Notes under the pieces: model-generated
Database searches by the model: none
Told to the model about the DNA's origin: nothing
The model's input: only the letters and a program-made list of their open reading frames with translations
Shown: positions 1 to 64,000 of the stretch, piece after piece
Numbering within the stretch: the first letter of the stretch is position 1
Layout of the letters: each line of letters starts with the position of its first letter
Assembly: GCA_016284045.1 (NCBI GenBank)
Contig: JAEEOB010000106.1
Coordinates: forward strand, 1-64,000
Origin: Bacteroidaceae bacterium
Lineage (GTDB): Bacteria > Bacteroidota > Bacteroidia > Bacteroidales > Bacteroidaceae
Direction of reading: 5' to 3'
DNA length: 64,000 nt
Made by a program: the position numbers and the translations under genes

Positions 1-1053
1 AACCGTATCTACGAGAACAAGGACGTGGACAATGGGGGAAAGATGAAAGTGATGGGGGTGAGCTACGACCGGGGATTCTCTGCCGATGCAAATGCTGCCA
101 TTTTTTTCCAGATTCCGGATGACATGGATGTGGTGCGGTTCAAAGCTATGGCAGCTGCCGACGACTCGGGTATCAACCAGCCTAACGCCACAACGAGTAT
201 ACGTTTTATGGTGTTCTGTCAGAATCCGATTACCTCTGAGCAGGATAATTCGGTGGCAAGGTCGGGACTTATCAGCAGGAAGGGAACCAGGTCGGTGGCA
301 CTTGAGGCTGACGTGACGGATGCAGAGCAGCTTAAAATCGTGGTGAGCAACTGTGGTGACGGTTTCAATTATGACCGTGCTGACCTTGTCAATCCCGTAC
401 TTATCGATGAGGATGGAAATGAGACATCACTTACCAAGCTCACTGCCTCATCGTATCAGTCAGAGTGGGGAACGTTGCAGGTAAACAAGAATGTGGAGGG
501 AGGAACACTGAGGGTGGATGGCAGAAGCTATGCTACAGGATTGGGACTGAACGCCCAGTGTACACTGATTTACGACTTGCCGGAAGGGCATAATTATAAG
601 AAGTTCCATGCACTTTGCGGCTACGATTCCAGCTGCGACAATGACAACCCCTCTTCCAGCGGAACCACTATTGAATTTCTATTCTATGTGACTAAAAAAA
701 CACCGTTCACGTTCGACCTCACACAGTTGGGCTATAGCTCAACGGAAGCAGTGCCTGTGCATGATATCTGGGCTGGTAAGGATTTGGGAACATCAATGGG
801 CTCAATTACCACCATTGTGCCCAGTCATGGAGTCAGGTTGTTCCGTTTGGGCGATAACCCGCCGATACATGGTTCTGGTCTGCTGGGCGATGTGAACCTC
901 GATGGCAGCGTCAATATATCCGATGTTGTGGCGATTATCAATCAGATGGCTGGCACTGCCTCTTGGCAGAATGCGAATGTGAATGATGACGACAAAGTGG
1001 ATATCTCAGATGTAGTGGCGGTAATCAATATCATGGCTGGTAATAATTCCTGA
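1..1053 (+). CDS. C-terminal part of a secreted carbohydrate-active protein with NPCBM-like modules and dockerin-like tail
   Basis: The frame is open from base 1 (Asn-Arg-Ile-Tyr...), so the gene starts upstream of the window and about 350 codons are visible. Two beta-sandwich modules resembling NPCBM (novel putative carbohydrate binding module) follow each other, each with FKA/FHA-type strands and a YDRADLV-like end. After them comes a short segment with VHDIWAGKDLGT and VPSHGVRLFRLG, the kind of C-terminal beta domain found in GH27 alpha-galactosidases. The last 55 residues hold two dockerin-like repeats (GDVNLDGSVNISDVVAIIN, then VNDDDKVDISDVVAVIN). Family knowledge: NPCBM domains sit on glycosidases acting on galactosides. 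I infer a secreted alpha-galactosidase-like enzyme; the catalytic domain lies outside the window. Confidence 0.75.
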   Translation, partial: NRIYENKDVDNGGKMKVMGVSYDRGFSADANAAIFFQIPDDMDVVRFKAMAAADDSGINQPNATTSIRFMVFCQNPITSEQDNSVARSGLISRKGTRSVALEADVTDAEQLKIVVSNCGDGFNYDRADLVNPVLIDEDGNETSLTKLTASSYQSEWGTLQVNKNVEGGTLRVDGRSYATGLGLNAQCTLIYDLPEGHNYKKFHALCGYDSSCDNDNPSSSGTTIEFLFYVTKKTPFTFDLTQLGYSSTEAVPVHDIWAGKDLGTSMGSITTIVPSHGVRLFRLGDNPPIHGSGLLGDVNLDGSVNISDVVAIINQMAGTASWQNANVNDDDKVDISDVVAVINIMAGNNS

Positions 1054-1079
1054 ATCTTTATTTTGAGAGGATAATCATA

Positions 1080-1126
1080 AATAAAATTACCATAAACACG
1101 ATAATCATGTTTATGGTAATTTTATT
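1080..1126. terminator. Strong bidirectional stem-loop terminator
   Basis: A perfect 19-bp inverted repeat (1080-1098 and 1108-1126) with a 9-nt loop, AT-rich and ending in a T run on either strand. It lies between two converging genes, so it probably ends both transcripts. Confidence 0.85.
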
Positions 1127-1171
1127 CCATCCTGTTTTTCAGGTACTTAAAATAGTCCTAATGGAATATGC

Positions 1172-1205
1172 TTTTCACTATTTTCTTTTCACTTTCCACT
1201 TATAA
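1172..1205. repeat. Period-7 repeat, TTTTCAC type
   Basis: Consecutive 7-mers TTTTCAC, TATTTTC, TTTTCAC, TTTCCAC, TTATAAA run in exact 7-base register just before the end of the converging minus-strand gene. The unit is the reverse complement of the GTGAAAA unit in the array at 4985-5019. Confidence 0.6.
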
Positions 1206-1213
1206 ATCATTTT

Positions 1214-2158
1214 CTATCTTACTGTAATGTGAAAACAAGGCTGTCGGTGTTCATGCTTCACATAGCATTTTCCTTCGTTTCGTAAATCGAAGAGAACCTC
1301 GGCGAGCGTGAGTTTCAGTTCGCTCCGCTTCCATTCGGCACTATCTACAGGTGTTGGAATGCCGGTGAGTGGCATGTAGCGGCTGTAGGTGATGTCGAAG
1401 GTTGTGCCGTAGCTGTGGCATGAGTTCTCTGTGGCATTACGGTTGTTGCGGGTCAGTTTTTTCACATCAAGAGTGGACCGAAGAGCAGAGGTCACTATTG
1501 GTAGATAAGGCTTCTGGCCTTTCGAACGTAGCGAGTCAAGGAAATTCAAGGAGATTGTAGTCAGTAAGTCTTTGGCTTTTGGAACCAGATATGGCATAGA
1601 ATAATTCATCTTTTCTACCACGAAAAAGGGTGAACCGCTGATGCTTACCAGCTGATGTCTGCGGGCTTTCCACAATACAGCACGGTGGGTAGCGACAGGC
1701 TGAATTCCATGTTCCATCGCACTGATGATATGTTGGTCCTGCGTGTCGGGCAGACATTCGTCGTAGTCCCATATTTTGCCGCTTTGGCGGAACAACGCCG
1801 TGTTGCGGCGGTTGATGCTGTCTTGGCGGAGCGAATCCTCCAAGGCTAATATCAGTGAGTCATTTTCTTCATCTGCTGACTCTGTCGTGTCTTTTTCTAC
1901 AATCTGCATTTTTGATTCTTTCTGCTTGACAGCATTTGGAGCAAGGACTTGCGGTTCTTCGCAGGAAAAATCAGCTTCACTGACTGGTGTTTCAGCCATT
2001 AATATCTTCAGGGAATCAGCTTTCTCATCCTTTGGCTTGCCGTTTTCGTAAGGGGGAACAAACAAGTTGAACAAATGGCGCAGAGAAGCCAAGACTCCTA
2101 TGGTAATCAAAAATACCATAAGGAATCTCAGTGCCTCTTGCTTTTTGCTTCTTGCCAT
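1214..2158 (-). CDS. DUF5715-type, M15 peptidase-like membrane-anchored protein
   Basis: 314 residues. The first 30 hold one membrane segment (residues 10-30, FLMVFLITIGVLASL) preceded by basic residues, so the rest should face the periplasm. A low-complexity linker to about residue 110 is followed by a conserved C-terminal domain. That domain has the order SALRST (about 220), SCHSYGTTFDITY (about 243) and CYVKHEHRQPCFHITV at the end. The H-x6-D spacing and terminal His resemble the zinc ligands of the VanY/M15 peptidase fold. Family knowledge: Bacteroidota proteins of this kind are classed as DUF5715. A role in cell-wall peptide trimming is inferred; no substrate can be read from the sequence. 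The start is an ATG preceded by a period-7 repeat rather than a ribosome binding site. Confidence 0.62.
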   Translation of the reverse strand: MARSKKQEALRFLMVFLITIGVLASLRHLFNLFVPPYENGKPKDEKADSLKILMAETPVSEADFSCEEPQVLAPNAVKQKESKMQIVEKDTTESADEENDSLILALEDSLRQDSINRRNTALFRQSGKIWDYDECLPDTQDQHIISAMEHGIQPVATHRAVLWKARRHQLVSISGSPFFVVEKMNYSMPYLVPKAKDLLTTISLNFLDSLRSKGQKPYLPIVTSALRSTLDVKKLTRNNRNATENSCHSYGTTFDITYSRYMPLTGIPTPVDSAEWKRSELKLTLAEVLFDLRNEGKCYVKHEHRQPCFHITVR

Positions 2159-2172
2159 TTGCCTTATTTTAG

Positions 2173-2233
2173 TTTATAGTCTATAGTTTATAGTTTATAG
2201 TCTTCAGTAAATACACTTTCCACTTTTCACTAA
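2173..2233. repeat. Two adjacent period-7 arrays (TTTATAG and CACTTTT types)
   Basis: TTTATAG, TCTATAG, TTTATAG, TTTATAG, TCTTCAG occupy 2173-2207 in strict 7-bp register. A second short run (CACTTTC, CACTTTT, CACTAAA) follows at 2213-2233. They fill the spacer between malQ and the downstream minus-strand gene. On the message strand the first array reads as repeated CTATAAA just before the start codon at 2158. Confidence 0.75.
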
Positions 2234-2248
2234 AAAAAACTTCATTTT

Positions 2249-4975
2249 CTAAACTCTTCCAGAATGTTCAATCAATTCGTGGATATGTTCGCTCAGACTA
2301 GTGTTGTCGGCAAGTGCACTAACTGGCAAATGCATACGCCAACGCCAGTAGTGACGCGGATTCGAAGGGATATTAATTCGTTCGCCGTTGGCATCAGGAT
2401 TTCTTACCTCTTCGTCAATGGCAAGCCAGTCCTGAAGCGATAGCAAACAGAGCATCGACGGACTGTAGAGATGACGGCTTACGATTTTCTCTGCAAGCCA
2501 GCCTGGTAGGGTGGCAGGAGCCGTACCGTCAATGTCTAATGAGTTGTTGTAGTAGCGTTGGCTGCGCTCAGGGTCTTCCTCCCACCACTGACGGAGCGTG
2601 CTCATATCGTGGGTGGAAATGGTGGCAACCGATAAGTAGGGATTATCGCTCAATTTTCCGAACTCCACTCCAAAAGCTTTCGGCATGCTCTGAATCTCCA
2701 AGCTCAGAATACGCAGGTTATCCATTAAGGTCGGCACACAGGCAGGAACCATGCCTAAGTCCTCGGCGCATACAAGCATTCTTGTGCACTGGGTGAGCAT
2801 AGGCAGTTTCTTCATAGCCTCATGATACCAGAAGTCGTTATGACGGCGGTAGAAATAGTCTTCATAAAGCTTCTCGAATGCATATTTGTCGCTGTCAGGC
2901 AAATATTTGAATACCCAGTCCTGAGTGGCGCTGATGCGGGGGTGGTAGCCGTGGGGATTGTCGGGGTCGATGACGAACAGCACGTTGCTAATAAGGGCGT
3001 ACAGTCCGTCACGGAGTGAGATGGAGTCTTCGTCTTCCTTACCGGCAAACGCTGCCTCCACCTTGCGCTGGGTGTCATATTCTGGCTTCAGCTTATAAAG
3101 ACCGTTCACTCCGCCGAAGGTGTTGAAGGCGTTGTCACCGCCCATATTGCCGGCATTGTCGAGGTATAACATCTTCACCATGTCGGTGCGGTAACCGAAC
3201 ATCTGATAGAGGATGTCATCGTTGATGAACGGCTGGGTCATCAGCTTGCGGTTGAAATGCACGCCGTAGGACTCGATTTCGCTCTGGCTCAGCGGGAGGG
3301 AAGGGGAGAAATGACCGAGAAGACCGTGGACGGAATGTGAAGGTATCTCCCAGATGCGGAAGAACCCGAGCACATGGTCGATGCGGTAGGCATCGAAATA
3401 TTCTGACATCTTTGTGAAACGGCGTTTCCACCATGAATAGCCGTCAGAGGCCATCTCATCCCAGTTGTAGGTGGGGAAACCCCAGTTCTGACCGTTTGTG
3501 GAGAAAGCATCTGGTGGTGCACCCGCTTGAGCGTCCATGTTGAAGTAATGGGGCTCGCTCCAGGCTTCCACGCTGGTACGGCTGATACCGATGGGGATGT
3601 CACCCTTGATAATCACGCCGCAGGCTTTGGCGTGCTCATGTACGTCGGTTAGCTGAAGGTGCAGCTGGTACTGGATATAATAGTAGAGTGCCACACCAGC
3701 ATAGCTTTTGCTCTGAGGAGAGCATAACTTGCTCACGTTGCCTTTGTTGAAGCTGCTGTGTTTCGGCCATGTATGGAAATCAGGGGTGCCATAGGTGTCA
3801 CGAAGGTAACTGAAAGCGGCATAGGGCACCAGCCAGCTTTTGTTTGCCTCAAAGAACTTTTTGTAGTCATCGCTTGCTGATGTCGATTCCCATTCCTGCT
3901 CGTATGCCAGCCGGAAATATTCCATCTTGATGGCAATGGATGCCTCATAGTCCATCATCGGAGCACGGTTCAGCTCCTGCTGACGGATTTTGAACGTCTC
4001 CATCTTCAGGCTGTCGTGAAGCACTGGCAGGGAGTTAAGATCGGCGTAAAGCGGATGGAACGCATAAATCGAGATGGAGTTATAAGGATAGGAGTCCTGC
4101 CATTTACCCGACATCATCGTGTCGTTGATTGGAAGAATCTGAACCACATGCATACCCACGCTGGATGCCCAGCTGATCATCTCCTTCAGGTCTGCAAAGT
4201 CACCGACACCATAGCTGCGTTCAGTACGGAGTGAGAACACGGGAATCACCACGCCGGAACATTTCCAGTTGGAGATATTGAAACGTGGCGCTCTGTCTGT
4301 TTTCACCCAAGTCTGGTAATTACCGTTGATAAGTATTTTGTCGATATAACGGTTGGCACCCTCTTCCCACGAGATGATTTCACCAGACTCGTCTATAATT
4401 ACATATTTATATTCCAAAGGATGGAACAACTTGTCGGTGTCGATGTTCAGCGACCATTCCTGCAGGCCGGTCAGCTCCATAGGAACGGCTTTCTCCCAGT
4501 TCCCTAAGAGTGGGGTGTTGCCGCAGATTCCTAGCTGCTGGCCTTTCCGCAGACGCGGTTCGGTGATACGCAGCTGAAGAGTCGTCGGGAAATAGGTGAG
4601 GCTGGCGAGGGTTTTATGTTCATGACTTGCCACAACGTCGGTGTAGGCGCAGGAATAAAGCGGAAGATTATCGGGTATCGGACGCCAGCTGTCTTCAACG
4701 AAGAATGTTTGGGGAACCGAAGGCTTTTTTTTGCTCTTCGACTCTGCTGGTATGTAAATACTGTGGGAGCCAATCTCCCATTCGCGCCACACAAACTGAC
4801 CGTTACGGTACATTGCGTAGTTATAGGTGAAAATACCGGGTTTTATTGACAGTTCGAGGTCACAGGTCCAGATGATGCCGTCTAGCGTGTTCATCTGATA
4901 TTCTTTTCCGTTTGCCTGAAGGCGGATGTCCTCACCCCAGTGTGTGCGGTATTCTATGGAAAATCTGAATAACAT
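2249..4975 (-). CDS. malQ: 4-alpha-glucanotransferase (amylomaltase, GH77) with two CBM20 starch-binding domains
   Basis: 908 residues. Two N-terminal starch-binding CBM20 domains cover about residues 1-100 and 120-230; the second has LGICGNTPLLGNWEKAVPM. The GH77 barrel starts near residue 245 with VIPVFSLRTERSYGVGDF. Catalytic signatures are present: DAYRIDHVLGFFRIWEIP (nucleophile Asp, about 528), CAEDLGMVP (acid/base Glu, about 736) and STHDMSTLRQWW. It transfers alpha-1,4-glucan chains between maltodextrins in the cytoplasm, as in glycogen and starch-sugar metabolism. The length and tandem CBM20 match the plant DPE2-like branch of the family rather than the shorter E. coli MalQ. No signal peptide is seen. 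The leader before the ATG is a period-7 array. Confidence 0.95.
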   Translation of the reverse strand: MLFRFSIEYRTHWGEDIRLQANGKEYQMNTLDGIIWTCDLELSIKPGIFTYNYAMYRNGQFVWREWEIGSHSIYIPAESKSKKKPSVPQTFFVEDSWRPIPDNLPLYSCAYTDVVASHEHKTLASLTYFPTTLQLRITEPRLRKGQQLGICGNTPLLGNWEKAVPMELTGLQEWSLNIDTDKLFHPLEYKYVIIDESGEIISWEEGANRYIDKILINGNYQTWVKTDRAPRFNISNWKCSGVVIPVFSLRTERSYGVGDFADLKEMISWASSVGMHVVQILPINDTMMSGKWQDSYPYNSISIYAFHPLYADLNSLPVLHDSLKMETFKIRQQELNRAPMMDYEASIAIKMEYFRLAYEQEWESTSASDDYKKFFEANKSWLVPYAAFSYLRDTYGTPDFHTWPKHSSFNKGNVSKLCSPQSKSYAGVALYYYIQYQLHLQLTDVHEHAKACGVIIKGDIPIGISRTSVEAWSEPHYFNMDAQAGAPPDAFSTNGQNWGFPTYNWDEMASDGYSWWKRRFTKMSEYFDAYRIDHVLGFFRIWEIPSHSVHGLLGHFSPSLPLSQSEIESYGVHFNRKLMTQPFINDDILYQMFGYRTDMVKMLYLDNAGNMGGDNAFNTFGGVNGLYKLKPEYDTQRKVEAAFAGKEDEDSISLRDGLYALISNVLFVIDPDNPHGYHPRISATQDWVFKYLPDSDKYAFEKLYEDYFYRRHNDFWYHEAMKKLPMLTQCTRMLVCAEDLGMVPACVPTLMDNLRILSLEIQSMPKAFGVEFGKLSDNPYLSVATISTHDMSTLRQWWEEDPERSQRYYNNSLDIDGTAPATLPGWLAEKIVSRHLYSPSMLCLLSLQDWLAIDEEVRNPDANGERINIPSNPRHYWRWRMHLPVSALADNTSLSEHIHELIEHSGRV

Positions 4976-4984
4976 GGTATTTTT

Positions 4985-5019
4985 GTGAATAGTGAAAAGT
5001 GAATAGTGGAAAGTGTAGT
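4985..5019. repeat. Period-7 array in the malQ leader
   Basis: GTGAATA, GTGAAAA, GTGAATA, GTGGAAA, GTGTAGT in exact 7-bp register, ending 9 nt before the malQ start codon. On the malQ message strand the unit reads CACTATT/CACTTTT. Confidence 0.75.
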
Positions 5020-5183
5020 AACTTAGTGTATAAGATTTATTTGCTTAATGAAGTTTTTAATAGTTTGTTTGAATCTACTTTAATTGTGTCCTTCATCAGA
5101 TGTAATAACTGTCTTCTCGTCTTCTTAGATTATTAACTATCCAAATAGCTAAATAAATCGTAAATAATTTAATCGTAAATTCT

Positions 5184-5639
5184 TTAATTTTTCATCAAGT
5201 TGTCGATAAATGAGTCAAGGTCGTCGTCAAGACCTTTCAGAAGTTCATCACCAATGATGTAGTTAGCATCATCCACAATCAGAAGATCTTCAATGTCGTC
5301 GGCTGTCTCAAGCAAGAATGAGAAGGGGTGGAACACATTGACATCGTCGAAAGCCTTGGCGGTGTTCAGCCGTTGAAGTTCCTCCTTCAGCGACTGCCGA
5401 AAATCAGCAAGCAGCCCCTCGGGAGCATCATTCTCCTCGTCGGACTGCAAATCCGAAGGGATAGCCTCTCGGGAAAGCAACGTGTCGTTGTCGTCAACAA
5501 TCCGCATTTCACCAGAGCCGGGATCAACATGGATGTAGAAATCCGTGATTTCCTCTTCCTGATAGAGTGTGTGCATCTGATTGACGCATTGTTCGAGCAG
5601 GTGCTTTACTGCACTGTTGATTTTCTCTTTTGAATACAT
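5184..5639 (-). CDS. Small acidic conserved protein of unknown function
   Basis: 151 residues, no signal peptide or membrane segment. It begins MYSKEKINSAVKHLL, then has a predicted strand-rich stretch (TDFYIHVDPGSGEMRIVDD) and an acidic C-terminal half (DDLDSFIDNLMKN at the end). It looks like a folded cytoplasmic protein with an N-terminal helix. It lies upstream of malQ and downstream of a MerR gene on the same strand, separated from both by over 50 bases. I do not recognise the family and assign no function. Confidence 0.7.
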   Translation of the reverse strand: MYSKEKINSAVKHLLEQCVNQMHTLYQEEEITDFYIHVDPGSGEMRIVDDNDTLLSREAIPSDLQSDEENDAPEGLLADFRQSLKEELQRLNTAKAFDDVNVFHPFSFLLETADDIEDLLIVDDANYIIGDELLKGLDDDLDSFIDNLMKN

Positions 5640-5692
5640 CTTTTTGTGAGAATAAAAATGAAAATGTTTAAATTGTTTGAATCTCGTTTGTA

Positions 5693-6043
5693 TTATGCTT
5701 CAAAATCCGACATCGCTTTGCTGAGTTCCTGAAGCTCTTCACGGATAAATTTCAGCCGTTTAAGCACGTCTAAACGCACATCACCACCTTTCCCCGTCTG
5801 TTTCAGAGTCTGACGGGCACCATCAATTGTCATGCCTTTCTCTTTCAGCAGATGATGCACTTTGCGTACCACCTCAATGTCTTCATGAGAGTATTGGCGA
5901 ATGCCACGACCCGCTTTCTGGGGGTTGATCTCAGGGAATTCCTTCTCCCAGAAACGGAGGGTCGTCTCGTTTACACCTATCATCGTAGCCACCTCGCTGA
6001 TGGAGTAATAGAGCTTCAAGTTTTTATGTTTCTTTAGTGCCAA
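5693..6043 (-). CDS. MerR-family transcriptional regulator
   Basis: 116 residues with a winged-helix HTH of the MerR type: YYSISEVATMIGVNETTLRFWEKEF (residues 12-36), then GRGIRQYSHEDIEVVRKVHHLL. The C-terminal coiled segment is short and has no cysteine cluster, so it is not a metal-sensing MerR. Bacteroidota carry one such compact regulator next to housekeeping genes. The start is TTG at 6041-6043: MALKKHKNLKLYYS fits the usual N-terminus of the group and no ATG lies upstream in frame. The start codon abuts a period-7 repeat that runs back to the pepD stop codon. Targets are unknown. Confidence 0.88.
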   Translation of the reverse strand: MALKKHKNLKLYYSISEVATMIGVNETTLRFWEKEFPEINPQKAGRGIRQYSHEDIEVVRKVHHLLKEKGMTIDGARQTLKQTGKGGDVRLDVLKRLKFIREELQELSKAMSDFEA

Positions 6044-6044
6044 A

Positions 6045-6079
6045 TATTTAGTTTTTAGTTCTTAGTTTTCAGTTCTTTG
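6045..6079. repeat. Period-7 array bridging the pepD stop and the merR start
   Basis: TATTTAG, TTTTTAG, TTCTTAG, TTTTCAG, TTCTTTG in exact 7-bp register. The array covers the last codons and stop of pepD and reaches to 2 nt from the merR start codon. Confidence 0.75.
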
Positions 6080-7529
6080 CCGGAATGTTCTTGAGCATTT
6101 CAACCACGAATGCATAGAATTTCTCAACCGAAGGAATGTAGCAACGCTCGCTTGGTGTGTGTGGTGATTCTAAGGTGGGACCGAATGATGCCATATCCAT
6201 TTCAGGATAGGTCACACCGATAATGCCGCATTCCAGACCAGCGTGGCACACCTCAACTTTTGGCTTGTTGCCGTACATCTTCTCATATACCGCCGACATA
6301 TTTGCCACAAGCGGACTCGAGGTGTTTGGCTGCCAACCACCATAGCCTCCGACCAGTTCCACGTCCATCCCTGCCAAACGGAAGCAGCTTGCCAACGACT
6401 CACAAAGGTAGGCTTTCATTGTGTCGCTTGAGCTCCTGGCAAGCAGATAAACTTCAATGCTGCCATTCCCGGCTTTCACGATAGCGAGGTTGGAAGAGGT
6501 TTCAACGATATGTGGAATGGTGGGGATAAAGCGCAGCACACCGTCGTGGGCGGCGAGGATGGCATTCACAAGATTGAGCTGGATGTCGTCAGGCATTGCT
6601 TTGGAAGGAACTTCGCAAGGCTCAATATTGATAGCGATTTGGCCATTCTCAACGGTGATATATTCTTCGTTGTAGATTGCAAGACGTTCATTGACAATCG
6701 ACTTGAATTCCTCTTCTTTGGATGACGGTACAAGCACCACTGCCTCACCGCTGCGGGGGATGGCATTGCGCATCGTCCCGCCGGTCCAGCTGCTGAGCCA
6801 TGCGCAGTCGGCATCAATGAGTGAAGACAGCAGGCGGGCCATCAGCTTGTTGGCGTTCGCACGGCCTTCGTTGATTTCCAATCCTGAATGACCGCCACGC
6901 ATTCCGTCCATGATGATTTTAAAGGCTTTCATCCCTTCTGGATTCACGTCGATTTCATCGTATTCCAGCTTACATTCCACATCCTGACCACCGGCGCAGC
7001 CGATAGTGATTTCACCTTCAGTCTCAGAGTCCAAATTCAAAAGGTATTTGCCTGTCAGGGTGCCGGCTTCCAGACCACGGGCACCAAACATGCCGGTCTC
7101 CTCGTCGGCGGTAATCAGCACTTCAAGCGGACCGTGCTCCACTGACTTGTCTTCCAATATGGCCATGGCTGCTGCCACACCCATGCCGTCATCAGCTCCG
7201 AGCGTTGTCCCTTTCGCGTAAACCCAGTCACCCCGGATTTCTGTCTCTATCGGGTCGGTCTCGAAATTATGAGGACCGTCGAGAGGCTGGGGAACCATGT
7301 CCATGTGAGCCTGAAGGATGGCGGTCTCTAGATTCTCATAGCCTGGGGTTGCCGGCTTACGCATCACCACATTGCCGGCTTTGTCGATGAATGCCTCGAC
7401 ACCAATTGATTTTCCAAACTCTACCAGGTACTGGGCTACGGCTGCCGTGTGACCACTCGGACGGGGAATACGTGTCAGCGAATAGAAGTTTTTCCAAACT
7501 AATTTCGGACTTAATTCAGCTATTTCCAT
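6069..7529 (-). CDS. pepD: Aminoacyl-histidine dipeptidase (M20C, cytosol non-specific dipeptidase)
   Basis: 486 residues, the normal length for PepD. Two-zinc M20 signatures: QAHMDMVP (about residue 90), TLGADDGMGVA (about 117), TADEETGMFGA with the Glu pair (about 145), NLDSETEGEITIGCAGG (about 170) and CHAGLECG near the end for the last zinc histidine. It hydrolyses Xaa-His and other dipeptides in the cytoplasm. It is divergent from lpxB with a 130-bp shared promoter region. The MerR gene follows after a period-7 spacer, so the two may be co-transcribed. Confidence 0.94.
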   Translation of the reverse strand: MEIAELSPKLVWKNFYSLTRIPRPSGHTAAVAQYLVEFGKSIGVEAFIDKAGNVVMRKPATPGYENLETAILQAHMDMVPQPLDGPHNFETDPIETEIRGDWVYAKGTTLGADDGMGVAAAMAILEDKSVEHGPLEVLITADEETGMFGARGLEAGTLTGKYLLNLDSETEGEITIGCAGGQDVECKLEYDEIDVNPEGMKAFKIIMDGMRGGHSGLEINEGRANANKLMARLLSSLIDADCAWLSSWTGGTMRNAIPRSGEAVVLVPSSKEEEFKSIVNERLAIYNEEYITVENGQIAINIEPCEVPSKAMPDDIQLNLVNAILAAHDGVLRFIPTIPHIVETSSNLAIVKAGNGSIEVYLLARSSSDTMKAYLCESLASCFRLAGMDVELVGGYGGWQPNTSSPLVANMSAVYEKMYGNKPKVEVCHAGLECGIIGVTYPEMDMASFGPTLESPHTPSERCYIPSVEKFYAFVVEMLKNIPAKN

Positions 7530-7560
7530 AATATTAAAATTTTATAGTTCATATTTTGTA

Positions 7561-7568
7561 CAAAATTA
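7561..7568 (-). promoter_or_regulatory. Bacteroidota -7 element for pepD
   Basis: On the minus strand the sequence reads TAATTTTG (TAnnTTTG consensus), about 31 bases upstream of the pepD start codon. No clear TTTG -33 box at the ideal distance. Confidence 0.6.
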
Positions 7569-7632
7569 CAAAAAATATCTGATTTAAACATAAAAAATCA
7601 GTGCTTTCTTTTTTTGTAAAGATAAAAAACAC

Positions 7633-7640
7633 TAATTTTG
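7633..7640 (+). promoter_or_regulatory. Bacteroidota -7 element for lpxB
   Basis: TAATTTTG, a full match to TAnnTTTG, 21 bases before the ATG at 7662. A TTTG lies at 7613-7616 (16-nt spacing, slightly short). An upstream in-frame TTG at 7638 falls inside this box, which argues against it as a start codon. Confidence 0.65.
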
Positions 7641-7661
7641 CGGGGAAATTCAACATCTGAT

Positions 7662-8789
7662 ATGCGCTATTATCTGATTGCCGGTGAGGCATCCGGCGAC
7701 TTGCATGCCTCTAATCTCATGGCGGAGATTTTCAGAATCGATACGAAGGCTCTGTTCCGTTTCTATGGTGGCGACAAGATGCAGGAGGTGGGCGGCACGC
7801 TCGTGAAGCATTATAAGGAGATGTCGTATATGGGGTTCATCCCCGTACTCACACACGCACGCACAATCCTCCGAAACATGAAGGCGTGTAAGCGCGACGT
7901 GGCTAAATGGAAACCAGATGTGCTCATTCTCATCGATTATCCGGGATTCAACCTCGAGGTGGCGAAATACATCAAGACCCACACCGACATCCCCGTATAT
8001 TATTACATTTCCCCAAAAATATGGGCATGGAAAGAATACCGCATCAAAAGCATCAGAAAATATGTGGATGAGCTGTTCTCGATTTTGCCATTCGAGGTGG
8101 ATTTCTTCCAGAAAAAGCATCATTACCCCATCCATTACGTGGGAAACCCTTGTGTGGATGCAGTGGAGGAGTTCCGGCAGACGTTAGGTGAAGAAAAATC
8201 AGCTGTTACCGGCAAGTTGCCGATTATTGCGGTGCTTGCAGGCAGCCGCGTGCAGGAAGTCAAGAAGAACCTGGCTAAGATGCTTCTTGCAGCTTCGAAG
8301 ATCGGGGGATATCAATCAGTAGTGGCTGGTGCGCCGAATATCCCGATGGATATATATAAAAAATATATCCCTAAGGGGATGGATGTGGAGGTGAGGTTCA
8401 ACAGCACATACGAAATCCTCAGTCAGGCAGATGCGGCACTTGTCACAAGCGGGACGGCAACGCTGGAGACGGCACTTCTTAATGTGCCTCAGGTGGTCTG
8501 TTACTATCTCTCGGCGGGCAAGTTCATGAAATGGTTGAAAGGTGTTATTCTCAAGGTGGAGTTTGTATCGCTTGTAAACCTTATTAGTGGAAAAGAAATC
8601 GTGAAGGAACTCATCGCATCCGACATGACTGTCGATAAAGTCTATAACGAGCTGAAGGCAATCCTCCCGGGAGGAGAAAAAAGGCAGAAAATGCTTGACG
8701 ACTATGAGGAGATGCGCCATATCATCGGACCGGCCGGAGCATCACGACGGGCTGCCGAAATCATGGTGAAACTGCTAACTAAAAACTAA
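7662..8789 (+). CDS. lpxB: Lipid-A-disaccharide synthase
   Basis: 375 residues from ATG 7662 (MRYYLIAGEASGDLHASNLM, the classic LpxB N-terminus). The frame extends to TTG 7638, but that codon is inside the promoter. Family motifs: GEASGD (residues 7-12), YYISPKIWAWKEYR (about 122), VGNPCVD, LAGSRVQEVKKNL (about 194) and TSGTATLETAL (about 263). The GT19 enzyme joins UDP-2,3-diacylglucosamine and lipid X to make the lipid A disaccharide at the inner face of the inner membrane. The stop codon is embedded in a period-7 repeat that leads into the next gene, suggesting co-transcription with it. Confidence 0.96.
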   Translation: MRYYLIAGEASGDLHASNLMAEIFRIDTKALFRFYGGDKMQEVGGTLVKHYKEMSYMGFIPVLTHARTILRNMKACKRDVAKWKPDVLILIDYPGFNLEVAKYIKTHTDIPVYYYISPKIWAWKEYRIKSIRKYVDELFSILPFEVDFFQKKHHYPIHYVGNPCVDAVEEFRQTLGEEKSAVTGKLPIIAVLAGSRVQEVKKNLAKMLLAASKIGGYQSVVAGAPNIPMDIYKKYIPKGMDVEVRFNSTYEILSQADAALVTSGTATLETALLNVPQVVCYYLSAGKFMKWLKGVILKVEFVSLVNLISGKEIVKELIASDMTVDKVYNELKAILPGGEKRQKMLDDYEEMRHIIGPAGASRRAAEIMVKLLTKN

Positions 8790-8801
8790 CAACTAAAATA
8801 C
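8774..8801. repeat. Period-7 array bridging the lpxB stop and the next start
   Basis: GCTAACT, AAAAACT, AACAACT, AAAATAC in 7-bp register. It supplies the last codons and the TAA stop of lpxB and ends 4 nt before the ATG at 8806. Confidence 0.7.
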
Positions 8802-8805
8802 AATC

Positions 8806-9048
8806 ATGCACGGAAATTATAAACGCACATACACAAAGGAAGAGGCTGAAGACCTCGTGAAATGGATTGAAACAGCCAAGCCGACAGGAGAAATCGACCT
8901 TGGTCAGGGAGTCATGATCCGGGATCTTGAGGTGTTCGCCAGCCAGGTGAAGCATATTGCTTTGGAGAAGTACGACAATCCTACCTTTTCAGGGCAGATT
9001 TCTCTTATGATGGATGTGAGAGAGAGACTCGGTTCGTCAGCTCAATAA
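8806..9048 (+). CDS. Small conserved hypothetical protein, DUF6965-like
   Basis: 80 residues: an N-terminal helical segment (TKEEAEDLVKWIETAKPTG) then IDLGQGVMIRDLEVFASQVKHIAL and a polar end. The order 'WIE..., P...IDLGQG..I.D...F' recalls the DUF6965 family of small Bacteroidota proteins; this is from memory. It follows lpxB by 16 bases, so it is probably in the same transcript. Its 3' end overlaps the 3' end of the converging rsmA gene by 44 bases. Confidence 0.65.
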   Translation: MHGNYKRTYTKEEAEDLVKWIETAKPTGEIDLGQGVMIRDLEVFASQVKHIALEKYDNPTFSGQISLMMDVRERLGSSAQ

Positions 9049-9787
9049 AGTCGTCAATCGACAGCTGTTCAGGTCGTTTGTTGAACAATGGGTCGGAGAG
9101 CATCGGGGCATCGCTGCCTATAATCTGTTTCATCCCGTTGCGAAGCATCTTACGTCGCATCGTGAACACCGTCTTGACTATCCGGCGGAACAGCCGTTCG
9201 TCACAGCCAAGAGAGGTCTTGTCGTTACGCGTGAGACGAATTACAGCACTCTTCACTTTTGGAGGCGGGTCGAACACGTGCTCATCCACGGTGAACAGGT
9301 ATTCAACGTCATACCATGCCTGTATGAGGATGCTCAGCACACCATATACTTTGCTGCCGGGGGCAGATGCCAGCCGCTCAGCCACTTCCTTCTGAATCAT
9401 GCCGGTGCAACAGGGGATAAAATCTTTGTAGTCAAGCATCTTGAAAAATATCTGGCTGGAGATGTTATAGGGATAGTTGCCGGTGAGTACAAATGGACGG
9501 CCGGAAAAAACCGACGACAAGTCCATCTTTAGAAAGTCTGCTCCCAATATGTTGTCGTGGAGCGAAGGGTAGTGGCTGTGAAGGTATTCAACAGACTCAC
9601 GGTCAATTTCCACCACCTTCAGCTCCCGCTCTTTTTGCATCAGATACTGAGTGAGCACACCCATGCCCGGTCCCAGTTCAAGAATGGGGATAGAAGGGCA
9701 GGAGTCAACGGTGTCGGCAATCCGAGATGCCACCGACAGATCTGTCAAAAAGTGCTGACCCAGCGATTTCTTTGGTCTAACTTGCAT
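9005..9787 (-). CDS. rsmA: 16S rRNA (adenine1518/1519-N6)-dimethyltransferase
   Basis: 260 residues, typical KsgA/RsmA. SAM-binding motif I is ILELGPGMGVLTQYL (residues 36-50), the N-terminal helix is KKSLGQHFLTD, and motif IV is LTGNYPYNISSQIFFKML (about 101). The C-terminal domain has FDPPPKVKSAVIRL and RRKMLRNGMK. It dimethylates the two adjacent adenines in the 3' terminal hairpin of 16S rRNA during 30S maturation. Its promoter is probably the minus-strand half of the inverted repeat at 9850-9871, giving a leader of about 70 nt. Confidence 0.96.
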   Translation of the reverse strand: MQVRPKKSLGQHFLTDLSVASRIADTVDSCPSIPILELGPGMGVLTQYLMQKERELKVVEIDRESVEYLHSHYPSLHDNILGADFLKMDLSSVFSGRPFVLTGNYPYNISSQIFFKMLDYKDFIPCCTGMIQKEVAERLASAPGSKVYGVLSILIQAWYDVEYLFTVDEHVFDPPPKVKSAVIRLTRNDKTSLGCDERLFRRIVKTVFTMRRKMLRNGMKQIIGSDAPMLSDPLFNKRPEQLSIDDFIELTNRVSLSHPS

Positions 9788-9849
9788 AAAAAATGTTTAA
9801 AAAATAAAAAAAACTACGTATTTATTTTTTTTATACTTTGAATTTGCAC

Positions 9850-9871
9850 TAACTTTGCACCCGCAAAGTTA
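9850..9871. promoter_or_regulatory. Face-to-face promoters inside a perfect inverted repeat
   Basis: AACTTTGC-ACCC-GCAAAGTT (9851-9870) is a perfect 8-bp inverted repeat. Both arms are -7 elements: TAACTTTG on the plus strand (9850-9857) and TAACTTTG on the minus strand (complement of 9864-9871). The plus-strand promoter would serve the flippase gene and the minus-strand one rsmA. Polymerases at the two sites would point at each other and overlap. Neither has a perfect TTTG -33 box. Confidence 0.6.
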
Positions 9872-9897
9872 ATACATATATTTGAATAATGATTAAT

Positions 9898-9918
9898 TTT
9901 TAGTTTTTAGTTTTTAGT
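9898..9918. repeat. Period-7 array, TTTTTAG x3
   Basis: TTTTTAG repeated three times, then TTTTTTG, in perfect 7-bp register in the intergenic region between rsmA and the flippase gene. Confidence 0.75.
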
Positions 9919-10013
9919 TTTTTGTGGATTTCTTTGTTTTCCGGGTATCAGCGGGGAGCACTGGAGGTTCGCTGGCATCATCCAAGGTTTTTATGGGGGC
10001 ACCATAACTTGAA

Positions 10014-10071
10014 AAATCTTACATCTTAATTTTGGGTAAATCAAACAGCGAAAATAAATCTTACATCTTAA
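10014..10071. repeat. 16-bp direct repeat flanking a possible second promoter
   Basis: AAATCTTACATCTTAA occurs identically at 10014-10029 and 10056-10071. A TAATTTTG -7-like element at 10027-10034 starts within the first copy. The arrangement lies 30-90 bases upstream of the TTG start at 10101 and could be an operator pair or a leader element. The rest of 9872-10100 shows nothing recognisable. Confidence 0.55.
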
Positions 10072-10100
10072 ATAATTAAATTTTTAAATATTTTAATTTC

Positions 10101-11087
10101 TTGCCACGTAAGAATATCCGAAATACTGTAAACGTCGTACTCTCAATCCTCCTCGGGGCGGGGATTTTGTGGTGGATGTACCGGGGATTTGACTTCGGAA
10201 GGATGTGTCATGTGCTGCAGAACGAGATGCACTGGGGATTCATGATGCTCTCCATGGTCTTCGGTGTCACGGCACAGGTGTTCCGGGGATTGCGTTGGAA
10301 GCAAAGCCTTGAACCGATTGGCGAGCATCCGAAAGTCAGTACCTGCATCCATGCAGTCTTCCTTTCCTATGCATCAAGCCTCATCATTCCCAGGGTGGGG
10401 GAGGTAACACGCTGCGGGGTGCTCAACCGCTACGACAAGGTGTCGTTTGCCAAGGCGTTCGGTACGGTGGTGACTGAGCGCATCATCGACTCGTTGCTCA
10501 TCCTCGTCATCGTGGCAGCTGTGTGCCTGTCGCAAATCGGGGTGTTCGCATCTTTTTTCAGTAAGACAGGCACTAATTTCGGACATTTTTTCTCTCAGTT
10601 TACACTCACTGGTTATATTGTCACCGCCATCTGCACCATCATCACTGTATGTTTCCTTTATTGGGGACTGAAGAAAGTGGCGAAATTCGTGAATTTCAGG
10701 AAAATCATTGACGATATCATGGAGGGTGTCAAATCGGTGGGGGCTGTGAGGAGAAAATGGCTGTTCATCCTCTATACCTTAGGCATCTGGGTGAGCTATT
10801 TCCTCCATTTCTACATCACATTCTTTTGCTTCCAGTTCACAGAGAATCTAGGAGTCATGACAGCGCTTGTTGCGTTTGTCGTCGGAAGCATCGCAGTGAT
10901 TGTACCTACACCTAATGGGATGGGGCCCTGGCATTTTGCGGTCAAGACCATCTTTGTGCTTTATGGAGTGGCGGCGGTCAACGCCGAGACATTCGTCCTG
11001 ATTGTCCACACCCTCCAGACCGCTCTTATCCCTATCCTCGGTGTTTTCTCACTCATCTGCCTCTCTTTCCGCCACCCTGCCAAGTAG
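10101..11087 (+). CDS. Flippase-like integral membrane protein (lysylphosphatidylglycerol synthase TM family)
   Basis: 328 residues with about eight hydrophobic segments, starting with VVLSILLGAGILWWMYRG. Typical family features: GLRWKQSLEPIG, SLIIPRVGEVTRCGVL (about residue 97), TVVTERIIDSLLIL (about 119) and VPTPNGMGPWHFAV (about 268), the PTPGGxG-like signature of the UPF0104/LPG-synthase-TM family. Proteins of this type are thought to move lipids across the inner membrane. There is no C-terminal catalytic domain, so it is not MprF. The start is TTG at 10101; the first internal Met (the MYRG of helix 1) would cut the first helix. Confidence 0.85.
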   Translation: MPRKNIRNTVNVVLSILLGAGILWWMYRGFDFGRMCHVLQNEMHWGFMMLSMVFGVTAQVFRGLRWKQSLEPIGEHPKVSTCIHAVFLSYASSLIIPRVGEVTRCGVLNRYDKVSFAKAFGTVVTERIIDSLLILVIVAAVCLSQIGVFASFFSKTGTNFGHFFSQFTLTGYIVTAICTIITVCFLYWGLKKVAKFVNFRKIIDDIMEGVKSVGAVRRKWLFILYTLGIWVSYFLHFYITFFCFQFTENLGVMTALVAFVVGSIAVIVPTPNGMGPWHFAVKTIFVLYGVAAVNAETFVLIVHTLQTALIPILGVFSLICLSFRHPAK

Positions 11088-11278
11088 AGATGCCCTACTG
11101 GGTGTCTAAAAGGAAAACCGAATACCCCCCCAGACACCAGACGTTTCCCAAAGTACGACCGACAGGAGCCGGAGTCTCTGAACTTCGAGCAACAGAATCG
11201 TTTCTTATCGTACAATGGCAAGTCACGAAATAGAAACTAACAACAATATAGTTTCTTGTTTAAATCCCTTATAAAAAC
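11088..11278. other. Gap between flippase gene and hsdR
   Basis: No gene recognised. GGTGTCT/AGACACC (inverted, around 11100-11145) and GAAACTA/TAGTTTC (11230-11253) can pair but lack a T run. This marks the left edge of the restriction island. Confidence 0.4.
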
Positions 11279-14200
11279 TTATTCTGCTGAATCTTCCGCA
11301 GCCAAATGGAACACCTCATCTGTTTGTAGATCGTACCTTTTTGTTCTGCTCTTCACATATTCACCGATGACATTGAACCATTCACGCTGTTTGCCTATCA
11401 TAGCCGGGTATTTTTCGTTGAAGCGTTCCTGACATGATTGAATAATATGAAGAATGGATGTCCCGTCTGTCATCGCCATGAGGGTTTCAATATGAGCTAC
11501 CATTTCTGCATCGTCTTTGACATCTGTCAGTACAGGTGAGGAAGCTATGGCAAATTCGGTTGTATAGTCGTCATCGTCCGACCATTCCTCGCATTGTTTC
11601 AGCACGATGTCCATGGCATATTGCGCTTCCTCTGGCGGATAATTGTATTTTTTCAGCAAGCGTTTTACCAGCTTACGCATACCGGCACGCGCCGACTCTT
11701 TATGCTGCCAGTCGATGGTGCGGTTCTTGCGAAGCGTTTCCGTCAGCTCCTTCGTCATCTCCACCAGCTCATCGTTTTCATACACGTCTTTCACCGCCTG
11801 TGGACGGGTCAGTGCATCATAGAATGCTTTCTCTTCGACAGAAAGACCCAAATCATTTCCCTTTTCCTCGGTCTCCTTGATTTCAGATGCCAGTTTCAGC
11901 AATTCCTGAATAACCTCCTCATTGGTCAGCATACCTTTAAGGTAATTGCTCAGTGCGTTGTTAAGCAACTCAGAGAATTTCTCGCTCTGCACGATGTTCT
12001 TATGCTGGAATGCCCTTACCTTATCTTTCAGCAGGTTTTCCAAAATTTGGATGGAGATGTTCTTCTCCTTCATTTTGGAAAGCTCTTCAAGGAACACCGG
12101 GTCGTTCAGCGAGAAGTCCTTACCTTCGTTCTGGAACAGGTTGATGACTCCCTCGCTCTTCACGCTCTGCTTCATCAGCTCACGGATGCGCTGGTCGATG
12201 TCCTTCTTCGTGATTTTTCCTTTTGCTCCCAGACGGAGTATCATCACGCGCACCGTCTCGAAGAAAGCGCTTTCCCATCGCTGGTCCTCTGTCAGCAGAC
12301 TGCGGCAGAGCGTGATGGACTGATGCAGTGCGGTGGCATGCTTCATATAATCGTCTTTCTTCTTCTGGCGTTTTATGTCCAACATAAAGTTGGTACCGCC
12401 CTTGATGATTTCCGCACGCCTTAGGTCGGAAGCATCCTTGAATTGAGCATAGTCGAACCCGTGCATAAGGTCGCGGCAGATTTCCAGTTCCTCCTGGAAT
12501 ATCTTCAGTGCAGTGGATTTGATGTTCGGGTCACCGAATTTCCGCTTGTCGTTCGTGGAGTAGAACTTCATCGCCTGTTTCAATGCCTGGGCGATACCGA
12601 TATAATCCACCACGAGTCCGCCTTCCTTGCCTTTGAACACGCGGTTCACACGTGCGATGGCCTGCATCAGGTTATGTCCGCTCATCGGCTTGAACACATA
12701 CATCGTAGCCATAGATGGTACATCAAAGCCGGTCAGCCACATATCTACTACGATGGCGATTTTCATCGGGTCGTTGTCATCCTTGAACTTCTTCGCCAGT
12801 TCCTGCTTGTATTGCTTGTTGCCTATGATGTCGCGCCATTCCTCCGGGTCGTTGTTTCCACTGGTCATCACGCACTTCACCTTCTCCGTCCAGTCCGGAC
12901 GCAGTTCGAGTATGCGCTTGTATATCTTGATGGCTATCGGACGGCTGTAAGCCACAATCATCGCCTTTCCTGTGAGTTCCTGCTCACGGTAGTTCTCATA
13001 GTGATTGAGTATGTCGCCCACGAGAGAGTCAATCGTGGCATCCGCTCCGAGCAGTTCTTCCAGATGCGACAAGTCTTTCTTGCTCCGCTTCACCTGTTCC
13101 TCTTCGGCTCCCTCAGCTTCCAACAGCTCATATTCCTGGTCGATGAGTGCCAATGTATGCTCATCCAGTTTCAGGTTGATGACACGGCTCTCATAATACA
13201 CCGGCACGGTGGCATGGTCGAGCACGCTCTGTGTCATGTCATATACGTCGATGCAGTCGCCGAACACCTCTATGGTGTTGCGGTCTTTCAGTGCGACAGG
13301 CGTACCAGTGAAACCGATGAACGATGCATGGGGCAGTGAGTCGTGAATCATACGAGCAGTGCCCACCTTTATCTGTCCTGTCTCGGGATTTACCTTCTCC
13401 TCAAAGCCATACTGCCCACGGTGCGCCTCATCGCTCATCACAATGATGTTGCTTCTTTCGGACAGCGGTGCATCATACTCCTCAAACTTTTGCATCGTCG
13501 TGAAGATGATGCCGTTGGCGGTTCTGCCCTCCAGCAGCTCACGCAGATGCTGACGGGTGGAAGCCTGAACTGGCACCTGCCGCAGGAAGTCCTTGCATTT
13601 GGCGAACTGCGTATATAGCTGGTTGTCTAGGTCGTTGCGGTCGGTGATGACCACGATGGTGGGTTGCGACACAGCCGCTTGAAGCAGGTGGGCATAGAAC
13701 ACCATCGACAATGACTTTCCACTGCCTTGTGTGTGCCAGAACACACCGATTTTGCCGTCGCCCTGCACAGCGCTGACGGTGCGGTCGATGGCTTTGCGAA
13801 CGGCGAAATACTGATGATAGCCGGCAAGAATCTTATAGTCCTTGCCCTCGTCTTTACAGTAACACACGAAGTTCTTGATGATGTCCATCAGCCTGTCCTT
13901 GCGGAACATTCCCTCGAAGAACACATCGAAATTCACTACCTCGCTGCTTTCATATACGCCGTCCTTCGATTTCCACTGCATATAGCGGTCCTCGCTCGAT
14001 GTGAGCGTGCCCGCTTTCGATTCCGCCATGTCGCTCATCACGCAGAACACGTTGTAAGTGAACATGCCCGGTATCTCCTTCATGTAGTTCTTCAGCTGAC
14101 GGTAGGCGGCGCTTGCATCCGTCTCCTCACGTGACGGTGATTTCAGTTCCATCAGCACTATGGGCAGACCGTTGAGGAAAAGAATCAGGTCAGCGCGTTT

Positions 14201-14608
14201 CTTCGATTTCTCCACGTATGTCCATTGGTTCACCAACAGAAAGTCGTTCCGGTTGATATGCTCATAGTCGGCAAGATAGACGATGTCGTTTTTCAGCTCA
14301 TGTCCGTCGTGGTATGTCACTTCCACACCATGCTGCAGATAGTCCATGAACAGCTCGTTGTTCTGCACCATATTGCCGGCTTCTATATGCAGCAGTTTCC
14401 GCTCTGCCTCATCTATCGCTGTAGATGGCAGACCTGAATTCAACATAGCCAGCATCCTGCGCAGCCGATCCTTATACACTGGGCAGTAATAGTCTTTCAC
14501 AGCGTATGTGCTTTGGATGTCGTAACCGTTCGCATAGTCATAATCCAGCCGCTCGGTAAATAGCTGGATGAGCGTTTGCTCGTAGTGGTCTTCGTTGTAG
14601 GTTGGCAT
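11279..14608 (-). CDS. hsdR: Type I restriction endonuclease subunit R
   Basis: 1109 residues. The N-terminal nuclease domain has the PD-(D/E)XK pattern ADLILFLNGLPIVLMELKSP (about 133-152). The helicase core follows: Walker A HTQGSGKSLSM (about 296), DEAHRGQYG (about 393) and VDMWLTGFDVPSM with QAIARVNRVFKGK, the last motifs of the translocase. Length and order match full HsdR of the HsdR_N/type III-like group. It cuts unmodified DNA after ATP-driven translocation, in complex with HsdM and HsdS. It is last in the minus-strand island. Its leader is a period-9 CTAG-rich array. Confidence 0.95.
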   Translation of the reverse strand: MPTYNEDHYEQTLIQLFTERLDYDYANGYDIQSTYAVKDYYCPVYKDRLRRMLAMLNSGLPSTAIDEAERKLLHIEAGNMVQNNELFMDYLQHGVEVTYHDGHELKNDIVYLADYEHINRNDFLLVNQWTYVEKSKKRADLILFLNGLPIVLMELKSPSREETDASAAYRQLKNYMKEIPGMFTYNVFCVMSDMAESKAGTLTSSEDRYMQWKSKDGVYESSEVVNFDVFFEGMFRKDRLMDIIKNFVCYCKDEGKDYKILAGYHQYFAVRKAIDRTVSAVQGDGKIGVFWHTQGSGKSLSMVFYAHLLQAAVSQPTIVVITDRNDLDNQLYTQFAKCKDFLRQVPVQASTRQHLRELLEGRTANGIIFTTMQKFEEYDAPLSERSNIIVMSDEAHRGQYGFEEKVNPETGQIKVGTARMIHDSLPHASFIGFTGTPVALKDRNTIEVFGDCIDVYDMTQSVLDHATVPVYYESRVINLKLDEHTLALIDQEYELLEAEGAEEEQVKRSKKDLSHLEELLGADATIDSLVGDILNHYENYREQELTGKAMIVAYSRPIAIKIYKRILELRPDWTEKVKCVMTSGNNDPEEWRDIIGNKQYKQELAKKFKDDNDPMKIAIVVDMWLTGFDVPSMATMYVFKPMSGHNLMQAIARVNRVFKGKEGGLVVDYIGIAQALKQAMKFYSTNDKRKFGDPNIKSTALKIFQEELEICRDLMHGFDYAQFKDASDLRRAEIIKGGTNFMLDIKRQKKKDDYMKHATALHQSITLCRSLLTEDQRWESAFFETVRVMILRLGAKGKITKKDIDQRIRELMKQSVKSEGVINLFQNEGKDFSLNDPVFLEELSKMKEKNISIQILENLLKDKVRAFQHKNIVQSEKFSELLNNALSNYLKGMLTNEEVIQELLKLASEIKETEEKGNDLGLSVEEKAFYDALTRPQAVKDVYENDELVEMTKELTETLRKNRTIDWQHKESARAGMRKLVKRLLKKYNYPPEEAQYAMDIVLKQCEEWSDDDDYTTEFAIASSPVLTDVKDDAEMVAHIETLMAMTDGTSILHIIQSCQERFNEKYPAMIGKQREWFNVIGEYVKSRTKRYDLQTDEVFHLAAEDSAE

Positions 14609-14622
14609 GGTTGAGCGTTTTA

Positions 14623-14703
14623 TCTAGTCATTGTAGTTTATCTAGTTAGTCTAGTTCATCTAGTCAGCCTAGTTTGTCTAGTCAGCCTAGCAAAAACTAG
14701 TTC
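14623..14703. repeat. Period-9 CTAG array in the hsdR leader
   Basis: Nine consecutive 9-mers: TCTAGTCAT, TGTAGTTTA, TCTAGTTAG, TCTAGTTCA, TCTAGTCAG, CCTAGTTTG, TCTAGTCAG, CCTAGCAAA, AACTAGTTC. The first ends 15 bases before the hsdR start codon. The last overlaps the final codons of the four-helix-bundle pseudogene, whose TAG stop is one of the units. Confidence 0.85.
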
Positions 14704-15211
14704 TTACTTTTGGGGGATTGAATTTCTTTCTTCAGAGATTCTATTTCTTTTTTCAGAGAATCTATCTCAGTTTTTAAGGCGAGAATTTCGCGGTCTTTGG
14801 CTTCGATGGTGGCACGTTGGATGTTGCGGTAGCCGAGACGAGCAGCGGTCATGCGCTCACGGATGCCGCCGTTTTCTATGAAATCTTTCTCCAGGAAATG
14901 AGCATAGCTTACAATGACGCCCGCGCCACGTTGAGCAGTTTCAGTTCCAGTTCCGTCGAGGTGACACCGTCTGCCATTCCTTCCACGATGTTCTGCTTCC
15001 CTGAACGGGCAGCCTGCACCATCTGATCCACTGTGCGGTCGCCATACTTGGGCAGAAATCTTAGGCTGAAAATATAGGTCATCTGATAGAGCACCACGGT
15101 CTTCTGATAGAAGTGAAGTCGTTTCCAGTTCTTCTCCTTCCGTAGCACGGTATCAATCATTGCGGCAGCATCTATCGGATTATAACGTTCTTCTTGATTG
15201 ACTTCCATCAT
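14697..15211 (-). pseudogene. Four-helix-bundle suffix protein, broken by internal deletion
   Basis: The first 100 codons (MMEVNQEERYNPIDAAAM to LLNVARASL) match the start of the 'four helix bundle suffix' proteins (S23-related) often found inside type I restriction loci. The frame then stops. In another frame, immediately after, coding resumes with SYAHFLEKDFIENGGIRERM, LGYRNIQRATIEAKDRE and a C-terminal coiled coil (ILALKTEIDSLKKEIESL) to the TAG at 14697-14699. Comparing with family memory, about 70 residues between ARAS and the SYAHF helix are missing. I infer one deletion that also shifted the frame. The ends are intact, so decay is recent. Confidence 0.75.
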
Positions 15212-15277
15212 ACGAATTGGTTATAGCGTTTTATTGGACACGACATCAACTGAGAATTTACAGGTTCGTTATACTTC

Positions 15278-16153
15278 TTAATTCTCCTGCTCATAGTAAT
15301 ATGAGTAGTCTATACCCTTCATGAATATCTCGCGGTCATCAATTTTGTCAGTGAGGGCATTTCGAAGCAAGAGTTTGATTGTTGACGCGTCTGTTGTGCT
15401 CTTGCGCATCGCTGAAAGATAATCTTTCTTGTCGATCAGGCTCCAGTCGACGCATTTTTGAAGACGAGCCTTCAACAGCAAATCAAGCCAAATGCGAGTG
15501 CTACGCCCATTGCCCTCCATAAACGGATGCGCCACGTTCATTTCCACATATTTATCGGCTATCTCGTCGAAATTGTTTTCCGGCATTGACTCGATGATTT
15601 GCAGGTTCCGCTTTAGATATTCTGCACGGCAGAACAATGTTCCGTCTTTCCAAATGGTCTTGGTACGTATCTGCCCAGCAAAGTCGTAAAGCCCGCCAAA
15701 GAGGAAAGCGTGTATCTGCTGCAGGCACTCCACTGTCCCCGGCTTCATGCTGTCGAGAATGCCACTTTCAAAGAGCGAATAGGCCTTCTTGCGACTTTGC
15801 CCATCAATACTGTTGTCGCTATATACAAACCAATTCAGGAAAGCATGAGCACGATTGTTTGGATAGTGTTGTGCTAAGGTCTGTATGCAGTCAGCATCAA
15901 GCGCATCTGCAGTACGCTGCTTGCCATCTGGAGCTTGAAATTTGAACTCGTGAGTGACACTCACGAGTTGAATGCCGTCTTGGTTGAGTTTCTTTTTCAA
16001 CCACCTCCAGTAGTTTCCAGCTTTTATGTAGTCTTCCTCATCATTGATGGCTCGTATGATATCTGTGGCAGAAAACCACCACTTGCTATGTTCTTCGTCC
16101 CACACAGCGCGTACCTCGTGGTCGTTGTAAAAACGTATCGATTTCTTGTTCAT
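15278..16153 (-). CDS. fic: Fic-domain protein adenylyltransferase with Bro-N-like N-terminus
   Basis: 291 residues. Residues 1-100 resemble a Bro-N/DNA-damage-inducible N-terminal module (VWDEEHSKWWFSATDIIRAI, then VTHEFKFQAPDGK). The Fic core follows, with the catalytic loop HPFMEGNGRSTRIW (about 208-221) complete: His base, Glu for metal, GNGR for phosphates. Fic enzymes transfer AMP from ATP to Ser/Thr/Tyr of target proteins. The C-terminus reads SYYYEQEN, close to the class III inhibitory motif [S/T]xxxE[G/N] with Gln in the last position, so self-inhibition by its own C-terminal helix is likely. The first 4 bases overlap the end of hsdS (ATGA), so it is translationally coupled to the restriction operon. 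Confidence 0.88.
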   Translation of the reverse strand: MNKKSIRFYNDHEVRAVWDEEHSKWWFSATDIIRAINDEEDYIKAGNYWRWLKKKLNQDGIQLVSVTHEFKFQAPDGKQRTADALDADCIQTLAQHYPNNRAHAFLNWFVYSDNSIDGQSRKKAYSLFESGILDSMKPGTVECLQQIHAFLFGGLYDFAGQIRTKTIWKDGTLFCRAEYLKRNLQIIESMPENNFDEIADKYVEMNVAHPFMEGNGRSTRIWLDLLLKARLQKCVDWSLIDKKDYLSAMRKSTTDASTIKLLLRNALTDKIDDREIFMKGIDYSYYYEQEN

Positions 16154-17325
16154 ACCAGGTTTTCAATTTCGTTTACTTTAAGTTCGCCTGACATCAAGCG
16201 AGGGAGAAGGGTGTCACGGAGAGAAGCGAGACGACGGGATTCAAGAGAGTTGTTTTTAATGACTTCCATAATTCCATGTAGCTTATCACTTACAAAATCC
16301 AGTGTCTCGTTAGTAATTTCTGGCATTTCATAATTAGCGATGTCACTTCCTGAAACCCTCTGTCTTCCGCTGCTTCCATTCATGTGAGCAACTGCGTATG
16401 AGACAAAATCATCATGCCTTGCCAGAAAATATAATAGTTCGGAGCAGAAGCCCTCTTTTGCCGATAATACGATGTACTCCGTTGAGCCAAAAGCAACTTC
16501 GTTTTCATCCAAAAAGTTGATGTATGCCGTCTTTCCATTTTCAAGACACGGAGTAATCCTGGCCATAATAGTATCGCCATTCTGGAACTTCATGCCACCA
16601 TTATAATCCTTAAATGTCCAATCGCTTGGAAAAGTGCCTTTTGTAGGCAGTGAAGACATATCAATGCATCTTGAAGTTTTACCTTTTGTTATAGTTCGTG
16701 TTGGATTTATAAGCGTGTAGTTGCTTAACAGCTGTGTTCGGGGCCAATTCGGATTCATCACATACTCATCAAACAACGATTGTCCTTGTTGCTCTAAATT
16801 ATCATTTATCCGCCTGTTTACCTCGATTTTGTCATCGATTGTAGATAACACATCTGCTATCCGAATTTGTTCTGATAATGAAGGCATATTTATGCCAAAA
16901 TCTTTTATAATTTGAGCATTAAGATTTTGTTGAGCACCGCCATTAGCTAGAGATGCAAGTTCAAAGAACTTATTGCAAAGAAAGTAATATACAAATCGAT
17001 AATCAGCAACATCTGAGTTAATGGTTAAATTACAACAAGCCTGATTTGTTGTCAATGGTATCTTTGCTATAGCTGATTTTCCTGCAGTTGCACCATACAT
17101 GGCAATAATAACAGAGTTTGCTTCAATCCATTTTGCGGAAGAATTATTTAAACCATCTTCTGTTATGCTTTTTTCTGTATTGTATATACGATTGAAATTG
17201 ATTTCTTTCGTATTAAGCCATGGAATATCACCATCATAGTAATCTGATTGTTTACTAGATGGTGTTCCCCCGCTGCATACTTTGCTGCAAATATCGCCAA
17301 TTTTATATTCTTTCCACTCTTCCAT
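16150..17325 (-). CDS. hsdS: Type I restriction-modification specificity subunit
   Basis: 391 residues with the two-fold HsdS plan: target-recognition domain 1 (WKEYKIGDICSKVCSGGTPS to about residue 145), central coiled helix (LSEQIRIADVLSTIDDKIEV), target-recognition domain 2 (about 195-345) and a C-terminal helix ending LRDTLLPRLMSGELKV. It sets the bipartite DNA target of the HsdM/HsdR complex. The two recognition domains differ, so an asymmetric target is expected; the sequence cannot be read from the protein. No second hsdS fragment or invertase is nearby, so shuffling is not indicated. The upstream DUF1016 pseudogene ends 2 bases before it. Confidence 0.93.
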   Translation of the reverse strand: MEEWKEYKIGDICSKVCSGGTPSSKQSDYYDGDIPWLNTKEINFNRIYNTEKSITEDGLNNSSAKWIEANSVIIAMYGATAGKSAIAKIPLTTNQACCNLTINSDVADYRFVYYFLCNKFFELASLANGGAQQNLNAQIIKDFGINMPSLSEQIRIADVLSTIDDKIEVNRRINDNLEQQGQSLFDEYVMNPNWPRTQLLSNYTLINPTRTITKGKTSRCIDMSSLPTKGTFPSDWTFKDYNGGMKFQNGDTIMARITPCLENGKTAYINFLDENEVAFGSTEYIVLSAKEGFCSELLYFLARHDDFVSYAVAHMNGSSGRQRVSGSDIANYEMPEITNETLDFVSDKLHGIMEVIKNNSLESRRLASLRDTLLPRLMSGELKVNEIENLV

Positions 17326-17327
17326 AA

Positions 17328-18054
17328 TTATTCTTCTTTAGAATAATCCTCTAATCGTTTTTTTGTAACTTCAAGAGATTTATGTATTTGTCTAATTAGC
17401 ACATCACGAGGCGGCAACTCGGTTAGATATTGTGCGACTTTGATTCCCGCCTTGTCGAGTTGTAGCAGTTCTATTTGTTCTTCACTTCCTTCTGTACAAA
17501 GCAATAGCCCAAGTGGCGGTTCTTCTCCTGGCTCCATCTCATTCTTTTCCAACCAGCGCAAATAAAGTTCCATCTGACCTTTGTACTGCGCCTTGAAACG
17601 TCCTAATTTGAGGTCAATCGCAATCAACCGGTGCAGACGGCGGTGGAAGAACAGTTAGATAGAACTCTCGTTGAAGGATGTCTTTGAGAGAAAGCACTTG
17701 TAATATATGCGTCCAACTTAATTGTCGCATCATCGATGCGACAATTTGTTCGTCTGGAAATTCCTGAGCGAACTGCATCATTCTTCGAATATTTTTTTCG
17801 TCGAATCCTTTAGCACCATATTCTTCTCTCAATTGTCGCGCCACCGATGCGACAATTTGTTTTCCATACTCAGCACGCTTATTTTCAAGTATTTCGTTAT
17901 TAATACGCTCTCCAATTTTCCAATACATTATGCTTAATGCATAGTTCACAGTAGAAGCCACATGACTTCTCGCATATTCTATAATCTGACGTAAGTCCTG
18001 TATCAAAGATTCTGTCGTCGCTGCCGACACTTTTGCTATTTTGTTCTCTTCCAT
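17328..18054 (-). pseudogene. DUF1016 (YhcG-type) nuclease, broken by internal deletion
   Basis: The N-terminal part (MEENKIAKVSAATTESLIQD to LQREFYL) is the DUF1016 N-domain with NYALSIMYWKIGERI and LSWTHILQVL. The C-terminal part (LFFHRRLHRLIAIDLKLGRF onward, ending DYSKEE at 17328) is the end of the PD-(D/E)XK domain. The two are joined near 17640 in different frames. In intact relatives about 150-190 residues lie between REFY and LFYHRR, including the strand with the catalytic Asp (YYIDLLF). I infer a deletion of that core plus a frameshift. Two hairpin-forming repeats sit in the remaining N-terminal coding part. An intact paralogue is next door at 18106-19236. Confidence 0.82.
17720..17857. 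repeat. Two in-gene hairpin repeats in the DUF1016 pseudogene
   Basis: AATTGTCGCATC-ATC-GATGCGACAATT (17720-17746) is a perfect 12-bp hairpin. A second, AATTGTCGC...GCGACAATT (17831-17857), shares CGATGCGACAATTTGTT with the first. They encode IVASMMRQL and IVASVARQL. Confidence 0.8.
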
Positions 18055-18105
18055 AAATGAGAATTAACTTGTTTAACTAATATTCTTTCCACTCTTCCAT
18101 AATTA

Positions 18106-19236
18106 CTACTTTTTATGTTGTAAACGGAAGAATTCTTTCTGCTGTTCAATCTCTCGCCGGAGTTCTTCTTTTGTAGGCATATATGTGAGGTACTTGGCAG
18201 CAAAGAGGTGGTCGTTGTCATTCAGGACTGAATAACGAGCAATATCCTCATCTGTATCCGCACAAAGCAATAGTCCTATGGTTGGGTTATGGCCTTCTGG
18301 TCGTACCAGTTCGTCGTACATTCTCACATACATATCCATCTGCCCCACGTCCTGATGGCGCAGTTTTGTAGTTTTTAGGTCAATCAGCACAAAACTGCGA
18401 AGATGATAATTGTAAAACACAAGATCTATGTAATAGTCTTCTTTTTCCGTATGAATATGCTTCTGGCGGTCAACGAATGCAAAGCCTTTTCCTAATTCCA
18501 TAATGAAATGGACAAGATGGTCGATGAGGCTTTGTTCTAAATTTGACTCAGTATATTGTGCATTGTTCTTGAACCCTAAGAATTCTGCAACTACAGGATT
18601 CTTCAGGTATTCGAGCTTGTCTTGCATAGGTGCTGTCAACTTTATCATTTCATCATGAACCAAGACCTTGTCTTGCGACTTTAGCAGTCGGTGATAATAT
18701 TGGCTACTCACATTGCGCTGAAGTGTTCTGGTACCCCACATTTCACGTGCCGCCTCCTGCTCATACCAATCACGAGCCTCTTGGCTATTTTCTTGCAGAA
18801 TGATACGATAGTGAGTCCAAGAAAGCCTAATTGGAGATTTTGCACGCAGTGAGTGGAAAATGTTTTCAGATTTTGCACGCACTGAGTGCAAAATTGTCTG
18901 AGCGTTTGCTGTCTCGCCATTCTCCTTCAAGAAAAAACTGCTATATGTCGAGTAGAAATCAATATAGTTATACAAATTTCTCCATGTAAAACCTTCACCA
19001 TATTTTGTAGTCAGCTCCTTTGCTAAAGACTTTACTACTTGTTCGCCATATTCAGCGCGTTTGTCCTTCAACACCTCATGCTGAATTCTCATTCCCAACA
19101 GCCAATTACGTTTGATCAGTATTTCATTAATTTTATGATATGCTGCCATCTGAGCCTGGTCAATGATAATGCAGGCATCCTGAAACAGCATTTTCTCTTG
19201 CTGTTCCTTCTTTATTATTTTGTTGTTCTCTTCCAA
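18106..19236 (-). CDS. DUF1016 (YhcG-type) PD-(D/E)XK nuclease-domain protein
   Basis: 376 residues, full length. The DUF1016 N-domain (to about 190) has YHKINEILIKRNWLLGMRI, LSWTHYRIIL and WGTRTLQRNV. The C-terminal nuclease-like domain has FAFVDRQKHIH, DYYIDLVFYNYHLRSF (catalytic Asp) and VLIDLKTTKL (D-x-K). YhcG proteins are common companions of restriction loci; their exact biochemical role is not settled and may be DNA cleavage in defence. An 11-residue unit is repeated twice (ILHSVRAKSEN, IFHSLRAKSPI), coded by a 33-bp tandem repeat at 18838-18893 whose copies each hold a TTTTGCAC/GTGCAAAA-type inverted repeat. It lies between hsdM and the broken paralogue. Confidence 0.88.
   Translation of the reverse strand: MEENNKIIKKEQQEKMLFQDACIIIDQAQMAAYHKINEILIKRNWLLGMRIQHEVLKDKRAEYGEQVVKSLAKELTTKYGEGFTWRNLYNYIDFYSTYSSFFLKENGETANAQTILHSVRAKSENIFHSLRAKSPIRLSWTHYRIILQENSQEARDWYEQEAAREMWGTRTLQRNVSSQYYHRLLKSQDKVLVHDEMIKLTAPMQDKLEYLKNPVVAEFLGFKNNAQYTESNLEQSLIDHLVHFIMELGKGFAFVDRQKHIHTEKEDYYIDLVFYNYHLRSFVLIDLKTTKLRHQDVGQMDMYVRMYDELVRPEGHNPTIGLLLCADTDEDIARYSVLNDNDHLFAAKYLTYMPTKEELRREIEQQKEFFRLQHKK
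18838..18893. repeat. 33-bp tandem repeat with internal hairpins in the DUF1016 gene
   Basis: Copies at 18838-18860 and 18871-18893 have the plan TTTTGCAC-7 nt-GTGCAAAA (one base differs in the first copy). The period of 33 keeps the frame and duplicates 11 residues. Confidence 0.75.
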
Positions 19237-19314
19237 AAATGATAATTTATTACTAAGTTATTTTTTTACTGTTGCTATGAGCTTTTTCTCTTTTACTTTC
19301 TTCTGAAACTAAAA

Positions 19315-20823
19315 TCATATTTTGAAGCCGATACTACCTAACTGTTTGCGTATTTCTTCCTCTAACTGATGGCTTTGTTTGAACAGTGCGCTCAGTTCGG
19401 TAGTGAGCCGGTTCATCTTCTCCTCAAACGGCTCACCATCATCCTCCTGCTCTACGATGCCGACATAACGGCCAGGCGTAAGGATGAAATCCTGTGCCGC
19501 CACATCCTCAATCGACTTCACCGCACAATAGCCTTTCTCATCGGCAAGCGTGCCATTACGGTAATCGGTGAATGTCTGAGCGATGCGGTTGATGTCGTCG
19601 TCGGTCAGTTCACGGAGCTTACGAGTGACCATGGAGCCCATGTTACGGGCATCGATAAACACCAGCTTTCCCGGCTGTGTCTTCTGTCGGTTGAGGAACC
19701 AGAGACATACCGGTATGCCAGTGCTATAGAACAGCTGGCTGGGCAATGCTACGATACCTTCCACAAGGTCGGCCCTCAGGATGTTCTTACGGATTTCTCC
19801 CTCCCCTCCCGTCTGACTGCTCAACGAGCCGTTGGCAAGCACCAGCCCAATACGTCCTGTTGGCGAGAGGTGACTGATCATGTGCTCCAGCCATGCGAAG
19901 TTAGCGTTTCCCTGGGGCGGTATTCCATATTTCCACCGCACATCCTCCTGCAACTTGTCCGCTCCCCAGTCGCTCATGTTGAATGGCGGGTTCGCCATCA
20001 CGAAGTCCGCTTTCAACGTGGGGTGCTGGTCTTCGAAGAACGTATCAGCGTTCTTATCGCCGAGATTCGCCTCAATGCCACGGATGGCGAGGTTCATCAT
20101 CGCCATCTTGCGGGTGTTGGCATTGATTTCCTGCCCGAAGATGGAGAGGTTCTTGATATCTCCCTGATGATGGCGGACGAAGTCGGCACTCTGCACAAAC
20201 ATGCCGCCACTGCCCATCGCAGGGTCGTAGCAGCGGCCTTTGAACGGCTGCAATACTGCAACTATAGTGCGTACAATACACGAAGGTGTATAGAACTCGC
20301 CGGCGTTCTTTCCTTCAAGTGAGGCGAATTTGGAGAGGCAGTACTCGTAAGTACGTCCGAGCAGGTCTTTGTTCTCTTCCTGCTTACCCAGCTCGATGGT
20401 GTTGGTGAAGAGGTCAACCACATCGCCGAGACGGCGCTTGTCCAGCTCCGGACGTGCGAAGTTCTTGGGAAGGATGCCTTTCAGACGGTCGTTCTCCTTC
20501 TCGATTTCCAGCATGGCATTGTCGATGACCTTACCGATTTCAGGAGTGTGAGCCGCTTCGGCAATCACATTCCATCGTGCATCGGCTGGGACATAGAAAA
20601 TGTTTTCTGAAACATACTCGTCCTTGTCCTCCTCGAAACCGTCACCTTCATCTACCAGCTGCTGATGTTTCACATCGAAGCAGTCGGAAATATACTTCAG
20701 AAAGATTAGTCCAAGTACAACGTTTTTATACTCGGCAGCATCTATTGAGCCACGTAGCAAGTCTGCCGCTTTCCATATCTTATCCTCAAATCCGAGGTCT
20801 GCGGTGTTATTTTTCTTTGCCAT
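19315..20823 (-). CDS. hsdM: Type I restriction-modification DNA methyltransferase subunit M
   Basis: 502 residues. The N-terminal helical domain (FEDKIWKAADLLRGSIDAAE) is typical of HsdM. SAM-binding motif I is DPAMGSGGMFVQS (about 200) and the N6-adenine catalytic motif IV is NPPFNMSDWG (about 280). It methylates adenine in the target set by HsdS. As the first gene of the minus-strand island it is probably transcribed from a promoter between it and surE; no clear TAnnTTTG box is seen there. The end (LEEEIRKQLGSIGFKI) is complete. Confidence 0.95.
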   Translation of the reverse strand: MAKKNNTADLGFEDKIWKAADLLRGSIDAAEYKNVVLGLIFLKYISDCFDVKHQQLVDEGDGFEEDKDEYVSENIFYVPADARWNVIAEAAHTPEIGKVIDNAMLEIEKENDRLKGILPKNFARPELDKRRLGDVVDLFTNTIELGKQEENKDLLGRTYEYCLSKFASLEGKNAGEFYTPSCIVRTIVAVLQPFKGRCYDPAMGSGGMFVQSADFVRHHQGDIKNLSIFGQEINANTRKMAMMNLAIRGIEANLGDKNADTFFEDQHPTLKADFVMANPPFNMSDWGADKLQEDVRWKYGIPPQGNANFAWLEHMISHLSPTGRIGLVLANGSLSSQTGGEGEIRKNILRADLVEGIVALPSQLFYSTGIPVCLWFLNRQKTQPGKLVFIDARNMGSMVTRKLRELTDDDINRIAQTFTDYRNGTLADEKGYCAVKSIEDVAAQDFILTPGRYVGIVEQEDDGEPFEEKMNRLTTELSALFKQSHQLEEEIRKQLGSIGFKI

Positions 20824-20921
20824 ATTAAAAAAAATGAAAAATCTTCAGTATTGGCTTGCAGGTTAACCAAACATTTCAGCCCCCATTTTGCCGTTGTGCG
20901 ATTCAGGGGAGGGTAAATACA

Positions 20922-20942
20922 CTTTTCACTATTCACTTCGTA
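20922..20942. repeat. Short period-7 run, CACTTTT type
   Basis: CACTTTT, CACTATT, CACTTCG in 7-bp register between surE and hsdM; the same 7-mer family as the arrays around malQ. Confidence 0.5.
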
Positions 20943-21005
20943 GAACCTTGTCACGACCCGGCAAATCTCGAACACGTTCGGATCTGCGCTTGCTGCTCCA
21001 AGGTT

Positions 21006-21809
21006 TCACTTAATCAGCTTCTCCTTCAGGAAATCAAAAGCACTGTAAGCCGTGAAGTCAAGCGTGATGGGAGTGATGGCGATATATCCGTTGTCCAAAG
21101 CCCAGATGTCGGTGGAAGGATCATCGCCGTCGTAACTTTTGAAACTGCCGGCTATCCAGAAATATTTGCCGCCGCGGGGATGGTCGCGCTCAATCCATTC
21201 GTCAATCCAGTCGCCCATGCCCATACGGCAGATTCTCATTCCTTTGAATTGTTCACATGAGGGGAAATTCACGTTCAGGAACACTTTGTCGGGCAGTCCG
21301 TTGGCAAGCACCATGCTCACAATCTCGCGAATGGGTGCTGCCAGCCGCTTGAAGTCGTCGGCACCGCTGAACGCACAGCTTGAGAATCCCACCGACGGAA
21401 TTTCTTTCAAGGTGCCTTCTATCGCGATGCCTATGGTACCTGAATAGTGGGCGTTCGTGGCTGCGTTATCACCGTGGTTGATGCCACCAATCACGATGTC
21501 GGGACGGCGGGGAAGCAGAAACTCCAATGCCATCTTCACGCAATCGCAAGGGGTGCCGCTACAGCTATATACAGTCAGACTTCCAAGTTCCCTGCCCTCT
21601 ACAATTTTTCTATTCTCCTCTCGTTCTTTATTATATTTCACAGGAACAGTGCCCGTGATCGACAGCGAAGAGCCCGAACGGCCGCCATCGGGAGCAACGA
21701 CGATGATATCGCCTAAATCACGTAATATTTCTATCAACACACTGATGCCGGTGGCATCAAAACCATCATCGTTCGATAACAGCAACAGAGGGCGTTCGTT
21801 TTGTTCCAT
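21006..21809 (-). CDS. surE: 5'-nucleotidase SurE
   Basis: 267 residues from ATG at 21807-21809 (MEQNERPLLLLSNDDGFDATG). The acidic metal site NDDG, the GTVPVKYN region, SGTPCDCVKMALEFLL, the GINHGDN motif (about 102) and YSGTIGIAIEG are all present. SurE removes phosphate from nucleoside 5'/3'-monophosphates in stress and stationary phase. The frame extends 15 codons further to 21854, but the -7 element at 21842-21849 lies inside that extension, so the shorter start is chosen. Confidence 0.95.
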   Translation of the reverse strand: MEQNERPLLLLSNDDGFDATGISVLIEILRDLGDIIVVAPDGGRSGSSLSITGTVPVKYNKEREENRKIVEGRELGSLTVYSCSGTPCDCVKMALEFLLPRRPDIVIGGINHGDNAATNAHYSGTIGIAIEGTLKEIPSVGFSSCAFSGADDFKRLAAPIREIVSMVLANGLPDKVFLNVNFPSCEQFKGMRICRMGMGDWIDEWIERDHPRGGKYFWIAGSFKSYDGDDPSTDIWALDNGYIAITPITLDFTAYSAFDFLKEKLIK

Positions 21810-21841
21810 TACATTTTTGATTTGATTTCTGTAATTTTTTG

Positions 21842-21849
21842 CAAAAATA
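21842..21849 (-). promoter_or_regulatory. Bacteroidota -7 element for surE
   Basis: The minus strand reads TATTTTTG (TAnnTTTG). It lies 32 bases upstream of the chosen surE start and downstream of the alternative start, which decides the start codon. Confidence 0.65.
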
Positions 21850-21879
21850 CGCATTTTTTTTCAAAAAGTCATGATTTTA

Positions 21880-21911
21880 TTTGGAAGTTTCAAAAGAAAG
21901 CTATAACTTTG
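21880..21911 (+). promoter_or_regulatory. Promoter of tRNA-Gln
   Basis: TTTG at 21880-21883, 20-nt spacer, TAACTTTG at 21904-21911: a full Bacteroidota promoter, 22 bases before the tRNA 5' end. Confidence 0.85.
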
Positions 21912-21933
21912 CACCGCTTTTCAAAAATCATAT

Positions 21934-22005
21934 TGGGATATGGTGTAATTGGCAACACAACAGATTCTGGTCCTGTTATTCAAGGTTCGAGTCCTTGTAT
22001 CCCAA
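21934..22005 (+). tRNA. tRNA-Gln (CTG anticodon)
   Basis: Cloverleaf by eye: acceptor TGGGATA/TATCCCA, D stem GTGT/ACAC, anticodon loop TTCTGGT with CTG at the decoding positions, T arm CAAGG-TTCGAGT-CCTTG, discriminator A, no encoded CCA. The last anticodon-stem pair (A31-C39) is a mismatch. An unpaired-looking first T opposite A is normal for glutamine tRNAs. It reads CAG. Confidence 0.92.
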
Positions 22006-22013
22006 CTTAAGAG

Positions 22014-22049
22014 ACTTCAAACAGCTTATCGCTTGTTTGAGGTTTTTTT
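22014..22049 (+). terminator. Rho-independent terminator after tRNA-Gln
   Basis: CAAACAGC-TTATC-GCTTGTTTG with one bulge, followed by GGTTTTTTT. Confidence 0.8.
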
Positions 22050-22115
22050 ATTGTTAAAAAAAACTATTTGATTTTTATTTTTTGCTTTTTACTTTTACAA
22101 TTTCACTTTTTTTGC

Positions 22116-22123
22116 TATCTTTG
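22116..22123 (+). promoter_or_regulatory. Bacteroidota -7 element for rsfS
   Basis: TATCTTTG, 41 bases before the rsfS start. It probably drives the rsfS-ftsH-cdsA group. Confidence 0.6.
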
Positions 22124-22164
22124 CCAATTATTTGTGCCTATTGCATTATTACTATTTTTAATTT

Positions 22165-22533
22165 ATGAAATCAGCATTAAACACTAATCAACTTGTAAAC
22201 AGTATTGTAGAAGGAATTCAAGAGAAAAAGGGACATCACATCAGCGTAGCCGACCTTTCAACTATTGAAGACACGCTATGCCAGTACATTGTCATTTGTG
22301 ATGCCAACTCACCCAGCCATATTTCGGCAATCTGTGAGTCTGTCAGAGAGTTTGCACAGAAAAATGCGGGAGAAAAACCCAATGCAGTCGATGGACTGAG
22401 AAGCAGCATTTGGGTGGCAATGGACTATTCGGATGTGATTGTGCATATCTTCCTGCCCGAATCCAGGCAGTTCTATGACATCGACCATCTTTGGGAGGAC
22501 GCAAAAGTGGAACTTATTCCTGATGAGGAATAG
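22165..22533 (+). CDS. rsfS: Ribosome silencing factor RsfS (Iojap)
   Basis: 122 residues, standard length. The Iojap domain covers the whole protein: IVEGIQEKKGHHISVADLS, DTLCQYIVICDANSPSHISA and SSIWVAMDYSDVIVHIFLPE with FYDIDHLWEDA at the end. It binds L14 on the 50S subunit and blocks subunit joining in poor growth conditions. It is the first gene of a run with ftsH and cdsA in the same direction, an order usual in Bacteroidota. Confidence 0.94.
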   Translation: MKSALNTNQLVNSIVEGIQEKKGHHISVADLSTIEDTLCQYIVICDANSPSHISAICESVREFAQKNAGEKPNAVDGLRSSIWVAMDYSDVIVHIFLPESRQFYDIDHLWEDAKVELIPDEE

Positions 22534-22630
22534 TTTTAGTTGACTTTTCCTGATATCAGGGATATGCTGGTGATTCTATAGGCAGTCATTAAATCGAACA
22601 TCATTAAATCTGTAAATCAAAATTTTAAAT

Positions 22631-25585
22631 ATGCCGATACAGAACAACAAATCGAATAACAACAAAAGCAAGTTCAACCTCACATGGGTATATGTGGCGG
22701 TGCTGGCTTTCGTGTTCTTCTTTATCATGACCAACAACGAGGAGTCCATGATGAAGGTGAACTACACTAAATTCCAGGAATGTCTCGACAGCGGTTATGT
22801 CGCCAATATCAAGGTCGATAAGACGGAGCAGGAGCTTTTCTTTGAGTTGAAGCCCGACAGTATAGTCCCGGCTGCCAATATCCTCCCCAAGGAGGCGAAG
22901 GCGAAGTCGGCGCTGGTCACCAATTTTGCCACGGTTGACAAGCTCGATGAGTTCGTGGCAGAGAAGAAAGCTGAGGGCAAATTCCAGGGAGAGGTGAAAT
23001 ATGAGAATGGAGGAGGCGGCTTTTGGAGCGTGTTTATGCAGTTCGTGTTCCCGTTCCTCCTGATCATTCTCTTCTGGATGTTCATCATGCGCCGTATGGG
23101 CGGCGGTGGTGGCGGTGGTGTCTTCTCTTTCGGTAAATCAAAAGCAAAACTATTTGAAGGGGGAGGCAACGGACAGGATCGTATCACATTCAAGGATGTT
23201 GCCGGACTGGCAGGAGCCAAACAAGAGGTGCAGGAAGTGGTCGATTTCCTACGCAACCCACAGAAATATACTGAGTTGGGTGGTAAGATTCCTAAGGGCA
23301 TACTTCTTGTGGGACCTCCTGGAACCGGTAAGACTCTTTTGGCAAAGGCTGTGGCAGGAGAGGCCAACGTGGCATTCTTCTCTCTCTCAGGTTCAGATTT
23401 TGTTGAGATGTTCGTTGGAGTGGGGGCGTCGAGAGTGCGCGACCTCTTCAATCAGGCCAAGGCGAAAGCTCCGAGCATCGTGTTCATCGACGAGATTGAT
23501 GCTATCGGACGAGCAAGAAGCGGAAAATCAAGCATACAGTCGAACGATGAGCGTGAGAGCACACTCAACCAGCTGCTTACCGAGATGGACGGTTTCGGTG
23601 CCAACACCGGTGTTATCGTCATGGCTGCCACTAACCGCGCTGATATTCTGGATAAGGCTCTTCTCAGAGCCGGACGTTTCGACAGGCAGATCACCGTCGA
23701 GCTTCCCGACCTCAAAGAGCGTCAGCAGATATTCAATGTGCATCTTAAACCAATCAAAATCGACGAGTCGGTGGATGTGGAGATGCTTGCAAGGCAAACT
23801 CCGGGACTTTCGGGAGCCGACATCGCGAATGTGTGCAACGAGGCTGCGCTTATAGCCGCCCGACGGCAGCAGGACTGGGTGGACAAACAGTGTTTCCTCG
23901 ATGCAGTTGACCGGGTGCTCGGAGGCCTGGAAAAGAAGACGAAGGTGATGACTGAGTCAGAGAAACGTACCATTGCCATACATGAGGCTGGACATGCCAC
24001 GATTTCTTGGTTCCTACAACACGCCAACCCGCTTGTGAAAGTGACTATCGTGCCGCGAGGCAACGCCCTCGGTGCCAACTGGTATATGCCAGAAGAAAGA
24101 CCGGTGACAACTAAAGAGGAACTGCTCGACCAAATCTGTGGACTGCTCGGAGGACGTGCGGCAGAGGAACTTTTCACCGGGCATATCTGCACAGGTGCCA
24201 GCAACGACCTGCAACGTGTGACCAATATGGTCTATAGCATGATTTCCATCTATGGTATGGGTGAGAAAATGCCGAATGTCAACTACTACGACTTTGCGGA
24301 GAACACGTTCACCAAGCCATACAGTGAGGCTACCGCACAGATGATTGATGAGGAGGTGAAAACTCTCATACAGCGCGAGTACGACCGTGCGAAACGGGTG
24401 CTTATCCAGCATTCAAGAGGCTTGCAGCAGCTTGCCCAGGTGCTCATCGAGAAAGAGGTGATTTATCCGGCTGACCTTGAGCGTATTTTCGGTCCGAGAC
24501 AGTGGAAGTCGAGGTCGGACGAAATCATGGAACTCAATAAAAACTTGGGTGCCAACGGGCAGGATGGGACAGACGAATCAACCGACTTCGACGACGAGAA
24601 CGCTGAGTTCATTCGTCAGAAAGCGGTCGAAGCTGTGCTTGAGAAGCAACGCCGTTTGCAGGAGCAGAATGCCCTGAATCAGGAAGCCGGAAACGGAAAT
24701 GCTTCACAAGGCATGACAGGTGCAGCTGGAGCCGCAGGTGCAGCAGGCATGGCGGGCGCAACTGGTTACACCCCCGATTCCGACTATAGCCAGACTTACC
24801 AGCCGTCGGCTGAGCAGGATAATAAGCAGTCGGGAGGCACATCTGACGACAACGACTACAACCCGATTTTCGACAGTTGGTCTTCTTCTTCTTCTGCTGC
24901 TTATTCTGAAGAGACGGAAACATCACGGGACGAGCTGACTTCCGAACCGGTGGAAGAAAATGAACCGGAACCGCTTGTCCCTGCCTCATCAGACGAAATG
25001 GGTGCAGAACTGGCAGTGGATGAAAATGCAGGAGAAGTGGTTTCTGAAGCACAGGCTGACCATATCGATGAAGATGATGAGCCGGTTATCGATTTGAACG
25101 ATGATGAAGAAGAGCAGGTGGTCATTGAAGAAGATGAACCTGCCCACGGAGAGTCAGAACCTGCCGACAATTCAGATGAAGGGCAACCTGCTGAAGAACA
25201 GAAACCGCAAGACAGTGATGTTCCTGCTGGAAAAAACGTTTCAAAGGAAACTGCATCAGTCAAGCATAGCGCGTTTGAGCCAACTTTATTTGCCGATGAA
25301 CTCGACGATAACGGATATGACTCTGCTGAGCCTGAAGAGGAGCCTATTGCTGATTCTGATTCACTTCCCGATACAGAGGACAGCTCAGCAGAACATTCGG
25401 CTGAGCCGGAACCCCCTCAGGATCCTGAGGAAGAAGAAGGTGAATACGTGATGGTCAATGAAGGACGGAAGAAAGACATTGATTTCGTTGAAGTTGTGCC
25501 TGCTGACGAACGTGCCGGCGAAGACAAGGGCAATAAAAAAGATGACGAGGATGAGCCGGAACTCACGATTACCCTCGATGAGTAG
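22631..25585 (+). CDS. ftsH: ATP-dependent zinc metalloprotease FtsH with a very long acidic tail
   Basis: 984 residues against about 650-700 in most species. Order: first membrane helix (residues 19-36), periplasmic domain, second helix ([15 protein letters not shown]), glycine-rich linker ([10 protein letters not shown]), AAA domain with Walker A GPPGTGKT (about 228) and FIDEIDAIG, second region of homology, and peptidase domain with zinc motif HEAGH (about 451). From about residue 640 a tail of some 345 residues follows: a collagen-like [15 protein letters not shown] stretch and then Asp/Glu/Ser/Pro-rich sequence to [13 protein letters not shown]. FtsH degrades membrane and regulatory proteins. 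The tail is predicted disordered and faces the cytoplasm. No frameshift is needed to reach it. Confidence 0.96.
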
Positions 25586-25612
25586 TTTGTAGTTTATTGT
25601 TTGTAGTTGTTT
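25579..25612. repeat. Period-7 array starting in the ftsH stop codon
   Basis: GAGTAGT, TTGTAGT, TTATTGT, TTGTAGT, TGTTTA in 7-bp register; the first unit contains the TAG stop of ftsH. Confidence 0.65.
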
Positions 25613-25639
25613 ACATTATATATCTATCCCCTAAATTCA

Positions 25640-25667
25640 AAAACCGTAAACCGTCAACCCTAATCCG
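25640..25667. repeat. Period-7 array in the cdsA leader
   Basis: AAAACCG, TAAACCG, TCAACCC, TAATCCG in exact 7-bp register, ending 6 nt before the cdsA ATG. Confidence 0.7.
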
Positions 25668-25673
25668 ATTTTC

Positions 25674-26651
25674 ATGGACTACAAAGAAGATAATAAAAGC
25701 GGTAGCCCGCTCGACGGAGGTGTGCTCGACCCGCAGCCCTTAGAGCCGTTGCAGGATCCCGGAAAACCCAAAACATTCGGATCGATTTTGGCGCGCACAA
25801 TCACAGGCATTGCCTTTGTGGTGATGATTGTGTTGTGCCTTCAAAATCCGATGGCGTATCTTATCCTTTTCGCAGCGTTGACTGGCCTTATGACATGGGA
25901 ATTCTGTACTCTTGTCAACAGCAACCTCCATCTGCAGGTCAACGCGCTTATTACCACGCTCATGTCAACCTATTTCTTCTTTGCTGTTTTCGATGCTGCA
26001 ACTGGATTGACAGGCTCTGGCTATAAGACGTTCATCCCCGTGGTCATCTCGGTTATGTATTTGCTGGTTTCAGAGCTTTATCTAAAGGGATTCAGGAAAA
26101 TTGAGAACTGGGCTTTCGCATTTATGGCGTTCGTCTATATTGCTGTGCCTATGTCGATGCTTCATGCCATGGCGTTCATTGGGATTCAGTCAGGGCTTGC
26201 CTATGTCTCCGTGCTTAATCTCGCGGTGTTCGTGTTCCTGTGGTCAAGCGACACAGGGGCTTATCTCATCGGCTCTAAGTTTGGCAAACGCAGGCTTTTC
26301 CCCAGCATATCCCCGAAGAAATCATGGGAAGGAACTATAGGCGGCGGTGTGTTGGCGATTATCGCCTCTCAGGTGTTTGCTTTTATCGGTAATCCTGCAA
26401 ATGAAGGAGTGAATCCTTTCTTGGTGTTCAATGCCAGCAGCACATTCCTCAACCATCTCCTTTGGGCGGGGCTCGCGCTCGTCGTTGTCGTGTTTGGCAC
26501 ATGGGGCGACCTCGTTGAATCCCGCCTCAAACGCAAATTGGGTGTGAAAGACTCTGGAAACATCCTCCCCGGCCATGGTGGCTGGCTCGACCGTTTCGAC
26601 TCTGCACTCATGGCCATTCCCGCTGCTGCCATATACATCTATTTCATCTGA
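25674..26651 (+). CDS. cdsA: Phosphatidate cytidylyltransferase
   Basis: 325 residues with a hydrophilic first 40 residues and about eight membrane segments. The family signature is near the C-terminus: SPKKSWEGTIGGG (about 214) and RLKRKLGVKDSGNILPGHGG with WLDRFDS (about 285-305). It makes CDP-diacylglycerol from phosphatidic acid and CTP, the branch point to phosphatidylethanolamine and phosphatidylglycerol. It follows ftsH by 88 bases of repeat-filled spacer. Confidence 0.95.
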   Translation: MDYKEDNKSGSPLDGGVLDPQPLEPLQDPGKPKTFGSILARTITGIAFVVMIVLCLQNPMAYLILFAALTGLMTWEFCTLVNSNLHLQVNALITTLMSTYFFFAVFDAATGLTGSGYKTFIPVVISVMYLLVSELYLKGFRKIENWAFAFMAFVYIAVPMSMLHAMAFIGIQSGLAYVSVLNLAVFVFLWSSDTGAYLIGSKFGKRRLFPSISPKKSWEGTIGGGVLAIIASQVFAFIGNPANEGVNPFLVFNASSTFLNHLLWAGLALVVVVFGTWGDLVESRLKRKLGVKDSGNILPGHGGWLDRFDSALMAIPAAAIYIYFI

Positions 26652-26692
26652 TAGAGGATAAGAAACATACGTTCAAAGGGATTCAGAAAATT

Positions 26693-26732
26693 AAAAAGTT
26701 CGGTTGAATAAACGTTTTCAATCGAACTTTTT
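26693..26732. terminator. Bidirectional terminator between cdsA and the BNR-protein gene
   Basis: AAAAAGTTCGGTTGAA pairs with TTCAATCGAACTTTTT (one G-T pair), 8-nt loop, T runs on both strands, between converging genes. Confidence 0.85.
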
Positions 26733-26744
26733 TTATAGGGGTGT

Positions 26745-29700
26745 TTAATAGGTGAAGTCCTTGTCAATTATCCATCTTATGCTTTCTGCTTGCTTCTGAG
26801 CCATAAAATTGATGACGGCTACGATATCGGAGATATCCACTTTCCCGTCCTCGTTGACATCGGCATTGGCTCTCAGTGTGGTGCCGGCGATATGGTTGAT
26901 GATGGCTACGATATCACTGATGTTGATGACACCGTCTTCATTGACATCGCCAGGTAAGCCCGGTTGTGACTTGAGGGTCAGCGTCACATTGTCGAACCCG
27001 ATGATTTTCTCTTTGCCGTCGGAGTTGTGTACGGCTTCAAGACGGATGGTGGTAGAAGCCTTTCCGTCGCTGCTGAAGGTGAGCGATGTGGGCTGCCATG
27101 CCTGCTGGTTTTCCGCAGCGGGAGAGTTGCTTACGACAGCCCCCCCCTCTGTCTCGGCGCTGACTATGGCCTTTCCGCCCGAACCGCTGCTCCAGATGTC
27201 TGCAGTCAGTTCGTATTCACCCTCTTCCAGCAGCAGCTCCTGGGAGAGGGTGAGTGTGGGGACCCCCCAGTTCTGACGAATCCAGTAAGTGTGATTTCCA
27301 TGCTCCGCCGGTTTGTCGAGCACCGCGAAGAAACGGTCGAAATAGAGGTCGCCGCTCTGCAGGGCAGTCAGGTCGTTGTTGTTGGGCTCGCTGCGGCTCA
27401 CGGTCCATCCCTCGGGCACATAGATGGCGCGGTCGCTGCTCACGCCCGAGCCGCTCTGTACGCTGTAGCCCGATTCGAAATCACCGTTCAGCAGGGCTGA
27501 TGGCAGTTCAGCAGGCTGGTAGCCGATATCCTGAAGACCGCATATCTCCTCACGAGTGAGGCAGGTGCTGTAGAGCATGAATCCGGAGATGGTGCCGCTG
27601 AAATCAACATTATCCCCGTTGTAGGAGGTGTCCCACCACTGTGTGCGGCCTATGTAGTTACGGCTGTCAATGGCGTTCTCCACGAGCATGTATGCCTCGT
27701 TGGTGTTTGCCGTACCGCTCACGTCCTCGATGCCGTCGATATAGATTTTGGTGGTGTGGGTGGATGCGTTGTAGGTAACAGCCAGCTTGTATTCCTTGCC
27801 CGTCTGCAGCGTGGTGGCACCGCTCACCATCGTGGTGGTGCCTCCGTTGTATTTGATGCCGGCGGCAAGAGGGGAGAGACGGAGAAACACGCTGTTCTCC
27901 TTGTTGCAGCCGAAATCGTAGGCACGGGGCTGATGGGAGAGTGATGCTGCATTCACGGTCAGCAGGAAAGTATATGACCTTAGCCCTGTGAGCAGTCCTT
28001 CGGGAGCGGTTACGTAAGTGTTTGAAGCAAAGCCGTTGGCGGTGTTTTTCGTCATGTCAAGCACGTTTTTGCGCTCATATAGTATGTTTTGGGTGATGTC
28101 ACGTTTCAGACCGGTCACAGTGTAGGATCGTGTGCTGTTTCCGACGCGTGCGGTCAGTTCCACGGCCTTGTCCTCGGTGAGTGGCATCAGCGCACCGTCG
28201 CTTGTGATGACGCTCTCGTCGGAGGATGTCCAGCTCACTTCTTTTCCCAGGGATGTCTTGGGCAATACCAGGTCGGTGCGGGTGGAGGATGGCAGATTGA
28301 TGGTCTCAATAGCTTTCTGGTCGAGGATGGCTGAGATGTTTTCTTGCATGTGGTCCGTCATCGTCTTGACTGTCTGTGGAGAAGCGCAGGCATAGAAATC
28401 GGATTCATTAATAATCTCGTGGTTGAAATCCGCTCCGTATGCGTTGGCTGTTCCTCCTTCCAGGTTTTCCACATCGATTACCTGGTCAAGCAGTCCGTTG
28501 CGGTAGAGGCTGAGCGTGTGGCCGTCGTAGGTCATGCTCAGCACCCACGTGGTCAGTTTGGTGGGGTGGTTGTCACCATTTGTCCCGCCGCTTTTCGTCG
28601 CCCAGTCGTCTGAGGTGTAGAGGCGGTTCTGGCTTTTGTATTCCTTGCCGTCGATGGTTACTACCGGGTAGCCGTCGGTGCCGAGACTATAGACAAGTGG
28701 CTTTTCATCGCCAATTTGGAACAACGGACCATAGTATTTGTCGTGGTTCATGGCGAATGCGATGTTCAATGTCTTGTTTGGGGCAAGGCAGATGCAGTCG
28801 GTGCGTGGATTCTCATCATCGGATTGCTCCGCAGTGAATGGTTCTTTCCATTCGTAATCACAACGGATGCCGGTAGGATAGCCTTTCGGATAGTTGGTGT
28901 TGACCATCCAGTAGTAATAATCACCGTTCATCCAGGTAAGCCGCATCTGGCTGTTTTGGGAGCCTGGCATGACAAACGGACGGATGTTGTTCTTCTCTGA
29001 GCCGCTGGTCACCTGCTCCGAGCTGACCACTTTCCCCTCGTCGTCGAGGGTGTATTTCCAGATTTCATACACACCGTCTTTGTTGAAAACACCGCTCTTG
29101 GTCGGGATGCTGAGGTAAAGGTCGTTCACGTTGTCGGGGTCGATGGCCATACCTCCGCTGTAGCACCGTTCCGTCTGGTTCCAGTTCAGGTGGAAGGCAT
29201 GTCCGCCGTTGGCAATCCGTGTGTTGCGCCATGCGGTGCCGGTCCAGCGGGAGTACCAATAGACATGAGTGGTCTTTGCCTGGTCGATATGCGGATATGC
29301 GATGACGGGATGCTCGTCAGCGTCGAGGCTGATTTGCCACACCCAGTTGCGTGTGTCGGCGGTCTTGTCAACAACGGTCATCGGATAGCTGTTGGCATAG
29401 CTGTCGCTTTTCGACACATTGAACGGGCCGCTGCTGATGGTGCTGAGCTGCTTGCCCTGTATGTCGCGTAGGACAGGACCGTTACCCTTGTTGATGTCGA
29501 TGACGTTGAAATAAAGCCAGTCGGGCATCTCGTTGTCGGGGTGGCCTGTGGTGTAGGAGAGGTAGATCTTGTCCTTGCCGTTGCTTTGGTATTTGGCATA
29601 GGGGCGGGCACCGGTGGATTGCACAATCTGCTTAGGACCGAAGTCAAACTTACAGTTGCCGTCAGCGTCGGGCATGGTCAGCCGCGCGATGGTGGGATGC

Positions 29701-30218
29701 CAGTTGATCCCTCGCCAGCACAGGTAGATATGGTCGGGGTCATCGCTCAGGATAAACGGCGAGGGGTAGGTGGTGTTGTTGGCTGTGCTCAGGCTCTTCT
29801 CCTCGCCCAATCGGCTGATGTCGCCTGGCACGGTGGATATCCGGTACCAGATCTTCGGCTCGTCGGTGTGGCGGGTGTAGAAAATCATCACCCGCTCGTC
29901 GGGCAGCACGATAAAGGTGGGGTTGTTGTGGTCGTCGGGCTGGAAATAGGAGCGCACCAGCACGTCGGTCTTCCGTTGTTTCTTCCAGTCGTACTGAGTG
30001 GCTTTCACGTTGCCGTGAACGTCGATGTAGCCGATATAGGTGCTGTTGATGCTGCCGTCGGCATTCTCATAATGGATGGCGCGAGGGTCGGCAAACCAGC
30101 ACCAGGCACCCTCGTCTGTCACCTCGTTACTGCTGAATTGGCTGTTCTGGCTCTGTGCCTGCATCTCTGTGAGACAACCGAAAACCAGCAGAGCTATCAT
30201 AAATAATCTGTTCATCAT
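26745..30218 (-). CDS. Large secreted BNR-propeller / LamG / dockerin-like polysaccharide-active protein
   Basis: 1157 residues with a signal peptide (FMIALLVFGCLTEMQAQS). Order: a beta-propeller of the BNR_4 kind (residues about 30-520; GAWCWFADPRAIHYE, TYIGYIDVHGNVKA, FYTRHTDEPKIWYR, YPSPFIL), an Ig-like domain (about 640-720; VSWTSSDESVITSDGALMP), a LamG-like jelly roll (about 730-905; YKLAVTYNASTHTTKIYIDG), a carbohydrate-binding-like sandwich starting LNGDFESGYSV (about 920-1075), and two dockerin-like repeats (GDVNEDGVINISDIVAIIN, VNEDGKVDISDIVAVIN). BNR_4 members include lyases and glycosidases on plant or algal polysaccharides; the substrate cannot be told. Its 5' leader carries a TTAACTCC hairpin array. 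Confidence 0.75.
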   Translation of the reverse strand: MMNRLFMIALLVFGCLTEMQAQSQNSQFSSNEVTDEGAWCWFADPRAIHYENADGSINSTYIGYIDVHGNVKATQYDWKKQRKTDVLVRSYFQPDDHNNPTFIVLPDERVMIFYTRHTDEPKIWYRISTVPGDISRLGEEKSLSTANNTTYPSPFILSDDPDHIYLCWRGINWHPTIARLTMPDADGNCKFDFGPKQIVQSTGARPYAKYQSNGKDKIYLSYTTGHPDNEMPDWLYFNVIDINKGNGPVLRDIQGKQLSTISSGPFNVSKSDSYANSYPMTVVDKTADTRNWVWQISLDADEHPVIAYPHIDQAKTTHVYWYSRWTGTAWRNTRIANGGHAFHLNWNQTERCYSGGMAIDPDNVNDLYLSIPTKSGVFNKDGVYEIWKYTLDDEGKVVSSEQVTSGSEKNNIRPFVMPGSQNSQMRLTWMNGDYYYWMVNTNYPKGYPTGIRCDYEWKEPFTAEQSDDENPRTDCICLAPNKTLNIAFAMNHDKYYGPLFQIGDEKPLVYSLGTDGYPVVTIDGKEYKSQNRLYTSDDWATKSGGTNGDNHPTKLTTWVLSMTYDGHTLSLYRNGLLDQVIDVENLEGGTANAYGADFNHEIINESDFYACASPQTVKTMTDHMQENISAILDQKAIETINLPSSTRTDLVLPKTSLGKEVSWTSSDESVITSDGALMPLTEDKAVELTARVGNSTRSYTVTGLKRDITQNILYERKNVLDMTKNTANGFASNTYVTAPEGLLTGLRSYTFLLTVNAASLSHQPRAYDFGCNKENSVFLRLSPLAAGIKYNGGTTTMVSGATTLQTGKEYKLAVTYNASTHTTKIYIDGIEDVSGTANTNEAYMLVENAIDSRNYIGRTQWWDTSYNGDNVDFSGTISGFMLYSTCLTREEICGLQDIGYQPAELPSALLNGDFESGYSVQSGSGVSSDRAIYVPEGWTVSRSEPNNNDLTALQSGDLYFDRFFAVLDKPAEHGNHTYWIRQNWGVPTLTLSQELLLEEGEYELTADIWSSGSGGKAIVSAETEGGAVVSNSPAAENQQAWQPTSLTFSSDGKASTTIRLEAVHNSDGKEKIIGFDNVTLTLKSQPGLPGDVNEDGVINISDIVAIINHIAGTTLRANADVNEDGKVDISDIVAVINFMAQKQAESIRWIIDKDFTY

Positions 30219-30240
30219 GTCGTAGTTTTTTTATTTATTT

Positions 30241-30325
30241 GGAGTTAAAATTTCATTTGGAGTTATAATTCCTGTCAGGAATTGGAGTTAATCCTTCGGA
30301 TGGAGTTAACGAGCCTGCGGCTCGT
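30241..30325. repeat. GGAGTTAA / mini-hairpin array in the BNR-gene leader
   Basis: Octamers GGAGTTAA at 30241, 30284 and 30302 (plus GGAGTTAT at 30259) are separated by inverted repeats AATTCCTG-T-CAGGAATT (30267-30283), ATCC-TTC-GGAT (30291-30301) and ACGAGCC-TGC-GGCTCGT (30309-30325). On the message strand of the gene at 30218 the octamer reads TTAACTCC. Confidence 0.85.
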
Positions 30326-30374
30326 GGATGCTAGTTTTGCCAATGATAATACAATATCCATTTACTTGCTATTG

Positions 30375-30382
30375 CAAATTTA
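30375..30382 (-). promoter_or_regulatory. Bacteroidota -7 element for the BNR-protein gene
   Basis: The minus strand reads TAAATTTG. It lies 157 bases upstream of the start, so the hairpin array at 30241-30325 would be inside the transcribed leader. Confidence 0.55.
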
Positions 30383-30472
30383 GTTGAAAAAATCCAAATA
30401 ACACGCTTTATTTAAAAGTTTTAATTAGGTTGATTTATTAAAGAGTTAAAAATTTCTTGGTTGAGCGGTATA

Positions 30473-31921
30473 TTATAACTCATTCACAAACAAATCGTCA
30501 AGCATTACCTCACTTTGAATGTTTTGCCACCCTGCGTTTTTCTCCACACCATCGGATGTGATCATTGTGAGATATAAAGATTTGGATGTTCTTGTCAAGG
30601 CTCTGAAAGCCTCACGTCTGTCAATCATTCGCTTTGCATAATCATTAGAAATGGAAAAAGAAGAGTTTGCATATTTCATCTCACAGAGATTGATGGTGTT
30701 GTCGCTTCGGTCGAGAATCAAGTCTATTTGTCCGCCTTGATGCTGCTTGCCGTCTTTGTCGGTAAATGTTTGCCAAGAATAAGAGCATACATTACATAAA
30801 ATGCCTGAAATACCCAGTTTCATCTTTATTTGCTGAACATGATGCAAACAAATCTGTTCGAATGCATATCCTTCCCATGAGGAAATGTTCATTTGGCGGT
30901 GACTCCAGTAACTGGGGTCGCCACCGTTATACGATTTGACAAAACGCAGATAGAACAGGGTATACAGGTCCGTCAACTGATACATGGTGTTCCGATCTGT
31001 TTTACCGAATGCATTATAAGAACGGATAAAGTCGCAATTGCAAAGATCGGACAGAACCTCGGAGAAAAAACCTGTGTCTTCACACTTCACCTCTGACAGT
31101 ATTTCCTTTCGTGTCATTCCTTTCATTTTGTGTGAGAGACACTCTACAACTTTGCGGTATAATGACGATTCCCGGAATAGCGATTTGAATAAAAATACGT
31201 ATTCGGTTTTCAGGGGAGCATTACTCCCGAAAAACAGTCTGTCAATATTTTGGGCAACACTCTCCTCGCGGCGCAACATGTTCAGGTAGAATGGTGTGCC
31301 ACCAACCGACATGTATAATTCTGTCACTTGCTTCCTTGAAAGAGCAAAACCTCTGGATGTCAAAAACTCCTCGGTCTCTAAAAGATTGAATGGACGAAGA
31401 TAAATAGACTGTGTCACTCTGTTGTGAAGTCCTCCCTTGTCGCCAAGAAGTTTGTTGGTCATCCATGTAGTGGCGGAGCCGCAAACAATTAACTTGATGT
31501 TTGAATGTTTTGATGCCCATTCGTTCCAAAAAAGTTCAAATGCTTTCATAAAACGTGAGCGTGGTGTGTCAAGCCATGGAAGTTCATCAATAAAAATGAT
31601 TATTTGCTTCTCAGATAGCTTTTCTTCAAGAAAATTCTGTAGAGCAAACATGGCTTCTATCCAATCGCTTGGAGTGGGGCATTTCTTACCTGAATATTTC
31701 TCCACCTGATGAACGAAGTTCTGTAGTTGTTCCTTGCGGGTTCCCTCATATATTCCAGTCATGTAAAATGCGTATTCTTGTGAGAACAAGCTGTCAACAA
31801 GAAAGGTTTTGCCGATGCGTCGTCTACCATAAATCGCAACAAATTCAGGGCGATTGCTCTTGTAGATGTCTTTTAGAATGTCAATTTCGCGCTTACGTCC
31901 TATAATTGAGCTGTTTGTCAT
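30473..31921 (-). CDS. AAA ATPase with DUF234 nuclease-like C-terminus
   Basis: 482 residues. The N-terminal ATPase has Walker A IYGRRRIGKTFLVDSL (about 30-45) and Walker B QIIIFIDELPWLD (about 110), the archaeal-type ATPase family (PF01637-like). A winged-helix middle region leads to a DUF234 C-terminus with QIDLILDRSDNTINLCEMKY, a D...ExK arrangement like PD-(D/E)XK nucleases. Such genes are frequent and often multi-copy in Bacteroidota; they are suspected of defence or mobile-element roles without firm evidence. It is monocistronic with its own promoter, next to a hairpin element. Confidence 0.85.
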   Translation of the reverse strand: MTNSSIIGRKREIDILKDIYKSNRPEFVAIYGRRRIGKTFLVDSLFSQEYAFYMTGIYEGTRKEQLQNFVHQVEKYSGKKCPTPSDWIEAMFALQNFLEEKLSEKQIIIFIDELPWLDTPRSRFMKAFELFWNEWASKHSNIKLIVCGSATTWMTNKLLGDKGGLHNRVTQSIYLRPFNLLETEEFLTSRGFALSRKQVTELYMSVGGTPFYLNMLRREESVAQNIDRLFFGSNAPLKTEYVFLFKSLFRESSLYRKVVECLSHKMKGMTRKEILSEVKCEDTGFFSEVLSDLCNCDFIRSYNAFGKTDRNTMYQLTDLYTLFYLRFVKSYNGGDPSYWSHRQMNISSWEGYAFEQICLHHVQQIKMKLGISGILCNVCSYSWQTFTDKDGKQHQGGQIDLILDRSDNTINLCEMKYANSSFSISNDYAKRMIDRREAFRALTRTSKSLYLTMITSDGVEKNAGWQNIQSEVMLDDLFVNEL

Positions 31922-31947
31922 AATAATGTGTTGTTGGTTTTGTTTGT

Positions 31948-31978
31948 CAAAGATATAGCTTTTTATACAAACAACAAA
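31948..31978 (-). promoter_or_regulatory. Promoter of the DUF234 ATPase gene
   Basis: On the minus strand: TTTG (complement of 31975-31978), 19-nt spacer, TATCTTTG (complement of 31948-31955). Full consensus, 26 bases before the ATG. Confidence 0.8.
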
Positions 31979-31979
31979 A

Positions 31980-32056
31980 TTTTTAACATTTATTATACTA
32001 CGGTAACCCGATTTTTTTTGGGGTTACCGTAGTGGTTCACGATGTTTTTAACATTT
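31980..32056. repeat. 13-bp perfect hairpin flanked by 12-bp direct repeats
   Basis: ACTACGGTAACCC (31997-32009) and GGGTTACCGTAGT (32021-32033) pair perfectly around an 11-nt T-rich loop. TTTTTAACATTT flanks this on both sides at 31980-31991 and 32045-32056. It sits just upstream of the ATPase promoter. It could be a terminator, an operator, or a small inserted element with target duplication. Confidence 0.7.
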
Positions 32057-32673
32057 CGTCATGAAGAATTCATCTTTCTTTATAGCTTTAGCGTCTGCAA
32101 AAAAATACAACTTATGTGCGCAGGTACTTCAGGATTTTGTGTGGAAATTTTAACGAACAAAGATGAGAAAGATTTTGTAGATGTTTTTAATAAGATATGC
32201 CATGGCATTAAGGGTGGTTCTAAAAATTCTGAATTAATATAACATTTCTAATGGATGGTTTCATCTCGATTGCTTTTTACTTTGCGAACATTCATAAATT
32301 GTTTTCATACTGATTAGTTTTTTAATTGTTTTGAAATCTGCTGCAAAGTTATTATCATGTTCTCCTTGTTCTTATCAGTTTTGCTGATAAATTGGAAAAA
32401 ATGTTTAAAATGAAAAATACAGATTCAAGAAGCTGATGTGAAGAATAAAACGAAAACTTCTTTTTCAGAATCATAGTGTCTGTATGGTTCATCATTGCTG
32501 TTGAAAAACAGTATCAGTTGAATGGACAATTAAGGTAGAAGCATTGAAAAAGAAGCAAAAAGCAGTCCATTGGACTGAGAAAAAACCTTCGCGGAAAAAA
32601 CCATGCGGACGATTTTTAGCTAAGTGTGTTAATATCAGTATATAATCTAAATGCGAAAGTTAAATTTGTTATT
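32057..32673. other. 617-bp AT-rich stretch without a recognisable gene
   Basis: No convincing coding region: a 66-codon plus-strand frame at 32042-32242 lacks recognisable motifs. Base composition is lower in GC than its neighbours, consistent with degraded or acquired DNA. I see no RNA gene. Confidence 0.4.
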
Positions 32674-33927
32674 TTAATAATCTTCTTCCTCCTCATCATA
32701 TTCCTCATACTCTTCATCATATTCCTCATCCTCCTCATCATATTCCTCATCCTCCTTATCATCGTAGCTGTAAGTGGTTGTGGACTTGTTGGTTGGAGCC
32801 CATTCACGGTAGGCGTCGGCATAGCCGTGGTTGAAGCCGAGAATGAACGTCTGCTTGTTGTTGCCGCTGTAGGATGAGCCGTTGCGCCAGTCGCGGTAGC
32901 CATTGTAGCCAGATCCCTCTATCGCGTCCTCCTGACCCTGATAAAAGCCTTTCTTGTAGCCGTCGAGATAGGGTTTTGTGGTGTTCGTTCGGCGGTTTGC
33001 CTTCATGCTGCTGTCAATCCGTTTCTGTTGCAGCTCTTCGAAAGTCATGTCCAGTTCAGACTTTTCTGCAGCCGGCTTTGTCTTTTCCACCTGAACCGTC
33101 GTTTCCTCTTCGCCAATGGCTTTCTTCGACTCTTCAATTGCATTCAGGGCTTCTTTGATGGTCTCGTCAGGATTTACCGAACCGAGAATATACCTTTCCA
33201 CTTCTGCTGCTGCGCTGTCAACGGTTCCTTTAGTTACACCGTCTGCAGACCGTGATGCCGTGTCCACAACAGTCTTTATGGGGAATTTGTAATATGTGTT
33301 TTTTTTCTGTGATTTACATGCTCTATGGATGAATGAGAAGTAAATAATCCAAGCGATGAACGTAATAATCAACCCTATCTTTTTGTAATTAGTGTTTTGT
33401 GTGCCCTGTCTGTTTGGCTTTGTTCCGCCTCCCTGCTGTGACGGCGGTTGCTGATTCGGATAGGGCTGAGGTGTAGTGGTGTTCTGCTGCCCTGTCTGAC
33501 GTCTGTTTGCCGGTTGTTCCCACCAGTTTTTTTTCTTTTGTGGTCTCTGTGGCTGCTGACTGGGCTGTGGTGTCTGAGTTACTGATGACGGTGTGGTTTC
33601 TGTCGATGTTGGCAGGCCGCATTTCCATCCTATAGCCCATGCTATGCTGTTGAGCAGGCTACCAATCAGTTCCTGCTTGTAGCCATAGATATGTTCGAGC
33701 CGGTTTTGTATTTTCAGCAGTTCTGTCTGTTGTTCTGCTGCCGTTTTTCCATCCGCCTTTTGTATAGTGGTGCCGCAATGCTCATCGATGAAGCTGGTCA
33801 ATATCCATCGGTGCGCCGGATTTTCAAATCCGCCGTAGTCGGAGACCATGTTCACGAGCCTCTCCTCATTGAGCATCTCAAGTCCGTAGGTGCTTAGTAT
33901 GATTTTAAGCGCTTTGCGTAGTTCCAA
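32674..33927 (-). CDS. Single-pass membrane protein with Pro/Gln linker and acidic-tyrosine repeat tail
   Basis: 417 residues, function unknown. Residues 1-100 form a helical domain (ALKIILSTYGLEMLNEERLV, then WILTSFIDEHCG) that I have no family for. A Pro/Gln/Thr-rich linker follows (110-180), then one membrane helix (IGLIITFIAWIIYFSFIH, about 185). Next come a helical stretch and a region with GYKKGFYQGQEDAIEG, GYRDWRNG and ILGFNHGYADAYREW. The tail is an acidic tyrosine repeat (DEEYDEEDEEYDEEYEEYD). The start is TTG at 33925-33927. The gene sits beside the longest 9-bp repeat array. Confidence 0.7.
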   Translation of the reverse strand: MELRKALKIILSTYGLEMLNEERLVNMVSDYGGFENPAHRWILTSFIDEHCGTTIQKADGKTAAEQQTELLKIQNRLEHIYGYKQELIGSLLNSIAWAIGWKCGLPTSTETTPSSVTQTPQPSQQPQRPQKKKNWWEQPANRRQTGQQNTTTPQPYPNQQPPSQQGGGTKPNRQGTQNTNYKKIGLIITFIAWIIYFSFIHRACKSQKKNTYYKFPIKTVVDTASRSADGVTKGTVDSAAAEVERYILGSVNPDETIKEALNAIEESKKAIGEEETTVQVEKTKPAAEKSELDMTFEELQQKRIDSSMKANRRTNTTKPYLDGYKKGFYQGQEDAIEGSGYNGYRDWRNGSSYSGNNKQTFILGFNHGYADAYREWAPTNKSTTTYSYDDKEDEEYDEEDEEYDEEYEEYDEEEEDY

Positions 33928-33963
33928 GGTGTGATTCTTTTGGGGGGGGTGATAGGTTTTAGG

Positions 33964-34071
33964 CTTACTAGGTTTACTAGGTTAACTAGGCTTACTAGGT
34001 TTACTAGGTTAACTAGGCTTACTAGGTTAACTAGGCTTACTAGTTTTACTAGGTTAACTAGGCTTACTAGG
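33964..34071. repeat. Period-9 ACTAGG array in the leader of the membrane-protein gene
   Basis: Twelve units of the form [C/T]T[T/A]ACTAGG follow each other in 9-bp register, except one unit with a 1-bp slip near 34043. Units cycle CTTACTAGG, TTTACTAGG, TTAACTAGG, giving a higher-order period of 27. It ends about 37 bases upstream of the TTG start at 33927. Confidence 0.9.
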
Positions 34072-34108
34072 GATTTTTTGGGGGGTAGGTTGTTTAGGGA
34101 TGACGAAA

Positions 34109-34150
34109 ATTCATCATTCTTCATTCATCATTCTTCATTCATCATTCTTC
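34109..34150. repeat. Period-7 array, ATTCATC/ATTCTTC, at the plsC 3' end
   Basis: ATTCATC and ATTCTTC alternate three times (period 7, higher-order 14). The array includes the stop codon and last codons (Lys-Asn-Glu-Glu) of plsC. Confidence 0.9.
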
Positions 34151-34867
34151 ATTTTTTTCCAGCTTGCTGTGGATGATGTCCCATGTGTCCTGCATGAACT
34201 TCTTGGTGGGGTGCTGCCGATAGACTTCTGTAGGGATAACATCGTGGACAAAAAGTCGGAGTGTGCCGTGACTGACAGACTTCGCTTTGCGGCTGAATAT
34301 CTTGAAGGAGCCGTTTATAGTCATGGGCACGATTGGTAGCCCAATCTCGTTGGAGAGCATGAAGGCTCCCCGCTTGAACTCTCCCATCTCCCCGTCGAAA
34401 GTGCGGGTGCCCTCAGGGAATATCACCATCGACATACCACCCTGCAGTGTCTTACGTGACTGTTGTACTGCCTTCTGTATGCCGCTGCGTGTGTCATCAA
34501 CAAAAATCTGGCCAGACACCTTGCACGCCAGCCCCACAAACGGAATCTTACGCAGGTATTCCTTCATCATCCATTTGAAGTTGTGACCAAGATATCCGTA
34601 AATCAGGAAGATGTCGAAATATCCCTGATGGTTAGCCAGAAACACATACGACTGCTTCTTCGACAGTTTCTCTCTGCCCTCTACCTTGATTCCGAGCAGG
34701 AACAACCGGCAGGTGAAGCGCGACCACCACTTGCACATGAAATAATCCACGATGTCTTTGTCGCCCAGAAGGGCAGCGAACATAATGATCAGCGCTGTGA
34801 TAATGGTGATTATCACAAATAGTGGTAGCGCGATACAAAAAGAATACAGTTTATATAAGAAATTCAT
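34142..34867 (-). CDS. plsC: 1-acyl-sn-glycerol-3-phosphate acyltransferase
   Basis: 241 residues. An N-terminal membrane segment (ALPLFVIITIITALIIMFAAL) precedes the acyltransferase motifs NHQGYFDIF (H-x4-D, about 78), a KEYLRKIPFVG stretch, FPEGTRTFDG (about 150) and IVPMTING. It makes phosphatidic acid, the substrate of CdsA, at the inner membrane. It lies 110 bases downstream of the metallophosphoesterase gene on the same strand. That spacer is a hairpin/octamer array. Confidence 0.92.
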   Translation of the reverse strand: MNFLYKLYSFCIALPLFVIITIITALIIMFAALLGDKDIVDYFMCKWWSRFTCRLFLLGIKVEGREKLSKKQSYVFLANHQGYFDIFLIYGYLGHNFKWMMKEYLRKIPFVGLACKVSGQIFVDDTRSGIQKAVQQSRKTLQGGMSMVIFPEGTRTFDGEMGEFKRGAFMLSNEIGLPIVPMTINGSFKIFSRKAKSVSHGTLRLFVHDVIPTEVYRQHPTKKFMQDTWDIIHSKLEKNEE

Positions 34868-34869
34868 TC

Positions 34870-34972
34870 GGGAGCTAAAATTAAATTTGGAGTTAATTCT
34901 ACGAATGGGAGTTAATCCCTGCGGGATGGAGTTAAAGTCCTTCGGAAATGGAGTTAAATACGGAATTGGAGT
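34870..34972. repeat. GGAGTTAA / mini-hairpin array in the plsC leader
   Basis: GGAGCTAA (34870) and GGAGTTAA at 34889, 34908, 34928 and 34950 alternate with hairpins ATTC-TAC-GAAT (34896-34906), ATCCC-TGC-GGGAT (34915-34927) and TCC-TTC-GGA (34938-34946). A last GGAGT is at 34968. It begins 3 bases from the plsC start codon and fills the spacer to the upstream gene. Confidence 0.9.
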
Positions 34973-34976
34973 GCCT

Positions 34977-36257
34977 TTATTTCAGTTTTTTCAGCGTAAT
35001 GATGTCAAGCTCAGGCCATGCACCGAAGCGGAAAGGGAGCATGATGTTTCCCACGCCGTCAGTGACATTCAGCACCTGAAAGCCTTCTGTATAGACACCT
35101 GACCATTCGCGGTATTTATGTTGGATAGGCGACCATCCAAAGATTTTGAACTGACCGGCATGGGTGTGTCCCGCTAGCGTGAGGTCGATGTTTGTCTCAG
35201 GGATGATGTCTCGTCGCCAATAGGTGGGGTCGTGTGTGAGCAGTATGCTGAAAGTATGTGGGGGAGGGGCCACGAGGCTGTCCTCGCTCTTTCTCTGTTC
35301 CAAGCCTGTCAGTCCTTCTGCCATTTTGTGGATGTCACCAAGGGCCGGCCATGGGGGCATTCCGTCGTTTTCCGAGCCAAGCAGTGCGATGGAGTCGTTG
35401 CCACGACGAAGCACTATATTCTCGTTAAGTAGCAGATGCCAGCCGTATGAACGCTCTTTAAACTTGATGAGCTCCATGTCGCGTTTCTTTTCTGCCTCGC
35501 TCGTGAAATGCAGATACATGTCATAGTCGTGGTTGCCCAGCACGCTGTAAACCCCGTCAGGAGCATGGAGCTTGTTGAGCACCTGTTCAAAGCCCTGCAG
35601 TTCTGCAGACTCGTAGTTCACGATATCACCCGTAAACACTACCATGTCGCAGTGCTGACGGTTGATGAGATCCACAATCGTACTGACATCTCTCTGATGA
35701 CCATCGGCAAACGTACCGATATGCAGGTCTGAGAAATGCAGGATACGGTAGCCATCGAACGAGTCAGGCAGCGACTCGAAATAAATTTCCTGCTGATTAA
35801 CTTGATAACGGTTACGTCCCCAGAAATAACCATATAGGATGATGAACGAAGAGCAAAGAGCGAAAGCCATGGCAAATAACCGTATATTGCGCCGAAGAAC
35901 TTTACCCTGTTGCTCTTTTCTTTCCACATCTTCTTCAGTGTATTCATGGTCGGGTTTCAGACGGGCTTTCAGCCTCCCGCAGCTGACTCCTATGGCATCG
36001 AAGATGGTAAAGAGCATTTTAGGAGATGTGACAGTGAGGAATACAATCATCAGCGTGCCGACCATCGGCTGATGTGGGGCGCGTAAGTCGTCGTGAACCA
36101 AAACGACGATGAGGTAAGTCAGCAGGAGAAGCGACGGCAGGAAATAAAGGGCGCGCTTCCACCACACTGAAGTCCATTTGCGAATATACACATAATATAT
36201 ATAGATGTCGGGGACAATCAGCAATATGAATAAAACAAAGAGTACTCGCTGAAGCAT
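34977..36257 (-). CDS. Membrane-anchored metallophosphoesterase (YkuE-like)
   Basis: 426 residues with four or five hydrophobic segments in the first 150 (VLFVLFILLIVPDIYIYYVY, then LPSLLLLTYLIVVLV). The calcineurin-type phosphoesterase domain follows: HFSDLHIG (about 173), VFTGDIVNYE, LGNHDYD (about 242), LLTHDPTYW and LAGHTHAGQFKIFG. Two-metal phosphoesterases of this arrangement are often linked to lipid or lipid A precursor hydrolysis at the membrane, but no substrate is shown here. It is upstream of plsC and likely co-transcribed. Its own leader has a degenerate octamer-hairpin element. Confidence 0.9.
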   Translation of the reverse strand: MLQRVLFVLFILLIVPDIYIYYVYIRKWTSVWWKRALYFLPSLLLLTYLIVVLVHDDLRAPHQPMVGTLMIVFLTVTSPKMLFTIFDAIGVSCGRLKARLKPDHEYTEEDVERKEQQGKVLRRNIRLFAMAFALCSSFIILYGYFWGRNRYQVNQQEIYFESLPDSFDGYRILHFSDLHIGTFADGHQRDVSTIVDLINRQHCDMVVFTGDIVNYESAELQGFEQVLNKLHAPDGVYSVLGNHDYDMYLHFTSEAEKKRDMELIKFKERSYGWHLLLNENIVLRRGNDSIALLGSENDGMPPWPALGDIHKMAEGLTGLEQRKSEDSLVAPPPHTFSILLTHDPTYWRRDIIPETNIDLTLAGHTHAGQFKIFGWSPIQHKYREWSGVYTEGFQVLNVTDGVGNIMLPFRFGAWPELDIITLKKLK

Positions 36258-36272
36258 GTTTGTTTTTTTATT

Positions 36273-36304
36273 GGGAAGTTAATTTTCTTTGAAAACAGAG
36301 TTAA
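36273..36304. repeat. Degenerate octamer / hairpin element in the phosphoesterase leader
   Basis: GGGAAGTTAA, then hairpin TTTTC-TTT-GAAAA (36283-36295), then GAGTTAA (36298-36304). Same plan and orientation as the array before plsC, starting 16 bases from the start codon at 36257. Confidence 0.65.
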
Positions 36305-36335
36305 TTATTCTGCTCTCGCTTATTCGCAGTTTTCT

Positions 36336-37265
36336 TTATTTAATATATTTTCTCATTTCTTCCAAAGGCATTCCCCGACGTCGGGCGTAGTCGGCAAGCT
36401 GGTCGTCGAGGACTGTGCCCACAGCAAAATAGCGGGCGTATGGCGATGAAAGCATGAGTCCTGAGACTGAGGCATGGGGAATCATCATGCCATGCTCTGT
36501 CAGGCTTATTCCCACAGCATCGAAATCGATGAGCTGAGAGAGCAGGAAATTCAACGATATGTCGGGAAGGCAAGGATAGCCCACGGCAGGACGGATGCCT
36601 TGATATTGTTCCGTGTGAAGCTCGTCGATGCTCAGCGACTCGTTGGGGGCATACCCCCACAGTTCTTTCCGTACATACTCATGCAGCCGCTCAGCGCCAG
36701 CCTCAGCCAATCGGTCGGACAAGGTTTGCATCATCAACGTATGATAGTCGTCGGGACTGAGCGTGGTTGCTGCTGCACGACGTATGCTGCTGCTTGCTGA
36801 CACCTGGGGTGATGTCTGGCTTACGGATGTGGCAAAGATGCCGATGGTGTCGGTTTTTCCACATGCTTCGTCATAGATGAAATCAGCAGTTGAAAGGCAA
36901 TACCCGTCAGATCCGGGTGTCTGCTGACGAAGCATCGGCAACACAAATGGTTTGTCTCCTTCTGGCTTCCGGATGAGAATATCGTCGCCTGAGGCTACTG
37001 CCGGATACAACTCCACCACACAGTGGATGCTCACGTGTCCGCTCATGCGCGAAAGTTCCCGTTGGGCATCGCTGTAGAGCGACAGGGCCTCAGATGCTTT
37101 CGGTTGCTCATCGATAGCAAACGAACTGATCCACTGCCTACGACATGCGTCGCATCCATGAACCTTGGCGACACGTGCATAATGAGGAGGTATTCCCCAG
37201 GCGTGGAAGAAATAAGTCCAGTTGATATAAGGAACCAGGTCGGAAACGCTGTAGGTGCAGAGCAT
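36336..37265 (-). CDS. Stand-alone methionine synthase activation (AdoMet-binding) domain
   Basis: 309 residues. The N-terminal part matches the start of the MetH C-terminal domain (YINWTYFFHAWGIP), and the C-terminal half has ERLHEYVRKELWGY, YQGIRPAVGYPCLPD (about 222; the family's RPAxGYPxxPD loop) and MIPHASVSGLMLSSPYARYF. In MetH this domain binds SAM and re-methylates oxidised cobalamin. Some Bacteroidota code it as a separate protein. Here it lies next to dihydroorotase and away from any metH core, so it would act in trans. No cobalamin riboswitch is seen upstream. Confidence 0.88.
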   Translation of the reverse strand: MLCTYSVSDLVPYINWTYFFHAWGIPPHYARVAKVHGCDACRRQWISSFAIDEQPKASEALSLYSDAQRELSRMSGHVSIHCVVELYPAVASGDDILIRKPEGDKPFVLPMLRQQTPGSDGYCLSTADFIYDEACGKTDTIGIFATSVSQTSPQVSASSSIRRAAATTLSPDDYHTLMMQTLSDRLAEAGAERLHEYVRKELWGYAPNESLSIDELHTEQYQGIRPAVGYPCLPDISLNFLLSQLIDFDAVGISLTEHGMMIPHASVSGLMLSSPYARYFAVGTVLDDQLADYARRRGMPLEEMRKYIK

Positions 37266-37326
37266 GATGGGTTTGGTTTTGGATTGATGACTGAACGGTG
37301 ATTGGCCGGAGACTTCAGTTTTTCAG

Positions 37327-38670
37327 TTATCCGAAACGAAGTGCCTTGCCCCTCACACCGTCGATGACGATGCCGTCGCAGTAGGCGGTCTTGCCGTTCA
37401 CGATGGTCCGACGCACTTTCCATTTGAATGTACGCTCATCCATCGGAGTCCATCCGCATTTCGTGTAGTAACGGCCTTTCAGCACCTGCCAGTTAGCATC
37501 AGGATCAACCAGTACGAGATCGGCATAGTAGCCCTTGCGGATATAGCCTCTCTGACCGATTTTGAACAACCGCGCCTGATTGTGGCAAAGCAAATCAACC
37601 ACACGTGGACGGCTGAGGTAGCCTTTGTCGCTCAGTTCGAGCATGCTCACAAGAGAGAACTGTACCATCGGCATGCCCGAAAGTGCTTTCAGGGCACCAC
37701 CCTGTTTCTCTTTCAGAAGATGGGGAGCATGGTCGGTCGATACCACATCGATGATGCCGGTGGAAAGGGCATGACGAAGTGCCTCACGGTCCTCACTGCT
37801 TTTGACAGCGGGATTGCACTTTATCATACAGCCCAGCTGGTCGTAGTCGTCAGAGCAGAACATCAGGTGGGGAATGACCACCTCACATGTGATTCGTTTT
37901 TCTTCCAGTGGAATGTCATTGCGGAACAGGTCGAGCTCCTTCTTCGAAGACACATGGGCGATATGAAGCCGGGCACCCGTTTCCTTTGCGATTTTTACGG
38001 CGACAGACGAAGAGGCGAAGCAGGCCTCTGTCGTGCGGATGCGGGAGTGATAACGTACTGGAAAGTCGTTCTGTCCTTTATAACGTTTCTTGAAATAACG
38101 GATATTCTGGTTGATAATGTCGGTGTCCTCGCAATGGGTCATCAGTAGCAGCGGACTGTTGCCGAAGATGTCGTAGAGTGCACGCTCACGATCTACCAGC
38201 AAACCGCCGGTGGTACTGCCCATATACACTTTCACACCTGGCACCACTGAGGGGTCGAGATCTTTGATGGTCTCCAAGTTCGTGTTGGTCGCGCCAAAAA
38301 AGAATGAGTAGTTCACACGGCTCTTCTCTGCTGCAATCCGATGTTTCTCTTCTAAGGCTTCGAGCGTTGTGGTGGGGGGGATGCAGTTGGGCATGTCGAT
38401 GTACGATGTCACACCGCCAGCTGCTGCGGTGCGGCTCTCAGAGGCGATGTCGGCTTTCTCCGTCATTCCCGGCTCTCTGAAATGCACATGGCTGTCGATA
38501 ATGCCAGGAAGCAGGTAGAGACCGGTGCCGTCAATCACTTGGTCATAGCCCGATAAGTCCGTTGCCGGTCCATCTGTCACTTCTGCTATATGTTCACCTT
38601 CTATAACAACGCTGCCAAGCCATTCCTTGCCCTCGTTGATAATGGTTGCATTATGGATTATGGTTTTCAT
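37327..38670 (-). CDS. pyrC: Dihydroorotase (class I type)
   Basis: 447 residues. Metal ligands: DSHVHFREPG (His-x-His, about 60), carboxylated lysine in GVKVYMGS (about 150), MTHCED, RLHIAHVSSK and STDHAPH (Asp, about 306). It closes N-carbamoyl aspartate to dihydroorotate in pyrimidine synthesis. A related amidohydrolase such as allantoinase is less likely given the GVKVYMGS and STDHAPHL signatures. It is followed by the MetH activation gene and preceded by a mannosyltransferase gene, all on the minus strand. Confidence 0.93.
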   Translation of the reverse strand: MKTIIHNATIINEGKEWLGSVVIEGEHIAEVTDGPATDLSGYDQVIDGTGLYLLPGIIDSHVHFREPGMTEKADIASESRTAAAGGVTSYIDMPNCIPPTTTLEALEEKHRIAAEKSRVNYSFFFGATNTNLETIKDLDPSVVPGVKVYMGSTTGGLLVDRERALYDIFGNSPLLLMTHCEDTDIINQNIRYFKKRYKGQNDFPVRYHSRIRTTEACFASSSVAVKIAKETGARLHIAHVSSKKELDLFRNDIPLEEKRITCEVVIPHLMFCSDDYDQLGCMIKCNPAVKSSEDREALRHALSTGIIDVVSTDHAPHLLKEKQGGALKALSGMPMVQFSLVSMLELSDKGYLSRPRVVDLLCHNQARLFKIGQRGYIRKGYYADLVLVDPDANWQVLKGRYYTKCGWTPMDERTFKWKVRRTIVNGKTAYCDGIVIDGVRGKALRFG

Positions 38671-38738
38671 AAAGTAATTGCTTGTTTTCTTGACTGTATG
38701 CTCCTCTTACCTTCCAATAAAATACTATTTACGGAAAA

Positions 38739-39491
38739 TCATTCGTCATTTATCTTAGGATATTTCTTGAACCAGCCGTCCCAACGCAGGCGTATCACAC
38801 CGAAGAGCGCTTCGGAGAAAATACCGCCGCTCATCTTCGAAACACCTTCAACACGGTTGACAAACACCACTGGCACTTCTTTGATTTTGAAGCCGCACTT
38901 GTAGGCAGTGAATTTCATCTCAATCTGAAAAGCGTAGCCTTTGAAACGGATGTCCTTCAGGTTGATAGTCTCAAGCACCCGCCGGCGGTAGCATTTGAAG
39001 CCTGCTGTCGTGTCCTTCACCTTCATCCCTGTTATCAGCCGAACGTATTTCGATGCGAAATACGACATCAGCACGCGGCCCATCGGCCAGTTCACCACAT
39101 TTACTCCGCCGATATATCGTGAACCGATCGCCACGTCATACCCCTCGTCAGCGCATGCAGAATAGAGACGGGGTAGGTCGTTGGGGTTGTGGGAGAAGTC
39201 AGCGTCCATTTCGAAGATGTAGTCGTAGCCATGTTCCAGGCTCCATTCAAATCCGCGGATATAAGCTGTGCCCAATCCCAGCTTACCTTCACGCTCCACG
39301 ATGAAGAGCTGGCCGTTGAACTCGTTGGTGATGAGCTGTTTCACGATGTTGGCAGTGCCATCGGGCGATCCATCGTCGATGACAAGGATGTGGAACGACT
39401 TCTCCAAGGCAAACACCGCGCGGATGATTTTCTCGATGTTCTCCTTCTCGTTATATGTGGGTATGATGACTATGCTGTCGCTTGCTCTCAT
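38739..39491 (-). CDS. Polyprenol-phosphate mannosyltransferase (GT2, Dpm1-like)
   Basis: 250 residues, soluble. GT2 features: IIPTYNEKENIEKIIRAVF (residues 9-27), VIDDGSPDGTA (about 37-47), FEMDADFSHNP with the DxD metal site (about 92), SRYIGGVNVVNWP (about 122) and TAGFKCYRRRVL (about 161). It makes polyprenyl-phosphate mannose or a related sugar for glycan building outside the membrane. It lacks the membrane tail some bacterial versions have. A near -7 box (TATCTTCG on the minus strand, 39541-39548) lies upstream. Confidence 0.92.
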   Translation of the reverse strand: MRASDSIVIIPTYNEKENIEKIIRAVFALEKSFHILVIDDGSPDGTANIVKQLITNEFNGQLFIVEREGKLGLGTAYIRGFEWSLEHGYDYIFEMDADFSHNPNDLPRLYSACADEGYDVAIGSRYIGGVNVVNWPMGRVLMSYFASKYVRLITGMKVKDTTAGFKCYRRRVLETINLKDIRFKGYAFQIEMKFTAYKCGFKIKEVPVVFVNRVEGVSKMSGGIFSEALFGVIRLRWDGWFKKYPKINDE

Positions 39492-39633
39492 GGTGGTAAG
39501 TAAAGTCAGAAGATTTTATGCGGATGCTATTTAAAATGCGAAGATACAAAAAATAAATGTATCTGCCAAATGACAACTAAACGTTTTTTTTGATATTTAT
39601 TCGTTTCTATGATTCTATTCAAAAAATATTCCG

Positions 39634-39641
39634 TATTTTTG
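39634..39641 (+). promoter_or_regulatory. Bacteroidota -7 element for the glycine-zipper lipoprotein
   Basis: TATTTTTG, 39 bases before the ATG at 39681. Confidence 0.55.
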
Positions 39642-39680
39642 CATAATAGATTAGTGTAACATATTTAACAATTACTACTG

Positions 39681-40004
39681 ATGAATAAATTTCGTTTGTT
39701 TATTTGTGTTATGATGAGTGCGTTTGTTTTTGGGGCTTGTAACTCCACCACGGGATCTATCGTGGGTGGAACGTCGGGGTCCATCGTTGGCGGAATTCTT
39801 GGTAGCCAGATTTCCAATAACCCGGTGGGTAGTATAGTCGGATCCATAGGTGGCTCATACGCCGGGTCAGTGGCTGGTAGCAGTATCGGTTCGGGAAAGG
39901 CGTTCAAGAAGAAGAGCAGGAAAAGTAAGAAGAATGATGACAAGGCTGAAATCCAGACCATCGAGGGACAGCAGCCTGTGAGTACCGATGACATGTATAA
40001 GTGA
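39681..40004 (+). CDS. Small glycine-zipper lipoprotein
   Basis: 107 residues. A lipoprotein signal (LFICVMMSAFVFGAC; Cys about 20) is followed by a glycine-zipper region of repeated GSIVGG, GSIVGGILGS, GSIVGSIGGSYAGSVAGSS, then a basic stretch KKKSRKSKK and a polar end. Glycine-zipper domains of this kind sit in outer-membrane lipoproteins and can pack as hairpins in the membrane. Precise role unknown. It is divergent from the mannosyltransferase gene. Confidence 0.85.
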   Translation: MNKFRLFICVMMSAFVFGACNSTTGSIVGGTSGSIVGGILGSQISNNPVGSIVGSIGGSYAGSVAGSSIGSGKAFKKKSRKSKKNDDKAEIQTIEGQQPVSTDDMYK

Positions 40005-40193
40005 TTGTTTCATTGAGTTGATGATGCTGCCTGACTGCCGATGTTTTTTTAGCAGGCGGGTTAATAACCGGAATAATAAGATTATTCAGAAAAATCATAG
40101 TACTCAGACTAAAAACTAAAAAATCTGGTCTGTCATAAAATATATTCAGTTTTTGTTCGTTTATAATAATAACTGACATAAATTATTTTGCCT

Positions 40194-40373
40194 ATGACAG
40201 ATTCTACTCACGATTGCACAGACACGAAGAAAAAATCACTGTCGAAGAAACTGACAGGAAAAGCCACCGGAAAAATGAAAAAGGTGCTGAGACTATCTGA
40301 TGAGATAAGGCCTGGTGCTGATGCGCTTTTCTTTATCCGGCTCTTTGCAAGGGCATGTCAGCCAATATGCTGA
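40194..40373 (+). CDS. Possible 59-residue leader protein upstream of mfd
   Basis: ATG 40194 begins MTDSTHDCTDTKKKSLSKKL, lysine-rich, and ends FFIRLFARACQPIC at 40373. A near -7 element (TTATTTTG, 40183-40190) ends 3 bases before the ATG, an arrangement also seen at ribBA. The last codons overlap a TGTCAGC/GCTGACA inverted repeat. It lies 28 bases before mfd. I do not recognise it; it may be a genuine small protein, a regulatory upstream frame, or chance. Confidence 0.35.
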   Translation: MTDSTHDCTDTKKKSLSKKLTGKATGKMKKVLRLSDEIRPGADALFFIRLFARACQPIC

Positions 40374-40375
40374 CA
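40356..40375. promoter_or_regulatory. 7-bp inverted repeat before mfd
   Basis: TGTCAGC-CAATAT-GCTGACA, perfect arms with a 6-nt centre, 26 bases upstream of the mfd start; could be an operator or an mRNA hairpin. Confidence 0.5.
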
Positions 40376-40401
40376 GACTCCCCTTTTAGTTCTTATCCGT
40401 T

Positions 40402-43400
40402 TTGGACAAGATTCAGCTAATCAGACGCATGGCGGCTACTGATGCCGCAAAAAAAGTAAGCGAGGCTCTCAAAAGACCTCGCTTTAACTGTATCAACATA
40501 GGAGGGCTCGTTTGCTCTGCAGCCTCCCTGCTTGTCGCCTCGCTGAAAAGCAAAACCAAAATCATTCCCCCGATGCTCATCGTGCTTAACGACATGGAGG
40601 AGGCGGGCTATTTCTATAACGACATTGTTCAGCTGATTGGCGATAAGCAGATTCTTCTCTTTCCATCCTCTTACCGAAGGGCAATCAAATACAATCAGAA
40701 AGATGCATCCTATGAGATACTCCGCACTGACGTACTCGGGAAAGTGGGTAAGGAGGAAAGACTCTTTGTGGTCACATGTCCGGAAGCGCTTGCGGAGAAA
40801 GTGCTGACTCCTAAGGAACTGGACGAGAACACACTGACAGTTAGTGTGAACGACACCATTGACTTCAACTTTCTTGAGGAATGGTTAGAACAACACGGAT
40901 TCATAAGGACAGACTATGTGTATGAGCCTGGACAGTTCGCCATTCGTGGCAGCATCGTTGATATCTACTCGTTTTCGATGGAAGACCCGATCCGCCTCGA
41001 TTTCTTCGGCGACACCGTGGACAGCATCCGAACATTTGACATCCAGACTCAATGCTCCGACAGCGATTGTCAGAAGGTGGCGATTGTGCCTGAGATGGAA
41101 AGGGACAACCAGGAATATATCCAGTTTCTTGACTATCTTCCAGATGATTATATCATTGTTGCAAAGGACTTGCAGTGGATTTACAACAAGGTGGAGACTA
41201 TCTGTGAGGAAGGATTTGCCAAGCAGGCTGATATTGAGGCAAAAGAGATGTCGGACAAGGAAACAGCAGGAAATGACAATTACACACCGCAGTTCCAGCG
41301 GCTTGTTGTAAACTATTCCGATTTCGTCAGACGGATGCAACAGCGACGGAAAATGCTGTTTTCTCCTGCCAGAAGGGGAGAAGTGGAAACCGATGGAAAA
41401 GGAACTGTCTATATTGAGTTCCTGACTGCGCCACAGCCTCTCTTCCATCGTAATTTCCAGATGTTCAGAGATGAGTGTGCAAAGCTAAAAGACGATGGCT
41501 ACCAAGTGGTGATTCTCACCGATGGAGCAAAGCAGACCGAACGTCTCAGAGAAATCCTTACAACTAACGAAATTCCAGGCAACACACTCAGTCCTAATTC
41601 AGTGGATATGATGGAGTGTACGCTGCATCAAGGGTTCATTGACCATGAGAACAGACTGGCTGTGTTCACCGACCATGAGATATTCGACCGGTTCCATAAA
41701 TACAATCTCCGAAGTGATAAGGCGAAACGAGGAAAGATGGCGCTTACACTTAAGGAAATACAGCAGTTTGAGGTGGGAGGTTATGTGGTGCATATAGACC
41801 ATGGTGTCGGACGATTCGACGGACTCATCCGTGTGCCGATTAACGGGGTGATGCAGGAGATGATAAAAGTCACTTATCTGAATGGTGGTTTCATCTACAT
41901 GTCGATTCATTCGCTCCATAAATTGTCGAAATATAAAGGCAAAGAAGGGGAACCACCACGTATGAACCGTCTCGGAACTGGTGCGTGGGAGAGGATGAAG
42001 GGAAGGGTGAAGGCAAAAGTGAAGGATATTGCCCGCGACCTGATTAAACTGTATGCCGACCGTTTGCAGCAGAAAGGATTCGCATTCTCACCCGACTCAT
42101 ATATGCAGCAGGAGCTGGAGGCATCGTTCATTTATGAGGACACCCCCGACCAAATCAAGGCTACACGTGAGGTCAAGGAGGATATGGAAAGCGAACGGCC
42201 GATGGACCGACTCATCTGCGGAGACGTTGGATTCGGAAAGACGGAAATCGCCGTAAGGGCGGCATTCAAGGCCGCTGCTGACAGTAAGCAGGTTGCGATC
42301 CTTGTGCCGACTACGGTGCTGGCATATCAACATTACCACACATTCTCGCAGCGACTCAGAGAATTTCCTGTGAAGGTGGATTATCTCACTAGGGCAAGAA
42401 CTTCCAAGGAGCTAAGGGTAATTCTCGATGATCTCAAAAGCGGAAAGACTGACATCATCATCGGCACGCATAAACTTATAGGCAAGGACGTGCAGTTCAA
42501 GGACCTGGGGCTGCTCATCATAGATGAGGAGCAGAAATTCGGGGTGGGGGTAAAAGAGAAGTTGAGGCAGATGAAGGTGAACGTTGATACACTTACCATG
42601 ACAGCCACACCTATTCCACGTACGCTACAGTTCTCCCTTATGGGAGCACGCGACCTTAGCGTCATCACCACGCCGCCGCCAAACCGTTATCCCATACAGA
42701 CGGAAATCCATTCTCTCTCTCCAGAAATCGTGGCGGAAGCAATCAATTTCGAACTCAGCCGAAATGGACAGGTCTTTTTTGTGAACAACCGTATCAGTGA
42801 TCTGGAATCACTGAAAAAAATGATTGAACGACATGTGCCTGATGCCCGTGTATGTGTGGGGCACGGACGTATGGAGCCCAAGGAATTGGAGCATGTGCTG
42901 ATCGACTTCTTCAACCACGACTACGACGTGCTGCTCTCCACTACCATTGTTGAGAACGGCATTGATGTGCCCAATGCCAACACCATCATCATCAACAGCG
43001 CACACAACTACGGACTCAGCGACCTGCATCAGATGAGAGGAAGGGTAGGAAGAAGCAACAAGAAGGCATTTTGCTATCTGCTTGCACCACCACTCGCCGG
43101 ACTGCCCGATCATGCACGAAGAAGACTGCAGGCGCTTGAGAGCTTCTCAGAGCTCGGAGCAGGATTGAATATCGCAATGCAGGATCTCGACATCAGAGGG
43201 GCTGGAAATCTTCTTGGAGCAGAGCAGAGTGGATTCATTGCAGACCTCGGCTATGAGACATATCAGAAAGTGCTTGCAGAAGCGGTCAGTGAGTTGAAAG
43301 CCACAGAGTTTGCCGATGTCTGGGCTAAACAGGAAGATGAGGATTCCAAAGGGGATTCAACTGAGAAGAAAATTGATTTTGGTATCACTTTTGTGAATGA

Positions 43401-43845
43401 ATGTAATATCGAGACTGACATCCCCGCTTCCTTCGCTGAGACCTATATCCCAACGAGTGGGGAGCGTATGGCGTTGTACCGTGAACTAGACGGCTTGAAA
43501 AACATTCATGAGCTCGAAGCATATAGCGGACGCATTAAAGACAGGTTCGGACCGATTCCCAGGGAAGGAGAGGAATTGCTTCGGATTATGCCACTCAAGT
43601 GGCTGGCATGTAAACTTGGTATTGAGAGGCTCATCCTAAAACAGAAAACTATGTTCGCTTACCTCGTGGAAAATCATGAAAGCCCTTATTACAAAAGCAC
43701 TGCATTTGGTAAGTTACTGCAGTTTGCCACCCAATATTTCCGCAGATGCAAACTCATGGATGGAACAAAGCGATCGCTCCGTATCGACAATGTAAGCTCT
43801 GTGAAGGAGGCACTTGAAATACTCACCGAAATTAATGATTTATAA
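40402..43845 (+). CDS. mfd: Transcription-repair coupling factor
   Basis: 1147 residues. Order: UvrB-homology region (about 10-330; GSIVDIYSF), RNA-polymerase interaction domain (about 450-520; VGGYVVHIDHGVGRFDGL), helicase core with Walker A CGDVGFGKTEIAV (about 606), IIDEEQKFGVGVKEKLR (about 708), TATPIPRTLQFSLMGARDLS and GRVGRSNKKAFCYLL, and the C-terminal TRCF domain ending EALEILTEIND. It removes stalled RNA polymerase at lesions and recruits UvrA. The start is TTG 40402 (MDKIQLIRRM); the ATG at 40429 is the alternative. Confidence 0.95.
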   Translation: MDKIQLIRRMAATDAAKKVSEALKRPRFNCINIGGLVCSAASLLVASLKSKTKIIPPMLIVLNDMEEAGYFYNDIVQLIGDKQILLFPSSYRRAIKYNQKDASYEILRTDVLGKVGKEERLFVVTCPEALAEKVLTPKELDENTLTVSVNDTIDFNFLEEWLEQHGFIRTDYVYEPGQFAIRGSIVDIYSFSMEDPIRLDFFGDTVDSIRTFDIQTQCSDSDCQKVAIVPEMERDNQEYIQFLDYLPDDYIIVAKDLQWIYNKVETICEEGFAKQADIEAKEMSDKETAGNDNYTPQFQRLVVNYSDFVRRMQQRRKMLFSPARRGEVETDGKGTVYIEFLTAPQPLFHRNFQMFRDECAKLKDDGYQVVILTDGAKQTERLREILTTNEIPGNTLSPNSVDMMECTLHQGFIDHENRLAVFTDHEIFDRFHKYNLRSDKAKRGKMALTLKEIQQFEVGGYVVHIDHGVGRFDGLIRVPINGVMQEMIKVTYLNGGFIYMSIHSLHKLSKYKGKEGEPPRMNRLGTGAWERMKGRVKAKVKDIARDLIKLYADRLQQKGFAFSPDSYMQQELEASFIYEDTPDQIKATREVKEDMESERPMDRLICGDVGFGKTEIAVRAAFKAAADSKQVAILVPTTVLAYQHYHTFSQRLREFPVKVDYLTRARTSKELRVILDDLKSGKTDIIIGTHKLIGKDVQFKDLGLLIIDEEQKFGVGVKEKLRQMKVNVDTLTMTATPIPRTLQFSLMGARDLSVITTPPPNRYPIQTEIHSLSPEIVAEAINFELSRNGQVFFVNNRISDLESLKKMIERHVPDARVCVGHGRMEPKELEHVLIDFFNHDYDVLLSTTIVENGIDVPNANTIIINSAHNYGLSDLHQMRGRVGRSNKKAFCYLLAPPLAGLPDHARRRLQALESFSELGAGLNIAMQDLDIRGAGNLLGAEQSGFIADLGYETYQKVLAEAVSELKATEFADVWAKQEDEDSKGDSTEKKIDFGITFVNECNIETDIPASFAETYIPTSGERMALYRELDGLKNIHELEAYSGRIKDRFGPIPREGEELLRIMPLKWLACKLGIERLILKQKTMFAYLVENHESPYYKSTAFGKLLQFATQYFRRCKLMDGTKRSLRIDNVSSVKEALEILTEINDL

Positions 43846-43907
43846 TGAGATAAATGATTTTTAAATAGCAATTATAATGCCATCTGAGTACTAAGATTAT
43901 CCAGAAT

Positions 43908-44004
43908 CTCCTATAACCTCTTATAATCTCCTATAACCTCTTATAATCTCCTATAATTTCCTATAATCTCCTATAATCTCTTATAATTTCCTATAACCTC
44001 TTAG
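43908..44004. repeat. Period-10 CTATAA array in the leader of the DUF4450-type gene
   Basis: Nine 10-mers in exact register from 43911: CTATAACCTC, TTATAATCTC, CTATAACCTC, TTATAATCTC, CTATAATTTC, CTATAATCTC, CTATAATCTC, TTATAATTTC, CTATAACCTC. It ends 26 bases before the ATG at 44030. Confidence 0.92.
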
Positions 44005-44029
44005 AAAAACAACCTCTATAAAAAAAACT

Positions 44030-47000
44030 ATGCTTCGTCTCTGTATATCCTTTCTTTTTTGCATTGCCTTCGTTCTGTGTGAGGCGCAGCAACGTGTTAT
44101 GCGATATTTCCCGGATGACAGAGACATTGTATGCGTGAACGGCCATAACCGTTACACGCGTGCGCTGTATGGCTCTCCCACATTGTTCCGTCTAGAGACG
44201 AGCGACCGCCCTGTGTTTGCCACTTACGACAAGGAAAACAGCCGGAATATCAGTTTCCGGCTTTCACTTCCTGACGGAAGCAGTGTGGCACTTGACTCAA
44301 CTGATTTATGCGAGGCAAGATACCAGGGAGGACGGCGCACTTACCGCCTGCGTCATCACACTTGGCCGGAAGAGGCAGAGCTGAACATCAATGTGATGTG
44401 CTGCTTTGACAGGGAGGCTGTCGTATGGAGATTCCAGCTAAACGGATTTGATAGTGCCACATTCCTTTCCCTCCGATCATGCCGGATTGCTGACACCAAA
44501 ATGAAACGGGGAGGCGATCTCGGAGTGGATCCGCGCAAACAGTTTGAGGCAGACCCGCAGAGACGCAATGAGCAAATCTGTGAGTGCAGGGTCGATACTG
44601 AATGCTTCATATATTATGGCAACCCCGACACGCTCAAAGTGCTTGATTTGCTGGAGGGAAGGGCAATCTTCAAAACAATAGATGATGAACGTCAGCGACG
44701 GATGGGCATGGTAGCGTTTGACACCCCGGACCCGTTTATCAATACTATGGGAAGCGTGTTAATGCAGGCTGCCGACGGACTGTGGGACAGACAGACATGG
44801 CTACACGGATGCATTGGCTGGCGCACACAGCTTGCTGGTTGGCGTGCCGCTTATGTGGGAGATGTGGTGGGCTGGCATGAGCGGTCAGACCGACATTTCC
44901 GTAATTATGCCGCGAGCATGGTCACCGATGTGACGCCTGTCGTGCCGCATCCCACTCAGGATCCTGAAAAGGGAATGGCGAGAGCACTGAAGAAATGGGG
45001 CACACAGATGTATTCCAATGGTTATATCTGCCGAAGTCCCAACAAAAATAATGTGATGCATCACTATGACATGAACCTCAACTTTATAGATGAGCTGACT
45101 GAACATCTGCAATACCAATGCGATACGATGTTCATTCGTGAGTTCTGGCCGAAGATGAAGTTACATCTGGAGTGGGAAAAACGGAATTTCGATCCCGACA
45201 ACGATCATCTCTATGATGCCTATTGCTGCATCTGGGCATCCGATGCGTTATACTACAACAGTGGGGCTGTGACACACAGTTCGGCATATAACTATAAAGC
45301 GAATAGGATGGCAGCGAGGATGGCGGAAATCGTGGGTGAAGAACCGGCACCATACAAGCAAGAGGCTGACCTTATTCTTGATGCCATGAACCGGCGGCTA
45401 TGGATCAATGAGGAAGGACACTGGGCTGAGTTCCAGGATTTCATGGGGCTGAGACGACTGCATAAAAGTGCGGCACTTTGGTCGGTTTATATACCCATTG
45501 ACTGCTGCGCCGGCACATCCCGACAGGCTTTACTCGCCACAGATTATGTGGATTGCTGCATCCCGCATATCCCCATTGACTATGAAGTGGACACCGGAGC
45601 GTTGCGCTTATTAGGCTTGGAAGGCAAGAGAAATAAATTCATGCCTGACAACTATTTCACGTTGAGTACCACAAACTGGATGCCATACGTGTGGAGTACT
45701 AACAACGTGGCGCATGAGGAGGTGGCGAACATGGCATTGGCATATATGCAGGCTGGCCGTCCATCGATGGGATTCAAACTGCTGAAGAGCGACTTGATCG
45801 ACGAGATGTTTTTGGGTGATTCGCCTGGAAATTTCGGACAAATTAGTTATTACGACGCTGCTCGTAAAGAGGCTTATCGAGATTTTGGAGATAATGTGGG
45901 AATCACAGCGAGGGCGTTGGTCAATGGGGTGTTCGGCATCATGCCGAAGGCACTCTTTGGAAAGTGTGTCATTCAGCCAGCATTTCCAGAAGAATGGAAT
46001 GAGGCGGCTGTCACCACTCCTTATCTCTCTTATAGGTTCCGTCGGGAGGGGAATGAAGATGTGTATGAGATCGAGCAGCATTTACAGCACCCGCTGAGAA
46101 TCATCCTGCGGCAAAGTGATGGGAATGGAATGTGGTACGAGGTGGAGGGCACAGATGATGAGCACCAGATTATCCGAATGGGACATATAAAACGACTGGA
46201 TAATGACAATTGGAAAAAACTATGGAATGATCGCCAGGAGTCTTTCACTCATGACCGTATGACGGAAATGGGACTTGATGATGTCACCCCCGATGCGTCA
46301 GATCGTCAACGGTATGTGAGGCTCGTCAACCTTTTTAATGCGAATGTATCCGATATCTTCGAAAACGAATACCGCTCTCCACGTTCGCCATACACCACGC
46401 TGGAGATACCGCTCCACGGGATGGGCGACTGGTGTGTGCCTGACTTGAAAGCCGACATCTCGGACGAGGGACTGAGAGACCATATTGCTCCTGATGGGAC
46501 ATTCGACACCCATGTGGGCGTGAAATTCCTCCTGCCGAAGTTGGGGCCGAATGTGGTGTTCACGTCGTTGTGGGACAACTATCCTGATTCCGTTGTCATT
46601 CCTGTCAGCGGAAATGCGGCATTTGCCTATCTGCTTATGGCTGGATCCACCAACAACATGCAGAGCAGAATCGACAACGGTCTGGTAATTGCCGAATACA
46701 CAGACAACACCACCGACACGCTATGCCTTATGAACCCCATAAACTGGTGTCCCATTGAGCAGGATTATTATTATGATGAATATGCGTTCTGGGCTCCAGA
46801 TAAACGGCCCTACCGAGTGCACCTTGGATCAGGACTCACCTCAAGGACACTCATAAAAGATCTCAATATCAAAGGAGACGGAACGGCAACGCATACCAGC
46901 GACTTCACAGAGACGGACACACCCTTAGCAGCTGGAATGGGCATACCACAGGGAGCAGCTCAACTGCTGAAAATGCCGCTCAACCGACAGAAAACTCTCC

Positions 47001-47071
47001 GAAGCATCAAGCTGCGTTCTCTCTCCAACGATGTGGTCATCGGAATCATGGCGATAACGTTGGAAGATTAG
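44030..47071 (+). CDS. Large secreted protein, DUF4450-type putative glycoside hydrolase
   Basis: 1013 residues with a signal peptide (LCISFLFCIAFVLCEA). An N-terminal beta-sandwich (to about 230) is followed by an (alpha/alpha)-barrel-like region (about 240-640) rich in Trp and acidic residues: WLHGCIGWRTQLAGWRAAY, HHYDMNLNFIDEL, YDAYCCIWASDALYYNSG and FTLSTTNWMPYVWSTNN. A C-terminal beta-rich part ends NDVVIGIMAITLED. I recall this layout as the DUF4450 family of Bacteroidota polysaccharide loci, with six-hairpin glycosidase folds. The substrate is unknown and no SusC/D pair lies nearby. Confidence 0.65.
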   Translation: MLRLCISFLFCIAFVLCEAQQRVMRYFPDDRDIVCVNGHNRYTRALYGSPTLFRLETSDRPVFATYDKENSRNISFRLSLPDGSSVALDSTDLCEARYQGGRRTYRLRHHTWPEEAELNINVMCCFDREAVVWRFQLNGFDSATFLSLRSCRIADTKMKRGGDLGVDPRKQFEADPQRRNEQICECRVDTECFIYYGNPDTLKVLDLLEGRAIFKTIDDERQRRMGMVAFDTPDPFINTMGSVLMQAADGLWDRQTWLHGCIGWRTQLAGWRAAYVGDVVGWHERSDRHFRNYAASMVTDVTPVVPHPTQDPEKGMARALKKWGTQMYSNGYICRSPNKNNVMHHYDMNLNFIDELTEHLQYQCDTMFIREFWPKMKLHLEWEKRNFDPDNDHLYDAYCCIWASDALYYNSGAVTHSSAYNYKANRMAARMAEIVGEEPAPYKQEADLILDAMNRRLWINEEGHWAEFQDFMGLRRLHKSAALWSVYIPIDCCAGTSRQALLATDYVDCCIPHIPIDYEVDTGALRLLGLEGKRNKFMPDNYFTLSTTNWMPYVWSTNNVAHEEVANMALAYMQAGRPSMGFKLLKSDLIDEMFLGDSPGNFGQISYYDAARKEAYRDFGDNVGITARALVNGVFGIMPKALFGKCVIQPAFPEEWNEAAVTTPYLSYRFRREGNEDVYEIEQHLQHPLRIILRQSDGNGMWYEVEGTDDEHQIIRMGHIKRLDNDNWKKLWNDRQESFTHDRMTEMGLDDVTPDASDRQRYVRLVNLFNANVSDIFENEYRSPRSPYTTLEIPLHGMGDWCVPDLKADISDEGLRDHIAPDGTFDTHVGVKFLLPKLGPNVVFTSLWDNYPDSVVIPVSGNAAFAYLLMAGSTNNMQSRIDNGLVIAEYTDNTTDTLCLMNPINWCPIEQDYYYDEYAFWAPDKRPYRVHLGSGLTSRTLIKDLNIKGDGTATHTSDFTETDTPLAAGMGIPQGAAQLLKMPLNRQKTLRSIKLRSLSNDVVIGIMAITLED

Positions 47072-47121
47072 GTTTTTAGTTACATTTTTTCTCTGTTAAC
47101 TAAAAAAACTTATCCGTTGGA

Positions 47122-47152
47122 TTTGGAAACTCAAATATTTTGTTTAACTTTG
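47122..47152 (+). promoter_or_regulatory. Promoter of rubrerythrin
   Basis: TTTG at 47122-47125, 19-nt spacer, TAACTTTG at 47145-47152; the leader is about 75 nt. Confidence 0.85.
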
Positions 47153-47233
47153 CAATGGATAATCCCTTTTTCGGGAGGAATTATTGAAACGCAGTGTTTT
47201 ACTGCCTGTTTTATTTTTTAAAAATAGTAGATT

Positions 47234-47788
47234 ATGGGATCAAAAAATGAAAAACTGAAAGGAACGAAGACCGAAAAGAACCTCATGGAGGCTTTTGCTG
47301 GTGAGTCGATGGCACGCAACAAATACACCTATTTTGCCTCGAGAGCGAAAAAAGACGGCTATGTGCAGATGGCTGCCATTTTCGAGGAGACTGCCGCCAA
47401 CGAGAAGGAACATGCCAAAATCTGGTATAAGTACTTGAATGGTGGCTCTGTGAGTGACACCGTGACTAACCTGAATGATGCTGCAGAAGGTGAGAATTTC
47501 GAGTGGACCGACATGTATGCGCGTATGGCTCGTGAGGCACGTGAGGAAGGCTTCGATGAGATTGCCGACAAGTTTGAGATGGTGGCTGCCATTGAGAAAC
47601 ATCATGAGGAGCGTTATCGCAAACTCTTGAAAAACATCGAAGACAAGAAAGTGTTCACGAAAGACGGTGATGCCGTTTGGCAGTGTGCCAACTGCGGACA
47701 TATTGTTATCGGGAAGCAGGCACCGGAAATATGCCCCGTGTGTGACCATCCACAGAGCTTCTTTCAGGTACTGGCTGAGAATTATTAG
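47234..47788 (+). CDS. rbr: Rubrerythrin
   Basis: 184 residues. The ferritin-like diiron domain has [36 protein letters not shown] (E-x2-H) and [17 protein letters not shown]. The C-terminal rubredoxin domain has two Cys pairs, [12 protein letters not shown] and [13 protein letters not shown]. It reduces hydrogen peroxide with electrons from NAD(P)H-linked partners, a usual oxidative-stress defence in anaerobes. The separate strong promoter suggests single-gene stress regulation. Confidence 0.95.
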
Positions 47789-47866
47789 TTTTTTCAGTCC
47801 GATTATTCTGATTATTCCGATTCATCGAAGTACCATTATTTCGAAATCCCCCAAAAGACACCTAAT

Positions 47867-47908
47867 CTCTCAACACTCAACTTTTAACTATAAACATTAA
47901 ATTTTTAC
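47867..47908. repeat. Period-7 array in the SH3-protein leader
   Basis: CTCTCAA, CACTCAA, CTTTTAA, CTATAAA, CATTAAA, TTTTTAC in 7-bp register, ending 4 bases before the ATG at 47913. Confidence 0.75.
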
Positions 47909-47912
47909 TATT

Positions 47913-48419
47913 ATGAAACGAATCATTTTCTCGCTGATCATGATGGCATCAGCTTTCACATTGAGTGCACAACAATATTACGGACGTGTGACTGACCCCG
48001 ACGGTTACACAAACATCCGCCGCGGACCATCTACAGGATCGCCAATCGTGCGCCGCTACAATTCGGGAGAGTATCTCTATTACACTCCTGCAGGAAACGG
48101 ATGGAGCAAAGTGTATTCGGGTGCGCGAAGCAACACATTCATGGGCTATATGTCCACCAGCCGTATTGCACCAGTGGATCCTAATAGCAGCTATGACCGT
48201 CCGGCGCCAAGAAGAGACAACTTCCGCTCAGGACATATCGTTGACCCTGACGATTACTATGTGAACATCCGTAAGGGACCGGGAACTAACTATGCCATCA
48301 CAGGAAGACTTGATGTCGGCACGTACGTGTATTACACACCGACCAATTCTAACTGGTATAAGGTATATACACGCAACAAGCGTTTTCTCGGTTACGTTTA
48401 TTATGACAGAATCGATTGA
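47913..48419 (+). CDS. Secreted protein with two bacterial SH3 domains
   Basis: 168 residues with a signal peptide (IIFSLIMMASAFTLSAQ). Two SH3b domains cover about residues 24-88 and 108-168. Each has the pattern V(T)DPDGYTNIRRGPSTGSPI ... YYTP ... W.KVY and a DRID end. SH3b domains bind peptidoglycan peptides or protein partners in the envelope. There is no catalytic domain, so it is a binding or scaffold protein; partner unknown. Confidence 0.85.
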   Translation: MKRIIFSLIMMASAFTLSAQQYYGRVTDPDGYTNIRRGPSTGSPIVRRYNSGEYLYYTPAGNGWSKVYSGARSNTFMGYMSTSRIAPVDPNSSYDRPAPRRDNFRSGHIVDPDDYYVNIRKGPGTNYAITGRLDVGTYVYYTPTNSNWYKVYTRNKRFLGYVYYDRID

Positions 48420-48434
48420 TTCGTAACTGTGCCA

Positions 48435-48472
48435 AAAAAAGGTGTGTTCAGCATTCTGGACACACCTTTTTT
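48435..48472. terminator. Bidirectional terminator after the SH3 gene
   Basis: AAAAAAGGTGTGTTCAG pairs with CTGGACACACCTTTTTT around CATT (one G-T pair), T runs on both sides, between converging genes. Confidence 0.9.
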
Positions 48473-48490
48473 GTTCCACAATTTATAAAA

Positions 48491-48564
48491 TCTATAATAT
48501 CCTATATTATCCTATATATTCCTATATCATCCTATAAATTCCTATATCATCCTATAAATTCCTG
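48491..48564. repeat. Period-10 CCTATA array between converging genes
   Basis: TCTATAATAT, CCTATATTAT, CCTATATATT, CCTATATCAT, CCTATAAATT, CCTATATCAT, CCTATAAATT in exact 10-bp register. Unlike most arrays here it has no start codon downstream. Confidence 0.9.
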
Positions 48565-48593
48565 TTTTTTACTTCCGAAACATATATTAAAAC

Positions 48594-49538
48594 CTATTTC
48601 AGAAACTCCCTCACCCGCCGGATATATTCCTCGCGGTGGTTTTTATAAGACTGAGCATGACCCGTTTCTTTTGTGACCCAAAGTTCTTTAGGAGTCGTTT
48701 TCACATCATATAGTCGATACACCATTTCCGTGGGAACAAACGTGTCTTGGTCACCGTGGATGAAAAGCATGGGATGGGGGCATTTCTTCAACTGCTCAAG
48801 GGCAGAGGCCTCGCTGAAACTCCATCCGTAGCGCAGTTTGCATAATAGACTCGATGTGTACATCAGAGGAAACTCAGGCAGACCGAACCGTGCTTTCATC
48901 TCTCCGGCAAATTCGTCCCATACGCTCGTGTAACCACAGTCGTTTACAAAACGGATGTCCTTGATACCATCAGGTATTGGTTCTCCAGAGATCATCATCG
49001 CCGTGGCACCGCCCATCGACACTCCGTGGACCACCATCGTATCCGTCTTAAATGCCTCAAGCCAACGGAGCATGTCCAATCTGTCAAGCCACCCCATTCG
49101 CACGACATCACCATCGCTCTGCCCGTGACCATACACATCGGGTATGACAACATTGTAGCCGAACTCACGTTCATACATCCGCGCCAGATAGAAAAACTTG
49201 ATAGCCTGGTCGCGCCAGCCGTGAATCAGCAGGGCGGTACGACCGCAGTCGCTATTTCTGTTGATTTTCTTCACATAGTAGGCATGACAGCGGTAGCCTT
49301 CCGGGAAAGTCATGAACGTGTCGCGCAGGGCATTTGCCTCACGCAGGCTATCTACCCACTCCTCCGTCTCTGGATAATTCTCGAACAGGCGGATATAGCA
49401 GGAGTCCGTGTCCAAGCGGTCGGGGTCAGACGCCAGTGAGTAGTTGAGCATATAGAAACTGCCCCCGATGATGATTCCGACAAACAGTAACAGCACGCTG
49501 ACTACCCACCTTATAATTAATTTATTACGTCGTTTCAT
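48594..49538 (-). CDS. Membrane-anchored alpha/beta hydrolase
   Basis: 314 residues from ATG 49536-49538 (MKRRNKLIIRWVVSVLLLF). One N-terminal membrane segment anchors a periplasmic alpha/beta-hydrolase domain: LLIHGWRDQ (about 100), nucleophile elbow VHGVSMGGATAM (Ser about 169), acid in FIHGDQDTFVP (about 270) and final His in KETGHAQSY. Relatives are serine hydrolases of the BAAT/Abhydrolase group; substrate unknown. The frame opens 5 codons earlier, but the -7 box at 49543-49550 lies there, so the shorter start is used. Confidence 0.88.
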   Translation of the reverse strand: MKRRNKLIIRWVVSVLLLFVGIIIGGSFYMLNYSLASDPDRLDTDSCYIRLFENYPETEEWVDSLREANALRDTFMTFPEGYRCHAYYVKKINRNSDCGRTALLIHGWRDQAIKFFYLARMYEREFGYNVVIPDVYGHGQSDGDVVRMGWLDRLDMLRWLEAFKTDTMVVHGVSMGGATAMMISGEPIPDGIKDIRFVNDCGYTSVWDEFAGEMKARFGLPEFPLMYTSSLLCKLRYGWSFSEASALEQLKKCPHPMLFIHGDQDTFVPTEMVYRLYDVKTTPKELWVTKETGHAQSYKNHREEYIRRVREFLK

Positions 49539-49542
49539 ATTG

Positions 49543-49550
49543 CAAAGATA
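49543..49550 (-). promoter_or_regulatory. -7 element 4 bases before the hydrolase ATG (leaderless)
   Basis: The minus strand reads TATCTTTG. The expected start of transcription would fall on or next to the ATG at 49538, implying a leaderless message. Confidence 0.65.
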
Positions 49551-49706
49551 CAATTAAGAGAGCACAATACAAAATGAAAACACAGTTTTTTATTTTTATT
49601 GTCGAACGATAGTATCTTCGGAACCAGCCAAAGATAAAAAGCACCGCCCATATTTCCAAATTTTTACTGATATTTTTGAGAATTGGCTGTTTTTCTCCTT
49701 TTTTAT

Positions 49707-49737
49707 TTTGAGTATTTTGAAAAACTTTTTAAATTTG
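49707..49737 (+). promoter_or_regulatory. Promoter of the VanX-type dipeptidase gene
   Basis: TTTG at 49707-49710, 19-nt spacer, TAAATTTG at 49730-49737; leader about 70 nt. Confidence 0.8.
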
Positions 49738-49811
49738 CAGACGATTACTTAATTCCAAAACTTATAAGTCTATAATAAATTTAAGTTCGAATTAATGGAA
49801 GCTTATTAAAT

Positions 49812-50507
49812 ATGAAAAAAATCACTTTTTTACTATTTTTACTGGCTCTCTCTGCCACATCATTAGCGCAGGGATTTCAGCCGCATCAGGGATTTGTGCT
49901 TGTGAGGGACTATGTGCCCGATGTGATTGAGGACATCCGCTATTTCACCTCCAACAATTTCATGGGGGCGAAAGTGAACGGCTATGAGGCGAATGCCGCC
50001 ATTGTCACCACCCGTACAGCCCAGGCGCTCAAGGAGGCTGCCGACGAGTTGCGCCAGATGGGGTATGTCATTAAAATCTACGATGCTTACCGTCCTCAGC
50101 AGGCGGTTGACCACTTTGTGCGTTGGGCTCAAGGAACGGATCAGAAAAACAAAAAGGACTATTACCCCACAATCGAGAAGCGTAATCTCTTCCCGAGATA
50201 TATCGCTCGCAAGTCGGGGCATAGCAAGGGCAGTACTGTCGATCTGACCATCTGCTATAAGGATACGAAGAAAGAAGTTGATATGGGAAGCCATTTCGAC
50301 TATTTCGGACCCCCTTCACACACCACCTATTTGGGTGCATATCCTGGCGGAAACGTCAATAAGACCCACAACAAAAACCGCCTGATGCTCAAACGTGTGA
50401 TGGAAAAGCACGGATTTACCAACTATGCTAACGAATGGTGGCACTTCACTCTCAACAACCAACCTTTTCCAAACACTTATTTTAACTTTCCTGTGAGAGA
50501 TAAGTGA
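49812..50507 (+). CDS. D-alanyl-D-alanine dipeptidase (VanX-type, M15D)
   Basis: 231 residues with a signal peptide (FLLFLLALSATSLAQG). M15D zinc motifs: SGHSKGSTVDLT (H and D ligands, about 137-148) and NEWWHFTL (His, about 213). DIRYFTSNNFMG and YDAYRPQQAVDHF are also typical. It cleaves D-Ala-D-Ala or related cell-wall dipeptides. With a signal peptide and no vancomycin genes around, recycling of wall peptides in the periplasm is likelier than resistance. Confidence 0.92.
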   Translation: MKKITFLLFLLALSATSLAQGFQPHQGFVLVRDYVPDVIEDIRYFTSNNFMGAKVNGYEANAAIVTTRTAQALKEAADELRQMGYVIKIYDAYRPQQAVDHFVRWAQGTDQKNKKDYYPTIEKRNLFPRYIARKSGHSKGSTVDLTICYKDTKKEVDMGSHFDYFGPPSHTTYLGAYPGGNVNKTHNKNRLMLKRVMEKHGFTNYANEWWHFTLNNQPFPNTYFNFPVRDK

Positions 50508-50588
50508 TGATAAGAGTTGATTTTGTCATTAGATAGGCGTTTTTTGAAATTTATCTGACAAATAGATACAACATCTTTATTTTTTTTG

Positions 50589-50596
50589 TAAATTTG
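50589..50596 (+). promoter_or_regulatory. -7 element for ilvE-trmB
   Basis: TAAATTTG, 36 bases before the ilvE ATG; no perfect TTTG -33 at the ideal spacing. Confidence 0.6.
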
Positions 50597-50632
50597 CTGA
50601 TTAATTTACAAAAACACTAAAAAACAGATATT

Positions 50633-51652
50633 ATGGCAGAACTGATGGACTGGTCGAACTTGGGGTTCGGCTATCACAAGACAGATTACAATGTGCGGTG
50701 TTGGTATCGCGATGGAAAATGGGGCGAGATTGAAGTGAGCAGCGAGGAAACTTTTCCAATTCATATCGCTGCTACATGCCTGCACTATGGTCAGGAGGCT
50801 TTCGAAGGACTGAAAGCTTACCGATGTCCTGACGGAAAGGTGAGGGTGTTCCGGCCCGATGAGAATGCAGCGCGACTACAGTCAACTTGTAGGGGAATCC
50901 TCATGCCAGAGGTGCCTACAGAGTTGTTTATTGAGATGGTGAAAAAAGTGGTAAGGCTCAATGAACGATTTATTCCCCCTTACGAGAGTGGAGCGACACT
51001 ATATGTCCGTCCACTGATGATTGGCACCAGCGCACAGGTGGGGGTGCATCCCTCAAAGGAATATCTCTTCCTGATACTTGTCACGCCGGTGGGACCCTAT
51101 TTCAAGGGTGGGTTCGCATCCAATCCCTATGTGATTATCCGTGAGCATGACCGATCTGCACCTCTCGGGACTGGTATATATAAGGTAGGCGGAAACTATG
51201 CTGCTTCGTTGCTCGCCAACAAGAAAGCTCACGACAAAGGCTATGCCTGCGAGTTTTATCTCGACGCGAAAGAAAAGAAATATATCGACGAGTGTGGTGC
51301 AGCCAACTTCTTCGGAATCAAGGACAACACCTACGTGACACCAAAATCCACATCGATTCTGCCGTCTATCACAAACAAGAGCCTTATGCAGCTTGCAGAA
51401 GACTTTGGCATGAAGGTGGAGCGCCGTCAGATTCCGGAGGAGGAACTTTCTACCTTCGAGGAGGCTGGTGCCTGCGGAACAGCAGCCGTGATTTCACCGA
51501 TTTCATATATCGACGACTTGGAGACAGGTAAACGCTATGACTTCGGTGAGAAGCCCGGACCTGTCAGCCATAAGCTATTTGAGCATCTGCGCAATATCCA
51601 GTATGGTATCGACGAGGATATCCACGGATGGACCATGGTGGTGATTGATTAA
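50633..51652 (+). CDS. ilvE: Branched-chain amino acid aminotransferase
   Basis: 339 residues, fold-type IV PLP enzyme. [14 protein letters not shown] (about 52), the PLP lysine in [13 protein letters not shown] (about 184), [13 protein letters not shown] (about 220) and [15 protein letters not shown] (about 280) match the longer BCAT group. It transfers amino groups between glutamate and the keto acids of Leu, Ile and Val. The trmB start follows 2 bases after its stop codon, so the two are translationally close. Confidence 0.95.
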
Positions 51653-51654
51653 TC

Positions 51655-52446
51655 ATGGGCAAAGGCAAACTGGCGAAATTCGAAGATATGCAAGAAAACC
51701 CTCTTGTAGTGCAATGTCCCTTCTGGATGTTGCAACAGGAGGGTTTTGGTATGCGTGGACGATGGAACCAGGATTTTTTTCATAACGACCATCCCATCGT
51801 GCTCGAACTGGGCTGCGGACGAGGTGAATACACCGTGGGACTGGCACGTCGCTACCTTGACAAGAATTTCATTGGTGTGGATATCAAGGGCGCACGGATG
51901 TGGCATGGTGCACAGGAAGCACTTAAGGAAGGAATGAAGAATGTGGGGTTTCTGCGGACAACAATTGAGTTCATTCATGAGTTTTTCGCTCAGGATGAGG
52001 TCAGCGAGATATGGCTTACTTTCTCCGACCCCCAGATGAAGAAAGCCACCAAGCGCCTTTCCAGCACATGGTTCATGCAGAGATACCAAAAGATGCTGAC
52101 CGACGGAGGACTTATCCACCTGAAGACCGACTCTCCTTTTCTCTACACCTACACCTGCCTGATGGCTGAACATAACAGCCTGCCGGTTCTGGCTGCCACT
52201 GATGACTTGTATGCGGAGAATCTTCTGGAAGGGCAGCCTGCCGACAGTTTGCTCTCCGACCCCTCGCTCAGGGAAATCCAGACATACTATGAGCAGATGT
52301 GGCTCGAAAGGGGATTCTCCATCAAATACATTTGTTTCAGACTGCCCCGCGAAAGTGAGCTGGAAGAGCCAGACCAGGAAATCCCCGTTGACGGCTATCG
52401 ATCATATCACCATGAGGTGAGGTCAACCAAGACCACGGCAAAGTAG
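51655..52446 (+). CDS. trmB: tRNA (guanine46-N7)-methyltransferase
   Basis: 263 residues. SAM motif [18 protein letters not shown] (residues 44-60). [30 protein letters not shown] (the PDPW-like substrate loop, here SDPQ) and [15 protein letters not shown] follow. It methylates G46 in the tRNA variable loop. A C-terminal extension after residue 230 is polar and variable. It ends before a strong terminator shared with rpmH. Confidence 0.94.
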
Positions 52447-52455
52447 TTTTTACGA

Positions 52456-52492
52456 CAAAAAAATGGCGCAGCCATCGGCTGCGCCATTTTTT
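52456..52492. terminator. Bidirectional terminator between trmB and rpmH
   Basis: AAATGGCGCAGCC-ATC-GGCTGCGCCATTT: a perfect 13-bp stem with a 3-nt loop, flanked by A and T runs, between converging genes. Confidence 0.95.
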
Positions 52493-52510
52493 GTCAATGT
52501 CGTTTCGACA

Positions 52511-52666
52511 TTATTTTCCGTGATGCTCGCTGGATACGGTGAGCTTTTTGCGACCCTTCTTACGACGGTCTGAGAGGACCTTCCGGCCGTTCTTTGTGCT
52601 CATACGCTCGCGGAAACCATGCTTGTTCACTCTCTTACGATTGTGAGGTTGGAATGTTCTTTTCAT
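52511..52666 (-). CDS. rpmH: Ribosomal protein L34
   Basis: 51 residues: [20 protein letters not shown], then [20 protein letters not shown] and [11 protein letters not shown]. Very basic, with the invariant KRTFQP..RKR..KHGFR.RM.T..GR.VL..RR.KGR core of bL34. The Ser/Glu/His-bearing C-terminal extension is of the Bacteroidota form. It has its own promoter and a leader of about 110 nt, divergent from efp. Confidence 0.96.
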
Positions 52667-52785
52667 TGTTCTAACTATTTAATTGTTTTTATTTGCGATT
52701 TTACTGCTAGTGTTCGGTGTTGAAAAACAGGCTGAAATTGAAGAAATATTACTCCATTGCCGCTCACAGCACCAAAACGAGTTGC

Positions 52786-52815
52786 AAAATTAGTGATTTT
52801 ATGTAAAATAACAAA
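52786..52815 (-). promoter_or_regulatory. Promoter of rpmH
   Basis: On the minus strand TTTG (complement of 52812-52815), 18-nt spacer, TAATTTTG (complement of 52786-52793). Confidence 0.75.
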
Positions 52816-52842
52816 AAGTTATGCCGATTTTGACCAACTTTT

Positions 52843-52873
52843 TTTGTCATTTTATGAAAAAAACCTAATTTTG
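52843..52873 (+). promoter_or_regulatory. Promoter of efp
   Basis: TTTG at 52843-52846, 19-nt spacer, TAATTTTG at 52866-52873. The leader of about 90 nt is AT-rich. Confidence 0.85.
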
Positions 52874-52968
52874 CATAAAATTTGGTGCTCTGATTTTGCA
52901 ATCGGGTGAAGAATTTATATAAAACAGCAAATAATCAAAATAATTAATAATCTAAAAAAACAGCTAAT

Positions 52969-53526
52969 ATGTTAGCAGGTGACATTAAGAAAAATGTGTG
53001 CTTACGTCTTGATGGTCGTATCTATGTGGTTATCGACTTTCTGCACGTGAAGCCGGGAAAAGGTAATACAGTGATGCGCACCAAGCTCCGCGACGTTCAG
53101 GACGGACGTGTGCTTGAGCGCACTTGGATTGTGACTGCAAAATTGGAGGATGTCCAGGTCGATCACCGTCAGTTCCAGTATCTCTATAAGGAGGGAGACG
53201 ACCTTGTGTTTATGAACACAGAGACTTACGAGCAGGTGAACATCAGTAAGGATGTGATTGAAGGTGTTGATTTCCTCAAGGAGGGTGAGAACGTGATGGC
53301 TGCTATCGATTCTGCAACTGACACTATCCTCACCGTTGAAATTCCTGTGAAGGTTGTCCTCAAAGTCACTTACACCGAGCCGGGACTGAAAGGCGACACT
53401 GCAACCAATGCGACTAAGCCGGCAACAGTGGAGACAGGAGCTAAGATTCGTGTTCCGCTGTTCATCAACGAAGGCGATTTAATCGAGGTTGACACCAGAG
53501 ACGGTTCATACGTCACAAGGAAATGA
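52969..53526 (+). CDS. efp: Elongation factor P
   Basis: 185 residues in three beta domains. The N-terminal loop VKPGKGNTVMRTKLRDV has the lysine (KPGKG) that enters the peptidyl-transferase centre and is the site of modification in many species. The C-terminal signature is DLIEVDTRDGSYVTRK. It relieves ribosome stalling at polyproline. The N-terminal MLAGDIKKNVCLRLDGRIY is slightly divergent from the usual start (MIxxxDLRxG) but fits Bacteroidota proteins. No modification gene (epmA or ymfI type) is nearby. Confidence 0.94.
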   Translation: MLAGDIKKNVCLRLDGRIYVVIDFLHVKPGKGNTVMRTKLRDVQDGRVLERTWIVTAKLEDVQVDHRQFQYLYKEGDDLVFMNTETYEQVNISKDVIEGVDFLKEGENVMAAIDSATDTILTVEIPVKVVLKVTYTEPGLKGDTATNATKPATVETGAKIRVPLFINEGDLIEVDTRDGSYVTRK

Positions 53527-53547
53527 TGATTTTTCATCGGATGAAAA

Positions 53548-53585
53548 AAAAAGGCAACGCACAATTTAGTGTGTTGCCTTTTTTT
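53548..53585 (+). terminator. Terminator after efp
   Basis: GGCAACGCAC-AATTTA-GTGTGTTGCC followed by seven T. A second palindrome (TTTTTCATC-G-GATGAAAAA, 53530-53548) lies just before it. Confidence 0.85.
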
Positions 53586-53743
53586 GAACCACCTGAACCA
53601 TCTTTTTTGAGCTACCTTTTTGTAATTGTTCAGCATTAATAATTTTGTGTAATTTTAAGTATGTCCACAATCAGATGCAGTAACTGTTGTCTTTTCTTCT
53701 TTTCTTCTCGTCTTCTCATCTTCACATTTTTATGTCACATATA

Positions 53744-53775
53744 TTTGGATGTACTCCGATTATTCCGTAAATTTG
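53744..53775 (+). promoter_or_regulatory. Promoter of the nitrilase-family gene
   Basis: TTTG at 53744-53747, 20-nt spacer, TAAATTTG at 53768-53775. Confidence 0.8.
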
Positions 53776-53812
53776 CATCAAATAATTTTATTAGTAATAA
53801 CTGTCGTCAAAA

Positions 53813-54556
53813 ATGAAAATCGCATTGATTCAGACTGAAATCGTGTGGGGCAGTCCGGAGGCGAATATTGCTGTCATGGACACTCTCATCGACCATGCGG
53901 GAAAGGCGGATCTTTATGTGCTGCCGGAAATGTTCTCAACAGGATTTGTGATGCAACCGGAGAATTACGCTGAAAAGCAAGGACTTTCGCTCAAATGGAT
54001 GCAAGGGAAAGCACGGCAGACAGATGCAGCTGTCTGCGGAAGTTTGGCGGTGGCTGACGGTGATAAATATTATAACCGCTTCTATTTTGTGAAACCCGAC
54101 GGGAGTGTGGCTGTTTACAACAAGCGGCATCTCTTCACTTATAGCGGTGAGCATGAGCATTATCAGAAGGGAAACGGACGAACTGTAGTAGAGTGGAGGG
54201 GGGTACGCATCCTCTTGCAGGTGTGCTACGACCTGCGCTTTCCCGTTTTCTCCCGCAACCATAAAGACTACGACCTCGCTCTGTATGTGGCAAGCTGGCC
54301 TGAGAGCCGACGGATGGTATGGGACATTCTCTTGAAAGCACGTGCCATCGAGAACCAGTGCTATGTGGCTGGTGTCAATCGTGTGGGAGACGACCAGAAG
54401 TGTCATTACAACGGCGGAACCGCCATCATCAGTCCTTACGGCAATGTCGTTTCAGATGCAGCAGACAACGAGACCTACGTCGTAGTCGCCACACTCGACA
54501 TGGAGAAACTCAAGGCATTCAGGGAAAAATTCCCAGTCCTTGACGATGCGGATTAG
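53813..54556 (+). CDS. Nitrilase-superfamily amidohydrolase (omega-amidase YafV-like)
   Basis: 247 residues. Catalytic triad visible: Glu in LPEMFSTGF (about 42), Lys in YNKRHLFTYSGE (about 105) and Cys in QVCYDLRFPVFSR (about 137). The FSTGF and CYDLRFP forms are those of the omega-amidase group, which hydrolyses alpha-ketoglutaramate or alpha-ketosuccinamate, by-products of glutamine and methionine transamination. Cytoplasmic. Confidence 0.9.
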   Translation: MKIALIQTEIVWGSPEANIAVMDTLIDHAGKADLYVLPEMFSTGFVMQPENYAEKQGLSLKWMQGKARQTDAAVCGSLAVADGDKYYNRFYFVKPDGSVAVYNKRHLFTYSGEHEHYQKGNGRTVVEWRGVRILLQVCYDLRFPVFSRNHKDYDLALYVASWPESRRMVWDILLKARAIENQCYVAGVNRVGDDQKCHYNGGTAIISPYGNVVSDAADNETYVVVATLDMEKLKAFREKFPVLDDAD

Positions 54557-54713
54557 CCGTTTTTTATTATTTTTTCTTTTTTTGAGGCTTCACAAGTAAA
54601 CCCCCAATATTAATAATTAGTCTAAAGGTCATCAGCTGAGGTCGCAGTTGTCTATGCTGCACATCTGGCGAAGCACAGCCTAACTATTTTTTTGTATAGA
54701 ATTTGTTTATTCT

Positions 54714-56399
54714 ATGAAGAAGCGTATCATTATCACCCTGCTGTTGGCCGTCGTCGCACTGGCAGGGCAATGTCAGAAGAAAAATCCAGTCCAGAAGACT
54801 GTGGAGCAGATAAGCATCACTACAGACGCCAAGTTGAATGCAAGGCAGAAAGTGGGGGCGTATATGAAAGCTGGAGATTATGACGGACCAATCGGCATCA
54901 AACTGCGGGGCAACAGCTCACTGAGTTTCAACCAGAAAAAATACACGATTGAGTTGCGCGACAGAATGGGTAAGGATGTGGAGGCACCCCTTTTGGGAAT
55001 GCCATCACACAGCGACTGGGTGTTGCTGGCTCCTTATAACGATGTGTCGGCTGTACGCGACCCGTTGGCGTTTTATCTTTGGCGTGAAATGGGGCACTGG
55101 GGACCACGAACGAGGATAGTGGAGCTGACGCTTAACGGTGAATATCGTGGCATATACATCCTTTCGGAAGCTATCAAGCGTGGCGAACAACGGGTGAATA
55201 TCGACAAAATGAGGAAAAAAGACATCGGAGGCATTGACGTTACCGGTGGCTATCTGCTACGAATCGACACTTACAACGAAGATGATGCCACGCATGTGTC
55301 GAAAGTTCCTGGTATCGGGGAAGGTAACATGTCGAGCCAGGTCATCTGGTCGTGTATCTATCCTAAGAAGAAAAAACTGCAACCTGAGCAGCTGGCATAT
55401 ATCTGGAATTATGTCGATACGGTTGAGCAAGTGATTCAGTCCGACAGTTTTGCTGACCCGAATACAGGATATTCCAGATACATCGATGTGCCGTCGTTCG
55501 TGGACTATTTCATTCACACCGAACTGAGTATGAACGCCGACGGATATAAGCGGAGTGCCTATTTCTATAAGGAAAAGCAAAACGCCGATGGAAGTGGCGG
55601 CAAGTTGGTGGCTGGGCCTGTGTGGGACTATAACCTGGCATACGGAAATGCCAATTTCGCCAATGCCGACAACACAGAGGCTTGGTGTTTTGAGGGGGCA
55701 AGCAACAATCCCACGCCAGCTCTGTGGCAGCGACTCCTGCAGGACCCGGCATTTCGCAAGCAAGTGAAATCACGCTATGAGTCTTTGCGTAAGAATGTGC
55801 TTAGCAACAAAGCAATCAATACGTATATCGACCGTCATGCCCGTCTGCTTGCTCCATGCTTAGCGCGTCATTTTGAGAAATATCCGGAACTACTTGTCTC
55901 TGAGGAGGAAAAGCTGCAGGCATCAAAGCAGCCTCCTTTCGGGGCATTCCCTCCTATGGGCGGTTTACCTGCCCTAGACTCCATACATCATTTCCCCGGC
56001 GGCTTTTCTATGTCGGACTCCATTCCGCAGTTTCCATTTGGTTTTCCCCCAATGGGTGGCGGAGTTCCTCCGATGGGCGGCGGATTTCACATGCCAGACT
56101 CCATTCCTGGCTTCCCTGATGGGTTTCCACCCATGGGTGAGGGCTTTTCTTTTGGCGATGACTTCCCGATGATGCCCGGTTTCGGGAATGCTGTCGTGGG
56201 TATGTTCGCTGCTTATCGTGTCAGTTCCTATCAAGAGGAGATTCAAATATTGAAAAAGTGGCTGGCCAGCCGTCTGTCTTTCCTTGACAGGAATATCAGC
56301 CGCTTCGACAAAGACTGGGAACCGCACATTCAAGAGCCAAAGGAAATTAAGGCTCCTCTGTTCGGCGGAGGATTTCCTTTCGCTTTCCCTGCTTTTTGA
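54714..56399 (+). CDS. CotH-kinase-family protein with a Pro/Gly/Phe/Met-rich insert
   Basis: 561 residues with a signal peptide (IIITLLLAVVALAGQC; a Cys about residue 19 allows lipidation). CotH features: IKLRGNSSLSFNQKKYTIEL (about 62), DWVLLAPYNDVSAVRDPLAF (about 100), YRGIYILSEAIKRG (about 143), GGYLLRIDTYNEDD (about 180) and GPVWDYNLAYGN (about 304). CotH proteins are atypical secreted protein kinases. Between residues about 405 and 495 a low-complexity insert repeats PPMGG and DSI.FP.GF units, splitting the C-terminal helices. Family assignment is firm, function here inferred. Confidence 0.85.
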   Translation: MKKRIIITLLLAVVALAGQCQKKNPVQKTVEQISITTDAKLNARQKVGAYMKAGDYDGPIGIKLRGNSSLSFNQKKYTIELRDRMGKDVEAPLLGMPSHSDWVLLAPYNDVSAVRDPLAFYLWREMGHWGPRTRIVELTLNGEYRGIYILSEAIKRGEQRVNIDKMRKKDIGGIDVTGGYLLRIDTYNEDDATHVSKVPGIGEGNMSSQVIWSCIYPKKKKLQPEQLAYIWNYVDTVEQVIQSDSFADPNTGYSRYIDVPSFVDYFIHTELSMNADGYKRSAYFYKEKQNADGSGGKLVAGPVWDYNLAYGNANFANADNTEAWCFEGASNNPTPALWQRLLQDPAFRKQVKSRYESLRKNVLSNKAINTYIDRHARLLAPCLARHFEKYPELLVSEEEKLQASKQPPFGAFPPMGGLPALDSIHHFPGGFSMSDSIPQFPFGFPPMGGGVPPMGGGFHMPDSIPGFPDGFPPMGEGFSFGDDFPMMPGFGNAVVGMFAAYRVSSYQEEIQILKKWLASRLSFLDRNISRFDKDWEPHIQEPKEIKAPLFGGGFPFAFPAF

Positions 56400-56489
56400 A
56401 CAGACGCTTTGGGGAGAGTAGTGGCTTTTGTGAAATGTAAATTTCCCAAATCAGATATTCTCTCAGTGCTCAGTCCCGATTTGTCAGCT

Positions 56490-56683
56490 TTTTCGTGACT
56501 TTGGCTGCGCAGAAGTTACTTTCACTCGGCAATACAAAGAAAAAACTGCGTTTCTTCTTTGTGCTGCTCTCGTTTTTTCGTACTTTGGCTACGCCGAAGT
56601 TACTTTAAAGTTACTTTCACTCGGCAATACAAAGAAAAAACTGCGTTTCTTCTTTGTGCTGCTCTCGTTTTTTCGTAACTTTG
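56490..56683. repeat. Tandem 95-bp duplication of a promoter region upstream of lptF/G-type gene
   Basis: A 70-bp block (56513-56582) is repeated without mismatch at 56608-56677, offset 95 bp; the flanking CTTTGGCT.CGC.GAAGTTACTTT segment is also repeated in diverged form. The second copy ends in TAACTTTG; at the same place the first has lost one base (GTACTTTG). Confidence 0.9.
56653..56683 (+). promoter_or_regulatory. Promoter of the LptF/G-type gene
   Basis: TTTG at 56653-56656, 19-nt spacer, TAACTTTG at 56676-56683, nine bases before the ATG at 56693. The TTTG box lies in the ACAAAGAA/TTCTTTGT inverted repeat of the duplicated block. Confidence 0.85.
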
Positions 56684-56692
56684 CACGGAATT

Positions 56693-58810
56693 ATGTTCAA
56701 GAAGATTGACAAATATGTGCTGAAGAATTTCCTGACCCTTTTTATAGGAACCTTCGTCATCAGTATTTTCATATTGATGATGCAGTTCCTATGGAAATAT
56801 GTCGATGACCTCGTAGGGAAAGGGCTGGAGATGAGTGTACTCGCGAAATTCTTCTTCTATGCTGGAGAGACGCTCGTCTCGCTGGCGCTGCCACTTGCCA
56901 TACTTCTTGCATCACTTATATCGTTTGGCAACATGGGAGAGAGGTTAGAGCTCCTCGCAATGAAAGCGGCGGGAATACCTCTTGTCAGAATCATGAGGCC
57001 GATTGCTATTTTCATGGTCATCATGACGGGGGTGTCTTATTATTTCCAGGACTATGCGGCGCCATACGCACAGAAAATGCTGTTCCAGATGCTCTATTCT
57101 GTCAGGCAGACATCACCTACCATCGACATACCGGAGGGGGTGTTCTACGACGGTATCGACGGAGTCAACCTATATGTCAAGGAGAAAGACCCGAAGACCG
57201 ACATGCTCTACGAGGTGATTATTTATGAGCTTTCAGAAGGGGCTGCAAATGCCCATATCATACTAGCTGATTCAGCCATGCTTGAGACATCGGCCGACAA
57301 GCAACATCTGCTTCTCCACCTCTACAATGGGGAACAGTTTGAAAATCTGCGCACAAACGCTATGCAGACGAACAATGTACCATACCGTCGAGAGACATTC
57401 GTCGATAAGCATTTCATCATTGATTTCAGCACGGACTTCTCGATGACTGACAATGATTTCTCGCAGAACGCCAAGACCAAGAGCATGGGAAACCTGCTCG
57501 ACGGCATCGATTCGCTTGCTGCATATATCGACAGCACGGCATTGGCATACTACGACGACATGAAACGGGGAACGCTGCAGGTAAGCGGATTCTCTAAGCC
57601 GCAGTTTAATTTCACTCATCGCCGAAACCGGATGATTGAACGTCAGCAGCTGCAGATCGGACAGGCACGTCCTAGGCCTGATCGACAACAGGAATACGAT
57701 TCCACGGCAGTGAAGTCTGCTGTTAGAGACTGGAGACAACCTGCCGCATGGTTTGAGAAGCGTTTGCGTGAGAGCCGGCAGGAGGACTCCCTGTTTGAGG
57801 CTAAGCAGGCTGAGGCTAAGAAAGTGATGGAAGAACGGGAGAAGATGAAACGGACAGATGCCGATTCACTGTTTGAGTCGTTCCAGGAAAACCGTCAGGC
57901 CAATATCATACACAACGCACTGCAGAAAGTCACGCTGGCCGCTAGTGACATGGAGTTCAGGGCAGAGATGATGAAATCGATAAAGCGCGACCAGCGACAG
58001 CATAAGATTCAGTTCTGGCAGAAAATCACACTGGCTGTGGCATGCATCGTCTTTTTCTTTATCGGAGCACCACTCGGAGCCATCATACGCAAAGGTGGAA
58101 TGGGGATGCCGGTGGTAGTAGCAGTGGTTATTTTCCTCTTCTACTATATCATCAATTCATTCGGGTCTAACCTCGCATCAGCGGGCACTATTCCCCCATG
58201 GCTCGGCATTTGGTTCAGCACGCTTGTGCTTGCCCCGATCGCTTATTATCTCACCGTGAAGTCGAACAACGACTCCGTGGTCTTCAACATCGACACCTAC
58301 CGCAATTTCTTCCGGAAAGTGTTCGGTATCAAGACCAAACGGAATATCTATCGCAAGGAGGTGATCATCAGCGATCCCGAATACGGACTGATGCAGCAGG
58401 AACTGCTCGACGTGGCGGGGATGGCACAGGAATACCGCCGTACGAAACACCTCAACCGCTTCCCCAATTATTTCAGGCTTTTCTTCCGCACCGAGCAGGA
58501 TGAGGAGGTGGAGAAACTCAGCCAGAAGCTCGAGCATTGCGTCGAGGAGCTGTCGAACAGCAAGGACAGGCATGTGCTTAACCACCTGAACGTGTTCCCT
58601 GTGCTCGACCCGTCGGCTCATATCGCCCCTTTCAAAAACTCAAAATGGAACAAGGCTGTGGGTTATTTCTTCCCTGTGGGCATTATCTTCCTCTTTAGGA
58701 TCAGCCGCTTCCGGAGGAGGCTCAGCCGTGAGCTGAAGACCGTGATGAACACAGCCAAAACCATTTCCAAGCGTTGTGGTGAGCTGTGTGAAAATGCAAA
58801 AAAAGAATAA
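56693..58810 (+). CDS. LptF/LptG-family (YjgP/YjgQ) lipopolysaccharide-export permease
   Basis: 705 residues from ATG 56693 (MFKKIDKYVLKNFLTLFIGT). The frame runs 13 codons further up, through the promoter, so that start is rejected. N-terminal helices 1-3 (about 10-120; PLAILLASLISFGNMGERLE), a periplasmic domain (about 120-430), then three helices (about 455-545; FFIGAPLGAIIRKGGMGMP, GTIPPWLGIWFSTLVLAP). These are the hallmarks of LptF/G. A long extra C-terminal region with one more hydrophobic segment (about 655) is not in E. coli LptF. Together with LptBC it extracts LPS from the inner membrane. Confidence 0.93.
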   Translation: MFKKIDKYVLKNFLTLFIGTFVISIFILMMQFLWKYVDDLVGKGLEMSVLAKFFFYAGETLVSLALPLAILLASLISFGNMGERLELLAMKAAGIPLVRIMRPIAIFMVIMTGVSYYFQDYAAPYAQKMLFQMLYSVRQTSPTIDIPEGVFYDGIDGVNLYVKEKDPKTDMLYEVIIYELSEGAANAHIILADSAMLETSADKQHLLLHLYNGEQFENLRTNAMQTNNVPYRRETFVDKHFIIDFSTDFSMTDNDFSQNAKTKSMGNLLDGIDSLAAYIDSTALAYYDDMKRGTLQVSGFSKPQFNFTHRRNRMIERQQLQIGQARPRPDRQQEYDSTAVKSAVRDWRQPAAWFEKRLRESRQEDSLFEAKQAEAKKVMEEREKMKRTDADSLFESFQENRQANIIHNALQKVTLAASDMEFRAEMMKSIKRDQRQHKIQFWQKITLAVACIVFFFIGAPLGAIIRKGGMGMPVVVAVVIFLFYYIINSFGSNLASAGTIPPWLGIWFSTLVLAPIAYYLTVKSNNDSVVFNIDTYRNFFRKVFGIKTKRNIYRKEVIISDPEYGLMQQELLDVAGMAQEYRRTKHLNRFPNYFRLFFRTEQDEEVEKLSQKLEHCVEELSNSKDRHVLNHLNVFPVLDPSAHIAPFKNSKWNKAVGYFFPVGIIFLFRISRFRRRLSRELKTVMNTAKTISKRCGELCENAKKE

Positions 58811-58837
58811 AAAAACAAAATACTTATAATGTTAGGC

Positions 58838-58866
58838 TGAAAAGTCTGAACTTTTCACTAACTTTG
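58838..58866 (+). promoter_or_regulatory. ribBA promoter with operator-like palindrome
   Basis: TGAAAAGT-CTGA-ACTTTTCA (58838-58857) is a perfect 8-bp inverted repeat directly before TAACTTTG (58859-58866). The ATG follows 5 bases later at 58872, so the message may be leaderless. No FMN riboswitch is present. Confidence 0.7.
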
Positions 58867-58871
58867 CACCA

Positions 58872-60086
58872 ATGGATAAAAAAATATTTGCTACCATACA
58901 ACAGGCAATCGATGATTTCCGCCAAGGTAAGTTTGTGATTGTGGTCGATGACGAGGACCGTGAGAACGAAGGGGATTTCATCACTGCTGCCGAGATGATT
59001 ACCCCGGAGAAAGTGAATTTCATGCTACGTGAGGGAAGGGGGGTGCTCTGTGCGCCTATAACAACAACACGCGCGCGTGATTTGGAACTACAGCATCAGG
59101 TGGAGGAGAACACATCAATGCTCGGAACACCTTTCACGGTCACCGTCGATAAACTCGAAGGATGCACAACGGGGGTGTCAGCACACGACCGTGCAGCTAC
59201 TATACAGGCGCTCGCAGACCCGGCATCTACACCTAAGACCTTCGGAAGGCCAGGACATATCAATCCGCTATATGCCCAGGACAACGGGGTGCTGAGAAGG
59301 GCTGGACACACCGAAGCAGCTGTCGATCTGGCTCGCTTGGCAGGGCTCAGGCCAGCGGCGGCGCTCATCGAAATCCTTAATCCTGACGGCACGATGGCGA
59401 GGATGCCTGAGCTCATCAAAAAGTCCGAGGAATTTGGCATCAGGCTCATTCAAATCAAGGATATCATAGCCTACCGACTCCAGCGCGAGTCGCTTGTCGA
59501 GAAAGGTGAGGAGGCTGACCTCCCCACGGAATACGGACATTTCCGTATCATCCCGTTCCGGCAGAAAAGCAACGGACTGGAGCATGTGGCACTCTTCAAA
59601 GGATCGTGGGAGCCCGACGAACCGGTGCTCGTGAGGATGCATTCCAGTTGTGCCACAGGCGATATTTTCGGATCTAAACGCTGCGACTGCGGAGAGCAGC
59701 TCCACCGATCCATGCAGCTCATCGAGAAGACGGGCAAAGGTGTCATTGTCTATCTCCTGCAGGAGGGACGCGGCATCGGACTGATGAACAAAATCGCGGC
59801 TTATAAGCTGCAGGAACAGGGACTCGACACTGTAGATGCCAATATTCATCTTGGATTCGACCCCGATCTCCGCGATTATGGGGTGGGAGCGCAGATTCTC
59901 CGTGAGCTCGGTGTCTCGAAAATTAAACTTCTCACCAATAACCCCGTCAAACGGGTGGGTCTGGAGGGATACGGGCTGGAAATTGTAGAAAACGTCCCTA
60001 TTGAGGTCACGCCAAACAAGTACAACGAACGGTATCTGCACACCAAACAAGAACGTATGGGGCATATCCTCCATTTCACGAAATAG
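58872..60086 (+). CDS. ribBA: Bifunctional 3,4-dihydroxy-2-butanone 4-phosphate synthase / GTP cyclohydrolase II
   Basis: 404 residues. The RibB half (1 to about 205) has [33 protein letters not shown] and [17 protein letters not shown]. The RibA half has the zinc-site cysteines in [20 protein letters not shown] (about 255), [17 protein letters not shown] (about 296) and [17 protein letters not shown]. It supplies both early intermediates of riboflavin synthesis. Both active sites look intact. Confidence 0.96.
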
Positions 60087-60151
60087 GTTCAGTTTTCAGA
60101 TACCCTTAAAGTGTATATATCTCTCAACAACAATTACTAAACAATTATATT

Positions 60152-60937
60152 ATGGACAATTACAACAATTACAATGGTTATCAGAACGGGTCGCAGCAGT
60201 ACGGACAATCTGCCTACGGCCAGGGCTACTCACCCTACACACCTTCTGTCGCTGAAGGACAGCAGGCTGCAACGGCTTTCGCCGTGCTGATGAGGAAAGT
60301 GTATGTCTGGATGGCGCTCGCTCTCGCAGTCACCGGACTGACGGCATACGGTGTTTCGCAGAGCTATACTATGATGGAGATGCTTTTCTCCAATCAGGCT
60401 ACATTCTGGATTCTGGCTATCGTGGAGATTGGACTCGTCATCGGACTCTCTGCCGCTATCAACAAGTTGTCGTTTACGGCTGCCGCTATCATGTTCGTCA
60501 TCTATTCAATAATCAACGGACTGACGATGTCTGCGATATTCCTTGTTTATACGATGACTTCCATCGCAACCACCTTCTTCATCACTGCCGGTGCCTTCAC
60601 CGGTTTGGCACTTATCGGCTATTACACGAAGAAAGACCTTTCGGCAATAGGTAAGTTCTTGATGTTCGCGCTCATCGGAGTGATTATCGCATCGGTGGTC
60701 AACATTTTCCTTAAGAGCTCAGGACTGGAATGGGGTATATCGATTGTCGGCGTGCTTCTCTTTGCAGGACTCACAGCCTACGACTCGCAGAGAATCAAGG
60801 AGATGTTCCTTGCTCACGGCAACGAGGTGAACGACACGACGCAGAAGCTTGCTGTGCTCGGAGCACTCTCGCTTTATCTCGACTTCATCAACCTCTTCCT
60901 CTATCTCCTCCGTTTCATGGGAAAGATGAAGGAATAG
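60152..60937 (+). CDS. Bax inhibitor-1 / YccA family membrane protein
   Basis: 261 residues. The first 35 are Asn/Tyr/Gln/Gly-rich (NNYNGYQNGSQQYGQS) and cytoplasmic. Seven hydrophobic segments follow from residue 50, ending in FAGLTAYDSQRIKEM (about 205) and ALSLYLDFINLFLYLLRFMG, the C-terminal BI-1 signature. The family forms pH-sensitive calcium-leak channels or assists FtsH-linked membrane-protein control; the exact role here is unknown. Confidence 0.93.
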   Translation: MDNYNNYNGYQNGSQQYGQSAYGQGYSPYTPSVAEGQQAATAFAVLMRKVYVWMALALAVTGLTAYGVSQSYTMMEMLFSNQATFWILAIVEIGLVIGLSAAINKLSFTAAAIMFVIYSIINGLTMSAIFLVYTMTSIATTFFITAGAFTGLALIGYYTKKDLSAIGKFLMFALIGVIIASVVNIFLKSSGLEWGISIVGVLLFAGLTAYDSQRIKEMFLAHGNEVNDTTQKLAVLGALSLYLDFINLFLYLLRFMGKMKE

Positions 60938-60953
60938 TTGTTAGTTGGTTTTT

Positions 60954-61057
60954 CCAGGAAACCTAGGAAACCCTAGGAACTCCTAGGAAACCCTGGGAAT
61001 CCCTAGGAAAACCTAGTAATCCTAGTAATCCTAGGAAAACTAGAAAATCCTAGAAAT
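60954..61057. repeat. Period-10/9 CCTAGG array in the aspC leader
   Basis: From 60962: CCTAGGAAAC, CCTAGGAACT, CCTAGGAAAC, CCTGGGAATC, CCTAGGAAAA, CCTAGTAAT, CCTAGTAAT, CCTAGGAAAA, CTAGAAAAT, CCTAGAAAT. The period changes from 10 to 9 along the array. Confidence 0.88.
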
Positions 61058-61098
61058 CAAAACTCCTGGCAAAAACCTCCTCCCTCCCAACTTTTCCC

Positions 61099-61140
61099 TT
61101 TATCCTTTACACTTTACACTTTACATTTTACCCTATAAAA
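61099..61140. repeat. Period-7 TTTACAC array just before the aspC start
   Basis: TTTATCC, TTTACAC, TTTACAC, TTTACAT, TTTACCC, TATAAAA in exact 7-bp register, ending 6 bases before the ATG at 61147. Confidence 0.88.
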
Positions 61141-61146
61141 GAAACC

Positions 61147-62340
61147 ATGCAGAATTTATCAGACCGTTTGAACCGTCTGGCGCCGTCTGCCACGCTGGCG
61201 ATGTCGCAGAAGAGCAGTGAGCTCAAAGCCCAGGGGGTTGACGTGATTAACATGAGTGTGGGTGAACCTGATTTCAACACCCCTGACCATATCAAGGCTG
61301 CCGCCATCAAGGCGGTGGAGGAGAACTGGACACGCTACAGTCCTGTTCCCGGCTACCCTTCTCTGAAGGATGCCATTGTGAAGAAGCTGAAGAACGAAAA
61401 TGGATTGGACTATGCACCGTCGCAGATTCTGACTTCGAACGGTGCCAAGCAGTCGGTGTGCAACACCATCATGGCGGTTGTCAATGCCGGCGATGAGGTG
61501 ATTATCCCTGCCCCTTACTGGGTGAGCTATCCGCAGATGGTGCTGCTCGCAGAGGGCACCCCTGTCTTTGTGGAGGCGAAAATCGAGCAGGACTTCAAAA
61601 TCACGCCGGAACAACTGGAACAGGCCATCACGCCTAAGACGCGTGCGCTGATTCTCTGCTCGCCGTCTAACCCTACTGGTTCTGTCTATAGCAAAGAGGA
61701 GCTGGAAGGACTGAAAAACGTGCTGCTCAAGCATGAGCGGATTATCGTCATCGCCGATGAGATTTACGAGCATATCAACTATACTGGCAGCCATGCGTCG
61801 ATGGCGCAGTTTCCTGACATCAAGGACCGTGTGGTCATCATCAACGGTGTAAGTAAGGCTTACGCCATGACAGGCTGGCGTATCGGATTCATCGCTGCGC
61901 CGGAGTGGATTGTGAAGGGCTGCAACAAGCTGCAGGGACAATACACGAGCGGACCATGCTCTGTGAGCCAGAAAGCGGCTGAGGCGGCATGGAACGGACC
62001 GCAGGACTGCGTGGAGGAGATGCGGCAGGCATTTGAGCGCCGCAAGAATCTCATCGTCAAGTTGGCAAAGGACATCCCGGGACTGGAGGTGAACGACCCG
62101 CAGGGAGCATTCTATCTCTTCCCCAAATGCTCGTCTTATTTCGGAAAGAGCGACGGCAACCGCGTCATCAACAACTCCACCGACTTCGCCATGTACCTGC
62201 TCGAGGTGGGACATGTGGCAACGGTGGGAGGCGACGCTTTCGGCTCGCCTGAGTGCTTCCGCATGAGCTATGCCACCTCCGACGAGAACATCATCGAGGC
62301 GATGCGACGCATCAAGGAGGTGCTCTCAAAGCTATCCTAA
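61147..62340 (+). CDS. aspC: Aspartate aminotransferase (class I, subgroup Ib)
   Basis: 397 residues. VGEPDFNTPDHIKAAA (about 39), YSPVPGYPSLKDA, SNPTGSVYSKEEL (about 176), the PLP lysine in VSKAYAMTGWRIGFI (about 237) and FRMSYATSDENIIEAM at the end are typical of bacterial aspartate or aspartate/prephenate aminotransferases. It exchanges the amino group between aspartate and 2-oxoglutarate. The long leader has two different repeat arrays, one after the other. Confidence 0.92.
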   Translation: MQNLSDRLNRLAPSATLAMSQKSSELKAQGVDVINMSVGEPDFNTPDHIKAAAIKAVEENWTRYSPVPGYPSLKDAIVKKLKNENGLDYAPSQILTSNGAKQSVCNTIMAVVNAGDEVIIPAPYWVSYPQMVLLAEGTPVFVEAKIEQDFKITPEQLEQAITPKTRALILCSPSNPTGSVYSKEELEGLKNVLLKHERIIVIADEIYEHINYTGSHASMAQFPDIKDRVVIINGVSKAYAMTGWRIGFIAAPEWIVKGCNKLQGQYTSGPCSVSQKAAEAAWNGPQDCVEEMRQAFERRKNLIVKLAKDIPGLEVNDPQGAFYLFPKCSSYFGKSDGNRVINNSTDFAMYLLEVGHVATVGGDAFGSPECFRMSYATSDENIIEAMRRIKEVLSKLS

Positions 62341-62370
62341 GTGCGTTTTTCTGAAATGCTTAATCAACCA

Positions 62371-62402
62371 AAAAGGATATGTCAGAAAAGGCATATCCTT
62401 TT
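62371..62402 (+). terminator. Terminator after aspC
   Basis: AAAAGGATATG pairs perfectly with CATATCCTTTT around a 10-nt loop; more T follows. Confidence 0.85.
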
Positions 62403-62461
62403 GTTTTATGTTTCCACCGGTTTCAGAACGAAAAGTCACTGACAATAAACATACAGCATAT

Positions 62462-62493
62462 TTTGCGGAATCTGTTTTTTTTTCTTAATTTTG
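62462..62493 (+). promoter_or_regulatory. Intact promoter upstream of the DUF1703-type pseudogene
   Basis: TTTG at 62462-62465, 20-nt spacer, TAATTTTG at 62486-62493, about 26 bases before the pseudogene ATG. Confidence 0.75.
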
Positions 62494-62519
62494 CGGATGA
62501 ATAAAAACTTAGCAATATT

Positions 62520-63039
62520 ATGGGGTCGTATATTGATGTGGGTAATCACCAGATTCAGTAATAACATGTCGGTTGTCAAAAGCAAGGATGATGTATTCAC
62601 TGTGCTGATTCATCTGGGTTATCTGTCGTACGACTGGAAAAAAGTGAGTGCTACATCCCGAATAAGGAGGTGGAGGGTGAGATGGTGAATGCTGTCAAGA
62701 GCAACTGCTGGAAGACGGCCGTTGATGCCCTCCAGCAGTCGGAGCAGCTGCTTGAGGTGACGCTCCTGGGCGAGGAGGAGGCTGTTGCCTGCGCGCTCGA
62801 TAATGCTCACGACGAGCATACCCGCATCCTGTCTAACAACGATGAAAACTCACTTGCCTGCGTCATCAGCATCGCCAACTATTATGCCCGCAACGACTAT
62901 ATCATCCATCGACCAGATAAAGCAGAAAATCTACCCTGCAAAAATCGCCCAATACACCGACAACCTCCTGCTTGTGGGCATCAACTACGATGCCGACACC
63001 AAATCCCATTCCTGCATCATCGGGCGGTATCAGGCTTAA
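62520..63039 (+). pseudogene. AAA-ATPase/PD-(D/E)XK nuclease (DUF1703-type), collapsed by several deletions
   Basis: Pieces in order: MGSYIDVGNHQIQ (62520-62558), like the usual N-terminus of Bacteroidota DUF1703 proteins, then a stop; in another frame NNMSVVKSKDDVFTVLIHLG and YLSYDWKK; in a third frame CYIPNKEVEGEMVNAVKSN through NDENSLACVISIANYYARND to YIIHR; then another frame with IDQIKQKIYPAKIAQYTDNL through INYDADTKSHSCIIGRYQA to the stop at 63037. Missing by comparison with the family as I know it: the whole ATPase domain and the nuclease core (the strand with ADLVF and the ELK motif). Both ends and the promoter survive. Confidence 0.8.
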
Positions 63040-63161
63040 CGAAGCTGTTTCAATTCCCGCTGTTTTTCCATCAGCAGTTTCTTGTACTTTGTCTTCGGTT
63101 TAACTAACCGAATGCAGCCCGTCAGTCCTCGGCTGGTTTTGTGGTCGTACCGACCGCACAT
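63036..63161 (-). CDS. Possible 41-residue basic protein
   Basis: ATG at 63159-63161 gives MCGRYDHKTSRGLTGCIRLV and then KPKTKYKKLLMEKQRELKQLR. The composition and amphipathic basic end look protein-like. There is no family match I can name, no promoter, and its stop overlaps that of the pseudogene. It may be a remnant of a longer gene. Confidence 0.25.
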   Translation of the reverse strand: MCGRYDHKTSRGLTGCIRLVKPKTKYKKLLMEKQRELKQLR

Positions 63162-63440
63162 TAGACTGGCGAAGCATAGTCAATCATTTGCAAACAATAC
63201 TTTTTTCTTTCATCCTTCTTCGGGCATCTTTTATAGTTTATAGTTTTTTGTAGCGGATGGCTTTTGTTTTTCATCCGTATTCGGACATCAAGCCCTCGAC
63301 GGCTGACACGGTCGGGACGACCAAGTCCCCAGCCGAACCCGATTGGGGTTTCGAACTAATTCTGTAGCCACAGGCTCGTTAACTCCCATTCGAAGAATTA
63401 ACTCCCTTTTTATGCAAGAAATTTAACTTTAAATAAAAAA
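63162..63440. promoter_or_regulatory. Structured leader region of the CatA-like gene
   Basis: Contains a short period-7 run (TTTATAG twice, about 63231-63246), CGGATG/CATCCG, and a GC-rich nested fold at 63300-63335: outer CGGCTG/CAGCCG, inner GGTC-GGGAC-GACC, with GGGAC also able to pair GTCCC (63325-63329). AACCC-GATTG-GGGTT follows. A TTAACTCC hairpin element is at 63379-63405. Confidence 0.5.
63379..63405. repeat. TTAACTCC / mini-hairpin element before the CatA-like gene
   Basis: TTAACTCC (63379-63386), hairpin ATTC-GAA-GAAT (63388-63398), TTAACTCC (63398-63405). The upstream GTAGCC-ACA-GGCTCG is a near copy of the CGAGCC-TGC-GGCTCG hairpin at 30310-30324, in the same position relative to the octamers. 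Confidence 0.8.
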
Positions 63441-64000
63441 ATGTTTGAGATTGATCCAAAAACCACAAGACGTGCCCGCGATTTTGAGCTGTGGATAAAA
63501 TCGCCGATGCCGATGGTCACGCTGACGAAGACCTTCGATGTCAGCAGATTGAGAAAAGCCGCAAAAAGGCAAGGCATCCGTTTCACTACGCTGATGTGCT
63601 GGTGTATTGGCAAAGCGGCAAGCGGCATCCCTGAGTTTTTTATGCTTCCGGTCGGCGAGAAGCTGATGGGGTACGAACGCCTCGCTGTCAATGTTGTTGT
63701 CGAAACGGCTGATGGTGGTATCGCCACATGCGACATCCCGTTTTCCGGCAGTCTCAGCCAGTTTCAAGCCGACTATGCCAGACTGACACGCCAGGCACAC
63801 GACAGCGGCGAGCTGTTTAGCCTGGGCGACGACTATGCCATCATCGGCACCTCTGCCCTGACCAACTGCGAGATTGACTCCTTTGTGAATCAGTATTCTG
63901 GCATCTGGAACAACCCGTTCCTGATGTGGGGAAAATACCGCCGCAAGTTATTCAAGACCACTTTGCCCGTATCTTTCCAGTTCCACCACGCCCAGATGGA
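63441..64000 (+). CDS. CatA-like O-acetyltransferase (chloramphenicol acetyltransferase family), 3' end outside window
   Basis: 186 codons are visible from ATG 63441 (MFEIDPKTTRRARDFELWIK). CAT-family features: FDVSRLRKAAKRQGIRFTT, LMCWCIGKAASGIPEFFML, YAIIGTSALTNCEIDSF and the beginning of the catalytic HHxxxDG site, FQFHHAQMD, at the very end of the window. The family uses acetyl-CoA to acetylate hydroxyls; many Bacteroidota members are not resistance proteins. The substrate is unknown. Its leader carries the structured region and TTAACTCC element. Confidence 0.85.
   Translation, partial: MFEIDPKTTRRARDFELWIKSPMPMVTLTKTFDVSRLRKAAKRQGIRFTTLMCWCIGKAASGIPEFFMLPVGEKLMGYERLAVNVVVETADGGIATCDIPFSGSLSQFQADYARLTRQAHDSGELFSLGDDYAIIGTSALTNCEIDSFVNQYSGIWNNPFLMWGKYRRKLFKTTLPVSFQFHHAQM

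Follow-up and report, generated by a model that had tools for sequence, protein, structure and literature searches.

The window, by which we mean the whole 64-kb stretch of DNA analysed, occupies the first 64 kb of contig C72, which belongs to a genome of 3.37 Mb in 243 contigs that is 79% complete. The best identity of its M20 peptidase to relatives in named records was 67%, and those relatives are gut Bacteroidales metagenome-assembled genomes such as Candidatus Minthosoma. Known RNA families were represented in the window by a tRNA only. Start codons are approximate because genes were called by longest ORF only. The spacers and gene borders of the window carry the following period-7 features, which, with the one exception marked, had been listed in the first-pass annotation.

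1185-1201, + strand: short period-7 stretch CTTTTCACTTTCCACTT (CACTTTT family), immediately 3′ to the stop codon that ends gene 1214-2158 (minus strand)
2167-2201, + strand: TTTATAG array lying upstream of the DUF5715 gene 1214-2158 (minus strand), about 9 bp from its start
2206-2231, + strand: CACTTTT-family element with header, GTAAATACACTTTCCACTTTTCACT, adjoining the stop of the GH77 gene 2249-4975 (minus strand)
4985-5015, + strand: GTGAATA/GTGAAAA period-7 array upstream of the GH77 gene (minus strand), 10 bp from its start
6047-6074, + strand: TTTTTAG-family array flanked by the stop of the M20 peptidase gene and the start of the MerR gene (minus strand)
8777-8796, + strand: AACTAAA array where the lpxB ORF ends, about 10 bp ahead of the following ATG
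9893-9925, + strand: TTTTTAG array in a divergent spacer
20912-21010, + strand: composite element downstream of surE, with header GTAAATACAC and CACTTTT/CACTATT heptamers, then an inserted core and a terminal CACTTAA
22072-22096, + strand: TTTTTAC period-7 stretch between tRNA-Gln and rsfS, absent from the earlier list
25582-25608, + strand: TTTGTAG-family array at the ftsH stop codon
25641-25659, + strand: short AAACCGT period-7 stretch before a cdsA-like gene (ATG 25674)
34109-34156, + strand: ATTCATC/ATTCTTC array of period 7/14, which overlaps gene 34142-34867 (acyltransferase, minus strand) at its 3′ end
47869-47901, + strand: headline array of degenerate AACTCTC/AACTTTT/AACTATA units between the rubrerythrin gene and an SH3 gene (ATG 47913)
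61091-61131, + strand: CTTTACA array, followed after 15 bp by an aminotransferase gene (ATG 61147) and preceded by a period-10 array at 60956-61058
63230-63246, + strand: short TTTATAG array adjoining a dispersed non-coding element at 63267-63336

Of the lags from 4 to 12, lag 7 scored highest at all 14 of the previously listed sites; local shuffling gave P values of 0.002-0.010, which are nominal because the sites were preselected. At most of these sites Tandem Repeats Finder also reported a repeat of period 7. With a lag-7 identity of 73%, the headline array belongs to the weaker examples. Across the window alone, lag-7 autocorrelation reached z=4.3, and lags 3, 9, 10, 18, 21 and 27 were about equally high, so that 7 does not stand out from the window's data taken alone. 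Stretches sampled from the genome covered 653 kb (0.65 of 3.37 Mb), including 78 kb of intergenic DNA. When arrays scoring at least 12 were counted in the genome's own intergenic DNA and in dinucleotide shuffles, 47 of period 7 were observed compared with 0 in the shuffles. With the same sample and cut-off, periods 5 and 6 gave 0 each and periods 8, 9 and 10 gave 8, 7 and 11; periods 14 and 21 are harmonics of 7. Raw autocorrelation in 33 kb of own intergenic DNA was also in excess at lag 7 (0.029, compared with 0.011, 0.023 and 0.015 at lags 6, 8 and 9), with lag 8 nearly equal to lag 7 in this measure and the array counts separating the two. The first-pass annotation had claimed a fixed period of 7 at many loci, to be judged by whether intergenic DNA favours 7 over 6, 8 and 9. 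The claim is borne out by the array counts, and, with the caveat on raw autocorrelation at lag 8, the flat profile that it had named as its own disproof was not seen. In the window's genome, which is that of an uncultured gut-type Bacteroidales bacterium, short tandem repeats of a strictly 7-base unit occur between genes at hundreds of places.

Each locus had been thought to have a unit of its own; instead, most units fell into a few families found at many loci. The main families in the window's genome are TTTTTAG/TTTATAG, CACTTTT/CACTATT, TAAATNG and TCTAAAG. The TTTTTAG-type dimer TTTTTAGTTTTTAG had 334 matches with at most one mismatch in this genome, compared with 29 for the reversed pattern. 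No tested genus mate showed an excess of TTTTTAGTTTTTAG at a similar level, and elsewhere in the order or family such an excess was seen in only a few sampled genomes (e.g., G154, G173, G279 and G293). Because CACTTTTCACTATTCAC reads almost the same backwards, its reversed pattern is no valid control, and only absolute counts were used for it. CACTTTT-type matches ranged from 0 to 431 among genus mates and reappeared in other genera. The dominant units were CATTCTT and AAAAGTT in G002 and CACTTTT in G008, and G003 had a mixture with AACTTTA, AACTGAT and AACTCTA. An ACT core common to all units was considered and discarded (22 vs 16.5 expected, z=1.6). Sister species differ in their dominant unit: the period is constant and the unit is a property of the genome. 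Period-7 arrays numbered 6.2 per 10 kb of intergenic DNA in the window's genome, 4.8 to 15.9 in six genus mates and 1.2 in 80 loci from other Bacteroidales. None was found in two genomes of another genus of the same family, or in G004 and the genus mates G010 and G001, for which less than 5 kb of intergenic DNA was sampled.

The comparison of unit number between close relatives that had been proposed for these arrays was made with G003 and G012, sister species whose aligned DNA is 93-97% identical, and it revealed that copy number changes by whole units of 7, 14 or 21 bases. Among indels of at least 4 bases, 9 of 16 inside arrays were multiples of 7, compared with 7 of 45 elsewhere (P=0.003), a result that supports the 7-base copying process suggested in the first-pass annotation; the other 7 of the 16 were not multiples of 7, some of them lying at degenerate array edges. 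In one spacer, the array after the stop codon differs by 21 bases between the two species and its neighbour by 7. Units can also be replaced at a fixed site: L189:16084-16248 and L191 keep the header CATCCGCATGGC, followed by AACTTTA/AACATTA units in one species and AACTCTC/AACACTA units in the other. Between less closely related species most arrays were gained or lost, and in a few spacers the unit or the period differed from species to species. Of the window's arrays, the one at 2167-2201 is absent from the orthologous spacers of G003 and G012, no array lies upstream of their SH3 gene, and the 9893-9925 array was not found in 5 orthologous spacers. In place of the 4985-5015 array, G003 and G012 carry a period-6 AGTAGA/AGTGGA array; the spacer of 6047-6074 holds GAGAGTC/GAGGGTC heptamers in G009, and that of 61091-61131 holds in G012 a period-9 array and then AACTCTA heptamers. 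Conservation of array slots between species was not significant (Fisher P 0.07 to 1.0), despite suggestive single cases.

Arrays were densest in convergent spacers (9.9 per 10 kb), followed by tandem (8.6) and divergent spacers (4.4; convergent vs divergent, P=0.004), and their coverage was about equal in start-proximal and stop-proximal DNA. The shared place just before start codons that had been reported for the window did not hold up, as there is no start-codon preference genome-wide and the listed arrays at 9897, 20920, 25582, 34109 and 63230 lie at gene 3′ ends or in mid-spacer. A polarity was seen. In the genus, 101 of 131 arrays are oriented so that the strand with more C than G runs into the nearest gene (P=3.5e-10); these comprise 60 of 74 on the start side and 41 of 57 on the stop side, while non-array spacer DNA shows little skew. 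This orientation, which was noticed after the fact, holds separately in the window's genome, G003 and G002; as a general rule it is absent in held-out species (13/25, other genera; 28/45, P=0.14). An alternative rule based on the A-rich strand reached P=0.05 only and was dropped.

It has to be considered whether the arrays are candidate unstructured, G-poor leaders that would aid ribosome start without a Shine-Dalgarno sequence, or that might be bound once per 7 nucleotides by S1 or another RNA-binding protein, as proposed for the TAACTGA repeats (PMC4679880). For many arrays a start codon is indeed no more than 40 bp away, the G-less strand near starts is mostly the sense strand (the 60 start-side arrays above), and no structure is predicted for the headline array. 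Nevertheless, this explanation is very improbable, given that convergent spacers are richer in arrays than divergent ones, that stop codons are adjoined equally often, that orthologous genes mostly have no array and that A-rich and T-rich units are both found before starts. The densest occurrence in convergent spacers and the equal occurrence near starts and stops make a leader-specific function unlikely, and the role in ribosome access suggested earlier is not supported, arrays being mostly not conserved at orthologous sites. Shine-Dalgarno sequences are commonly missing in Bacteroidetes, and their absence at these genes is therefore no evidence of a special role for the arrays.

Some arrays in G002, G006, G008, G003 and G012 form inverted pairs with matching variant units. 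Such pairs involved 20 of 133 arrays, compared with 2.7% of random pairings (P=9e-9), and three of them are predicted to fold at −51, −55 and −31 kcal/mol (z −12, −10 and −8). A similar inverted pair occurs at the rubrerythrin 3′ end in two species. By analogy with the cyanobacterial STRR (PMC2670836), the arrays may be arms of intergenic inverted repeats acting as candidate transcript stabilisers or terminators. The matched variants, the predicted folds and the rubrerythrin pair are consistent with this, as is the polarity, which would be expected if inverted pairs whose 5′ arm carries G gave rise to many of the arrays. However, no inverted partner scoring at least 12 was found for any of the 42 arrays of the window's own genome, the window spacer 2159-2248 is predicted to fold no better than shuffles, and the polarity was not seen in the 13/25 held-out comparison; as an account of the arrays in general, hairpin arms are unlikely. 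Distinctly doubtful, too, is a broader scheme in which the arrays would be gene-border cassettes across the genus, G-bearing heptamers following stops and C-bearing ones preceding starts, with period and polarity kept and units rewritten by inverted-arm template switching and inter-locus conversion, so as to serve as hairpin arms or as sites of whole-spacer exchange.

The CACTTTT arrays are a unit family with a conserved header. At 35 loci in three species they begin with a GTAAATACAC-like header, and many finish with CACTTAA. In the window, the array at 20920 belongs to this headed group. It also contains the inserted core, which is about 70 bp long (CGTAGAACCTTGTCACGACC...GCTCCAAGGTTT) and is present at other loci too; that this core inserts is evident from the pair of occupied and empty sites in relatives described below. 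A MITE-like core, CGTAGAATCTTGTCACGA...GCTCCAAGATT, lies inside heptamer arrays at L200:16043-16324 of G003 and at about 10 sites of G012 (95-97% identical), with recent activity and an empty site in the sister species. The conserved header and tail of the 35 loci and the near-identity of the mobile-looking core at many G012 sites would fit arrays that are ends or parts of mobile, MITE-like elements spread by transposition. Against this, in the occupied and empty pair of G003 L200 and G012 L229 only the core was inserted, the heptamer array being present in both species and therefore the older part; moreover, dispersed repeats are not preferentially beside arrays. We consider spread by transposition quite improbable. 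The related possibility that heptamer arrays are ends of other dispersed repeats was rejected (11 adjoining vs 7.8 expected).

Other repeats were met as well. The dispersed element CATCGAGCCCTCGACGCTTGACACGG...CCCCCAGCCGA (window 63267-63336; L140, L143, L144 and L145) is bordered at some copies by heptamer arrays, and another dispersed non-coding element, GGGAGTTAACGAGCCTGAGGCTCGTGGACGATAGTTTTGCCAATGATAA, has a central palindrome (window 30285-30350; L140, L144, L006 and L017). Period-10/20 arrays with TCTCCTATAA and AGGAAATCCT units lie in spacers and are also dispersed through the genome (window 43905-44003, 48484-48563 and 60956-61058; L130, L133 and L021). Period-9/18 arrays occur in the window at 14619-14690 and 33960-34071 (TTTATCTAGTCAGTCTAG; TAGGTTTAC), and relatives carry GTCCGACAG period-9 arrays in other spacers. 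Arrays of the period-22 class (20-23) are found across Bacteroidales, with a sequence that differs at each locus; 20 of period 22 were counted in 147 kb of intergenic DNA, and sites of the class include L029:10208-10369, L099:7952-8040, L091:9789 and L094:4546. At L140:6712-6866 and dozens of G003/G012 sites, the 3′ ends of coding genes share a repeat of about 155 bp (75-88% identity, many sites per genome) that reads like a repeated C-terminal protein domain.

Taken together, the arrays are probably fast-turning heptanucleotide tandem repeats dispersed through the intergenic DNA of this genus, that is, long simple repeats of the STRR type, shaped by slippage or recombination together with copying between loci. 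Within an array, units are added or lost in 7-base steps, as seen between the two sister species, and replication slippage or recombination would be the cause. Arrays are probably also copied or converted from one locus to another, since a small set of unit families dominates each genome, this set changes from one close species to the next, and a header and a tail are conserved in one of the families. The match of variant units between inverted arms suggests that template switching between these arms may contribute in some relatives. The arrays would persist because spacers tolerate them. Slippage alone is opposed by the hundreds of loci that share one unit in a genome and another unit in the next genome, and neutral slippage does not predict the C-strand orientation (101/131). 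No transposition or conversion event of an array with defined ends was caught in the species comparisons. Slippage combined with copying between loci explains most observations, but not the preference for 7 over 6 or 8. One genome can hold several heptamer families and neighbouring species replace them, a situation that a purely local slippage model does not explain. As the arrays of the two sister genomes differ by 7, 14 and 21 bases and by unit swaps at fixed sites, rate, mechanism and any selection are directly measurable here, and this genus is well suited to asking why 7 is the preferred unit length.

Heptamer repeats of comparable kinds have been described in other bacteria. The first-pass annotation held that slippage could not favour one length at many unrelated sequences; this is contradicted by Mrazek et al. 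(2007), who, as summarised in later papers (PMC4679880, PMC4692102), reported that heptanucleotides are preferred among longer bacterial repeats, attributed the preference to polymerase slippage and suggested as a reason for 7 that about 7 nucleotides of DNA interact with the polymerase. According to the same summaries, the repeats of Mrazek et al. are, like ours, intergenic, and period 7 is the commonest class among units of 5-11 nt; unlike the repeats as summarised there, the arrays described here are short and degenerate, fall into several families per genome and have their units replaced between sister species. The STRR of filamentous cyanobacteria also have 7-bp units, lie in intergenic regions and between operon genes at many loci and form some hairpins (PMC4692102, PMC2670836). 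The window's genome and its relatives likewise have an exact 7-bp excess, unit families at many intergenic loci and whole-unit copy changes, although the phylum and the units are different and no inverted pair was seen among the 42 arrays of the window's own genome. The TAACTGA repeats of marine Beggiatoaceae, some cyanobacteria and five Bacteroidetes are direct heptamer repeats often situated a few bases before a start codon, with 7-nt indels between close strains (PMC4679880), and TAACTGA-like AACTGAT arrays are present in G003. Those repeats, however, consist of one unit at 169 loci (PMC4679880), whereas several units are found here, starts are not preferred over stops, and the arrays are not placed mainly just upstream of starts in forward orientation. 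The GGGAATC repeats of Xanthomonas and Nostoc, found at about 180 intergenic sites, resemble our arrays in being heptamers and in varying in length between close species, but they are G-rich quadruplex candidates (PMC4692102), while the arrays here are AT-rich with at most an isolated G per unit.
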